A stretch of DNA of 64,000 nucleotides from Allacma fusca (taxonomy: Eukaryota; Arthropoda; Collembola; Symphypleona; Sminthuridae), in NCBI GenBank assembly GCA_947179485.1, contig OX359245.1, positions 66,513,067 through 66,577,066 of the forward strand, given 5' to 3'. This document shows positions 1-64,000 of the stretch, in pieces (position 1 is the first letter of the stretch; every line of letters begins with the position of its first letter). Made by a program: the position numbers and the translations under genes. The notes beneath the pieces are model-generated. The model saw nothing but the letters and a program-made list of their open reading frames with translations, was not told the origin of the DNA and made no database searches.

Positions 1-2854
1 AATAATTCTTGTATAATGAATTCCTTTAATTTTGTAAATGCTTTTGCGTTTTAGGTAATTAATTATGTATCACTAAATGATATATGTCTTAAAGCTCCCA
101 AGACTACATGTGAATTTGTCTTTTATGGACTGATATTCAGTCATAAATTATTTTCAATTGTTTCATTTGACAATAATGAAAACATCTGGACTGTCTTAAC
201 CTCTATACATACAGTGTGTCACTATCGTCTTGCTGTAATCAGCACTATTGCCCTGCACACAATAAAATCAAGTTAAAAATATAATTTTGTTCTACAGTTA
301 TTCTGTCTTGCATCAACAGTCTGCTTCTGTTTTAGGGTAGCTTTTATAGTGAGTCCCAGCAGTAACCTAATTCTAGCAGCTATATTATTGTTATTCCGAA
401 AGTACACTGTAGTAATTCCTTTTCGATCTGTGTGTTTGTTTTTTAATTATTTTGTATTTCAGCAAACATGACATGCTTTAATTAAAAATTACACTAATTA
501 CAAATAAAACAGTAATTTTTGTTTCCTTCAATGGTGTCAGTGGAAGTTTAGCACTGTGTAAACTTTAGATTTGGCTCACAACTGAATTTTTTTCCAAATC
601 GTTTTTTCCTGCAACAAATACGCGAGAATGCACAACGGTCAATGCTCACTTTCAAATTAAAGGTAATTACATTTGACAGGCTTGCAGCGTTGACAAGAAA
701 TTATTGTCAGAGGATCCAAGGGACGGGTGACAAATTCTAAAATTGTTATGATTCTACTGGTTGCGTATGAATGGTTCTGTCGTCGACAGACCCGAGGACA
801 ACAACACTCAGCCTGCAATAACTCGAGGAGAGTGACAAAGAACAAAATTGCAGAACTGTAGGAAAAATTCCATTAATTTTTCCCAACTATGTGTGGATAA
901 TGAATGGGTGTAGAATCCACTAGGTGTTTTGAGAAAATTAGTGTTTAATTTAATTATCTAACTTCATTTAGGACTTGACAAATTAATTATAAGTTTACAC
1001 TTCAAACCATTTTAGACAAATGTTTTACCAAACACGACAAAACTAACATTTATATTTAAGTCAGCAAAATAAATACTTTGACAAAATTCTAGTAAATTTA
1101 CTTTTAAAATATAATAATGGTCAAAATAAAATAAATAACTTGCAGGAAAAATAATTAGGAAAATGCGGGAAGATTCACGTGTCCACCTCGACTCTCCGAC
1201 TTTAGGACGATGAATGATTCTATATTTTAAAGTTAATTTCAAAGTGGACCCCAATGAATGTCCACGTCGCATCACAAAAACGTTCAGCCTTTAACAATAA
1301 TAATAATTATTATCATTACAACAGTCCCACTTATTATTAGATCTGCATTCGTAGGTACTACTATTTTATAGAGAAGATTAGACAAAAATACAATTATCAA
1401 CGGTCAATATCTAGACTGTAAGCTTTATTGTAAATGTACATACAACTTCATTCAAAATTGAATAGAATTACAACTGAATTTTTAATCTGTGCGTATGCTA
1501 ATGGTACATGTATCTCTCCTGTAACTAACCCCAGTGTCAACAAGCCCACATCATACATCTTGGCACACACGCTTTGATTTAGAGTGTATGTAGGCGTGTA
1601 AATGTGTCCGAGTAATTTACTTAAACGCTGTTGCTCACTCAGCTCAAGAAAGTGCGTTAAGTACTTACATGAAACAACATTACGACGAAGGGGCTGCCAC
1701 TGTCCTGACCCTTTCTGCTCTCATAACAACTAATCTTCAGTACTCTTCTTGGATGTTTAGGAATTTGTAATGATTTCAGAGTGCATGTGTCCACTCAGGA
1801 ATCCACGGACCTTAGGGTTTCTACTGGGGAAAGCTTTCTGCCACCCGCTCCGTTAAGAAATTGTAGGGACGAAATAAATTACATTTGAAAATATTTTAAT
1901 GTCTAAAACATATACTCTTATAGGGAGTGACATAAGTAATAAATATTGAAATTTTGGGGCAGCGAGCTTTGTGTTTGTTCTCAAAATAGAGTTTAATTGT
2001 GTAATGATTACTGCCAAATAACTATCACCTTCAAGTTCTTTGACTTCTATTGAATTAGAAACGTCTTTATGCATGCCAATAAATTATTAATAGCAAATTA
2101 CGATTCAAGGATTTTTGAGAAGAAGCGAAAAAAATAATCTGTGACTAGAACAAAATTGCAAAGTCACCAAGGAGGAAGAGGTATTCGCGCGACGCATCTT
2201 GGTCGATATTGTAACACACACAAATTAAAATATGTACATATACATGAAATAACAAAATAAAAATCACTTCGCCCGTACAAACAGATCGGTAAACAAGAAC
2301 TGTGAGACGTAGCATAGTGCAATAGTTACGAAAGATTTATAATAAATTATTATAGTTACTTTCCCTGAGAATAAATCTTGCAAAATTGTAATAATGACAG
2401 TTATTTTGCATGTAAGATCAAATTTGGGGAGGTGCCCAAAGAAATTTAAGATTATGCTTTAACGGATATTTATATACATATGTAGGTATGCCGGACATGG
2501 TCCTTGCTTGTATATGTAATTATTACAGTTTATTGTTCCAATTTTCACTCCGATTTTGTTTTAATGCATGAAAATTATTGCAATCATCATTGAGAAAATT
2601 TGAAATTCAATAGTATATAGATGTGTTTCAAAACAAAAAAATACATTCCGTTCCAATTCATTGGATGAAGTTTAAATACTTTGAAACTCCCGATACCCGA
2701 CATACTGTCATCATCAGATGTTAAACAGCAAGTATTAAACTATAGTTAGTGTAAAGTGATTTTTGCAGCAAAAAGATCAAGGAAAATACATGATGCGTGA
2801 ACAATATAAAATTCAACTTGAATAAAAAAAACAACTGAAACTAACAATAAGAAT

Positions 2855-5001
2855 CTATCCAGTATATTTGACTACCCGCTTCAAAACAACAACTGGTAAA
2901 CGATGAGAAACGGAGTAGTGCATGCACAATGGCTTGTGAGCCGTGCAACGGTATGCACATGAATTACATTTCAACAGTCCAATATTAGTTTTCTCATCCC
3001 TCAATTGGTTTCTGGGGCATTTCGATTCTCGAAGGGAGCCTTTGGATTTAATTACAGATACGTCATGGTTCCTCCTCTCATGTACAGACAATGTTGTTTT
3101 CCAGTTACAGGAATATGAGCAAAGCTTGCTTACACTTGTGTGATTTACCCGCCATGTGAGTCAATTCATGTTTCTCAAAATTAATTTAATGACCTGTCTG
3201 AAATGTACACTTCAAACACTTGAATTTACTCTCACCAGTGTGTCTTCTGGAATGGCTCTGCAATGTTGAGCGACGTTTGAACGTCCGGTTGCAAAATTCG
3301 CACTGGTAAGGTCTCCTGGCTGAATGAGTCTGCATGTGTCTTCTTAACATGGCATCACTCACACAAGCATAAGAGCAAAGTTTACAGGTGATTGGCTTTT
3401 CCCCCGTGTGAGTACTGAGGTGAAGGTTTAGTCCTGATGAGGAGGTATATTCCTTGACACAGAAATTACATTTGTACGGTCGCTCACCCGTGTGTTTCCC
3501 ACAGTGGGTGAACAGTAAGGCATTGGATTTGAAACCTGAAGAGCACATCTCACAGACAAAACGCCTTTCGTTTGAATGAGTTTCTAAATGTCGTAAGCCC
3601 TGGCGATTATAAAATTGCTTGGAGCAAGCATATTTTTTTTATATTTGTTTAATTTCTTGTTTGAATGAGTCGCCAAGTGCCCTTTCAAATAGTCTTGTAA
3701 ACGGAACTGCGCCGGACAAATATGGCAATTGTGGGGTTTTTCAGTAGTGTGTATCAAACATGGGCCTCTGTATAACCCCAGCCTATATCGTGCCCAGATT
3801 CAAAAATCATCGGCGGCCCCACCTCATAGCCTATAAGCAGAGCTTGTACAATTTAAGCATCCCCCATTTACGGCATCCAACAGCGCTTAGCGGCTTAGCC
3901 TACCCATAATGGTGTATAGGAAAGGCATTCAAGCGAACCCTAGCCTAGAAGGCAGCCCCTCAACCTCAACCTTTCCTACACATAAGCCTATATTCGTACC
4001 CTTCATTCATACATATACATATGAGAAGCAGAGTACCTTTTCTACGTATGTACTTGTGCATGTTCTTACTACACGTTGAGTTGTATTGTCATCCATTCTG
4101 TATTTTTTAACGCAGCCTTCAGCCGCCATTTCAAGTGAATAGTGAATCCGAAAGTAGACGAATCAAAATAAAAAGCAAAGAATAAAAGCGAACCATTAAC
4201 GATAATTCTGAACTTCTGAAGACAAATAAGTTTGTCTTGAAAAATAAATATCTCCGAAGTCCTATGTAATAGCAAGGACGACAAACAATCATTATTTCCC
4301 ATTTGCTCCACTAAATTTAGGGTGTTTTGATGTAGATTTTGACAAACTACTTTGTCCGAAAAAAAGTTTAAAGAATTGACTGTATACGTGGACCATATAT
4401 GCTGGCCTACCTATATTCCGTCTAGGCAATATAGTTTCCGTTAGGCCTAGCCTACTCTAGGCCCATAATGTTCCATTATTTGGCAACTTCCCTATATCTT
4501 CCCTATACGCCCATCACTTTGTGGAGCCCATCCTAGACGCTGGCCTATATTTTATCTCAATTGTTAGCCAGCCTAGCATTTTTGCCTAGATTCCATCCTA
4601 GATCTAGGCTGGGGGCCCATCTTTGGTGTGTATACTAACGTGGGTTTGAAGGTGGGCAAGTTGTTTGAAAGATCTAATGCAAAAATTGCATTTGTATGGC
4701 CTTTCTCCAGTGTGAACTCTACGATGCAACTTTAATGTATATGATGTGATAAACTGGGAAGAGCATTCTTCACATTTGTATGGTTTTTCTCCTTTATGAA
4801 TTTTCCTATGAAGATTAAGTTGACTGGTAGAAGGAAACGCGGAGGAGCACTCTTCACATTTGTATGGTCTCTCACCAGTGTGGACTCTCACATGAATGGT
4901 TAGGTCATGTTTCTTAGTAAATTTTGAAAAGCTGTAGTCACACTGAAATTTTCTTTCTACTTTTGGGACCACGATTATATTTCCAGCCGAATTATTAATC
5001 A
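2855..5001 (-). pseudogene. Broken C2H2 zinc-finger exon, copy A
   Basis: Minus-strand relative of the intact 13-finger exon at 24219-25468. The 5' part (about 4626-5001) follows a pyrimidine-rich stretch ending in CAG, a plausible splice acceptor at 5002-5004. It encodes fingers 1-4, but finger 1 reads C-D-Y-S, so its second zinc-binding cysteine is lost. A transposon at 3755-4625 then splits the array. Fingers 5-6 lie at about 3550-3750 in shifted frames with a T-rich expansion near 3633. Fingers 7-11 are open at 3186-3548. Fingers 12-13 lie at 2855-3091 in another frame. The breaks make a full-length zinc-finger protein very unlikely. C2H2 proteins of this type usually bind DNA in the nucleus; that is family knowledge and the target is unknown. 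Confidence 0.85.
3755..4625. mobile_element. Non-autonomous hAT-like element inside ZNF copy A
   Basis: 871 bp flanked by a perfect 8-bp target duplication GTGTGTAT (3747-3754 and 4626-4633). Its ends are CAAACATGGGCC and, on the opposite strand, CAAAGATGGGCC. ZNF copies B and C read straight through this point, so the empty site is known. An 8-bp duplication plus CANNG-type ends is the usual hAT signature. Both subterminal regions are crowded with short CCTAGCC and CCTATATT-like motifs in both orientations. No transposase-like frame is visible, so it would need an enzyme supplied in trans. Confidence 0.85.
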
Positions 5002-6985
5002 CTGTGGAACAAGAAAAGTAATTAAAATAATATTTCCCGATTAAATTAAACATTTAAGGATTAATTGAAATAAAGTTTTCATTGTGTTACATGAGTAGTT
5101 ACCCGAGTGTTACAAACTGTAGAATATACATACGTACATACTTGACCTACCATGCCGAATCTGCAAAAATTCAAGTTTCCAGATGAAAGTCTGTGAGGTT
5201 CTTGATTTAATTAACGAATTAACCCGTTGAATCAAATAATATAAAAAACACAATAGGGAATCTGAATTTAAACCTCTCTGATTACTTGTAAGATTTCACG
5301 CTGTTATACTCATTGGCTGTTATAATTTTGTGAAATTTCTATATATGTATAGGTTCCCATGGGATGACAAAATACCTGCAAAATATTGAGTTACCACTGT
5401 ATCTTTTTATTATATAATGTATCCGTACTCCTAGGGTGAATTCAATGACTTCAATAAAAAGGAATTGCTATCCAAGTGGAAACCTCTGTATTAAAAATTC
5501 ACTGACACCACTTATAAAATGAGATTTGTTCCGGTGACTGGGTATGTATCTTTTTAATAGAGAGCTGACACTGCTCCTATGATTTTTATGGGTACATTTT
5601 CGTACAGAAGATTCTGGCTCCAACTTTCCTGCGTGTGGTACAGACTGTTCCAGTGAATGTGCAGCTTACAATTAGATGGTAGATACGTTGTAACATAAAT
5701 TGGAAATCTTATGGACTCAAGGACACCTCCAAATATTACGTTACATGACACAATAGTAGTGAAAAAACTGACGTATGTTAATACAGGAGTAGTTACAGAA
5801 AACCTATGCGACCTCACATCTTTCGACGCGATGTCTTAAACATGTAGGGTCAGTGGTTCAATGTAAGCTGACGCAGCATTGTTGAGCAAAGGTGTTGCAT
5901 GTTAATTTTTTGTTTAAAATTATATTGGAACAATTTATAAAGTAAAGCTCAACGTTGATTTACATTCATGAGGTATTTAACTACAACGTATGATTTTGGA
6001 CAACCTCACAATCAGCTAACTTAATTCCTTTGGACAGCCAAAGTTAATTTATGAGAGGGGAGTATTGGAATTTCGAGAACCTTTCTTATGTAGTATGTAT
6101 TATTAAAAATCAAATTTGACAACTGTCGTGCCCAGATATCATTCAACCAATTTATTTGAAGACTGATGATTGTAAGTAAGATTTACATGAAGACACGTTT
6201 ACTTGTGCTAGCAGATACCCGTTACTTTTTGACTGGAGAAAGTTGTCAAAACAATCTACACATTCTTATCACTACTAGTACTGAGGCACAATTATGTATT
6301 CAAATATTCAAAGAATTTAACGTACAAAGAAGCATTCTGAATTAAAATTATCATTATCTGCATATTTTGTATTAACAACACGCACAATTTCTAAAACTGG
6401 CAGAATACAGACCGTCAATTCATTTTCAATTCTGAAGTGCTGAAATATCTTGCATATGTAAAGAGGAAAAAATATTTCTTTAAATGAATACAAGTACGTA
6501 ATTGCACAAAGCATGTATACGAGTAACATAATTACACAAACGTGACTTTAGTAATGCTTATTCTATGCTATATATGTATATATTTCTATCTCACTTTATC
6601 ATCCTTCGGGTTTACAGGTCAACTGGGTTTGTAGATTTCCATGTACTTTGTTTTACTTCAACGAATATTTTGTTACACAGTTCAAGGGAAGAGATGAAGT
6701 AAAACTAATTACATTGGGATGTATAATGAAGGAGGCGCGACTGTCTTGATCCTTTCAGCTTTCTCATCTGCTAGTATTGATCTAACATTTCTATAATATT
6801 TTGCAATCCCTCAAAGTTCTAAATGTATTATGAACCCCGAAATTAACCGATACAAGCACCAGTACATTTTTAAATTATTTATTTTAAGCTGAATGCAATT
6901 TCATTTTGACACAAACACAGCAGAGTTCGTTACAAAATACCGTTAAACTTCGTAAATTATAAACGTATATTAATTTAGACTTAAC

Positions 6986-7222
6986 ACTAAGAGTTAAACA
7001 AACGCAATTATCTTGTGACACACAAATTGAGTTTGTCATTCAGTCATAACCTTCCGTAAGATTTCCCTTTAAATCCTAAGGTTAAAGGTCAGAGTTTCGG
7101 TAACACGATAATCTTAAATTAAAGGCCACTTGTAACTGAGGACCAGTATCGGATCTCACAATCTCCGAAGGGCCATGTCTTCCGAAAATGATATGGCTTA
7201 TTAGACACATCATTTAAGAATT
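6986..7222. other. Gap before the small-ORF cluster
   Basis: Similarity to the ZNF units fades out near 6985. Up to the ATG at 7223 I see only short AT-rich unique sequence with in-frame stops, and no clear promoter or further member of the ORF family. Confidence 0.4.
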
Positions 7223-7516
7223 ATGACAAGTAACTACGATTCCCCACTTGAAGCCACTCTCTGTGTCCTTTCAAAATCAACAAAGATTATTCTTTCCATA
7301 TCAGACCATCATCAGATAACCATTAAAGAATATCAAGGTCCCTCAGAAACCCACGTTTTTAAATTATCAGTCAAACACAACCATATTCTATATCAAAAAG
7401 TATTTGACACTTTAAAAGACCTGTATATTTTTATGCTATCTACCCCTAATGCCCACTTCGGCTACCAAATGGCACAAATCCTACCACACGAAATCATAAT
7501 TGAAGATAGTGATTAA
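7223..7516 (+). CDS. Small ORF 1 of a five-member related cluster, 97 aa
   Basis: An uninterrupted ATG-to-TAA frame of 97 codons. I do not recognise the protein. Its second half has the pattern shared by the next four frames: a hydrophobic beta-like stretch (FKLSV), a lysine/phenylalanine segment (YQKVF), a hydrophobic helix-like run (LYIFM) and then TPN-x3-GYQM. It carries an extra acidic tail ending IIEDSD. There is no signal peptide or membrane segment. It is the best preserved and longest member. A 157-bp gap, in which I see nothing, separates it from ORF 2. Intron-free packing of related short frames is unlike the surrounding genome and more like a compact viral or mobile genome; that origin is inference only. 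Confidence 0.55.
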   Translation: MTSNYDSPLEATLCVLSKSTKIILSISDHHQITIKEYQGPSETHVFKLSVKHNHILYQKVFDTLKDLYIFMLSTPNAHFGYQMAQILPHEIIIEDSD

Positions 7517-7673
7517 TCTTTCTGCATGACTCTCACAGCAGAAAAAAAGATATAAACACGGCCCAGCAACTACGTCAAGATCAACATACGGTATAAAACT
7601 TTCCTCATTATATGACCATTTAAGTAATCGAATGACAAGATTAACATAAGAACATTCTTTTCATTTCGTTTCT

Positions 7674-8335
7674 ATGGCATATCTAGAGAAACAACCTGGA
7701 ATTATAACTAGCTTTGAAACTCCAGCTTCCGATCGCCCTATACTCTGCACGGATTGTATAGAATTCGAACAAATCATTAGAGCTGACGGCTCCACTTTTC
7801 ACCTCCTAAGAGTAAAAAGAGGAGTCCAAATATTTCACAAACACTTTACCACCCACCAGGGGTCGGATTTATGTAGGAAGACGGGAAGAATCTTCCCAGG
7901 GAAAAAAAAATTTCAGCAGGGAAATTTTCAAACGTGATTGCAAACAGGGATTTACAAATCTGTTGACCTTTTTTTTGGCAGGGATTTTTGAAATTGTTGA
8001 GGTGTTTTACTGAAAATGATTTTTGTCAACAGGGATTTTCGAAATTGTTGAGGTGTTTTACGAAAATGCTTTTTTGTCAGCAGGGATTTTCAAATTTGTT
8101 GACCTTTTTTTCAGCAGGGATTTTTAAATTTGTTGGGGTTTATTACGAAAATTGTTTTGTCAACAGGGAGTTTTAAACTTGCTTCGAACAGGGACATCGT
8201 GACCAGCAGGGAAAATAAAAAAAATCTTCCAGGGAGATTTACAAAAATCCGACCCCTGCCACCCACCAGCAACTAATTATATTCCTTTGTACCACCCCTA
8301 ATGTTTCACTAGGATATGGTATGACAGAAGTATAA
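7674..8335 (+). pseudogene. Small ORF 2 of the cluster, split by a transposon
   Basis: The ATG at 7674 opens a frame related to ORF 1. After about 61 codons it is interrupted by the 402-bp element at 7857-8258. The remaining codons, including the shared TPN-x3-GYGM motif, follow the element, and the frame ends at TAA 8333-8335. The duplicated 8 bases account exactly for the disruption, so the reading frame was probably open before the insertion. As it stands, the frame runs into transposon sequence and stops at 7937. The TAA directly abuts the ATG of ORF 3 (TAAATG). Confidence 0.6.
7857..8258. mobile_element. Short hAT-like MITE inside ORF 2
   Basis: 402 bp with near-perfect inverted ends CAGGGGTCGGATTT and a perfect 8-bp target duplication CCACCCAC (7849-7856 and 8259-8266). 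The CAGGGGTCGG-type end is characteristic of hAT elements. The interior consists of repeats of a CAGCAGGGATTTTCAAA-like motif and the related TTGTTGACC and GAGGTGTTTTA motifs. It has no coding capacity of its own; the 62-codon frame at 7988-8176 is just this repeat read as protein. Confidence 0.9.
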
Positions 8336-8581
8336 ATGAGTAATTTTAGACCAGGAATAGCATACGAATTTGAAATTCCCCTAAATGAAATTACCATTTC
8401 CCCTAATTACCACATAGAAACTTCTGACATACTTCAAACTATTAACACGTATATGTATATTTTAAGAATTCGAAAGGGTAGTCAAGTTGGTGAAAATTAC
8501 TTTAACTCTCACCAAGATTTAATGAATTTTCTCACACGCAACCCTCACATAAATTTCAGTCCACCATCCAATGAAAAATAG
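8336..8581 (+). CDS. Small ORF 3 of the cluster, 81 aa
   Basis: ATG-to-TAG frame of 81 codons that starts immediately after the stop of ORF 2 and overlaps the start of ORF 4 by 11 bp. It aligns with the other members by position: YILRIRKG matches LLRVKRG of ORF 2, and ENYFNSHQDLMNFL matches HKHFTTHQ plus the hydrophobic run. The TPN-x3-G motif is degenerate (NPHINFSP). Function unknown. Abutting and overlapping frames are unusual for insect-type nuclear genes. Confidence 0.5.
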   Translation: MSNFRPGIAYEFEIPLNEITISPNYHIETSDILQTINTYMYILRIRKGSQVGENYFNSHQDLMNFLTRNPHINFSPPSNEK

Positions 8582-8800
8582 TTTACCAGTTATTCAAGAA
8601 TATTGGAGAATTCCCATGAAAGACAATGATTATGCCGAATATGAATTAATCAGACTTCATGATAACTCCCTAATTCACCGCCTAACACTAACATTCAACT
8701 CTAAACAATTCAAAAAAGCTTTTATCTCAATAACCAATTTTTTCGATTTATTTACACCCACCCCAACTTATTTTATGGTCAAGGTATGATAGAAATATGA
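8571..8800 (+). pseudogene. Small ORF 4 of the cluster, frameshifted near its end
   Basis: The ATG at 8571 overlaps ORF 3. The frame runs 72 codons to TGA 8787-8789, with the family features FKKAF and a hydrophobic run (ITNFFDLF). Just after this, the family C-terminal motif (PN-x4-GQGM) appears in the next frame and ends at TGA 8798-8800. A single-base insertion or deletion within the C-rich tract near 8757-8765 therefore probably broke the end of this copy. In the shifted frame its stop overlaps the ATG of ORF 5 (ATATGA). Confidence 0.5.
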
Positions 8801-9011
8801 AAATTAACACCTTGTTTTATTATAAGCACCCTCTCATCTACCCCATTACGAGTAAAACGGTTCAAATCTTGACTGTGCCATACATATTTTGACAGTCTCT
8901 TCTTATCAACAACACAAACATCAAAGACAATTTTCCTCGTTTGAAATCCTTATGGAATTTGTGGGACTCACTCCGAATGTTACTACTGGTCAAGACATGA
9001 ACCCAGCATAA
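8797..9011 (+). pseudogene. Small ORF 5 of the cluster, frameshifted
   Basis: The ATG at 8797 opens about 31 codons in one frame. The family C-terminal half then continues in another frame, with a beta-like stretch IHILTV, a Q/H-rich linker, FEILMEFV and LTPNVTTGQDM, to a TAA at 9009-9011. The match to the conserved TPN-x3-G-x2-M motif of ORFs 1 and 2 is clear. At least one frameshift near 8860 separates the halves. It was found by reading frames against ORFs 1-4 and is too broken to appear as one open frame. Confidence 0.5.
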
Positions 9012-9979
9012 AAATCAAGTTCGGTCTCTTTCCTTTACGTTTATATGCGCCAACTGGTCTAAAAAAGGGTATGCTCAATCCTTGATACTATAGATTATAC
9101 ATTTTCTGTAATTTCCCCTTAATTTCCTTATATTTCATTAATTTTTGTTTAAGAAATTTTGGCTCACAATTTATCTTCGCTTCAAGGATCAGTCCATCTT
9201 CCACATGGTGGCGTAACTAAAGTAATACCACATCACTACATAAGTCGTAGGTTAAATCATTAGAATAATTTCTTGGCAGAATATTATAAGCTCTAGCTTT
9301 TAAACAAGGACCCAAAAACGCGGCGAAAAACGTTTTTCTTGAATATATTAGCATTAGGGCATAATCATTAATCACTTTAAATAACATCCAGAAGTAATAA
9401 TAATAATTAGGTACATGATGTATATTTATGAGAATCAAGTTATTAAAAACATTACCTTCCTATATATCAATATTTGACATCAGAATATATGTAGGGAACA
9501 CACAAATGCATTAACCATTTTTCTCTCTAAGAATATAAACAAAAAGAACTCTACAAACACATCTACTATTAACGGACTAGGTATTTTAAGACCACTTATA
9601 ATAAGATAAAGGGACATCAAGTTGGTTACTTCTATTTTTATCAAAGTTGATTCTATAACAAGCATTTCATTCTTAAACTCTTCCAATAATTTCATAAAGG
9701 TATAATGATATCAAAATTATAAATAGATGGTCATAAGTTGTAATATGTCGAGCTAATACTGAATGTTAAAAGAACGTTCTAAAATTTCATACTAATTGTT
9801 AACTTACATTTAAGACATATATAAGAGACATTGTAGTTTCTTCAAAGTTTTCAAATACTGTTTACCGATCTTAAAATCACGGAACTCAGAAAAGCGGCTT
9901 CAGCAACAGAAATTCTAGGAATCTTCGATCTTCCTTCAGGTGTAACTATTAACAGTTATCACCTGGTCTTGTATATAAC
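9012..9979. other. AT-rich interval with no gene seen
   Basis: This interval holds AT-rich unique sequence. Frames of up to about 73 codons occur on the minus strand (9217-9438, 9480-9695) but have no recognisable motif, no relatives elsewhere in the window and biased AT composition, so I do not call them genes. Confidence 0.5.
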
Positions 9980-9997
9980 TATAGTTTCTAGCCATTT

Positions 9998-10164
9998 GTA
10001 TGTATGTATTTTAGGGATTCGCTCTTATTGACTTAATAAGATGAGACTGCTCAGGCCACCAATGGGCCCATTGCAGATTTCCCTTTACAATTTACTGTGG
10101 GCGATTTGCAAAGCGACCTGTTGCAATAGAGTAATACAACAGGTCACTTGCTTTCGCCTTTTTT
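9998..10164 (+). mobile_element. SINE-like or small-RNA retroposed insertion
   Basis: A 167-bp sequence lies between two identical 18-base copies of TATAGTTTCTAGCCATTT (9980-9997 and 10165-10182). A duplication that long is typical of target-primed insertion by LINE machinery. The 3' end is a T-run (TTTTTT) like a pol III terminator, with no A-tail. Just before it is a hairpin with a 9-bp perfect stem, GACCTGTTG / CAACAGGTC. I do not recognise the RNA, and clear tRNA A and B boxes are not evident. Confidence 0.6.
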
Positions 10165-10337
10165 TATAGTTTCTAGCCATTTACTAAACATTGATGGTCA
10201 AATTAAAATACTATTAATTCCTCGATTCAAATATTGTATATTAATAAATATTGATTCTAACATTATCTGGAAAATTTTACAACAATTGCTACCTTAATTC
10301 AAATGTAAACATATCCAGTTAAAGTAAGAGTGTACCA

Positions 10338-10727
10338 GTGCAAGCAACATGCGCGTCCTTCGTGCCGTCAGCAGTCCATTCCCAATCCACCCCCTCAAAT
10401 GTTCCAAATAAAATTGGAGATGTAGAACCACCTGCCATTCAACTCCTTCGACTACAGCTCGAAATACAGAAAACCATAGAAAAAATCACACCATTCGAGC
10501 AAACTCTCCCATATCAGAACATTTTAATTAACAGACTGTTAATAGACTGTGTTAAATTCATTCTCTCTGCCAATGGGCTAATCAGAGCCCACTACACGGA
10601 AGAGTTCGAGACCTATGCTCAGACTATGAGTAGAATTTTACAATTGCTCGAAACGATCAATCCGGTTAATGCGGTTACAGTATATTGGGGGTTGACTCTC
10701 GAAATGTGTTACCCCGACAGACTTTAA
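10338..10727 (+). CDS. Possible terminal coding exon, unknown protein
   Basis: An open frame of about 130 codons, open from 10323, ends at TAA 10725-10727. No in-frame ATG lies near its start, so it is either the last exon of a spliced gene (CAG acceptors such as ACCAG at 10334-10338 are available) or a fragment. Codon composition is richer in C than the flanks. The translation is mostly helical with a leucine-rich tract (LLRLQLEIQKTIEKI) and a C-terminal segment LLETINPVNA. No family recognised. A weakly similar tail is seen in the remnant at 44476-44754, which I do not consider proof of kinship. The 514 bp that follow, up to 11241, show no gene. Confidence 0.45.
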   Translation: MQATCASFVPSAVHSQSTPSNVPNKIGDVEPPAIQLLRLQLEIQKTIEKITPFEQTLPYQNILINRLLIDCVKFILSANGLIRAHYTEEFETYAQTMSRILQLLETINPVNAVTVYWGLTLEMCYPDRL

Positions 10728-11241
10728 AAATCGTCGCTAGTGCCGAAATCCGTTGCCACGATTCCTTGCATCAAAATTAGAATGAAACAAATGAACATAT
10801 AGTTAATTCACGAGTGTTCAAGTTGTTTTGCTTTGAAATGTCGAATATATCAATGCATGCAACAATATTTTTATAAAGTGCTTCAGGCCTAATGTCGTAA
10901 ATATAAATGCTCTCAGAATGTGTAAATATGTGATAGTATTATATTATTGACTAAGTGCTTTCCCATCCTCTTCTTTCTCACCTGCACGACTTCATTAGTG
11001 TTTTCGCGTAGTGTTTTTGCGTTCATAGTGTATCTATTCTCCACAATTCAATTGGTTTTAGGTGATTCGAATATAATTTCCGGTGTAGTAATTTAAACAT
11101 ATTCTCTAGCAACAGAGAGCGATGATAGCCCCATTTCGGATATTATAGGTTGTTTAGGCACACCGATTTCTTTCTTTTGCTGTTGTAATAGTGGCATCAA
11201 TTTTTCCTAAAGTGGATAACGGAGAGTAAAGAGTGACTCGT

Positions 11242-11465
11242 ATGAGTCACCGCGGTTACAAGATAGGTAAGATCCACGCAGACCACAATATTCGAAACAA
11301 TATGTCAGCACGACTGACTTACAGCAACCAGCTTCCAAACTTTTACCAAATGACGATGCCCACCGATTTGAGGCCGTACATAGTTTAGACAGAAGAATTG
11401 CAAGCTGCATTGTTATTAGAATTGAATCAAAGGACGAGATTATTTGCTATTCATTTTTATATGGG
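11242..11465 (+). pseudogene. 5' half of an unknown gene split by a transposon
   Basis: The ATG at 11242 starts a frame of 48 codons, hits one TAG (11386-11388) and then continues in the same frame up to the insertion point at 11465. The frame resumes exactly after the 3.1 kb element at 14560 and stays open to 14785. Persistence of one frame on both sides of a transposon, with a single stop, suggests a former coding sequence of roughly 150 codons. It starts MSHRGYKIGKI and is rich in polar residues. The product is not recognised. Confidence 0.4.
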
Positions 11466-12283
11466 CATAGATGCACATTTTATTTTCGCTCACCCTCACC
11501 TCACGCTCAATGTCCGTGAAGCACCGCTCGCTCCCCCTCACGCTGCTTCACAATTTTGTATACATATTGTAATCGCCCTGACGCTCATGAGCGCACAAAA
11601 ATAATTTATGCGCTCACCCTCGTGCTCATGAGTGCACTCGTTTAATTTACGTTTACATTGAGTTTGGCTATATAGTTCAATTGTATATTATTGTTTATTA
11701 TCAATTTATGTCAAATTATCCGTTTACGTTTATAAATTTCACCTTTTAATACTAGGCTTCCGTCAGTCAGCATATGCACATTCAATCCGACAGAAAAATG
11801 CATACATTGAATATTATTGTTGCTGTAGTCGAATATTTTTATTACACAAAAAGGGGATTTTAGTGCACGTTAATTGAAAAATTCAGAAATACGATATGTA
11901 TTATGTATACATCTTATGTATTGGTTCGCTTTTACTATTCTTTTACTATAGCATAAATTACCCTTCATATTGATTATTGTTTTGAATTTCGGCTGGGATT
12001 TGGAAGAATGGACGCTTCTTAGGTGTTTCATTTTTTAAATTTAACTTCCAGTTATTTAATGAACTTTCTGTGCAGCATTCAGTATTTCGTTCAGAATTTA
12101 CAAATACAACTAGCCCATTATTATTCATTCGTACATCTTCTGGATGTAATGCGAGCTGATTTTTGTAAAGACGTGCAAGATGGAGATTGAAACTCGTAGA
12201 ACTGAATTTAAATGCACACTGATAATAATATTCAGCTGGTATTTTACTTTATATCGAAGCAAAAAAGCTGCATAGATAATAAA

Positions 12284-14297
12284 CGTGGTCGGATATATTC
12301 CTTCGGGAGATATTCCCTCCGGATACAACCCCTCTGACATAATCCCTCCGTAGATAATCCCTCCAAATATGGAGATAATCTCTCTGTTTGAAACAACAGA
12401 AGCATTTTTCCATGGCAACGCTATGTAGTCAATAAATAAAATCAACGCTGGATTAATAATTACATTTAGTTCGATTATAAACTACAGTTGTGATCGAAAA
12501 TAGCAGTAGCTTTTATTTAGGCGCATTGGTTAGATTTAGGGTCAGGTTTACATTTTCCGGAGTAATCAAACGGGCAAGGAAATTAAAGCATTTGAAATTT
12601 ACGGCGATTTATTTGTACATATCTGTAATATGCTATCAAGATCACAAACAATTAATTTTAAAGCGTCGTATAAAAACATTGAATCATGATTGATGAGTCA
12701 GTCAATAGTAGAACTGTCACTCCTGAAGAATGTCGTGAAGTCAATGCTGAATAGCTTCGAGGAATTCCGAGTGGTTTGTCTCATTTTGAAACAGTGCAAG
12801 TAGGAAAAACAATGTTTTCGAATACAATTGGGAGCAGGTAGAAGGTTACTACTGCACTCTAAAAACTCCGGTAATGCCATATGCAGGATGAAACAGAATT
12901 ATGCCGATTCTGAATTAAATTCATCTTTTAATCCGGAAAACGAGGGATGAATTTATGCTTGCATTGCAAGTTAAATGTCATCTTGTACATTCTCAGTCCG
13001 GCCAGGTCAAATAAAATTTCATTCTGCACTCAGGATTACATTATGGATTTTCCGGCTGCAAATTGTTCCTGCATGCACGAACATTTTCAGTGACCGTTAC
13101 ATTTATATTGGGTATGCATTAAAAGCATGCTAGTAATGGCTGCCAAGTGTGAAGACATGCTTAACAAAGCTGCTCAGTTTTTGATAACTTTTGAAATAAT
13201 ACCAATTAGTTATTCGGGATCCAGAATGAGTTTTTCCACTATTGATTCAGTTTTGGAGGACCTGAAGTGACACATCTGTACCAGCAGCAATTTAAAGGTA
13301 AGAAATGTCTCGTTCATAAGTAATTATATTCACAGCATGCTTGATATATGTATGTATATACAACGGTACGATGTTGAATATTATGAATAAACACAAAAAA
13401 CTCACAGTTACGAAATAATTTCAATAATTTTTAGGATCATGCAAATATACAAATTTATAAATAATCATATAAATATATACCATTTAGCTGTGAATTGTTT
13501 AAGTTTATTCATAAAATTGAACATCGTACCGTTTTATAGATATACATACATATACCAAACATGTTGTGAATATAATTAGTTATGTACTAGATATTTCTTA
13601 CCTCGAAATTTCTGCTGATACAGATGTGTCCCCATCAGATACCTATCTTTACTTTGATCATGGGAAAGCGTTTAAAATGATGCTGGATGGCTTTCAAATA
13701 CAAGATGTTTTCTGGACGGCTAGGTTTGGTATAAGGGTACTGAAATTCCTATTTTAATCCTGCAAGTATCCATAATTCAACTATGCTTACAGCATTAATT
13801 CCAAGTTACGCCAGGCATGCTTGAACTATACAAGAATATATTATTCCTGTTGGGATTGAATTTTTACTAGTATGCATAGCAAGATCAAATACTTCCTGGC
13901 CATGATACGTGTGCATATTCTTCCTGCTGGGATTTAAAAATCCTACCGGCCATGATTCATTTCAGTCCGGAGTTTTTAGAGTGTGACTGACCGAGTCTCA
14001 TTCATTTTGAACTATAGAGCATTGCAGTTTATTTACTTAAGCAAGTCAATGTAATTAGCGAAAAATAAGAATGCCCGTAGTTTCTTATTGTTTTTGTTAC
14101 GATTTGGGTGCAACGAATTAGGAATCACAGTTGCTATAGCAACTGCAATGTAAGTTGCAGTGTCTCCTGCTGTCGTACAACAAACCCATGCGTCGGAGGG
14201 ATAATCTCCAACTGCAGGAGAGAATATATCCGGAGGGATTATCACCGCAGGGATTATTTGCGGAGGGGAAATGTCGGAGGGCTTATCTCCATACTCC
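12284..14297. mobile_element. Probable nested element with TAATCCCTCCG arrays
   Basis: Short repeats of the type ATAATCCCTCCGGA run forward at about 12290-12375 and in reverse complement at about 14190-14290, bracketing the inner foldback. An AT-rich 8-mer ATAATAAA occurs immediately outside (12276-12283 and 14298-14305) and may be its target duplication. The outermost ends do not pair well, so the exact limits are uncertain. Confidence 0.45.
12855..13983. mobile_element. Foldback-type element, innermost nest level
   Basis: The ends are inverted copies of CACTCTAAAAACTCCGG. Long imperfect inverted arms converge on a centre near 13447; the best-kept parts are 13230-13406 paired with 13487-13650, including ACGGTACGATGTT on both arms. 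The single-stranded form could fold into a very long hairpin. The target duplication is unresolved; ACTG is possible if the right end is two bases longer. The open frame at 13566-13757 lies within an arm and is not counted as a gene. Confidence 0.65.
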
Positions 14298-14559
14298 ATA
14301 ATAAATTATAACCACAACGTAAGACGGCATTATTCTATATATTTTTTACGTGTGCTACCGTATCGTGAGTGCGATAAATCCCCCTCACCCTCACTTCGTG
14401 ATTACAATATGAGTACCGTCTGCCCTCACGCTCATTTCAATGAGAGCATCAAAATTTGCAAGCGCTCACCCTCATACAGTGATTACATCGTAGTCCTCAT
14501 GAGGGTGAGCGTGAGCGTTGCCCTCATCCCTCGTGAGGGTGTGCATCTATGTATATGGG

Positions 14560-14788
14560 CAGTGAAATAACTAATATACACCAACTTCGACTACATACTG
14601 AAACGAGAACCATATTATTGTACAAACTTTGCGGAAGAGGACCAGGAAGGTCGAGAGGGAATGAGAGCTCCAGTTTATATGGCATGTATTCGTTTTCAAG
14701 GAGCAACCCTTTGTGCTTACAAAAATTAATCCAGAATCAGCCCCAAATTATAATCGGAATATACAAGCACACAATCCATGAATGATAG
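14560..14788 (+). pseudogene. 3' half of the split unknown gene
   Basis: This continues, in the same frame, the remnant at 11242-11465 after the 3.1 kb insertion, for about 75 codons to a TGA. It is Arg/Ser/Gly-rich around 14630-14670 (GRGPGRSRG). There is no recognised domain. The next 98 bp run directly into the hAT-like element at 14887. Confidence 0.4.
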
Positions 14789-14886
14789 TGCTATTCAAAG
14801 GAGAGGGAAGGAGAAGTTTCCAAGTGGATAAAACCATGTGAAACTGTTTTACGAGAACCATGGGCAATATCTCCAAAAATGAACGA

Positions 14887-15885
14887 CAGAGCTGCGCACA
14901 AGTACAAGTAGTACACGAGTATTTCAAGTCAAGTTCGCGTTCGGGTCGTGGTCAAGTAAATAAATTTAAAACCATGAACGGTTCGGGTCGTGTTCAGGTA
15001 TTTCATGGACTTGACCATGATTTCTTACCTCAAGTCAAGTTCGTGGTCAAGTATAATTATTTTACTTGAACCATAGTACCTGGTCATGTTTAAGTAAATA
15101 TTAAAAAGTACTTGACCACGAACTTGAGTTTTTCGTGTACAAGTTCAAGTAATTTTGTTTGTACAATTCTTCATGGCTGAGGGAGTTTTCAATTCACTTA
15201 CGATTCACTGTACTAAATGAAACTTAAAACGGCATTTAATACATCACTTTAAGCGGCATTTGTTAATTTGTTCGTGTACACAAATACAAAAGAAAGCTCA
15301 ACATTCATATGGCTCCGTGAAAATTGATTTAAAAATGTTAGCACCCATGTTTATAATAGTATGTGGCAACAAAACCTAAAAGGAGTTCTGTGTCCCCGAA
15401 AATGTCAACTGAGTCACCAGACCCACCCGGTACACGAAATCAGAGTAGATCTGCAGTATACAATCGTTCTACATTCATTGAAAGGAACCAAAAATACAAC
15501 TATTATTTTTAGAGGCGGTTGCTAGCAAAATGCTGGGTGAAACCTAGTGTGTTAGAAACCCAGGTTCGCTTTCATTAGAAATATAAATTCAATAAAACTT
15601 AAGTATTTTGATGTCCAATGGATTACTTGAAAGTACTTGAAAGTTCAAGTTCATGGTCAAGTTCGGGTCATGGTCAAGTCAAGTTGAAGTTGGACCCGAA
15701 ACGCGCGTATAAAATCATGGTCAAGTAATATGAGAATTACTTGAAAACCCGAACTTGTTTCATTCAAGTATTACTTGAACTGAAAATGTCAAGTTCGGGT
15801 AATCTTGAAATACGTACTTGAGAAGTCGGGGTCAAGTCAAGTTCGTGGTCGGATCTTTATAAATACTTGACCCGAGCGCAGCACT
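14887..15885. mobile_element. hAT-like element with TCAAGT repeats, copy 1
   Basis: A 999-bp element with ends CAGAGCTGCGC and, inverted, AGTGCTGCGC, and an 8-bp duplication ATGAACGA (14879-14886 and 15886-15893). The outer 250 bp on each side consist of about 10-bp variants of AAGTCAAGTTC and CTTGACC in both orientations. The middle is unique AT-rich sequence without a transposase. The copy at 25994-27003 is very similar over its whole length. Confidence 0.85.
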
Positions 15886-15893
15886 ATGAACGA

Positions 15894-16804
15894 GGAAAGA
15901 CAAAATCATATCAAAGACTCTTCAAAGCAACATTTCACAGCCGACTCCAACTGTAAGCTCACGAGAAAGATATTAAGATGACTAAGTGACTGGCAACAAT
16001 AAGAACTACCATCAAGACCACAGGTAATCGAAATGACAGAAGTAAAGATTTCAACTTCGTCAAACCTGTTGCAGTAGGACATGAAAGGAAACGTGAACTG
16101 CAAAGAGGATCACGGTACCAAGAAAGATGGTAGTTCGCGTTACAGTTCCAGGGAACGTCAGGAGGCAAAGTTAGAAAGGACCCGAAAGACGGAGCAAGTC
16201 TCTTCCCACACGCCAAAGAAAATGAGATCCAGGGAAACTACACCACCAAAAGCAGAAGCTTCTTCCAGCAACTATAGTCAGAGAGATCCAACACCAATGC
16301 CTCCGGTTAAGCCTCCCATGGAAAATCAAGTTATTCAAGTAACAAATGAACAGGGGAAATTAGTAACCTCGTTAGACATTTAATCCACAAAGCATGGAAG
16401 CTGCCGAGAATTACCAGCAACCCAGATGGAAATAAAAAATTCCAACTTCACCAGATATTGAGATTATTGAGACAAACAATCCACCATCATCCACAGGAAA
16501 AAGTAATGGACCAACAACATTTACATCAGCTGTAAGTTCAAAAGCAGAAATGGAAATTCTGAAACGATTCAGTCATGTAAATTGCTCACTAACAAAATTC
16601 AAAAGGACTCACCATACTCCTATGACAATAACAGAGCCTCAACCCATGAATGGCGAATGTGAGCATCACATGAAGAAGCAACGGATAAATACAGAGAAAC
16701 TGGTTCAAAAACTAATAAAAGAGAAGTCTCGGATGAATTTATTTGACAACAACCTTCATGAACCAACGATTTGGATGTTTCGTATAAGGGAAATTTCTTC
16801 ATAA
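15894..16804 (+). pseudogene. Decayed Ser/Lys/Pro-rich coding remnant
   Basis: Three stretches in different frames read like one ordinary protein. About 16030-16125 is charged (SKDFNFVKPVAVGHERKREL). The open frame 16081-16383 is basic and Ser/Pro-rich (TPMPPVKPP, then VIQVTNEQGKLVTS). From about 16370 the next frame continues through MEAAENYQQP, a stop at 16433-16435 and an Asn/Pro/Ser-rich segment to 16804. Frameshifts near 16130 and 16370 mark it as a pseudogene. The low-complexity polar composition suggests a disordered region, and no family is recognised. The hAT-like element at 14887 sits directly before it, so the remnant may once have extended further left. Confidence 0.45.
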
Positions 16805-17019
16805 GGGACTAAATTGTACGGACCCTTGCGCATCTTATATCGGACTTTTACTGTATTCAGAATAAGCGCTAGGATGTCTTCGATTGGTTTCAAACAAAAA
16901 CTAATAGTAAAATCGATTTCTGAATGCGTTTTGATCTTTTGGTTTTCAGTATGAAGTAAATAATTTCCCAATGCAAGCTCAACAAATTATTATGACCATT
17001 TTTTATTTCTTGTGGTACT

Positions 17020-17265
17020 TAACTTGAATTATCAAGCTCAAGTCGCGTTTAAGTCATGGTCAAGTCAAGTTCAAGTTAAATTTGGAACTTTAAATTACTT
17101 GATCAAGTTCAGGTCTGAGAAAATTTACTTGATTACTTGGACTTGACAAGACAAGTAATTATTTGAACGCGAGTTATCAAGTTCAGGTTATTTCTTGAAA
17201 ATTACTTGAGTGGTCAAGTCAAGTTTATGGCCAAGTTTAAAATTACTTGACCGATCGCAGCATTG
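17020..17265. mobile_element. Solo right end of a TCAAGT-type hAT-like element
   Basis: About 245 bp of TCAAGT and ACTTGACC motifs end in CGATCGCAGCATTG, whose complement CAATGCTGCG resembles the ends of the elements at 14887 and 25994. No matching left end or target duplication is found, so it is a truncated relative of a separate subfamily. Confidence 0.6.
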
Positions 17266-19673
17266 GGCAGTATACACTGTCCTCAAAGTGGACTAATTTT
17301 AAGTTTAAAGTTTTTTCACGTCATGTACAACGAACATAAACTGATGCACTCACATATAATAATAGTTCGGCGAATACCTCTCCCTAGAAGCAATGTTCAT
17401 TATGAAGAGAATTTACCCAAACAGTTACATACGTAACCACACCACGTTCAGTAACGTTGTGTAGGTGTGGGTTAACCGCGCTCAATTCTATAACAAATTT
17501 ACAATTATTATGTGAACGCGAATAAGTAGAGTTTAGATGTTATTTCATTAAACTATTAGAGTTTGTAAGCCTCGCTATTTTGCAGTAGACGGGCTTGCTA
17601 ATTAGTAGCTGGTCTGCTGAAATGGTAGGCATCAGGCAGCCTTATTTACAGGGAAATTGTTACGATAGATCTGTAAAAAACGTCGGCTGTATTTTGATGT
17701 GTATAATTACGCTAAATTTCCATTTCTTCAGAAAAATCAAATATTACAATTACAGTGTATTTGACAGATGCTTGTCAAAAATGGTTTTGTAACGTTTTGT
17801 TAATAATTTTGCAACCTCAGTGTTTCCTATTTTTTCATTTGAACAAGCCACATGTCCAAAACACTACATCAAATTATGCAAATTTGGCATATTGTTGGCT
17901 TTTTAAAAATAACTTACCGCTTTCACAGAAATCTAGTGTAAAAAGCATCGCGTGTGGAGTACGATTTACTTTTAAATGTTTAGCCAGCGATAATAGCATA
18001 GCAATGATAAGCTTCAAAAGAACTTCTTATACCCTAACGTATTTACAATAAATTTAAGGATTTACAAATATCAGAATTAATACATGTTCCTCCTTAGGAT
18101 TACCGTTGTATGTATATAGGAGGCTTGTTCTGCACATTTTCAAGGATATGGCGCCAGCAACTTCTAATCACGACGATCGACTGGTAACGTTTCATAATTT
18201 CCATCTACTCAACTGCACCCAATTAGTTACCTAAGGTGATGACAGTACCTGCAACAGTTGACAATTTATTTCAAACATTAGTGGCAATTCAATCACCGCA
18301 TAATGTTACGCACATTTATCTTACAACTAATAAAAAGTCTGAACACAAAAAATTTTTTAGTGGGAACTAAATTATATTTTTAAAAAATATAATTTGAAAT
18401 AGTGCTACTTTGGTCTGGGTAAAAGAAAATATAGAATTTTGATAACAAGATCCCGTTGATTTCGAAATCTTATATTTTAAATTGCTGATCAATCAAGAAG
18501 TTATTTCCAAATTAAATTTGTTAAAATAAGCAACCAATTCAAAGTTTGTTTCAAATATTGTCAGCTTGAGCACCTTTATGAGATGTTGCACTTCACTGAC
18601 CCTAGAGTTAATTCGGTAATTAGATAAGGGATTGCAGCTTTAAAGGTGGAATGGTAAAACAAGTGGGAGTTCAATAAAATATTGCTTTTACAGAATTTGA
18701 AAAGCGGGCAAATAATTAATTCTGCTAAAAGGGTTCGAACGCTACCATTAAAGCAATATGCGCAGAAGGACAGTGATTTGAAAACTATACAAAAATATAA
18801 CACGTAGATATCTTTATATCGAAACAAAATACGTATGTATACATATGCGATTTACATAGTATCATGTAAACTCATAAATTGATACATTTAATGGACGATG
18901 AGTTCAACAGCACGGACACTGGCAATACCAGTGTATGGAATGACACAGTTGCTCATAAATTACTTACTGACTGTGAGAATAGTTTCGGATAGATTGCTTT
19001 ACCTTGTATCATTTGAAAATTGATATCCGAGCTGGTGATTACATTCTGGTACAATCGCACACTGGACTTCAGGATATGAAGAGGATAGCTCCACTTGAAA
19101 GAGATTTTCAAAATGTTTGTCAGCTAAATTAAATAAACGAAATTCAGAAAATACAATTGAAAGTATGTGTGAAATTCTGGCAAGTTAGAACTTTTTTGTT
19201 GGCATGCTGAATATTGGGATTCATACCTGGTGTGAGATGGAATCATATCTGTTTCTTTTCCAATATGGGTTATTCAATTTTTTGCAGTCAGTTCCATTCC
19301 AAAATTTAGTTAGAAACACAATGGTTTTTAAAAATCATGAGCAATCTAAATTTGAACCCTAAATCTGATCGATAAATCTGATCATAAATCTGATGACTCA
19401 AAAATATGTTGTTACACAATTGTTTGAAACTTCAAGATAATTCATAGCGTACACACACGCATTGACGTCCCCTTCACTACGCTGTAAAACTTGAAGTTAA
19501 CAAAGCTCAAAAAGAATTTTTCGTTACTGTCGTTTGTTAAACTGTAAACTCACAGTAAAAGCTACTAGAACTTTTCGACGATCATAAGATTTGTATTAAC
19601 AAAATTTGATATGCTGGTTTGTGTCCCCGATGTCTTTCAGAAGTCTTTCGTTGATTTTTGTGAGAGAAAGTTG

Positions 19674-19835
19674 TCACGCAAAATTTATGCACAGGTTTGT
19701 TTCCATCCCGTGGAATGATATCACTTTGCTGGAACCTTCGCTTTGAATGTTGAAGTGGACATTTTGCAATGAATTTTTGCACACAAAATCTTCCGAGTCC
19801 CACTTCTCCATATTTATAATCGTAAGGTCCGATAC
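19674..19835 (-). CDS. Possible short 5' coding exon of a ZNF-array gene
   Basis: On the minus strand, TCTGTTGCAG resembles a splice acceptor ending at 19836. After a 24-bp leader, the ATG at 19809-19811 opens 45 codons (starts MEKWDSEDFV). The segment encoding FNIQSEGSSKV is conserved at amino-acid level at about 30181-30229 (NIQREGGSKV) and about 51765-51810 (NNQSEGRSKV), although the flanks are broken there. By position each block lies upstream of the ZNF exon of the next unit to the left. It may be a lost N-terminal exon. It could also be merely a conserved non-coding patch. Confidence 0.3.
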   Translation of the reverse strand, partial: VSDLTIINMEKWDSEDFVCKNSLQNVHFNIQSEGSSKVISFHGMETNLCINFA

Positions 19836-22800
19836 CTGCAACAGAAACGATAATTTGGCATAATTATTTCACAATTATAAATGAAGGAAAATGGGAGAAA
19901 AATTTCTAAACTCAAAATCATTTGACGCATCAAACTTTATTTCAAGTAAATTAGACGACTTCAAGCATTATTTTGATGGTTTTCTCACCAAAATGTGTGG
20001 CTCTCTAGCGAATAATTTCATATAAGGGCGTTTAGCCGGTCACAGACTTACGTAATTACCATTTATGCCATGTAGCCATTTTATCTTGTGAACAAAAATT
20101 AAATATGTCAATAAAAATATTTCATATCCTAATTTTTCAGCAACCAACTTCACTTGTCTACCAAAGTATATTTCGTTTTATTCGCTGTTTTGTTCACAAC
20201 GGGAGAGAATATCAATGCAAGTACGTTTTACTGAAGTAAAGTTCAAGTAATCATGAAGGATTGTAATGCACTGAGCAGACAACTTTTTTCTGAAACGTCT
20301 CTTCCTCCAGCAAATTTTCCCCTGTTATGAAAATCTCTCCTGCGTATGTACACATACGTACATAGTAAGCCATTAACGACACCTACCTTATATGTATGTT
20401 ACGGTGAATTTCCTACATAGTGGTTCGTAAGGGTTGACAAAATACCTGTCAATATATGGGGATGCCACAATATCTTACTACAATGTAATGCTGGGAAATT
20501 TTAAATATGCCCATATAAAGGGAATGCTATCTAAGAGGAAACCACTATACAGGAAATTCACTGTATAGCGTCACAAAACTTCGTGTTCTTCAGGTCCAGT
20601 TATAGACACTGTCGATTCTAATATATACAACGTATATATGTACGTATGTACATGTCTGCACATTACAATGTCTTAGCTTTCTACGCCTTTGTACTAACAT
20701 TTTATCAAAAGGAACAAAATTGATTGATACATTTCCCATCGCCCCCAAATACTTTTTAAAGCATGTAATTGTAAAATTAAAAGACGTTCTGTTTGGGTTA
20801 TCTTATTATATAAAAGTTAATTGTGTTAAGTTTTTCGCAGTAATGACTTTGTGGTCTTAACGATTCTATACCAAAGTAATTGTCTGTCACAGCGATGTGC
20901 TATTTACATGTATTTATTTCTATGCAGTTTGACATAATAAGGCTGCTCTAGTTGCGAATTGCTAAATCAAAAATAATTTTCCTTGCATTAGGGGTAATGT
21001 ACGTATGTAATTACACAGCCAGATTTAAAAAAAACACAGATGGTATGATTTTTTTTATGTAAGCTCTCGCTATAATAGTTGCCCTTATAAGGGATGTGGA
21101 GTACAAAGGCCTGACTATCAACTATGCGGTACGAAACAAGGGATATAAAGTTTACAATTCATAAAGGAAAACATTTCGGGTCTCAAGAGCATTCATTGTA
21201 CCGAGAGTTGACTCCATATCTTCAGCATTTTATATTATAACTTCACCTGAGCTATAGTAGTATTTATTTGTGAATAAACTTTAGTACTTTACCTTTTGAG
21301 TGTTTTTATTCTTTCATTTGACAATAATTAACGTCTGGACTGTCTTAACCTCTCTGGATAGAGAATGTAAATCTGGATCTTCGAGTTGTCACATTTGAAG
21401 CCTCTTATTTTGTCAGGTGAGACAATATATGAAAATGAAGACTGCCAATGAGACGGACTTCCATCTTGTTGGGATGTACACACAAGAAATGTCCCTGTTA
21501 ATTTTTTGAACAAAAATTTAGTCTTAAAAGTTACTTGTTATTCCGAGACAAGGTTACTAGTTTTAATATGTCAAACTGGATTTTAAAGTGCAGTTTAGTT
21601 TTCAGTTATTTTGTAATTGGGCAAATATGACAAGCTATAATTTATTATATAATTACAAGAAACTGCAATTTTGGAATTTTTGTTGTTTCCAATGGTGTCA
21701 CTGAAGAATTAGCACTGTTTAAACTTCAGTTTTGGTTCACAACTTGGTTCCAAATCGGTTCCAAATTGTTTGGTCCTGCAGCTAATAGGCGAGAATGTAC
21801 AACGATCAATGCTCACTTTCAAATTAAAAGTACATTTGACAGGCGTGCCGCTTTGACGAGAAATTATTGTCAGAGGTTCTAAGGGACGCGTAACAATTTC
21901 TAAGAGCTTTATGATTCTACTGTTTTTGTATGAGTGGCTCCATTGTTCTAGTAAATGAAACGCTTATTGTTATGCTTTCAGAAATAATGTGATCCGAGCA
22001 TGTTAGATACATATGTACATATGTATCGATTCCCATACATGCACATTGACTCACTCAGTGAGTTCTTCCAGACATGATCAAGGGCTCCATAATAAAAAGC
22101 TTTTTCCAAGAAGCAAGGGCAAGTAAAGACATAAATATATTTAGAGCAAGTGCACGCAGACAAATACTTATATCGTAAATGGGTATCGGTCGGTTTGAAA
22201 ACTGGATGACATTACTTTGAATTTTTCTGTTTGACTGTCCCGGGTCCAGCAATAATGGTCAGGAAGAATATATGATACTACAACCCATGTGTGGAACCTT
22301 TCTCGATAATAATGCTCTGCCTGGCCGTAATTGTATATGTGGGTTTGCCAGAGTAAACAATTTTCTCATTTACAATGCGCTCTTTACATTATAGAGGAAT
22401 CTTAAAAGCAATAAACTTTGACAATTCTAGGACAATTGTTTCTGTTTACAGAGGGAAAAACTAACATTGTGTTGAATGTCAAAAGGGTCCAAATATGCTT
22501 GTCTCATTTCCTAAAGAATCCATGACTACATGTGAAATTGTCTTCTATGTAATTATTGATATTCAATTATAGATTATTGTTCAACAATTTTTGAGTAATT
22601 ATCAGTTGCAATATTTAAGTTTGAATCTTACAAATATAACTACATTTCCCGGTTCGGGTATGTATCTGTAGCTTATTAATTTATTTGAATTTTGTTGACG
22701 GATGTAGTGTGTGTAGAATTATTTTTTCAGTACAATCTATTTGGGGAAGTAAAATCCCAAAACAAAATTGGGGCTGTGTATTAAGCAAGAAGGTGTACCA

Positions 22801-24218
22801 ATTTCTGAAATTTATCAGCTCTTCAACCATTAAAATGCTTTTCGTCCGCTCCCACATGCATTTATGTAATTACATATGTTGGTATAAGTTGCGATATGAA
22901 GGCAGTGAAGGTATTTAACACTATGGTACATCATACAGTAAATGAAGTACAGAAAAACTATCTTTCAACGACAGTTTTTAATTTTTATCCCAGTTGAAAT
23001 GCCTGTTTGACTATTATTTTGTGTTACTGGTAAAATTTATTTTTAAAATTATGGAATCTCATCTTTTTTATTCCCTCCCAGCCTGGACTTGTTTATAATA
23101 AAGGCATTGATCTATGGTGTGGTTAAAAGATGGGCACCTGGGCTAATATGTTTGCCCAAAGTATACGTTGAGTATAGTGCTGAAAGGAATCTATTTGAAT
23201 ATACATAAGCACTCAACTTTTGAATATGAACAATCATTTCCTTTTGTAGTTACTCACAAAAGCAACACACTCAAGAGAGGGAGGAATGTGTCCTCTAAAT
23301 CTGTATCTTGTCCAGACGAAAAGATTAAACGAAAATACAATTGTCAACGGTCAAAGTACTGTAATCTTTATCGTTTTACTTCATTCAAAAAGGTATAGCA
23401 TTACAAGTGAATTTTTATTGTGCGTATGCTTATGTACATATGTACATGTATACGTATCTCTCCTGTAAATTACCCCAGCGTCAAACAGCCCACAGTTGGA
23501 CACTCACTTTTTGATTTAATGAGTTTCTGTGGGCGTGTAAACGTGTCCGAGTACTTTACTTGAACAACGTTGCTTTTTCAGCTCAAAAAAGCTCATAAAG
23601 TACTTACATGAAAGAACAACATTTCGAAGAAGGGACTGCCACTGTTCTGACTCCTCTCATAACAATTAATCTTCATAACTTTTCTTGGATGTTTTGGAAT
23701 CCGCAATGATTTCAGAGTATATATGTACATATACGGATATATCCACTCGTGAATCCACGGACAATAGGGTTTCTACTGGGGGAAGAATTTTGATACGTAA
23801 AGGAACCCGATTGTATATGTAATTATTGTTGTTAATTATGTAATTTATTGTTGTAACTTTCACCCCGATTTTTTTAATACATCAAAACTATTGAGATCAT
23901 CAATGAGAAGCTTGAAATCCAATAGTGGATGGGTTTTAAAAATAACAAAATAGCACATTCAATTCCATTTCATTACATTACGTGGAAATAATACGAGAAG
24001 CTTTATTTATTTGGGAGTTTCTGACACCCAACAGACTGTCATAGTCAAGTATACCATTAATTTTGAAGTGAAAAGATTTAAAAAAAAAAAAAGAATCTCA
24101 CCCCAAACCCTCCCTTTGAAAGATTCAATGACAACAACATCAAGCAAAATACATGGTGCGTTAACTATAATGATTTAAACTTGATTATAGAATAACAACT
24201 AAAACTAACAACAAGAAT

Positions 24219-25468
24219 CTATCCCACATTTTTTACTACCCGCTTCAAAACAACAACTGGTAAACGATGAGAAACGGAGTAGTGCATGCACAATGTCTTG
24301 TGAGCCGTGCAAAGGAATCCACACGAATTACATATCAAGAGCCCAATATTATTTTTCTCATCCCTTAACTGATTTCTTACGCCTTTCGATCTTCGAAGGG
24401 AAACTTTGGGTTTAATTACGTCATGGTTCCTCCTCTCATGCATAGACAATGTTCTTTTCCAGTTGCAGGAATATGAACAAAACGTACACTTGTGCGGTTT
24501 ATTCCCCATATGAGTTAGCTCATGTTTCTCAAAATTAGCATTACAATCGGTCTGAAATGTGCACTTCAAACAGTTGAATTTACTCTCACCAGTGTGCCTT
24601 CTGGAATGGCTCTTGAATGCTGAGCGACGCTTGAACGTCCAATTGCAAAATTCGCATTGGTAAGGTCTCCTGGCCGAATGAGTCAGCATGTGTTTTCCTA
24701 ACGTTGTATAACCCACACAAGCAAAAGAACAAAGTTTACAGGTGAGTGGCCTCTCCCCCGTGTGAGTACTGAGATGAAGTTTTAGTCCTGTTGAGGAGAT
24801 ATATTCCTTGACACAGAAATTGCATTTATATGGTCTTTCCCCCGTATGTGTCCTGCAGTGGGTCAACAGTAAGGCTTTGGATTTGAAACCGGAAGAACAC
24901 ATCCCACAGGTAAAAGGCCTTTCGTTTGAATGAGTTTGTAAATGCCTTAAGCCCGGGCGAGTACGAAATTGCTTCGAGCAAACATGACATTTGTATAATT
25001 TCTCACTTGAATGAATCTTCACATGTCCTTGCAAAAAGTCTTTTAGCCGGAACTGGGCCGGACAAATTGGGCACTTGTAGGGTTTCTCATTGGTGTGAGT
25101 ACCGACGTGGGCTCGTAGGTGGCCAGATTGTTTGAAAGATTTATTGCATAAATTACATTTGTATGGTCTTTCTCCGGTGTGGACTCTACGATGAATCTTT
25201 AATTTAGCTGAAGATATGAACTGGGAAGAGCATTCTTCACATTTGTATGGTTTTTCCCCCGTATGGATTCTCCTATGAAGATTAAGTTGACTGGTGGAAG
25301 GAAATGCGGAGAAGCACTCTTTGCATTTGTATGGTCTCTCACCAGTGTGGACTCTCACATGAGTGGTTAGGTGATTTTTGGTAGCAAAGTTTCTAAAGCA
25401 ATAGTCACACTGAAATTTTCTTTCCACTATTGGGCCCATAATTAAATTTTCAGTCGAATTATTAATCA
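24219..25468 (-). CDS. C2H2 zinc-finger protein, 13 fingers, intact exon (copy B)
   Basis: A single open exon encoding thirteen tandem C2H2 fingers, most with C-x2-C-x12-H-x3-H spacing and TGE(R/K)PY linkers between fingers 1-4 and 7-8. Finger 6 is one residue short between cysteine and histidine (GLRH-LQTH). Fingers 9-13 have atypical linkers (SARRPY, TGESKF, MGNKPH) and fingers 12 and 13 use H-x4-H. A basic tail ends [11 protein letters not shown]. On the minus strand, TTTTCTTCTTCCACAG at 25469 and above is a strong splice acceptor, so the exon probably starts at 25468. The frame extending to 25592 is intron read-through, so upstream exons are needed for the true start. Such proteins are usually nuclear and DNA-binding; the target is unknown. 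It is the only unbroken member of the local array and probably the functional one. Confidence 0.85.
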
Positions 25469-25993
25469 CTGTGGAAGAAGAAAAGTACATCTTTTGTAAC
25501 TTGCAGCATACATAATTATATAGGTAGGCATTGATGTAAATACATATTTTAACGATGGCCGCCTTAAAACTAAAAAAATAGTACGTACTCAAAGTAGCGT
25601 ATGCTCAGCTCACAAATGTACAATCCTGGTTACGTTTTTAGCATAAATATTTAAAGATTAATTGCAAGTACGTGTTCAGTGTATTTATTGAGCACTTACC
25701 CGAGTGGCTCAATCTATAACGCATGCATACATATATAAGTACTTAACCTCTCTTACCAAATTTCCAAAAATTCAAGTGTCCAGATGAAAGTTTGAGAACT
25801 TCTTGATCTAATCAACGAATTTACCCTTTGAATTAAATAACCTGAAAAACAAAGAAAAGAGAATCTGTATTTATACCTCTCTGTGTACTTGTAAGATTTC
25901 ATGTAAATATACATTGATTGTTATAATTTTGTGAAATTTCTTTATAGTGGTTCCCAAGGGATGAAAAATACCTGCAAAATGTTGAGTTGCCAC

Positions 25994-27003
25994 CAGAGCT
26001 GCGCACAAGTACAAGTAGACCACGAGTATTTCAAGTCAAGTTCGCGTTCGGGTCGTGGTCAAGTAAATAAATTTAAAACCATGAACGGTTCGGGTCGTGT
26101 TCAGGTATTTCATGGACTTGACCATGATTTTGTACCTCAAGTCAAGTTCGTGGTCAAGTATAATTATTTTACTTGAACCATAGTACTTGGTCATGTTCAA
26201 GTAAATATTAAGAAGTACTTGACCACGAACTTGAGTTTTTCGTGTACAAGTTCAAGTAATTTTGTTTGTGCAATTCTTCATGACTGATTGTAAGGGAGTT
26301 TTCAATTCACTTACGCTTCACTGTACTAAATGAAACTTAAAACGGCATTTAATACATCACTTTAAGCGGCATTTGTTAATTTGTTCCGTGTACGCAAATA
26401 CAAAAGAAAGCTCAACATTCATATGGCTCCGTGGAAATTGATTTAAAAATGTTAGCACCCATGTTTATAATAGTATGTGGCAACAAAACCCAAGAGGAGT
26501 TCTGTGTCCCCGAAAATATCAACTGAGTCACCAGACCCACCCGCTACACGAAATCAGAGCATATCTGCAGTGTACCATCGTTCTACATTCATTGAAAGGA
26601 ATAAAAAATACAATAATTATTATTTTTAGAGGCGGTTGCTCGCAAAATGCAGGGTGAAACCTAGTGTGTTAGAAACCCAGGTTTGCTTTCATTATAAATA
26701 TAAATTCAATAAAATTTAAGTATTTTGATGTCCAATGGATTACATGAAAGTACTTGAAAGTTCAAGTTCATGGTCAAGTTCGGGTCATGGTCAAGTCAAG
26801 TTGAAGTTGGACCCGAAACGCGCGTATAAAATCATGGTCAAGTAATCTGAGAATTACTTGAAAACCCGAACTTGTTTCATTCACGTTTTACTTGAACTGA
26901 AAATGTCAAGTTCGGGTAATCTTGAAATACGTACTTGAGAAGTCGGGGTCAAGTCAAGTTCGTGGTCGGATCTTTGTAAATACTTGACCCGAGCGCAGCA
27001 CTA
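25994..27003. mobile_element. hAT-like element with TCAAGT repeats, copy 2
   Basis: A 1010-bp near-identical relative of the element at 14887-15885. It sits in unit B between two GTTGCCAC copies (25986-25993 and 27004-27011), and the empty site is visible in units A and C. The ends are CAGAGCTGCGC and inverted TAGTGCTGCGC. The high similarity of the two copies points to recent mobility compared with the old array. Confidence 0.9.
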
Positions 27004-28153
27004 GTTGCCACTATATCTTTCTATTATGTAATGTATGCGTAATCCTGGGAAGAATTTATTGACGTCAATATAAACGAATTTGTATCCAAGAGGAAAGATC
27101 ACTGAAACCACTTATAAGATGAGATTTGTTCCGGTGATTGGGAATGTATGTACATACCTTTTTTTATAGAGAACTGACACTGCTCTTATGATTTTTATGG
27201 GTACATTTTTGTACAGAAGATTCCAGCCCCAACTTTCTTGCGTGCTGTACAGACTGTTCCAGTGAATGTGCTGTTTAGATGGTAGACACGTTGTAACATA
27301 AAATGATAATGTCTGGAAAAAAGGACTCTTCCCAAGGCTTACATTACATGACAGAAACTTTAATAATGTCAGGGTAGGGTGAGTTTAAGAAAAACTGTTT
27401 TAATTTAGCGCAGGAGTATAGCGAACCGCTGTGACCCCTAATTTTTCGACTCCATGTCATAAGTACATACATATATGGATAGGGTCAGTGGTTCAATGTA
27501 AGCTGACGCGGCCTTGCTAAACAAATGCATCAAGTTCATATTTTACATAAATATTATTTGAACCATATCTCTACAGTAAAGCTATAATTTTGATGACATG
27601 CACAACGTATTTGGCTACAAAGTATTATTTGGAGACAAACTCACAATCAGCTAAGCTTACTGCCTATAGAATGCCAAGAGTAAGTTCTATTAGGAGAGCA
27701 TTGGAATTTCGAAAACCTTTCTTATTCAGAATGTATTATTGTTAAAATTCAAGTGTGGTAACTTGCATATCCAGATATCATTCAGCCAATTTATGTGAAG
27801 ACTAATTGCAAGTAAGAATAACATGAATACGCGTTTACTTGTCTACACATTCTTATCAGTACTAAGGCATAATTATGTGTTCAAACATTCAAGGAATTTA
27901 ACGTTCAAAGGAGCATTTTGAATTAAAATAATCATTATCTACATATTTTGAAATAATTAACAATAAGCACAATTTCTAAAACTGGCAAAATATAGACAGT
28001 CCATTCATTTCCAATTCTGAAGCTGTGAAATATATTGCATCAAGAGGAAAAATATTTTTATTAAATGTATGCAAATACTTACTTGCACAAAGCATATACA
28101 TGTGTATCTAATATAATTACACAAACAGGACTTTTGTGTTGCTTATTCTATGC

Positions 28154-29557
28154 CATAGCTGCACAAACACATGCACTAGTCTAGTCAAGTCTAATATTTG
28201 TTGGTTGTGATATTGACTAGTCTAGTCTAGTCAATTCACAATGGTTTCCAAGACATCCTAGTCAAGTCAAGTCAAAGTCACTTTTTAAGTCGAAAATTCT
28301 AGTCAAGTCATTCTAGTCTCCTAGTCACTTGCATTTTATTATCGCAGCTGTAGGTGCCCTTTTATTATTTGTCTTATTATTTATTTTTTAGCTAAATCAA
28401 TTCATCACCAAACCCTGAAAACAATATCAAAGTAGTTATTATTTTAACAGTTTTAACTGCGCAAGTATGAAGGGAATGTTCCATTTAATTGGAGGAATGA
28501 AATAATAATCTAGCATGAATAAAGAATTGAAACGAATTGTGAAATATTTTGATAATCGGTTGAACTGAACAAGTTGATGAACGGTTAAACCCCAGGAATC
28601 TAACGGATAGTACCATTTCATCAGTTCAGTTTTGCTGCGTCTGGATAGGCTTTTCTAGTTAGTTTTCTTCGTTAGGTTTTTAAATTAATAAATTTTGTGT
28701 ACAATATTTGTTGCTCCAACTGCGATGGCTTAACAGAAGCTCTGAGCACGAGCAATGACCAACAGCTCAGAGAATAGTCCGAAATTAGTTACCTTGTCGT
28801 GATCTTCTCTAGATGTGATTTCATTTAGTTGTTCGTTTTCTGTATTTATTTTGGGGACAGATTTTCTGGCGATACTTTACTTTTCAGGATTTCTATGGTT
28901 CCTTCTTTAAACGTTTTCTCACTACCTCAGATTTATTTTTGTATGAAATTGTTACTGCATTAGCTTCGGCCCCAATCATTTGGGATATTTACTCTATGAA
29001 TCTGTATGTCTGGTGAGATTTCGCATATTTTCGACTGGATCGTGGGCGATTCATGATTTAATACTTTAATACAAATGAATGTTTTTATTAAATTACTTTA
29101 GACATACATGACGTATAGAGTACTGTTTCTGCCTATATTGTGCAATGAATTAACGGCTTGAATAATTCAGTTGTGCACTGCATTTTTCCAAACTCAATTT
29201 ATTAATCGTTAAAGGACGCAGTTACAAGTCCTAATATGGGAATTTTTTTTATGGCTTGGAGCCTTTGTTATTGTTAGAAGTTTCCCCATTTCCTCCTAAA
29301 ACTGCTTCATTGAATGATTTAGGCATCATTTGAAGACATTCACAAATTGACTAGACTAGTTCATGCACATTGTTTTCCTAGTCAAGTCAAGTCAATCATT
29401 ATAATTTCTAATGCAAGCCTAGTCTAGTCAAGTCAATTCTTTACGGTTTTAGGTGCTTGCTAGTCAAGTCAATCTTGTCAAATTTACAAAAATCCTTAAC
29501 TAGTCTAGTCAAGTCTCCCATTTCCTAGTCAAGTCTGACTAGACTAGTGCAGCAGTG
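28154..29557. mobile_element. hAT-like element with CTAGTC repeats
   Basis: A 1404-bp insertion with a perfect 8-bp duplication TTCTATGC (28146-28153 and 29558-29565). The ends are CATAGCTGCAC and, inverted, CACTGCTGCAC. Both subterminal regions carry many CTAGTC and CTAGTCAAGTC motifs. The interior is AT-rich without a transposase, and the 60-codon frame at 28439-28621 has no support as a gene. Units A and C show the empty site near 6570 and 42270. Confidence 0.88.
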
Positions 29558-31019
29558 TTCTATGCTATATGCATCAGTCTCACTGCATCATCCTTTGGGC
29601 TTACAGATCAACTGGATTCGCATAGATTTCCGTCTGCTTTATTTTACTTCAACAAATTTTTTTGTACACAGTTCAAGGACAAAGATGAAGCAAAACTAAT
29701 TACATTAGGATGAACAATGAAGTAGATGCCACTGTTTTGATCCTTTCAGCTCTCTCTAGTAATGCCCTAAAATTTTTTAACATTTTGCATTTCCTCCAAA
29801 TTCCATATTATGAATCCCAATTTTGTAGCCATTGGCCGATATAAGCACTATTTTATTTTAAAATTTGTTTTAAGTTCAACCAAATTTGATTTTGACACAA
29901 ACACACATACTACAATTCCAAATTACCGTTAAATTTCGTAAACACTAATGACTTATTGTTTCAGTACTACATACTATTAATAGGATAAATATTAATTTTG
30001 CTATGTATTTACAGGAAAATATGCAGGATATCCATGAAGTCATACAGTTTTTCTCTCTTTCAGTTGACTTGAAAGGAATTTAAGCACACATGCTGAAAAC
30101 ATTCAAATTAGAACTTGTAAGAAAACTTGAAGTTAACAAAATTTAAAGAGAACTTTTCGTCATTGTCGTTGGTTAAAGTTCCGTGGAATGACATGACTTT
30201 GCTGCCACCTTCACGTTGAATGTTGGACTGTTGGATTATTACAAAGTAGAAAAATACTTATGGTTACTTATTTACTTAAACGAAAACCTTGCGGTTGTTT
30301 TATAATTTTTTTCGAAGTATTTAATTAATATGAAATCTTGACAATTTTACACCATAGTTAGTAGTTGTCTGTCCCAGTATTCTGATTTTTACATGCACGT
30401 ATTTCTGTGTGATTTGACATAATAAGGCTGCTTTAGTTGTTAATTGACTAAATCAAAAGCAATTTTCCTTGCATTAGGAGTTATATATATACAATTACAT
30501 ACATGTACACAGAGCATGGTTTACAAGGAATAAAATTTGCATAAATTATTTCCTATGTAAGCCCTCGCTATAATAGTTGCCCTTATGAGGAATTTAAGGT
30601 ATTACGGCCGAATTTACAATCACAATTCTTGTTTACTCAATATTTAGGACTATGCGTACAAGAGATATAATGCTTACAATTTATAAGGGAAAAATGTCGC
30701 GTCTCAAGAGCATTAATTCCTTGTAGCGAATGTTGATTCTACAGTTCAATCAGATTTCTGCTTATATTATAGTTTCACCTGAGCTACTGGCATTTATTTG
30801 TGAGTAAACTTTAGTACCTTATTTTTTAATGTGCTGTCGATTGTTTCATTTGACAATAGTTAATATCTGGGCTGTCTCAACTTCTCTGGTGAGAAAATGT
30901 AACTCTGGATCTTCGAGTTGTCACATCTAAAGCCTCTTATTTTGACAGGTGTGAGATGTGACAATATGTGAGCATGAAGACTGACAAAGAGACGGAATTC
31001 CGTCTTGTTGGGATTTATG

Positions 31020-31400
31020 GGAACCTTGAAGTTGGCCGACGGCCGACGTACGTCGGGTGAAGTTAGCCGACGGACGTCGGACATATGTAGAACTTAGCCG
31101 ACGCCCAACAGCCGACGGGCCAACGAAGTTAGCCGACGTCCGACGTATATCGGGAGAACTTGGCCGACGTCGGATCTACTGAACAAGAAGTTGACCGACG
31201 TCCGAAAGCTTTCTTTGTAATGATTTCAACTTTGATTGATCTATTGATTGTGAGCCTTTCCGGATAGTTGTCACGTCTATGATACATATTGCAATTCTAT
31301 AGTTATTAAATCAATTTTAATGCAGTTTGTATTTTGTTGTTCCTTTCTTTACTAACCTAATAGATCTGGAAGTACCATCTGGTTTCTGGAAACTAAACAT
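31020..31400 (+). repeat. Left TIR of the Mutator-like element
   Basis: The outer 190 bp are built from CCGACGTCCG and CGTCGG palindromic motifs, each following AAGTTGGC or AACTTAGC. It pairs with 35815-36169 but contains about 31 bp more near the tip, an extra motif unit absent from the right arm. This stretch is rich in CpG and contrasts sharply with its surroundings. Confidence 0.9.
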
Positions 31401-31888
31401 TTATATTTTTCCATCAATTTGGCCGCTCTCACTGATATACCCGTACAGATACAGTGAAACCACTTATTGCAGTAATCACATTGTACATTTGGCGGAGGTT
31501 TCACATGTGTTCACATGAAGCCTCGATTCGAGCACCAACAGTAAGTTTCGTTAGTCTCCCGTACATTCAACACAGTTCAATTTGCATTTCTCCAATATCC
31601 TCAGGGCACACTTACAGATACAGTTTCTGTTAACACACATATACAATTATTACGCACATTATGTTTTACCACTGTTTCGAATACCTACGTTATCACTGAT
31701 TTCACGTTATTTTCGAACCAAAAAAAACTAGCAGCTCCGAAATGAAATCGAAGCTTCTACAATCAACTATCGCATGTGTATATTGTATACTTTGATCAAG
31801 TAATATCTGTTGAACCATGTTTACATGTAATACTGTTAATGTGTCCTCTTAAAGCTTGTACCATGCACAAAACTGAAGGCCAACTTAC

Positions 31889-32137
31889 CCGAATTCCTTT
31901 TTTATTCCCTTGCCAAAGTGTAAATAGCTGCATTCGCAGAAAAAGGGTGTTATCGTTGAACAGTGAAGAACTTGCTACCCCATACGGTCCTTTTATTTCT
32001 CGGTACTTATTGAATAAAATCCTTGGATCTCCGTTAGTGGCTGTATGCAGAGCCTCGGCTATTCCTTTTACATCGAGGTCATTGAATTTCAGCAATTGTT
32101 TCTGTAAGTTGGCTTCACTTGATCGTTCAAAATCCAT
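31889..32137 (-). CDS. Possible first exon inside the Mutator-like element, 83 codons
   Basis: The ATG at 32135-32137, in an acceptable context (GTAATGG), opens 83 codons ending exactly at a strong splice donor, CGG|GTAAGT, at 31888. The translation is a normal-looking mixed helix protein (starts MDFERSSEANLQKQ, with TNGDPRILFNKYREI in the middle). I do not recognise a family. Without the donor the frame runs on to a longer open frame. It could be a piece of the transposon's own gene or a captured host exon. I found no clear second exon. Confidence 0.4.
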
Positions 32138-34902
32138 TACGCGGCTTACAATCTGTAATACGTATGAAACACTTTCATGTATACAAACATTCCAAAACGA
32201 GCAACCACGCCTACAAAAATAAAGTAACAATTCCGAATAATAATTCTATATATGCGGGTTGTAGGTTTTTGGTTACGAACGAATGTCTAAAAATTTGTAT
32301 AATGTTTATAATTGTTCAGTACTACAACTGCACTGAATAGTTCTGTATCTTCAACCGGTCATTTCATTGGGAATTAGAATTAGCTCGGCATTTTCGCCCT
32401 GCACTTTTCTTTGCTCAGGAAAATGTATTCTTAAATACAGCTTTTGATATATTGTCATCCCGACAGGTGAAATTTAAATATAAAATAACTATTTGTATTA
32501 AAATACGCATTCACAATACATTGGAATACTGCAATTAATGCAAATAGATTGGAAATATCCGTGACATATAGAAGCTACCCTAGCAAATTCAAACTTCAAA
32601 AGTAGGCATTTACTCAACCATAACAATTTGTTAAAGCCATTTTTTCGATAGCACTTCTCGGGTTAACTTTTGATTCCACAAAAAAGGCGCAGAGCAACAA
32701 TGACTAATTGTCTTTTCTGGAAATTAATTGCCGGTAATCTATTGGCCATGAAATTATTTGTTTGTAATTTTATCATATGGGGAAAACTTGACTAATGTTT
32801 TCAACTCATATGTTTCAAGTATTATGCGGTTTCGGTACTTGCGTAGTAATGTAACATCATCATAAAAATGTCTAGCATAGCTCCGATGGCCTTGCAATCA
32901 TTACTACATTTAATCTAATTGAAACACCTTGTGGCTTAAATTTAGTCCTGAACCTTTGATATTTTACGGGGTTGTATAATCTCAAGGTATTAAGAATTAT
33001 TAACTCAAGTATTGCATTTTTGCCGCCTATTATTGAAGTAGCGTTCGAAGAGTCAACTGCACGGACATATAATAAGAATAAGGATTGACTTAGAATTACT
33101 AGTAACTGTTTATGATATTAAAAAGGTTTGCCTATACTACAAAAGTAATTGCCCGATATAGTTTATGGTTTTCAAGACCAATGTGTATTCAATTTTGAGT
33201 GAAGACTAAACTCCAGCTGCTGAACTAGTTCTGAAGTGTCATGGATTAAGATAATAAATCTGTCAGAAGTTCAGACTGTCTTTCTAAACAAATATTTATC
33301 GATTTTAAATTAGCAGTATTATTGAATTTAGGACGACTGTTGGAGATTCATTTTGAAATGTTCTAGCTATATCTGGATTCGAATTATTTAATAAAATAAT
33401 ATCTAAAATACTGTACACAATCGAATTATTAGTTTTTTAAAAATAATATCGTTAACTGTTTTTCTGTAACACAGGATCTCATACAAATGTATCTTATTTT
33501 GGAAGTCTCTAAAACTTTCAAGACCTGCTTTCAAAAATCTCTTGCAAAAGTATGTCAACAATAAAAATATTGTGCTTTAATGTATTGATTTCATACATGT
33601 AAATGGGGAGATAAAGTATTTAAACAATAATACGTTTGCCACGTAGTAAACCGAGTCACCTTATTGATTGAAAGTGTAATACATATATACATAATATTGT
33701 ATACATTGAAATTAGTCACTGCGTATATGGCACGTATCACTGGCTTGATGATACTCATGATTTACTCCAAATTTGGAAACACTGATTTTATTATTTAGCC
33801 TCATAAACGAATTGTTTCTTGTATAAGTATGCACAACCTGTATGAAAATAGAATCAAATATTGCATTCTGTTGTAATGGAATTGTGTTCTTCAAGCGAAT
33901 TTATATCGTGCAAAGAGTGTGACAGTAATAAGATCGGTAGTACAATCGAACTGGGAAAGGAACACTATATATGTAATGTCAAAATATAACAAGTTTAACA
34001 GCCATGGAATTGAAACTAACAGTACAGACAGTAATATAAATGTATTTAGAATACTCAATGTTATCACTGTGATGATTGAAGAATAAAATCGGAAAAAAGT
34101 TATAGAAGTAGAGGTAACACGACTGAGATACTCAATTAGACGAAAATCGAATAAAATATGTAAAGTAGTGAATGTACGTGAAACTAATTTATATGTCTGC
34201 ATTAAGTTATGCAACTGTAAACGTAAAAAAATGATTGTAGTTAATTCACTGTAGAAGCTGGTATATACTGCTCAAACAATTGTGACTGCATAACAATATA
34301 GTGTATTTAATTCGCAGTGTTGCTTTAGCCAGATCAGCAATTGAATTCAGCAATTTGCTGATATGCTCTATTGTAGTGTGGCTTAATTCCAAAATAATAA
34401 AATAGAGGACGTAGGAATATATTCTGAATACAAATGTTCACAAAATGTTGTTTAATTTTAACTAATTATGAATTCAATTGATGTATATAGATCGGTCACA
34501 TGGAACATTTTGTATGAGTATATCGATGTAGTTGAATTGTTGTAAATCTCCTTTAAATCTCATTTTTGTTTTTTCCTGACCCTGTTTCTGACAAGTTTTC
34601 TGACCCTGCGGGGAGATCCTAAACGATTCCACACAACATGGTGCAAGAAAGATCAACGATTTTAAAAATCCTTGCTCAAACAAATAATTCATTTAATCGC
34701 TGCGAACGTAGATAAACATCTAATAACCCTGCCTTTAGAGCCAATTTTCATGAAAACACGCCAACACACTTTAAAATCAATGCACAGAAGGGATCGACGT
34801 TTTCTAAAATCGGAGTTTGCAACAGAAATCCCTTGACCAAGAAACTACTACTGTGTTTACTACTACATGTTAGTATTAACATTTGTAAAATGGGTACAAT
34901 AA

Positions 34903-35310
34903 GTTACACACCTCTATACAAAGTTGCTGTTGTTGCTGCTTGGTTTGTTTTATGCATGTTGTTATCAACGATGGAGGCGCATTTATCATTGTTGCAAAAA
35001 TGGGTTTTACAAAACTAGCAATGACAAGATTGTACCCAAGACACCATGTAAACTATTTTTTAAAAGAAAAATGCACAACAGTGTTGACAATAAGTGTCCA
35101 CAAAAGAGTAATAACATTGAATTAACTTTGAAAAGTTGTTCAATAATGGACAAAGGTTCATCTGTCGCGGATATTGTAGATAAAGATTTATATATGTTAG
35201 AAAATGTTACCAAAGCCGAACAGGAATGGATCATCTCAACGCAAAAAGTGTGTAGTATTTCTCTTACAAGCTTGAAAAGTGACTTGAATTCCAGGAGCTC
35301 TATTAACTAG
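34903..35310 (+). CDS. Open frame in the Mutator-like element with a membrane-like start
   Basis: Open from 34903 to TAG/TAA-bounded 35310, with no in-frame ATG until codon 57 or so, so it would have to be a downstream exon. The first 20 residues are hydrophobic (TTG-rich leucine run, LLLLLGLFYACC). A Cys/Arg-rich stretch and a charged tail follow, with VADIVDKDLYMLENVTK in the tail. The product is not recognised. Frames of up to 107 codons in 33700-34700 are AT-rich and unsupported. Confidence 0.3.
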   Translation, partial: VTHLYTKLLLLLLGLFYACCYQRWRRIYHCCKNGFYKTSNDKIVPKTPCKLFFKRKMHNSVDNKCPQKSNNIELTLKSCSIMDKGSSVADIVDKDLYMLENVTKAEQEWIISTQKVCSISLTSLKSDLNSRSSIN

Positions 35311-35814
35311 AATTCTAAGTATATAAACTGTAAGTTAAACTGGTTATTTGTAAGTATAGGCTGTTATTATTTACACAGAACTTTATTGCTATACTATAAT
35401 TGTCCAATATTAATTCAATAAATTATATGAAATTAATAATTAATTATTATAAAAATTATTATAAATAAAAAATACGCTCAACAGTATCACCACATGAATC
35501 TGATGAATTAAATTGCATGCATATACTTAACAACATTCGTAATTCTGCCTTGTAGTTTTTGCATCACGTATCATAAATGGTATTTATAATACGCCCTTCC
35601 TTCGCCTACCGTTTCTAAAAAAAATTTATGAAGCCTTCTTTCAACCTTCGGCAAAAATTTCAGACTACCTCTCATATGCAGAATAAATAAAATAAATTTC
35701 TCTGGGCTGGAAAATCCGTCGGTCGCCTTCAACGAAGCCTTCTTTGGAGGCTAGCATTCGAAGACCGGACATATCTGGTAAAGATACCTTTGACGTGCGT
35801 CGTGCACACATCAA

Positions 35815-36169
35815 GTCGAATATTTAGTTTGCAGAAACCAGATGGTACTTCCAGAACTATTAGGTTAGTAAAGAAACGAACAACAAAATACAAACTGCAT
35901 TAAAATTGATTTAATAACTATAGAATTGCAATATGTATCATAGACGTGACAACTATCCGGAAAGGCTCACAATCAATAGATCAATCAAAGTTGAAATCAT
36001 TACAAAGAAAGCTTTCGGACGTCGGTCAACTTCTTGTTCAGTAGATCCGACGTCGGCCAAGTTCTCCCGATATACGTCGGACGTCGGCTAACTTCGTTGG
36101 CCCGTCGGCTGTTGGGCGTCGGCTAAGTTCTACATATGTCCGACGTCCGTCGGCCAACTTCAAGGTTCC
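35815..36169 (-). repeat. Right TIR of the Mutator-like element
   Basis: Reverse complement of 31020-31400 with few mismatches, ending GGTTCC at 36169. It lacks the extra motif unit seen on the left. Confidence 0.9.
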
Positions 36170-37232
36170 GGATTTATGTATACACTGGAAATGTTAATGT
36201 CTGTCCTTCAACAAAAATTTCACACAGAAAACTGTTTAATTGCTAATCCAAATTAAGTGCACTAGTGGTAATTAAGTCATTCTGGATTTTACAGTGTATG
36301 GTTTGTTTTTCAGTTATTTTGTAATTGAGCAGATATTTCACGCTTTACATAATTACAAAAAACCGCAATTTTTGAATTTTTCTTGCTTCAAATGGTATCA
36401 CGCAAGGATTGGAAACTTGTGACTCACACCGAAAATATTTTCAAAGTCTATTGGTCCTGCAACTAGCACGCGAGAATTTACGACGGCTAATGATCACTTT
36501 CAAAGGAAAAGTACATTTGTCAGGTTTGCCGCTTTGAGGAGAAATTATTGTCAGAGGATCCAAGGGACGTGTGACAAATTCTAAGAGTTGTGTTATTTGA
36601 CTGGATGCGTATGAATGCTTCCTCTGTTCTATTAAATGAAAATGGAAGAAACATGTATTGCTATGTTTTTAGAAATAACGTACTCCGAGCTAAGTTTCAT
36701 ATGTATGTATGTGTGCTAACGTATGTGCATGAATTCAGTCAGTGCGTCATTCCGGAAATAAGTAAGGGCGCCATAATTAGCAGTATTTCCCAAGGAGCAA
36801 GTGCCTATAAAGAAATAAAGATATTTAGAGCAAATGCGTAAACACAAATGAGAATATCGTAAATGGGTAACGGTCGGTTTGAAAACTGGATGACATTACT
36901 TCCATATTTTATTTTTGAGTGTTCAGGTTCTACGAACAATTTTCACGAAGCAAATAGGATACTACATATCTGTACAACACATGTGTGAAACCTTTTTTGA
37001 TAATTTATGGTCCATCTGTACGTAAATGTATATGTGGGTTGCCAGAGTAAACCTTTTTCACAATTACAATGCGCTCTTTGAAATATAGTGGAATCTTGGA
37101 AGCAATAAACTTTGACATTTCCAGTGTAACTCTCGTTTACAGAGAGAATAACTAATACTATTGTGTTTTGTCTCTGCTTTATAATATTGTTCGTGAAGAA
37201 GTACAATCATCCAGACCAGGCACTCCGGAATA

Positions 37233-38330
37233 AGGGGGGACAGGAGGGACATTGTCCCTCCCAAAAAAAGTCAGGGAGGGACAGACTATATTGCTGTCCC
37301 CCCACTTTTAAGAATCAGATGAGCCTTTTCTTAACTTTTTAATTTCAAAAGTCCTATGAAGCTTCATTTTTTTAAAAAATCCTCCACAAACTGCTGTTAG
37401 GTGTATTTAAGAAACTCGCAACAAGTTATCTCTTCTAAACAAAAATGTTTACTTAAATGATAAATATATTTTATATCATTTATTATTTTCATCCCGGTTT
37501 ATGCATGCATGTGAAGATCGGCTCATCTAGGTAACTACCAAAATTGAGTAGTGAAAGTAGTGGGTAATACTGCAGCCCGAATTAGATTTTTTAAAGCTAC
37601 CGTATTCATCCTTGATAATGATTTTGAACTTATTCAAACGATTTTATGTGAGTATTGCAATACTTTCAGGGTTGAAATTGTGTGATAGCGTGATTATTAC
37701 AAATAGTAACTTAGGTATTAAACGCAACGCTGCCCATCAACAAATTAGAGGATGTTTTTCTATTCAACATTCTTTACTTTTGTTAAATTTGGAATGTTAT
37801 TTCCCACTACGTTTGCCGAACATATTGACCTCCCCTTGCCAGATTGATCCAGGCCAAAATCTTGACCTGGATCAAAAGTTTGAACATTTTGAAACTTTTA
37901 CTTTGAATTTCGCTCCAATTTCATGCCAGACCAATAAATATGTTCCAAAATGTCGGACCAGACAGATAATACCATTCCTGTATTACGAGCTTAACGGAAA
38001 ATTTTCTAGAAGCAATTTATAAAATCAATAGGTTTTAGCGCGCCAATATTATTGAAAAGAGTACAAGTGAGTATTAAAACGTCACCCAAGGAGTTTATTT
38101 CAGAATATTAATAATTAACATGAAATATTGTCGTTTGGTGAAAAATTTACTTCAAAAAAATCACCGACACAAAATTTGGTCTGTTCCAACGGATGGAAAA
38201 GGCCATGCACTTCTAAACCATTAAATCTACTGGAGGATGTTCCTTGGATGAAAATTGTGGAACAGATCTAGAGGAATGGTTCCACACTTGTGTTCAAGTT
38301 CATTCAAAAATAATAAGAATAAGGGCTAGT
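37233..38330. mobile_element. Unresolved insertion in unit C with a GGGGGGACAGG end
   Basis: Unit C follows unit D up to about 37232 and rejoins unit-like sequence near 38340-38400. Between them is unrelated sequence that starts with short inverted GGGGACAG / CTGTCCCCCC motifs (37235-37305), like a transposon end. No matching right end or duplication was found. The 136-codon frame at 37612-38022 has no recognisable motif and is not called. A short inverted repeat GTTCAGTTCA / TGAACTGAAC sits at 38333-38362. Confidence 0.4.
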
Positions 38331-38411
38331 TCAGTTCAGTTCACCACTTTATGAACTGAACGGCTGCAAGTATGCCTGGAAATGATTGAAATCATCATTA
38401 AGATTAAAAAT

Positions 38412-39529
38412 TTAAATGTTTTGTGAACGGAATCCACACGAATTACATATCAAGAGCCCAGTATTTGTTTTCTCATCCCTCAGTTCATTTCTGTTGCCTG
38501 TCGATTTTCCAAGTAATGGTTTGGATTTAATTATGTCATGCTTCCTCCTCTCATGTAAATACAATGTTCCTTTTGTGTTACAGAAGTATGAACAGAACTT
38601 ACACTTGTGCGGTTTGTTCCCAAAATGAGTCAACTCATGTTTCTCAAAAATAATTTTAGAATCGGTCTGAAGTGGGCACTTCAAACATTTGAATTTACTT
38701 ACACCAGTGTGTCTTCTTGTATGGCTCTTGAATGTTGAGCGACGCTTGAACGTCCAATTGCAAAATTCGCATTGGTATGGCCTCCTGGCCGAATGAATTA
38801 GCATGTGTCTTATTAACATTACATCACTCACACAAGCATAAGAGCAAAGTTTGCAGCTGACTGGCTTCTCCCCCGTGTGAGTACTTGATGAAGTCTTAGT
38901 TCTAAAGAGGAGATATATTCCTTGACACTGAAATTGCATTTGTATGGTCTCTCACCCGTGTGTCTCCTGCAATGGCTCGGCTCAAAAGTAAAGCTTTAGA
39001 TTTGAAATCTGAAGAGCACAGCCCACAGACAAAAGGCCTATCGTTTGAATGAGTTACTAAATGTCCTTTAAGGCCGAGCAATTACGAAATTTCTTGGAGC
39101 AATTCAATTTGGCACTTATATAATTTCTCGCTTGAATGAGTCTTCACATGTGCTTGCAAAGAGGTTTTTAGCCGGAACTGCGCCGGGCAATTTGGGCACT
39201 TGTAGGGTTTTTCATTGATGTGTATACTGACGTGGGTTTGAAGGTGGCCAGATTGTTTGAAAGATTTAATGCACAAATTGCATTTGTATTGCCTTTCTCC
39301 AGTGTGGACTCTACGATGCATCTTTAATGAATATGAAGTGATAAACTGGGAAGACCATTCTTCGCATTTGTATGGTTTCTCTCCTCTATGTTTTCTCCTA
39401 TGAAGATGAAGTTGACCGGTAGAAGGAAATGCGGAGGAGCACTCTTCGCATTTGTATGATCTTTCACCAGTGTGGACTCTCACATGAACGATTAGATCAT
39501 GTTTCTTTTTAAATTTTGAAAATTAATCA
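38412..39529 (-). pseudogene. Broken C2H2 zinc-finger exon, copy C
   Basis: Relative of 24219-25468 with an intact-looking acceptor (CATAG) at 39530. The start of finger 1 is deleted and its frame shifted. Fingers 2-5 are open at 39082-39483, but one finger cysteine is now tryptophan (EEWSS). Finger 6 keeps full spacing (GLKGHLVTH) but is out of frame. Finger 8 lost its second cysteine to serine (CNFS) and has a frameshift. Fingers 9-12 are open at 38412-38939. Finger 13 is cut by a deletion after CNSCGF. The many independent lesions show it is not under protein-level constraint. Confidence 0.85.
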
Positions 39530-40965
39530 CTATGGAAGAGGAAAAGTAATTAGGATATTATTTAACGATTAAGTCCTATTTAGTTTTAGAGAACACTTCT
39601 GAAAAAACCTAATGTACAAATCTAAAAAAAATATTTTCACATCAAATAACAAGTAGAAGATAAATTCAATTATCAGAGAAAAAACCAGAGGTATTTATAA
39701 ATGAGAAAGTCATACTTTTTGTGATACCAGAGGAGGTCAATGGTTATGTATAATTACTTATATGCAGTTTATTGCATAAGACATTTAAACACACCTTTTG
39801 TTAACTTGTAACATAAAGGTAAGAACTGATATAAATATTTTAACGATAGTTACCTTGAAATTAGAAAATTAATTCGTACTCAAACCTTCATTTCAATTAG
39901 CGTATGCTGGAACTTACACATGTACAATTCTGGTTACATATTCACCATAAATATTTAAAGATTAATTGCAAGCACGTTTTTATTGTATTGCATGCGTAGT
40001 TACCCAAGTGGTACAATTGGTAGCACATACTACATATACATACTTGACCTCTCATATCCAATTTACAAAAATTCAAGTTTCCAGATGAAAGCCTGTGAGG
40101 TTCTTGATCTAATCAAAGAATTTACCCTTTGAGTCAAATACAGAATAGGGAATCTGAATTTATACCTCTCTGAGTACTTGTAAGATTTCACGTAATTATA
40201 CATTGACTGCTAGAATTTTGTGAAATTTCTATATATTGGTTCCCAAGGGATGACAAAATACCTGCAAAATATTGAGTTGCCACTATATCTTTTTATTATA
40301 TAATATATACTTACTCCTAGGGAGAATTCAATGACTACAATATAAAGGAATTTCTATCCAAGAGGAAACCTCTATATAGAAAATTCACTGATGCCACTTA
40401 TAAGACGAGATTTGTTCCGGTTACTGGATATGTACCTTTTTTTATAGAGAGCTGACACTGCTCTTATGATTTTTATGGGTACATTTTCGTACAGAAGACT
40501 CCGGCTCCAACTTTCCTGCGTGTGGTACAGACTGTTCCAGTGAATGTGCCGCTACAATGGTAGATGCGTTGTAATATAAAATGGAAATCTTATGGAAACA
40601 AAGGTTCCTGCAAATATTACGTTACATGACAAAGTTTATTTTACGGGGTAAAAGTGAGTAGTGAATAAACTGACGTACGTTCATTTTTTATTTAAAATTA
40701 TTTTGAACGTTTAATAAAGTAAAGCTAAGAGTTGGTTTACGTATCGTATGATTTGGGACAAACTCACAATCAGCTAGCTTAATTCCTATAGAATGCCAAG
40801 GTCAATTTCTAAAAGGGGAGCATTGGAATTTCGAGAACGTTTCTTATCCAGTATGTAGTATTCAAATTTGGCAACTTGCATATCCAGATATCATTCAATC
40901 AATTTATTTGACGACTAGTTGTAATTAAGAATTTACATGAAGACACGTTTACTAGTGCTAGTATA

Positions 40966-41921
40966 CAGAGCTATGCAAAATACTTGGTCTGAGGTGACAA
41001 AATACAAAAAACCTGAAGTAAAATATAGAAAATACAAAGTAAAATACCTCAGTTTACATTACTAAAATTACTAAAATACAAATAAAAATACAATACGTGG
41101 TCGGTAATTTAAAATACTCAAATAGAAAATAGTGTATTTTAAATATAATACTTTTCTTAAAATACCCAAATCATGCTCACTATTTTCAGTCCAGGACTCA
41201 AACAGCTTTGAAAGCTTTAAATTTTATTAAACCAATTACCTAACTAATCACGTAATCACTTCAAGGACTGCATATAAACCTTGTGTAGGAACAAATGATT
41301 CAACTTTTATCGAATTTGTCTGTCCATAAGTTATAATTACCTTAAAAGATAATCAGTTATTTTGATTGTTTATTAGGTAATGTAGATTATTATGATATTT
41401 TTAGTACCCGAGTTATTATCTGAAAATTAAATTGAGTGTCTTCATCGGATCTTAAATAATGTTGTTAAAGAGGAAAAGTGGACTAAATGTAAGTGATGTA
41501 CAAAAGCATACGAGCGTAATCTATTTTGCCTATTAAGTGACGATATGTAATACTGAATATCGAGAACCTGAATATGTTTGATGCGTCTAGTAACAATGAT
41601 TCATTCCAACGTATGTTATTCCGTGGCTAAAATGGAGTTCTTACAGATATTGAGCATCATTCAAACTACAAACAATGTAAAAATTGTAATGATGCTGGTG
41701 AAAAGTATTTTGAGCCAAATACTTTATTTGAAATACATTTTCCAGACCCTTGAAAGTAAGTAAATAGAACACACTTTTGTACTTACTGGCCCTTCAAATA
41801 CTGAGTACAAAATACTTGCCTACTGCTTGCTAACTTTAAAATACACAATACAAAATACTTTGTGGTCTAAACATACATACATATTTTAAAATACTGTATT
41901 TGAAAATACTGCATAGCACTC
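40966..41921. mobile_element. hAT-like element with AAAATAC repeats
   Basis: A 956-bp insertion in unit C. The 8-bp flanks are CTAGTATA and TTAGTATA (40958-40965 and 41922-41929, one mismatch). The ends are CAGAGCTATGC and inverted GAGTGCTATGC. The subterminal zones are filled with AAAATACAAAGTAAAATAC-like repeats. Units A and B run through the site without it. There is no transposase, and the 61-codon frame at 41578 is unsupported. Confidence 0.8.
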
Positions 41922-43180
41922 TTAGTATATGCCCGTTTCTTTTTCACTGGAAAAGTTACCAGAATAATCTACACATTCTTATCAGTATTACGGCATAATT
42001 ATGTATTCAAACATTCAAGGAATTTAACGTACAAAGAAGCATTCTGACTTAAAGTATGTATTATCTGCATATTTGGAATTAACAATACGCACAATTTCTA
42101 AAACTGGCAGAAAACGGAATAATTTATTTTCAATTCTGAAGCAATGAAATATGTTGCATAAAGACGAAAAAATATTTCTTTAAATATATACAAATATGTA
42201 ATTGTACTAAGCATGTATACGGGTAACATAATTACACAAACGTGACTTTAGCGATTCTTATTATATGCTACATGCATCAAGCTCACTGCATCATCCTTTG
42301 GGTTTACAGATCAACTGGGCTTGTAGATTTCCACGAACTTTGTTTTACTTCAACGAATATTTTGTTACACAGTTCAAAGGAACACATGAGTAAAACTAAT
42401 TATGTACATTGGGATGAATAATGAAGGCGGTGCGACTGTCTTGATCACTTCAGCTTTCTCAACCGCTAGTAACGCTCTAGTATTTCTTTAATATTTTGGA
42501 ATTCCTCAAAATTATGTATTATACACCCCGATTTTAACCGATATAAGCACTAGTGCATTTTAAATTTATTTATTTTAAGCTCAATTCAAATTAATTTTGA
42601 CACAAACACAGAAGAGATCGTTTTAAAATACCGTTAAATTTCGTAAACACTAACAACATATTGTAGTATTATCACATACATGATACATACTCATTTCGAT
42701 ATACATTTTCAAGAAAAAGTGCAGAAACTGCAGGACGTCATCAGTTGACTTGAAAAGAATTTAAGAACACGTGCTACAAACAGTCAAATTAAAACTTTTC
42801 GCGGAATACCGATGTTATCAGATAACTAATTGTAAATATTTTAATTTTTACGCTGTTTTATTTCAGCATTGTCTCTCACATAGTGTATCCACCTTATAAG
42901 AATGTGCACTAAATATACAAACTACTATAATACTAAAAATCGCAAAACGGAAATTTGTCCTGTCATTGTTACTTCATAAAGAGAACATTATTATTTAAAA
43001 CAAATAACCAATTTATGTCTAGAAATTCAATGTGAAACAGAATTAAATATTTCCTGATTGCTTTTTGTTTTACTGGTTAAATTATAAAAACAGATGTGTC
43101 AAAAAATTTGAGGGCAACAATGAACTGTAAAGGCTTAAAGGCAAAACAAGCCAATCAAAAACAATTTGTTAAGTTGTTTT

Positions 43181-43332
43181 GATTACGTTTTAAGGCTATA
43201 CGTTTAGCACGCTTAGTGCTAATTGAAAAGAGTAGATGTAGAATAATCAGACGTCCGATTACGTATTAAGGCTATACGTTTGGCACGCTTAGTGCGAATT
43301 GAAAAGAGTAGATGTAGAATAATCAGACGTTA
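43181..43332 (+). repeat. 76-bp tandem duplication
   Basis: Two adjacent copies of a 76-bp unit starting GATTACGT and ending AATCAGACGT, at 43181 and 43257. They differ at only a few bases. Both contain the near-palindrome GCACGCTTAGTGC. No gene is seen around it in 42806-43920. Confidence 0.85.
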
Positions 43333-43921
43333 TTTATTGGAGGAAATAATATTGTTTGAATTAGACGCTGATTAACGTTTCGGAGTATAAGTATTCTACA
43401 TTCATTTTATAACTAGTATTGTGATTTCCAATTGGAGCGTAGTCCAACATCGCTGTCGCTGGACAAAATCGTTGTCCAAAGATTGCCAAACAACAAGCAA
43501 AAAATCAAGGTAAATAGATATAAAATAATACAGTGAAATTGAAATGGCAAATGTAGAACATTAACTGATGCATTTTGTTTCGTTATATGTTGTAATTTAA
43601 CTTTACAGATATACCCAACAGCATTTACAATGACCAGCTGAAGAGATTTTGCAGGAATTTAGCCGGGTATTTCGTCGAGTATAAGTTACGTGGCTTGTTT
43701 CACAAAGCTATTTGGTTGTGTGGAGGCGTATTCTTATAACCGGGAGTATAATATATAATTATACGCGGGTTACTTTACAGTACACACTTTCAATCGAAAC
43801 TTTCAATTGGCAGTGCTCGTTTTATTAACTTGAAATATTAGTTAATTATTAAAAATACAATTTGTTTACATGCCCTTGAAAAGAAATTGATAATGGCTAA
43901 GGCATGTGTTGAATAGGATAG

Positions 43922-44152
43922 AAAAGATTAAAAGTAGCAGTGCGTCTTGATGAGTGCATAGTTGCAGCGCAAAATCGTCGATTTCAGATCCTAAACGAGA
44001 AGCTGCTTTCGCTTACCGATGTTCTACGGCAGCAGATAAAAAGATGTCAATCTAGATGACGGAGACAACGAAACAGTTTAATGGACATCAACAACAAGAT
44101 GGATATTGTTCAAGAAATGATTAAGAAATTAAAAGAAAAATCAGAAATGTAA
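43922..44152 (+). pseudogene. Coiled-coil coding remnant with one stop
   Basis: The frame is open from 43922 except for TGA at 44057-44059, and ends in TAA at 44150-44152. The translation is a clear heptad-like coiled coil (RRFQILNEKLLSLTDVLRQQ, then MDIVQEMIKKLKEKSEM). It resembles in style, not clearly in sequence, the coiled-coil end of the pseudogene at 58773-59413. Possibly the last exon of an unknown gene. Confidence 0.4.
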
Positions 44153-44475
44153 AGAAGGATTATGAAAAATAGTTAGCTCATAGAAGGAATAAATTAAATG
44201 CATTTATACTAGTTTTTCTAAAAATCATTATTGTAAATCAGGGCAGGTTGGAGGAGATTATTATTTATTTAATGTTTTCAATTTTTTGTAGGTTTCAATC
44301 CTATAAAATGTATACCCTTCATAGCACGTGTTATCACGACTTCATACTTTAATTCGACTAACTGAACATTAAGAATTGTTTCTGAATTAAAGGGGACTTT
44401 CCTACCATTATTATAGAGTTCGCCAGCAATCCATTGACTGATTTAAATTTTAATATTTTGTTCGTTCAATTTCAG

Positions 44476-44754
44476 ACAAGCTGGACTCGTTCAACCTTGA
44501 TATAAGTGCACAAACCTCCTTACGTTTTGTGGCTGTGGAAGTTGGCGGAATGTTTAGCTACTTGACGGAAACAAATATTTAAGCCGATTATAGCTACGCA
44601 ACTCTAACAAACAAAACCACAATTAGAACGACTGCTGGCCTTCTTAAATGATCTCGAAAAAATTAACAAAAATTTGACGAATTTTGAGGTTAACGCAATT
44701 CATTATTGGTTATTTTTGCGTTATTTCAAAATCGTTGATTCATTGTTAACATGA
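44476..44754 (+). pseudogene. Exon-like remnant after a good acceptor
   Basis: TTCAATTTCAG at 44465-44475 is a good splice acceptor. Coding-like sequence follows (DKLDSFNLDISAQTSLRF in one frame), then after stops a second frame continues (QLERLLAFLNDLEKINKNL) to TGA 44752-44754. It is frameshifted and of unknown family. In 44755-45262 I see no gene; the 108-codon minus frame at 44788-45114 is low-complexity Ser/Pro sequence. Confidence 0.3.
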
Positions 44755-45262
44755 ACACAGATTGATTGCAATATATTGATATATAAATTAATTAATATAT
44801 ATTGTGAAAGTCGAGATGTGATGAGGGAATAAGGTGGTGAGGTCCGGAGTTGAGCAGAGGTTGGGGGAATAAATTAATGAGGTCCGGAGATTAGTAGGGG
44901 AGAGAATAACTTTTATTAAAGTAAAGGAGGAATAGGGGTAAATATAAGGAGAGTTAGGGTTAATCACAACAATAATTGTTATAAGTAATAATTTAAGTAA
45001 ATGAGAATAAACTCTGGGTCGCGGAGAAAACCACAGTAGTGAAAATGAGGAAGAGTTGGAGAGAGATGAGACACAATGTGAATATCTTGATCGGTGAAGA
45101 GAGAGTGAATCCAAATATTACAATAATTAATCTATAGTAACATTTCATAGCATCTTATGTAACATATTAATGTAGCCAATAAAAATAGATATTTTACAAT
45201 AGAAATAGTATCATCGATAATAAGTACATGAATAAATAACAAATAAGTACAATGAGTATTTC

Positions 45263-45560
45263 CATAGCGACATAAGATCAGCTCTGTATGCTTAAGCATG
45301 TAGAGCAAGGTAACTCTGGATGTCGGAAACTTACGTTAACCTTATTACCTATATCTAACGTTAGCAAGGATGTCGGGAAGTGTCCGATCAGCCCTTCTTC
45401 TGCTTGCAGAAGTGCGCTAACTCACACTACTTTTCCAGTAGGTATGTACCTAGCGGAGCGCCATTTGTTTACATGGCGCTTCCCGCGTAGGCACATTAGG
45501 CGACATGGGCAGTGCTGGGGGTGCTGCTAGCGTGCCGTAAATCACTGGCCGATTTACAAT
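45263..45560. other. Base-composition island, content unknown
   Basis: Clearly higher in G and C than the flanks, with an 80-codon frame (45288-45530) rich in Cys, Arg and His in its second half. I recognise neither a gene nor a repeat family. It could be a fragment of a SINE, a promoter or a transposon. Confidence 0.25.
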
Positions 45561-45682
45561 ATGTAGGTATGTCTATATTATTGAAAATAGAATAGCCTTT
45601 CAGCTTTAAAATAACTTATATCATAGGTGTTCAATGGGGGACAGATTCACCCGTTCAATGCAAATCAAATAGTAACTCCACT

Positions 45683-46312
45683 ATGGATTCATTCACTGGT
45701 TCAGTAAACGTGGTCATGAATTCACCAATATTTCCTAGAGAAATGGATTCGTCTTATCAGTCCCTTAGGAAAACTCTGACAAAAGCTGATCATGTCGAAG
45801 AGAGTGCATCGAAATTTGGTAATGGGAACGATGTCTTTAAAATTCTTTGAAGCCATTGAAGATTACATCACTAAGGTCCCAAAACTAGCCAAAGATTTAA
45901 ATGGAGGCAAATGTACACCTGTAAAATTCGTATGTATTTCACTAGACAAATTAGACAGCTTGAAACAGGCGTGGATGTATATTAATATAGATGCGAAGGA
46001 AGATTCAATTGGAAATTCTACAGTTGTTGAAGAAATCACTCTGTACACATTGTACAGCAAGATGAAGATTCAATACCAGAAACAGCGGGATATTGTATGA
46101 AACTCACACCCGTACTATTCCAAGGCAACGTCATTTGGAGACATATTAGATACCAACTAATTATGCTGACAATTTAAAGGTTAACATTGAAAGGCTTCAA
46201 CACTATTGCAAGGGTTTCAAACTCGAAATGAATTATTTGCTCAAGTCTTTCCGTAGTTCTACCACTGATATTTTGCACAGATACGATTGTATTCAACAAA
46301 ATTACCCCTAAA
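45683..46312 (+). pseudogene. Decayed coding remnant, three frames
   Basis: The ATG at 45683 opens 55 codons (starts MDSFTGSVNVVMNS) to a TGA near 45850. The adjacent frame 45792-46100 continues with normal-looking sequence (FEAIEDYITKVPKLAKDL, then TVVEEITLYTLYSKM). A third frame, about 46150-46312, reads YADNLKVNIERLQHY and ends in TAA at the edge of the repeat array at 46310. Two frameshifts separate them. The protein is not recognised. It was probably one exon of a helical protein. Confidence 0.45.
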
Positions 46313-46600
46313 GACGATCCGGGACGGGACGTCCCTAGAGGCAAAATAATTGTCCCTATGTCGTATTTGGGACAGAACGTCCCTAAGGGCAAACCAATTG
46401 TCCCTATGTCGTATTCGGGACGGAACGGTGACAAACAAGTGTCCCCATTATATTCGGGATGGTACGGGAACAACAACAATTGTCCACATTATATTCGGGA
46501 TGGTACGGGAACAAAACGATTGTCCCCATTATATTCGGGATGGTACGGGAACAAAACGATTGTCCCCATTGTATTCGGGACGGGACGTGCTGGGAAAAAG
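46313..46600 (+). repeat. Tandem array of about 40-bp CGGGACGG / TTGTCCC units
   Basis: About six units, each with a CGGGA(C/T)GG core followed by AACAAAACGATTGTCCCCAT, at 40-41 bp spacing in the right part and more diverged on the left. Similar phrases recur at 63340-63700, so the array may be the subterminal part of a transposon family. The open frames here (87-93 codons in several frames) are the repeat read as protein. No target duplication was found. Confidence 0.8.
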
Positions 46601-47043
46601 AAGCCGGAAATAGACAAGACAATCAGATATTCCCTTTGAATTTTGTTTCCCTACTTCGTGTGGTTGCTTGTGGATTGTGTGCAAGTTATCAAAGGAAATC
46701 AGTGTGGTAATAAGATTTTAAATAGGTGGTTTTTGGTACTGCAACCTGCTTTCAGCCAAAGGAATGTCGGAATTCTCAAATACAAGTACTATGTAGAGAC
46801 ACAGTCTAGGATCTTTTGCTTTATTACACATCCTCCGAAATTGGATGCAATCGTTATCTGTTCCCCCTCACAATGATTTGCTGATCAGAAAATTATCCAA
46901 AAACCACCATTGGGAGCAATTCTTCAAGGTAGGTTTTAAATACTACTGAGGGGGAATGCATGTATAATGACAGCGTTGATATGGTGTGTAGAGGTGATTT
47001 TAAAATAGGATTGCAAAAAGGTAATATTTTGATCTATTTGCAG

Positions 47044-47278
47044 GCTCATTCTGAACTACTAGCGGTGCTCGCACTGGTCACATATTACTGTCTCATAAGG
47101 GAACGAAAGCAGGTTCGCTTGCAGAATCCAGAGCTGAGCCTATTGAACCATTTTTGTGGAGGCGACAACTCCACAGACAGCACGTCGTTCATGGAAGCGG
47201 ACCTGAACATGGTACAATACATAAACTACGCTTTTCGTGGGCACGTAAACAAAAAATTCAACAATTTTATTGCTGCTG
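47044..47278 (+). CDS. Possible internal exon, unknown protein
   Basis: Within the open frame 46960-47439 lies a segment bounded by an acceptor (TATTTGCAG at 47035-47043) and a donor (CTG|GTAATA at 47278/47279). It encodes about 78 residues, starting AHSELLAVLALVTYY and later CGGDNSTDSTSFMEADLN. Whether it starts at the ATG 46960 or at the acceptor cannot be decided. No family recognised. All neighbours in this spacer are decayed, so it may be a remnant too. Confidence 0.35.
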
Positions 47279-47774
47279 GTAATAGGATTTGTTGTTTCGC
47301 AAAATTAGACGTACTTTTTTTGTCAAACCATGCACACGATACAAGTTTAATAATTTTAAAATCAATTCATTTAAAACGTTTTCTTGTTGACAAGCCAGAG
47401 TCATGGATATGTCTCGTCAAATTTGTTTGCACTGTTTGACAAACCCGCCTATTTGCCTGAACATAGTTTTACCCTTCAAATCTGTATTGCTGCAAGGTCA
47501 TCACCAAGTAAATGATGTTAACGAAATCAATCTACTCTAGTTGCGAACATCACTACCCCTTTTGGGTTCAAAGTAATACTATACTAACTTTTTGTTTTAG
47601 TACAAGTTTTGTAATTAGCTATATTTTATTGGGAGACTTGGGAAACTGAAAATTAAAACATCGGAGGGGTATAAGATCCATGTTAATAACGCATAGAATA
47701 TTGTGGTGACGGTACTCCCATCAGGTACCGTTTAACTTACAGTCGCAAGCATGCTGGAATAGATCGCTAAGTTT

Positions 47775-48330
47775 AAGCCATTCAGCAAAGATGAATACTT
47801 CGAGCAATTGTCCAAATTACCTCAACTCTCAGAGGTTTATATATGCTTTGGAGACCATGTTAAAATCAGAAATAAACTTTTGTCGGCTGAAAGTTGAGGT
47901 GTTGGTGATGAAGTCATCATTCCAGCGGACTTTGCAAGATTTACATTGTCTTGCACAGTCAATCAGAGCCTGCGGAGGTGTGTTCATACACCGGTAATTG
48001 ATCCGTGTAGAAATATCCACAGATACTGTCTCAGTACACGCATTGTGAACATAGTGGAGAGCAGCATGATGCACCAGATGCTAAGTACTCTTCGCACCGT
48101 TTCTCCCAAGCTATAGCACTACAGCGAAGAGCAAATGGAGAGAGTTCTACCTCGAATGCTGAACGATGTTCATAATCTTCAGTTAGCGATTCATCAGACG
48201 ATGATTACCATCAAGTTGTACAATAGTCAAGCGATATTGCGGAAGAACAACACCCTCCAGATATTTACGACAGTCAATGATGGTGAGGATAGTTCGCGCG
48301 GTAACGACCAACACATCAAAGGGTTTTAGT
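47775..48330 (+). pseudogene. Decayed coding remnant
   Basis: Several successive frames look like ordinary protein but carry stops: SKDEYFEQLSKLPQLSEVY near 47785-47840, a stop near 47897, GDEVIIPADFARFTLS, another stop near 48117, then the 64-codon frame at 48135-48329. No family. The frame 48277-48696 is weaker, and in 48700-49270 I see nothing. Confidence 0.3.
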
Positions 48331-51300
48331 TACGCTGGACCTGATGAAGGGCTATATACATACATGGATCATACAGCCAAAGCCCGTATGAATTATACCG
48401 TGAACCGAAAATCTATAATTTTTGGTTCATTCAGGTCGCAGCGATTACTACTGATAGCCAAAATTCAGAAAACTGTTTTATATTTTTTGGAATGTAATAC
48501 GTATATTACTTGCAGTATGCTATTATTCGTGTTTTATAATCAATATATATGTATCGGTATGTCCTTAGACACACTACCTTTGACATATGACATTAACACT
48601 GTAATACATAAACTGGATATAGTGGTCAAGAAAAACTTAAATTGTTTGCTTAATTTCGAAATATGTTTCCAAATAGCTTCTATGACGGAGTTGTAAGATT
48701 TCGTGAATATACCCCTGCGTTTAGCATTGTCGACATGACAGGGCCTTTCCAAATATACAGCTTCTGTGGAGATTATTGAAAATATGAGGTAAGAATGAAG
48801 GAAATGAAACCTGGATTATTTATTAAAAAATTCGTTAACCTTACCTCACATTTTCAGCTCCTCATACAGTTTTTGAGCTCGTAAGATCATTTTTGTCTAA
48901 TGAGAAATTTTTGTAATGTCATTTTGAGCAATCATATCGCTATGCAGTATTTTAATTAAACTGTCTTTGAAACCGTCTCTGATAAAATGAACCAGTGACT
49001 TTTTCCACATGTTTTCCTTTAGATATTAATTTTACCAACACTGCTTTGCACGAATCCTAATGTACAACTCTGCGGGATAGCTTTCTGGCAAGCCCATTAC
49101 ATTTACAACCAAAAGCGTAAAAATACATTTTTATGTTAGAGAAAACATTTTAAACAAACTTTTTTCAAAATATTCAGATAATCCAATTTCCACATCCTCG
49201 CTGTGTCAACCATGGTTAAGAAGCAGGAATAATAAATGTCATAAAATATATGTTAAATAGGTATACGCTGTCCCTAATGTGGTATAAGGTGGATGTTTTT
49301 TTCACACCGACATCCTATACAACGAACATAAACTGATGCACCTATAACCTGCATATAATAATGGGGGTATAAATAAATAAATACGGGTAGCTAAAACCCA
49401 TGATACTCATTATAAATATAACAAAATCAGAACATTTTATTCGTACACACACCAAGTTTTGAAAGGTTGTATAGGTGTCTGTTAACCGCGATCAATCTTA
49501 TAACGGATCTACAAATATTAGGTGTACGTGAAAAACTAGCACTTGGAAGTTCTTTCATTAAAACAATAGACTTAGTATACCTCGAATTTTTGCAGTAGGC
49601 TGGCTTCCTAAATAGCAGCTAGCCTACTAAAATAGTAGGCATCTGGCAGTAATTTATTTGGAAATTGTTGTGATAGAGCTGTAGAGAGAGGCGACCGTGT
49701 TAACTATAGTGTATTTAACAGATGAATGTTAACAATGATTTTGTAACCTTCGTTAATAATTTTGTAACCTCAGTGTTTTATATTCTCCCGTTTTAAGAAG
49801 CCACGACATCAAATTTTGCGGATCTGGCATGGCGTTGGCTTTTTAAAAATAACATACCATTTTCACAGGGACCTAGTTTAAAAAGCATAGCGTATCAAAA
49901 AAAAAGTACGTTTAAGGTTTTAGACAGCTATGCTATGCTAAGCTTCAAAAGGGTATCTTATGTCTGAACGTTTTTTACAATAAATTTAAGGATTTACAAA
50001 TCTCATAATTAATAAATGTTCCTTCTTGGGATTACCGGTCATACATTTTCCAGTTCAGTTTCATACAGCGTCGATTCGGAAGCAGACATACGGACGTCGT
50101 GTAAAGGAGGGTTGTTCTTTGTTCTACACATTTTCAAGGATATATTGCCGGCAACTTCTAATCACAACCATCGACTGCTAAAGTTTCATAATTTCCGTCT
50201 ACTTAATCTGCACTCACTGAATTACCTTAAGGTGATGACAGTACCTGCAACAGTTGACAATTAATTTTAAAAATTACTGATAGTTGAGTAACCTCAAAGT
50301 ATTTTGCACACATGTACATATATATTACAGCAGTCCGATCAAAAAATATGTGTATTCAAAAATACTTTCTAAAAATATCATCTGGAATGGTAATTTTATC
50401 TGGGTGACAGAAAGCATTACGTTTTGATGAAAAGGTCCCTTTGATTTCTAATTCTTATATTATAGATTACTGTTTAATCATGAAGTTAGTTTTCAATTAA
50501 AATTGTTAAAATCATCTATCAAAACAATGATCGTTTCAAATGCTTTCAGTGTAAAAACTAGCACTAAACTAACTCTACAGTCAGTTCGTCGAAGATTAAT
50601 AAATAAGGAGCTGTAGCTTTAAAGGTGGATAGGCAAAACAGGTAGGAGTTCAACAGAACAATAGTAAATAATTTGAAGAGGAGCAACTTATTAATTCGGG
50701 TAAAAGGACTTAATACACTCGAACACTACCACTAAAACAATGCATGTAGATTGGCAGTGATTTGAAAAATTATAAAAAAGTATAATATACATACATGTAT
50801 GTCTTTATATTGAAACAATACATATACATAGTGCAATCCAAATCAATGTCAGTACTCACAACGATAATTTCCACGTTACATGTATAATTGGCATATTTAA
50901 GGTACGATGAGTTCTACAGCCTGACAGTAAAAGTTTAAGAAATGACACGCATTGCTTGTAAATTACTTACTGATATTGAGTCTAGGTTCCACATATTAAT
51001 AAAACTTGTATCCCTTGAAAATTGACGTCCGAGTTGGTGCTAGCATTTTGGTGCAGTCCTACACTGAACTTCCAAGTGAATATTATCAGGATGGTCCCAC
51101 TTGATAGAGATCTTCAAAATTGTTACAGGCTAAGTAAATAAAAGAAATTCAGAAAATATGATTAAAAGCCGCTCTTAATTGTGCTAAGTTACAACTTTTC
51201 ATGTTGGCATGCAGAACATTGAGATTCATACCTGGTGTGAGATGGACTTATTTCCGTTTCTTTTCCAATACGGGTTATTCAATTGCTTGCAGTCTGGCCT

Positions 51301-54300
51301 ATTCCAAAATTTAGTCGAAAACATCAGGTTTATTTGAAATCATAAGCAATCTAAATTACAACCCAATTCATGCACGTCTTACTGGCGAAGTAGTATAGTT
51401 CATAAGGCAATTTTAACTTTTAACTTGATTCATACTTCTCATAGGACTGATGATTCAAAACTAATTTTTTACATAATTGTTTGGAATTTCAAGAAAATTC
51501 ACACCGCTCAGGCATGTATTGACGTCTCCTTCACAACACAGTACAAGTTGAAGTTAATAAAACTTCAAAAGCTCTTTTCGTTATTGTCGTTGGTTAAACC
51601 GTAAACTCACACGGCAAAAGCTACTGGAGCATTACGACGGGCATAAGAGCAAAATTTGCTATGCTGGTTTGTGTCCCTAATGTTTTTCAGAGACTTGAAT
51701 GAGAGAAAGTTGTCACCCAAAACGTATTCACAGGTATATTTTTTTATCCAGTGGATCGACATCACTTTGCTGCGCCCTTCACTTTGATTGTTGAAGTGGA
51801 AATTTTACTGCGAGGTATTTTTGTGCACTTTGGTGTGAAAATCTCCCCCAGTCCCACGGTACCCTTGCTGTGCGTTTTCCATATTTCTAATGGTTAGTGT
51901 CGATACCTGCAACAGAACCGGTAATTTGCATAAATATTTCACAATTGTAAATGAAATAATGGGAAGGTCAATAAATTATAGAAATGGAAGCAACATAACA
52001 GAACTCAAAATTATTTAAAGCATCTGTTTTATATTCTGAATTACAACAGATTTGTTTAGGAATGTTGAACTATTTGACTACAATGTAGAAAAATACTTAT
52101 AATTAATTACTTATTTACCCATAAGAAAACCTCGCTGTTTGTAAAATTTACATTGGAATGATATTTTGGGAGCTGTTAGTACTTGTGCCAGTTCGAACTG
52201 GTTCAGCCACTACAGTTGGCCATATTTTAATTTTCCAACTTGAATTGTAAGGGTTAATTTACTTAAAATAAGGTATAAAAAATTTCGAATTGTTTCGAAA
52301 AAACCGAATTTTTATTGCAAATCAGTCATCTTCTCTAGCGAATAATTTCGTATAAGAGTGTTTTGCAGGTCATATGCAGTGTACCATTTACGCCTTCAAA
52401 CCAATGTATATCTTATTTAATGAAATTTAAAATCTCAATAAAAATATTCTATATCCTCATTTTGCAGTAAATTGCTTTATTTGTCTACCAAAATTTATTT
52501 CGTTTTACTCGCTTTAATGTTCACAACGGGAGAGTATTAATGTTAGTACATTTCACTAAAGTAAAATTCAAGCAACCAATAAGGATTGCAATACACTGAA
52601 CAGCCAACTCTTTCTAAAACGATCTCGATTGCTTGATACGATCTTTTTTGTAACTTACAATGTCCTTTAACTTTTTTAAATTTGTATAAAAAGGAGCAAA
52701 ATTGCTGGGTACATTTCCTTTCCCCACAAAACCTTTTTAGCGCATGTGAGTGTAACTTTTTTTAAAAACATTCCATTTGGGTTATCTTATTATAGACAAG
52801 ATAAATACAATAATTTTTTTTGCACTATTTACTATGAGATCTTGACAATTCCACACAATATTTATTATCGGTCACAGTCATCAGTTATTTACATATATTT
52901 CTATGCGGTTTGACATAATAAGGCTGCTTTAGTTGTTAATTGACTAAATCTAAAGCAGTTTTCTTTGCATTAGGGGTAATTTACACAGATCATGATTTAA
53001 GAGCTAATAATCATACAAAATTTGTATGAATTATTTCTTATGTAAGCCCTGACTATAATAATTATTGTTGTCCATAAAAAGAATTTGGAGTACAAAGGCC
53101 TGATTTACAATCCCAATTCCTGTTTACGCAATACTTAAGACTATGAGTACAAGGAATAAAGGGTTTACAATTTATACGCGGAAGCATTTCGTGTCTCAAG
53201 ATAATTTGTTGTAGCGAGAGTTGACTCTACAGTGCAATCAGATTTCTGCATTTTACTTAAGCAACTGATGCTTATTTGTGAGTAAACTTGCACCTTACCT
53301 TTTGAGTGTTTTCGATTGTTTTATTTGACAATAATTAAAAAGTCTATAGAACTCCTTAACCTCTCTGGATAGAGAATGTTACTCTGGGTCTTCAAGTTGT
53401 CACAATTAGAGCTTCCTATTTTGTCAGGTGTGACAATACGTGAGTAGGAAGACTGACAATGAGACGGGCTTCCATCTTGTTAGGATTTCCACACCACAAA
53501 ACAGCAATTTCTTAACTATTATTGCTTCCAATGGTGTCACTGGAGGAATAGCAATGTGTAAACTTCAGCTCTGGTTCACAACTTAAATATTTTCCAAATC
53601 GTTTGGTCCTGCAACTAATAAGTGAAAATATGCAACGGCCAATTTTCACTTATAAATTAAAAGTACATTGAACAGGCTTGCCACTTTGACGAGAAATTAC
53701 TTTCAGAGGATCCAATGGACGTGTGACAAATTCTAAGAGTTTTATGATTCTACTGATTGCGCATGAATGGTTCCTTTGTTCTAGTAAATGAGCATAGAAG
53801 ATACTTGTGTTGTTATGCTTGAAGAAATAAAGTCCTCTGAGCTAGATTACATACCTATCATTCCCGTGCATGTGCATGGATTCATTTGGTGAGTCATTCT
53901 GAGCATGAGCAAGTGCTCCATAATTAGCAGTTTTTCCCAAGGAGCAAGGTCCAGTAAAGTAATAAATATACTTAGAGCAAATGCACGCAAAAAAAAATTT
54001 ATATCGTAACTGCGTAGCGGCCGGTTTCAAAACTGGATGACATTACATTGATTTTTTTTCTTTTTGAGTATACCGATTCTACGAACAATGCTCAAGAAGC
54101 AAATATAAAAATACAATCCATGTGTGGAACGTTTCTTGACAATAATGCTCTGTCTGGACGTAATTGTAAATGTGGGTGGCCAGAGTTATACATTTTCATA
54201 TTTACAATATAGAGGAATGTTAAAATCAATAAACTTTGTTAATTTTAGGATAATAATTATTCTCGTTTACAGAGATAAAAACAAACATTGTGATCAACGT

Positions 54301-55325
54301 CAAAGGGGTCAAATTTGCTTGTCTCTATTTCCCTATTATGTATATAATATTGTTCGTGAAGAAGCAAAAACTTCCAGACGGTATTTCCGAAATAAAAGAA
54401 ACATGGTCTGCTCGCAGTTTTCACGAAAAGAAAAATGAACTGGATTTTATTGTAATGCGTGGAATATGGTACAGTAAATATCATGGAGGATTTTTTTTAA
54501 TCTAACTTAAAATTCATTAGGACCTCTTCCCCTTCGCTAAGGATATGCTCTAATCAGGCCCTATCTTAAAGCACAAAGTATACGCACACATGAGTAATTA
54601 GCAATCTGATATCCCGAATATTTTCAACCTCAAATTCAAAATATGTTAATTCAAAATAGTGAGCTCTACGTAGGGTCGTTTCAAATTTGGGATTTCAAAC
54701 TCATTGAGCCGAGCCAGTAATTCCGATTAACCCGTTTAGCAATCATTGTCGAGATTGTAGTCAAAGTACCAACAATTTAATGTTTAGCAATTAATTGTTT
54801 GTCTGTAAGTATACATGGGTATTACTTAGCGTTGTTAGGACTTCCACGAAGTTTTGATTTCTCTTTACGATTTTCTCGTCTGAGGCGGACATTGTTATAC
54901 AAATTATTATTACACTTGATCCTCAAAAACATTATGGTCGCTGAAAATCTGCTGCTTTAGAAATCCTTAAAAACTCTGACGGCTTTGATTAAAACCGCTT
55001 ACCTCTGTAACTACGATTATTTAGATTATTTTAATTTTATAAAATCCCGACAAGATTTTAGAGTAATTAGAAATGTGGAGAAATAGATACATAATATAAT
55101 CAATCATATAATTACGCATGTGCAATTGGATATTTAGTCGACTCTTTCTGTATCGCTATACCCTATAGGAAATCTTCCATCATGACAATTGAGTGAGGAT
55201 CTCCCCAGAGTGCATATACATTACTATGCTGCCGGAGCCCGTGTATAATTTAATTTCCTCATAGCGTCAAGAATTTTCCGGTGACGTTATAAAGGATAGT
55301 CGAATGTAAATGAACTGCTAAATTC

Positions 55326-55540
55326 AGCAAAATTGCATTTCAACAGGAATCCGAAGGAGATTGTAAGGCTTTTCCGGAGTGTGGACTCTTCAATGTGTAG
55401 TTTGTTCACTTTTAGGGAGAATTTTAAAGCGGTAAATTCAGATTTGTGTTCTGAAACCATTTTTACCTCCACGAAAATGGACTGTGCTTGGAGTTTGTAA
55501 TGCATTCCTTTAATTTTGTAAATGCTTTTGAGTTTTAGGT
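55326..55540. repeat. 215-bp direct repeat, copy 1
   Basis: Nearly identical to 55875-56089 (offset 549 bp; I see one mismatch). Its last 40 bases also match the start of the window. On the minus strand it is open for about 60 codons (HYKLQAQSIFVEVKMV). In both copies the minus-strand repeat begins ACCTAAAACTC. It may be an exon duplicate or part of a local repeat. Confidence 0.85.
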
Positions 55541-55874
55541 TCACAAGTGTACAGTTAGTACGACAGTGACAAGTGAGAATAGGCAATTATTGTCTTTACG
55601 GAATTTTAATAAGTATTTTAAATTATAGTTCCATAATTAGCCTACTACACAATATACACACTGTATAAGTAACCAAATTGTTTTTAGTACTTTGGAATCG
55701 GTTACATTGAACTTAAAATTAAGTGAAGTTCATGGAAATTCATGAAACAATACTCTTGACCTGATGATGGATGATTAAAACCGAAACGCGTCGTCAAGAA
55801 TAATTTAAGTATTCTATAATAACTATCATTTCCATCATTGCCACGGTTGCTACAGTTCTCATCATTAAACTAAA

Positions 55875-56089
55875 AGCAAAATTGCATTTCAACAGGAATC
55901 CGAAGGAGATTGTAAGGCTTTTCCGGAGTGTGGACTCTTCTATGTGTAGTTTGTTCACTTTTAGGGAGAATTTTAAAGCGGTAAATTCAGATTTGTGTTC
56001 TGAAACCATTTTTACCTCCACGAAAATGGACTGTGCTTGGAGTTTGTAATGCATTCCTTTAATTTTGTAAATGCTTTTGAGTTTTAGGT
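55875..56089. repeat. 215-bp direct repeat, copy 2
   Basis: Partner of 55326-55540. The 334 bp between them contain GATGATGGATGATTAAAACC followed by GAAACGCGTCGTC, a phrase I cannot place. Near-identity against the diverged array implies a young duplication or gene conversion. Confidence 0.85.
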
Positions 56090-56775
56090 ATAACTAAATG
56101 ACACGCTAAATGAATATACTATCATATGATTGTGCTGTCTATGTGCTGCTATTCTGCCATAAATTATTGTTCAACATTGTTTTAATAATAATTAGTTGTA
56201 ATGTATTGAATTTGTTCTGGTATATACCTGCAAATATTTAGTAATTTATTTGAATTTTGTTGAAGGCTTTAGTGAGTATAGAATTATTTTGCTAGTACAC
56301 TCTAAGTTGGGAAAGAAAAGCCAAAATCAAAACTGGGACTGTGCATTAGGCAAGACACTGTTATGAAACTATCAGCTCGCCAAGGCAATAAAATGTTTTG
56401 TCGTAAACTCTCGCTGTGCATTTAAATATACATGTATATGTTGGTATAATCTGCGATATGCAGGCAGTGAATCCATATAACGCGTAGGCAGTTGGTACAA
56501 TATAAAGTAAACAATTCTCGATCAGCGACAGTTTTTATTTTGTTTCTCAGTTGGAATGCCTGTTTGAATATTATTTTGCGTTGCTGTTAAAACTCATTTA
56601 TTTTTCTTCCCTTACAATCTGGGCTTGCTTACAATAAAGTATTGATCTGTGATCAAAATAATTAGGGCTAATAACTGGGCTATAATAATTAGGCCTGACA
56701 AATAGGTTATGATGTAGGTAGATTCGCAAAAATCTATAGGAAGTAGGTACATAAAGGTAAGATGTAAATGAAGAC

Positions 56776-56997
56776 GAGTCAAACCAACAACGAGTCAAAG
56801 TCGAAGGATGCAGCAAACATATGGACCATCTGTACGAAGATGCGGGATTCCAGAAAGTGTACAAAGAATTCCGTACGAAGGCAGCCGCAATTCGTGATGC
56901 TCAAGTCACGAGTTACTGCTGGGACGATTAGGACGAAGTTGACTTCGTTGTAATCTACCCAGGAGGAACACACCTGGAAGAAAATCGACGAAACTAA
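56776..56997 (+). pseudogene. Exon-like fragment, copy 1 (twin at 59529)
   Basis: A frame from about 56797 reads like a real exon (KHMDHLYEDAGFQKVYKEF, then DEVDFVVIYPGGTHLEEN) with one TAG in CWDD-stop-DEVDF. A twin at 59529-59750 has the same stop. Family not recognised. Overlapping frames on both strands (56768-56953, 56779-57123) are shadows. It interrupts unit D between 56640 and 57000. Confidence 0.5.
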
Positions 56998-57164
56998 TGG
57001 GTTCCCTTTCGGGAGATTCAATGAGAAAAAAATCAAGGAAAATACACGGTAAAAGAACAATATTAATTTAAACTTGAATAGAGAATAACTAACAATGAAA
57101 CTAACAATAAAAACCTGTTCCATGTGTTTTACTACTCAAAACAACAACTAATGACAACGCTGTG

Positions 57165-57950
57165 ATTATTGTTGTTAATTATGGAATTTATTGTTGTAAC
57201 TTTCACCCCAATTTTTTTAATACATCAAAATTATTGAGATCATCAATGAGAAGCTTGAAATCCAATAGTGGATGGGTTTTAAAAATAACAAAATAGCACA
57301 TTAAATTCCATTTCATTACATTACGTGGAAATAATACGAGACGCTTTATTTATTTGGAAATTTCTGACACCGAAGAAATTGTCATCGTCAAGTATACAAT
57401 TAATTTTGTGGTGAAAAGACTTAAAAAAAGAATCTCACACTAAACCCAACCTTTGAAAGATTCAATGACAATAACATCAAGCAAAATACATGGTGCGTTA
57501 ACTATAATAATTTTAACTTCAATATAGAATAACAACTAAAACTAACAACAAGAATATATCCCACATGTTTTACTACCCGCTTCAAAACAACAACTGGTAA
57601 ACGATGAGAAACGGAGTAGTGGGTACACAATGACTTTGGTGCAACGAAATGCACATGGATTACATATCAAGAGCCCAATATTGGTTTTAACAATCCTCAA
57701 CTCATTTACAATGCCTGCCATTTCTCCAAGCAAGGTTTTTTATTTAATTACGCAGTGCTTCTTCCTCTTATGCATAAACAATAGTCTTTTCCCGTTACAG
57801 GAGCAAGAACAAATCTTACAGTTGTGGTTTATTTCCCATATGAGTCAACTCATGTTGAACAAAATTAATTTTCTGATCTGTCTGAAATACACACTTCAAA
57901 CAGCAGTATTTACTCTCACCAGTGTGGTTTCTTAAATGTGTGTAAAAACG
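57165..57950 (-). pseudogene. 3' fragment of a ZNF exon, copy E
   Basis: 57165-57540 matches the non-coding tail of unit B (23820-24190). 57542-57950 corresponds to fingers 13, 12 and part of 11 of the intact exon, read on the minus strand. Finger 13 retains CNPCAF but is frameshifted after CTKV. Finger 12 has a Cys/Gln-rich remnant. Similarity stops abruptly at about 57935, so fingers 1-10 are absent. It lies beside a second, even shorter tail copy at 57000-57150. Confidence 0.75.
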
Positions 57951-58331
57951 GGGCAAGTGGGGAGGTAATGCGGGTGAACATTCGATGGTTGGGGAAAGAA
58001 TCTGCCCAGTTTTAAACGGTAGTGAGCGTAAGGCAAGGGGAATGATTTAAGGAAATGAGTCTTAAAACTGCATTACGTGTACAGAGTTCAGGGAGAAGTG
58101 GAAATATTTTCTCAAGTAAAAAGTGTTAAACTGATAGGAACTGTAAAATGTGAACTTGAACTGAGAAATGATGTATATGTATATGATATAGTAAGTATAT
58201 ATATGTAGAAATTGTGTTTTATCTGGAAAATTAATAATATTGTATTCACACATGTACTCGTAGCGTTTTGATTGCACTGGAAAAGTTAGGGCTTGCCAAG
58301 AGAATTTTTCAGTTAAATAGAAACTATAACA
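57951..58331. other. Interval with no gene seen
   Basis: G-rich near 57950-58020, then AT-rich. The 100-codon minus frame at 58062-58364 is Tyr/Ile/Phe-rich AT composition and is not supported as a gene. Confidence 0.4.
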
Positions 58332-58772
58332 ATGGCTCAAAGCCACGTAGGAACAGTTAGCCACATTATTGTGTGCAACTATTATTTGTGCAGGTTAAAC
58401 CTGTTCGGGGAAGGTGTTGTTAAGTTAACTGCAGTTAGTTGCTTAGAGAATTTTCGGAGTTAAATAAAAATTATAACAATGGCTCAAAGGCACGTAGGAA
58501 CAGTTAGCCACATTATGGTGTGCAACTATTATTTGTGCAGGTTAAACCTGTTCGGGGAAGGTGTTGTTAAGTTAACTGCAGTTAGTTGCTTAGAGAATTT
58601 TCGGAGTTAAATAAAAATTATAACAATGGCCCAAAGCCTCGTAGGAAGAGTTAGCCACATTATTGTGTGCAACTATTATTTGTGCAGGTTAAACCTGTTC
58701 GGGGAAGGTGTTGTTAAGTTAACTGCAGTTAGTTGCTTAGAGAATTTTCGGAGTTAAATAAAAATTATAACA
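58332..58772 (+). repeat. Three tandem 147-bp repeats, each with an ATG
   Basis: Near-identical units start at ATG 58332, 58479 and 58626, followed by a diverged fourth start at 58773. Each unit opens a 43-44-codon frame (starts MAQ, then HVGTVSHI in most, CNYYLC and NLFGEG) closed by TAA. The same positions in the diverged downstream copy read CNYDLC and NLFGEP, so the repeats are duplicates of the beginning of that coding sequence. The unit also holds the palindrome CAGGTTAAACCTG. Confidence 0.9.
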
Positions 58773-59413
58773 ATGGCTCAAAATCACGTTTGAACTGTGA
58801 GTCACACTGTTATGTGCAACTACGATTTGTGTAAGCACAATTTATTTGGGGAGCCTACAGTCAAATTTAAAAGGAAACAAGAGGAGAAAGTCGTGGATGA
58901 AAACACCGCCAAAGAAATAATATTGAACTTCTTTGATTTACTGAATATAGAGAAAGAACATATTATATACAAATATACAGACTACAATTTTGCGTATGCC
59001 TGCAAAAGTGGAATGCTTCTGGCAACAAGGTGCAAACATTTGTATCACAAGGTTAAATATAAATAATTTTTATTTTATTTGGTATACTAAATTTTAAATA
59101 TTTCAAAATTATGTATTTTGATATTTGTTATAAAATCTTATTATAAATTGATTTTTTAATGATTTTACAGGCTCGTTCGTCGGCTGATGTTAGCAATAAG
59201 TGCCCTTCTATTTGGAAGGGAAGAAACTGTTGAAAGCCAATCAACCCACAAAGCGGTGTAATATTTACTTCGGCTGCAATAAATAAAGTGTTAGAAGTGA
59301 GACAGCATGTGCAGCATGTGGCGAGGCATCGGCACGATGCAGAAAGAACACTCGTTTAAGATATTGAGAAGTTGAACGAGCGATTTGAGAAACTAATCGA
59401 CGAACAAAAGTAA
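58773..59413 (+). pseudogene. Two-exon pseudogene, Cys-containing start and coiled-coil end
   Basis: The ATG at 58773 is followed by a TGA at codon 7; an internal ATG at 58812 starts the open part. Exon 1 runs to 59051 with a donor AAG|GT, the intron is 59052-59170 (ends ATTTTACAG), and exon 2 continues in the same frame from 59171. Exon 2 has a TGA at 59231-59233 and a TAA near 59369, yet the frame carries on to TAA 59411-59413 with a coiled coil (EKLNERFEKLIDEQK). The N-terminus has C-x4-C and a later C-x3-Y-H, possibly metal-binding. Not a family I can name. If the stops are real it is recently dead; the 80-codon exon 1 is intact from 58812. Confidence 0.5.
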
Positions 59414-59528
59414 AATAAATGAAAGATTCATTAACCTATTTGGATGAGTGACTCTCAAAACGGGTGAGCTTATCCATGTTCATCAGAGCCAATCTTTTGA
59501 GAAAATAGAGATTCACAATGATTGCCGA

Positions 59529-59750
59529 ACGAGTCAAACCTACAACGAGTCAAAGTCGAAGGATGCAACAAACATATGGACCATCTGTACGAAGATGCGG
59601 GATTCCAGAAAGTGTACAAGGAATTCCGTACGAAGGCAGCCACAATTCGTGATGCTCAAGTCACGAGTTACTACTGGGGCGATTAGGACGAAGTTGACTT
59701 CGTTGTAATCTCCCCAGGAGGAACACACCTGGAAGAAAATCGACGAAACT
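59529..59750 (+). pseudogene. Exon-like fragment, copy 2 (twin at 56776)
   Basis: About 222 bp matching 56776-56997 with few differences, including the shared in-frame TAG after CWDD-like codons. Both copies start at CGAGTCAAACC and stop matching right after GACGAAACT, so the duplicated block has sharp edges. No target duplication is evident. Confidence 0.55.
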
Positions 59751-61259
59751 CTCGGGTTAGAACATCACACACTCAAGACAATCGTGATCCAGGAACATGA
59801 TTGGATATTCTTAGACAAAATCTAACGCACACAGTAATCCTAATCTCCCATTAGAATTCCATTTTCTTCTACATACCGTATTATTACATTCTTAACCCTT
59901 ACACTACTGTGCCTCTTTCGTTCTCCTTTCACGCAACGTGAGCTTTATGACTTCAGAGAGGGTACGTTTATAGAATTATGTTGTGCTTGTAAATATTTGT
60001 AAATATTGTTTTATGTATGAGAAAACCCATATGATTTGAGGTTTCTCTCCTTACGTTCAAATATTATTGTACATAAGTAATTTGAGAGAGATCTATGGGC
60101 TATTTGGAGTTTTTCATCTTAAGAAATACCGCAATCAGCAACACCTAGGAAAATCTGATGGTCAGTATTGACCATATATTTGTTACTATATATTGGTTTA
60201 TGATCACGTTGAACCCCATTTATTGATTTTGTTTATTATGTTTTACAACGAATAAAGGTTCATAGTTTATTATGTCTACGTTGACAGTCATAATTTATCC
60301 ACTACAGAAACAACCTTTTATTAGTATAAATAATTTATAATATATTTGATACATTTCATAGTTTTACCGTTTACGTCCTTAGCGAAGCCTCACTTCTGCG
60401 ATAATTCATTCAATATCGACTTCACATTTATTTTAATTATTTATTCCTTTTATCAAAATCTTGTAACTAAATAACTTTTAATTCCCCATTTCGATATAAT
60501 TATATTTTGATTCGAAAGTCTTAACAATAGTCCGCAGTATGCAGCTGTTAGAGTCCGTCAATTCAGACTTCTTTTACTGCAAAATCATACTTTGGCAAGT
60601 GGTTAAATTTAGCAATCTCTTAAATAATTAACGTCTTGCACTTTCCGAAAGTGCTTTTGTATTCGTTCCAGCGCTCAACTTGTATATGCATGGAAAAATA
60701 CGCCTCTACGTCGTAGGATACTTTATTGGATTTGCGGCGCACGAGACATCACCAGCGCTCTTTACACAATTCTATGTTTCGTACCAAGCCATTGGTCCAC
60801 TACCGGTGACACCGACACTAATTGTCTTGAAAATATCAAATGGTCATCATAACAGACAACATACCATATGATTTTTGTCCAGAATCCTTTAGAGTTAATT
60901 GATGACAACCAGTACCTAAGAAAAATCATGTTAGATAAAAATCTGCACAGTGGACAATAACACTTATACGAACGTAGTCAGTGCGTGACCTATAGTGACA
61001 TTAAAACATTATCACACGTCTTTAAATGGCGAAAACTGAACATGTGAGAAGATCAACGAATACATGACGCCGAAACTAGTTAAATTTTTCAATTGTATCG
61101 ATTTGGTTAAAATTCCCAAAACAAAATAACTGTTGAAGGGTTAATACCAAAGCAAGAATATATTGACGACGCAAACCTTCCACAATAAAAAAAATTTTGC
61201 AACAATGAAACTCCTTTTGCTTTACTTTGCATTGGTAACTCGTTATCATCACAATATGT
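59751..61259. other. Interval with no supported gene
   Basis: Mostly AT-rich unique sequence. A short frame at 60686-60871 (starts MHGKIRLYVVGYF, 61 codons) is the only part with more balanced composition. It has no recognised motif and no relative here, so I leave it uncalled. Confidence 0.4.
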
Positions 61260-61500
61260 TTGCAAGGGGAGACGACCTGGAAGGAAGATAGAGCCCAACT
61301 TAAAAATTTTCAAGGAAGGTTGAGCGTTTTCGGAAGACAACCAAGTGTCCCTTTGCTGCCATGCCACAACGAACGAGAATGCGACGGAAGGCCCGACTCC
61401 ACTCATAAACGATTACCACTCCAAGACTCACTCCCATGCGTTTGTATTTGCTGTGACTTACCAGTAAGAACACATGTGTATACATGTCTCTCCTTTACTC
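61260..61500. other. GC-richer segment, possible exon of unclear strand
   Basis: Long open frames exist on both strands here (plus 61260-61787; minus 61107-61406 and 61300-61485), with composition unlike the flanks. On the plus strand CTTACCAG|TAAG occurs near 61455-61470. I cannot decide strand or identity. Confidence 0.2.
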
Positions 61501-61701
61501 CAATCTCCATCACCTCCACATCTCTCCTCTGTATTCAAGTAATAACTAAATGTACGCTTACTCATGGTATGACCAGAAACCAATGTAATTACCAAGTGTT
61601 TATTACTCACGTTTATTTATCTTGTTTTGCCTATACTACGGTGAGTACTTTCCTCGCAATTAAAATAATTAAATACGTGACGGAGAGTGATTGCTTCTAT
61701 G

Positions 61702-62887
61702 TAGTGCCCCACATGGGTACAAAAATGTTGTACCTGGATCGGAACCTGTACCTGAATCATGGGTACATGGATTTTTTGAACCTGTAACCGTACCTGAATA
61801 CCTGGGTTCAATTTTCCTGAACCTGTACCTGTACTCAAACTAAATTAGGTGTAGGTGTACCTGAAAAGTACCTGTACCCAAAAAGTACCCAAAAACGCAC
61901 CTGTATCCGGGTATATTTTAAAAGTACCTGAGCCTACCCGGTTATTTTTGGTTGTACTTATTTAAAGGATTACCAAAGATATTACAGAAAAACAAATTCA
62001 AATATCTTTGACCATGACTTTTTGACTTAATTAATGTATTTATCATATTAGATTTATTTTTATTGTTTATTCTTCGAAAGTATGACTAAGTGCTGGAATT
62101 ATCAACACTTATAAATGATTACAAAAAGGTTGACAAGGTAACAGATAGCAAGACCTACGATATGATAACTAAGTTCATTGCAACAATACAACTGCAGTAA
62201 AATATTTTCTAAATGTTCAGTAATGCCGAGAAATTAAATAATTAAGGATTTGTTTTGCAATCTGCTTTCGCAATGGAAAACATTTTTTCAGATTCAAACT
62301 CCCCAGATTTTAACTTCAGCCAAGCTTTGAGACAAATATATTTCCTAACGTATCCCCACTCTTATATAAGCGTTTATGCGTCAGAAGATCTGGGCCATAG
62401 GAGAAGTCTATCTGTACTCCAGTTTCAGGAAAAGCTAAAAGATCTCTGGTCATTCCAGCTAATGCTAGGTAACTAGCCACGTGTTCCTATATGGTGGAAT
62501 TAGTTTTCATGACTGAGTTTATACATATAAATTTTAATGCAACATATTTCAAAGTCAAAAATTCGAAATGAGTTTTTAAAGCTCAACAACACCTTTACAG
62601 GCGTTACTTGGAAATTATTATTGACTGAGAAATACCTGAAAGTTCAGGTATTTTACATTCAGGTTCAGGTATTTACCCAGTGCATACCCGTACCTGATGG
62701 GTTTATACCCAAAAGATTGGTTTTTGTACCTGTACCCATACCTGAACCTGAATTTTCAGGTATCTAACGACTGAACCTGAACCTGTACCCAAATTTGATG
62801 GGTACTAAAAGTATGTACCTGATACGTACCTGCACCTGAACCTGTACCCAAATACCCGGGTAAAACCTGTACCCATGAGGGGCACTA
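61702..62887. mobile_element. hAT-like element with ACCTGTACCC repeats
   Basis: A 1186-bp element with inverted ends TAGTGCCCC(A/T)CATGGGTACA and a perfect 8-bp duplication CTTCTATG (61694-61701 and 62888-62895). TAGNG ends and an 8-bp duplication fit hAT. Both flanks contain many ACCTGTACCC, TACCTGAACC and CAGGTACAG-like motifs. The middle (61980-62620) is unique AT-rich sequence. It has no transposase, and the 73- and 76-codon frames inside lack motifs. Confidence 0.9.
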
Positions 62888-63339
62888 CTTCTATGGAATA
62901 CGTTTTTTAATTTAATTTTCTATATTGTTATATCTTCCGGTAACGTATTGCTAGAAATTTGATAATTTTTCCTAGAAGTGTTTTTGTTGTTACATTAAAA
63001 CCATAATTAGTTATAAATTACAATCTAGCTCGATGTGCATAGTTACCACATCTTTAAATTTAGTTAATTTAATTTAGTTTTATTTAGCATAAATTATAAC
63101 AATAGCATCTATTTAATAATAAATCCAATCCACATTGATCAAAAGAAAATTAATGGACCATATGTGCCTAAATCAGACTCAGTCACAACAAATAGAGCCA
63201 AAACATTTGCTGGGACACAATTTCGTATACATAAAGTTTAGCCAACTCTCCTGTTCCAAATAATTCCCTAACAAGAATAACACCCCAATAAAACATTCTA
63301 CAGATATTTTGAATCGTTTTACTGTCAATCTACGATAGT

Positions 63340-63700
63340 ACCATATGTATATATAGGGTTTCGGTACGGAACAATTTCGGAACATAAATGCTGATATTGT
63401 CCACATGTTATTTCGGGAAGGAATCGGGACAAATATTTTTGTCCCGGGTGTTTCTGGACGTAATGGTAGAGTATGTCGGGATAGAAAAAATGATTTGAAA
63501 ATTGAGAATATACGTTTAAACCAATGTGGATATCTCTCCTTAGAAGAGTATACGTAACTCTATAGAATCAACTTTAATAGTACTGTGTAAGAAAGAGTAG
63601 TTGTTGGGAGATTTGTATAGATACTGGGTTTCTTTCCGTACGGGACAATTTCTGGACATAAATATTGTCTCCATATTGCAGATATAATGCCAGGGTAGTA
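63340..63700. repeat. Diverged CGGGAC / GTCC repeats, relative of 46313
   Basis: Phrases such as TTTCGGTACGGAACAATTTC, ATTGTCCACATG and CGGGAAGGAATCGGGAC recur here in a looser form of the 46313-46600 array. The sequence after it at 63810-63860 also resembles 48520-48560 (TTTTATAATCAATAT), which suggests one larger dispersed repeat of unknown type. Confidence 0.5.
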
Positions 63701-63904
63701 CAGAATTGCGAGTATAGTTCATTGTTACTCTTCATTGACAATATGTACCAATCTAATTATAAGTATCATTTAAGTAACTAAACTATACTATAGATACTGT
63801 ACTATACAGTATGCCTATTATTAGTATTTTATAATCAATATGTAATCGGTGTTTGTCCCTACAACTACTTCCGTCGGCACATAACATTTCACATCGGGTT
63901 GATC

Positions 63905-64000
63905 AAATATAAACGTGACGTTATAGGGGAATTGTCCTGATAGGGAAAGTCGCTGTAGATACGGTCGACATATTTTGATGTATAATTATGCTAGACTTGA
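63905..64000. repeat. Start of a further ZNF-array unit (F)
   Basis: The last 95 bases resemble 17650-17720 of unit B (ATTTTGATGTGTATAATTA) and 49670-49700 of unit D. The array therefore probably continues to the right of the window, where a 5' exon for copy E would be expected. Confidence 0.55.

Follow-up and report, generated by a model that had tools for sequence, protein, structure and literature searches.

The tightly packed small open reading frames (ORFs) in a 64,000-nucleotide stretch of the Allacma fusca genome very probably represent an old, truncated internal fragment of a giant LTR retrotransposon, apparently of Ty3/Gypsy order, that carries six tandem small paralogues. The whole of this stretch, hereafter the window, corresponds to C1:66513067-66577066 of the 392.7-Mb genome. 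An earlier note on this DNA had described five small frames at 7223-9011, and we confirmed all five there, including the first (ORF1), which is still open. The junctions were likewise as described, with TAAATG between ORFs 2 and 3, an 11-bp overlap between ORFs 3 and 4 and an overlap of start and end between ORFs 4 and 5. The count of five needs amending, as the source element has six genes, of which ORFs 1-5 correspond to genes 1, 3, 4, 5 and 6 (Table 1). Past position 7856 the frame read as ORF2 is not its own, because an insert of ~400 bp cuts ORF2. We presume this insert to be hAT-like, given its inverted ends, its internal repeats and the 8-bp direct repeat CCACCCAC that borders it at 7849-7856 and 8259-8266.

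Table 1. Parts of the element fragment in the window; ORF numbers are those of the earlier note.
Feature	Position	Strand	Description
Gene 1 (ORF1)	7223-7516	+	Open frame of 97 aa; 51% identical (aa) to its counterpart in young copy B
Gene 2 region remnant	7485-7611	+	127 bp, compared to ~258 bp for young copy D; most of gene 2 lost
Gene 3 before insert (ORF2)	7674-7856	+	84% identical (aa) to young gene 3 across 62 residues
Non-autonomous DNA-transposon-like insert	7857-8258		402 bp; 19-bp inverted ends CAGGGGTCGGATTT.../...AAATCCGACCCCTG; internal repeats
Gene 3 after insert	8261-8335	+	TAA end immediately before next ATG
Gene 4 (ORF3)	8336-8581	+	Open frame of 81 aa; 79% identical (aa) to young gene 4
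Gene 5 (ORF4)	8571-8800	+	11-bp overlap with gene 4; ORF4 as first read 8571-8789, 72 aa; C-terminal part in another frame
Gene 6 (ORF5)	8797-9011	+	Start overlaps gene 5 end (ATGA); frame broken
Stretch 3' of array	9012-9997	+	Matches corresponding stretch of young copy D, ~70% nt
Homologue of the element's 139-aa ORF	10338-10727	+	83% aa identity over 94 residues, 10386-10667

The earlier note took the five ORFs for a family and named a lack of mutual similarity as one observation that would speak against this. Shuffle tests and tblastn found similarity above chance for several pairs. The part of ORF2 before the insert matched ORF3 with a tblastn E-value of 4e-7 within the window, and none of 2000 shuffles reached their alignment score. 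The same was true of ORF1 and the stretch after the insert, while the scores of ORF1-ORF3, ORF2-ORF4 and ORF1-ORF5 were reached by 1, 3 and 9 of 2000 shuffles, respectively. Some single pairs were at chance in local alignment, namely ORF1 and the front of ORF2 (937/2000) and ORF3 and ORF4 (348/2000).

A six-frame genome search with ORF1 retrieved 12 dispersed relatives in open frames on C1, C8 and C10 (51-54% identity), as well as further broken or partial relatives (34 rows overall). The DNA around the array is common to eight copies (A-H) far past the small ORFs. These copies are bounded by LTR pairs of ~1445 bp, which are 100% identical in six of the eight copies compared (B-G, with the pair of B cut at 1411 bp by the end of its stretch) and 99.66% identical in copy A; copy H showed no LTR pair within the stretches compared. 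The LTR termini are TGTT...AACA in C-G, the start of the 5' LTR of B lying outside its stretch and the termini of A not being resolved. Target duplications of 4 bp (RTAT) were resolved at five of the seven copies inspected, as ATAT in C, D, E and G and as GTAT in F. From first to last LTR base the element spans 24,602-24,830 bp in C-G, at least 24,862 bp in B and ~22.9 kb in A.

These flanks bear on two other origins for the array. The earlier note suggested that it descends from a DNA virus as an endogenous gene cluster, which would suit its tight packing, overlapping frames and low-G coding strand (GC skew down to -0.44 in the window). However, the array lies between paired LTRs together with a pol frame in seven copies (A-G), and gag was read in copy D. 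Moreover, single-protein scans of viral contigs, using ORF1 and ORF3 of the window and genes 3 and 4 of young copies, found no relative, nor did a blastn comparison of window positions 7200-7860 to phage records. A DNA virus as carrier is contradicted by the LTR pairs, and we consider this reading very improbable. Thus, of the viral or other foreign origin first proposed, the foreign part stands, in the form of a mobile-element family, while the carrier is an LTR retrotransposon. The earlier note would also have given up its reading for matches that made the frames exons of one ordinary host gene. We found no point supporting this, and it is contradicted by the 12 dispersed gene 1 relatives in open frames, the stop-to-start packing and the position between identical LTRs, leaving it a negligible probability.

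The young copies share the anatomy of an LTR retrotransposon. In copy D, and mostly in the other copies too, a 1.44-kb LTR is followed by a primer site, leader, small ORFs, gag, a TAG, pol, a 795-aa ORF, a spacer, the six-gene array, a 139-aa ORF, a transmembrane ORF and the 3' LTR. Directly downstream of the 5' LTR is a primer site that matches the end of tRNA-Val. Its 13-base pattern occurs at 18 exact genome sites, compared to two for the reversed control; by position 12 of these are at element copies, and five of the other six are tRNA-Val genes according to ARAGORN, leaving one with neither. The leader contains 136-bp tandem repeats in 2.6 copies (L028 1842-2195), and its self-matches vary between copies.

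The pol frame of copy D (1396 aa) runs from protease through RT and RNase H to integrase. Pfam matches to RT, RNase H and H2C2 were above cut-off and in that order, and those to RVP (20.1 vs 20.7 bits) and rve (20.5 vs 32.6) were below it. The RT-RNase H-integrase arrangement would place the element in the Ty3/Gypsy order. The frame is 1396 aa long in five copies (A-D and G) and shorter in F (992) and H (809), and the stretch of E begins inside it. Directly upstream is a gag frame, in which two CCHC knuckles were seen by eye (copy D only) and Retrotrans_gag scored 21.8 bits, below the Pfam cut-off of 24.1. An in-frame TAG (L015 91-93) separates gag and pol in A, C, D, F and H, which are five of the eight copies, the stretches of B, E and G beginning after it. 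The RNA that begins at this TAG in copy D is predicted to fold more stably than 197 of 200 shuffled versions. Considering the in-frame TAG and the stable RNA fold downstream of it, stop readthrough is likely.

Downstream of pol and overlapping it is the 795-aa ORF, which a genome search recovered complete and free of stops at 11 loci (25 rows). It had no Pfam match, env included, and no env was found among the other ORFs scanned. Between it and the array is a fast-changing spacer of ~3.3 kb that differs between D and B by up to 18% per 500 bases, compared to 0-3.4% for pol. On the 3' side of the array, the 139-aa ORF was recovered complete and free of stops at 12 loci (15 rows), which do not include copy A.

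The array itself was compared in nine arrays, comprising copies A-H and L004, with the window and the old, broken L034 left aside. It consists of six tandem paralogues of 98, 75, 83, 81, 76 and 78 aa. In L004, 111 bp separate genes 1 and 2, compared to 37-38 bp in A-C, E and F. The later junctions are 23 bp, 0 (TAAATG), -11 and -4 (ATGA) wherever both neighbours are listed. All six genes are open in seven of the nine arrays (A-F and L004), where gene 1 of D spans two stretches and rests on the genome search and gene 5 of E on separate analyses. Gene 1 of copy G has a stop at codon 2, and genes 2 and 6 of copy H are shortened. The family was first described as now decaying, which is true of the window but not of the family overall. 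As accessory genes, the six would be read from one RNA or a subgenomic RNA, and the last four may be coupled by their stop-start contacts through termination-reinitiation.

Relatedness among the six is clearest in the young copies. For 13 of the 15 gene pairs of copy A, at most 7 of 2000 shuffles reached the alignment score, the weaker pairs being genes 1 and 4 (269/2000) and genes 4 and 6 (32/2000). A genome search with gene 3 found a homologue at 15 loci, including the window (68 rows overall), and also retrieved its neighbours, with gene 4 at ~2e-6, gene 5 at 1e-4 to 5e-4, gene 2 at ~0.02 and gene 6 at 0.84. Window genes are 51-84% identical to the young genes of the same number (58% for gene 5; others in Table 1), whereas window genes 1, 4 and 5 are only 23-35% identical to young gene 3. 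Synonymous sites between window and young genes are saturated or nearly so. Since the window genes are closest to their own young counterparts, the duplications are older than the split. This establishes that the six genes are paralogues that were distinct from one another by the time the lineage of the window copy split from that of the young copies, and not the local duplication that had been proposed.

When copies A and B are compared, dN is 0-0.022, dS 0.12-0.46 and omega 0-0.09 across the six genes. The three genes compared between H and B have dN of 0.026-0.046 and dS of 0.44-0.96. Of the variable columns in genes 2-6 of copies A-G, 20 fall at first, 8 at second and 106 at third codon positions, with gene 1, at the edge of the stretches, left out of this count. 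Low dN and an excess at third positions are the pattern of proteins kept by selection, and by these measures the array proteins are under strong purifying selection.

What such proteins do is approached more tentatively. They could act in counter-defence, perhaps by suppressing small-RNA silencing or by serving as decoys for host restriction factors, a reading that we hold possible without favouring it. Paralogues that meet different host partners would account both for the duplication and for the faster divergence of gene 1 when old and young lineages are compared. The tandem duplication itself fits, as does the identity of gene 1 between window and young copies, only 51% compared to 79% for gene 4, 84% for gene 3 and 83% for the 139-aa ORF. 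The high synonymous and near-zero amino-acid change among young copies is compatible with pressure on the nucleotide sequence. However, counter-defence genes often show raised omega, and omega was 0-0.09 for all six genes between A and B; nor did Pfam yield a match to known suppressors. It is rather unlikely that the products are instead structural, as small subunits added to, or substituting for part of, the capsid or an outer shell of a particle with an unusually long RNA. Strong conservation, several related subunits, a very long element and a 795-aa ORF without an envelope match in Pfam would all agree with this, but fold searches gave no significant match, albeit with a weak model.

Databases gave little guidance. 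Only weak rows were obtained for the window ORFs against Pfam, PHROGs and PDB sequences. The strongest, a PHROGs DNA polymerase row for ORF4 (E 0.0038, 55 residues), was given no weight. Rfam and ARAGORN found nothing across the window, and the array proteins had no relative outside this genome in the searches made (Pfam, PHROGs, PDB and viral contigs). One low-confidence fold model predicted the order strand-strand-strand-strand-helix. Four strands followed by a helix would resemble PUR-alpha and PC4-like (whirly) single-strand nucleic-acid-binding proteins, and PUR chains recur among the weak fold matches of this one model, none of them significant. The PUR/PC4-like families had no sequence match in the Pfam or PDB profile search, where the best row (E 0.18) was to another family. 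Guided by the model, we tentatively propose that each array protein may be a small beta4-alpha single-strand nucleic-acid-binding protein of PUR/PC4-like build. Such proteins would bind the long RNA or cDNA of the element, or shield it from the host, and the paralogues might form a hetero-oligomeric set.

Further small ORFs lie outside the array. Copy D has frames of 53, 81, 94, 148 (128 from an inner ATG) and 66 aa before gag, the last ending 6 bp before it. Compared between D and copies B, C, E, F, G and A, these have dN below dS, the exception being the 53-aa frame, which is unchanged in B and C, and several values rest on few changes. The 148-aa frame has 106 aa in copy A, and no counterparts of the pre-gag ORFs were obtained in copy H. 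The 53- and 66-aa ORFs before gag and an 87-aa ORF before the 3' LTR each have one strongly hydrophobic stretch (Kyte-Doolittle maxima of 2.6, 3.0 and 2.6 in copy D, respectively), and hydropathy thus predicts small proteins with a single transmembrane segment. The 87-aa ORF has nearly equal dN and dS in B (0.031 and 0.033) and a dN lower than dS in the other four copies with a counterpart (C, E, F and G), A and H having yielded none. The three start with MA, MT and MT and have no MGxxxS/T myristoylation motif.

Membership of the pre-gag ORFs in the array family was considered and set aside. The best of 36 comparisons, the 81-aa ORF against gene 4, was reached by 2 of 500 shuffles and the next by ~15 and 21 of 500; because so many tests were made, we do not claim kinship. 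Leads among the small ORFs themselves are 81 vs 94 aa (2/1000 shuffles), 81 aa vs an 89-aa frame (10/1000) and 53 vs 66 aa (12/1000). The size of the 89-aa frame (L028 6108-6377) is not kept in other copies.

With the source element described, the window copy can be read part by part. In blastn, pieces of copy D matched the window at 7248-7484, 7612-7858, 8261-9997 and 10166-10663 (68-76% identical), and the unmatched interval from 7485 to 7611 marks what is left of gene 2. The related stretch extends to ~10.7 kb, including the homologue of the 139-aa ORF. All of these array-region matches derive from the 3' part of the element, and the stretches of copy D with gag, pol and the 795-aa ORF yielded none at an E-value of 1e-4 except one LTR-like match at 59885-60094. 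The window copy is therefore a truncated old fragment. A sister fragment ~95 kb away, L034, is also old and broken. It has a gene-2 frame still visible and is 76-83% identical to the window copy across three matching pieces.

Several observations were made in and around this fragment. Window positions 9998-10165 have no counterpart in young copy D and are flanked by a near-perfect direct repeat of ~18 bp (9980-9997 and 10165-10182), resembling a short retroposon insertion. Directly upstream of gene 1 is a short frame on the minus strand (7082-7213) that we take to resemble the integrase of another LTR element and that may mark the edge of the fragment. Positions 59885-60094 are 64% identical to part of the element's LTR, a possible LTR relic. 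The window also contains C2H2 zinc-finger frames at 2858-5053, 24219-25592 and 38412-39522, with similar sequences on the minus strand. Four old fragments lie in one orientation within ~335 kb, at C1:66391141, 66520289 (window 7223), 66614239-66616258 and 66723656-66725944, and the young copies are located away from this group. The grouping might reflect segmental duplication or a trap for mobile elements, for example a piRNA cluster.

The element has partial parallels among known retrotransposons. The giant planarian Burro elements exceed 30 kb and, according to passages of PMC6431247, resemble it in being Gypsy-like and longer than 20 kb and in having extra coding capacity, accessory ORFs and tandem repeats. 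Unlike the Allacma element, where the extras are separate small ORFs and six tandem paralogues without a recognised domain, those of Burro are described there as part of one giant polyprotein with BIR, BCL2-like, MATH and Env-like parts (PMC6431247). Drosophila elements of the MDG1 group (412, Stalker2) have two small ORFs, sORF1 and sORF2, before gag, and passages of PMC11952523 link one, a FAST-like membrane protein, to cell-to-cell passage. Shared with the Allacma element are conserved small ORFs upstream of gag, a short membrane protein among them and a low non-synonymous rate, and in some Lepidoptera elements sORF2 is downstream of pol, like the third transmembrane ORF here (PMC11952523). 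None of the three Allacma membrane ORFs begins with an MG myristoylation motif, which some sORF2 proteins also lack (PMC11952523). MDG1-group elements differ in having transcripts of ~7 kb and two sORFs (PMC11952523), compared to ~24.7 kb, about five ORFs before gag and six paralogues and more after pol in the Allacma element. Finally, bdelloid rotifer LTR retrotransposons also have ORFs extra to gag and pol, but these captured ORF3s are of other types (env-like, GDSL esterase/lipase and DEDDy exonuclease), and the abstract describing them mentions no paralogue array (PMC5408684).

Taken together, an operon-like six-member nucleic-acid-binding family, translated stop-start from one RNA, and three FAST-like membrane microproteins might make up an envelope-less, complex-retrovirus-like genome able to move between cells; this is a speculative picture that we think more likely wrong than right. 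Giant size and small accessory ORFs both have precedents among LTR elements. A literature search, covering titles and abstract openings of the matches listed, turned up nothing on a tandem array of paralogues such as the six-gene one here. Accessory genes that arose by repeated duplication are known in complex viruses. Six paralogues kept apart with near-absolute protein conservation in a recently active animal retrotransposon offer a test case for asking what accessory genes contribute where no envelope is recognised, how closely packed frames are translated by animal ribosomes and how a reverse-transcribed RNA of 25 kb is handled.
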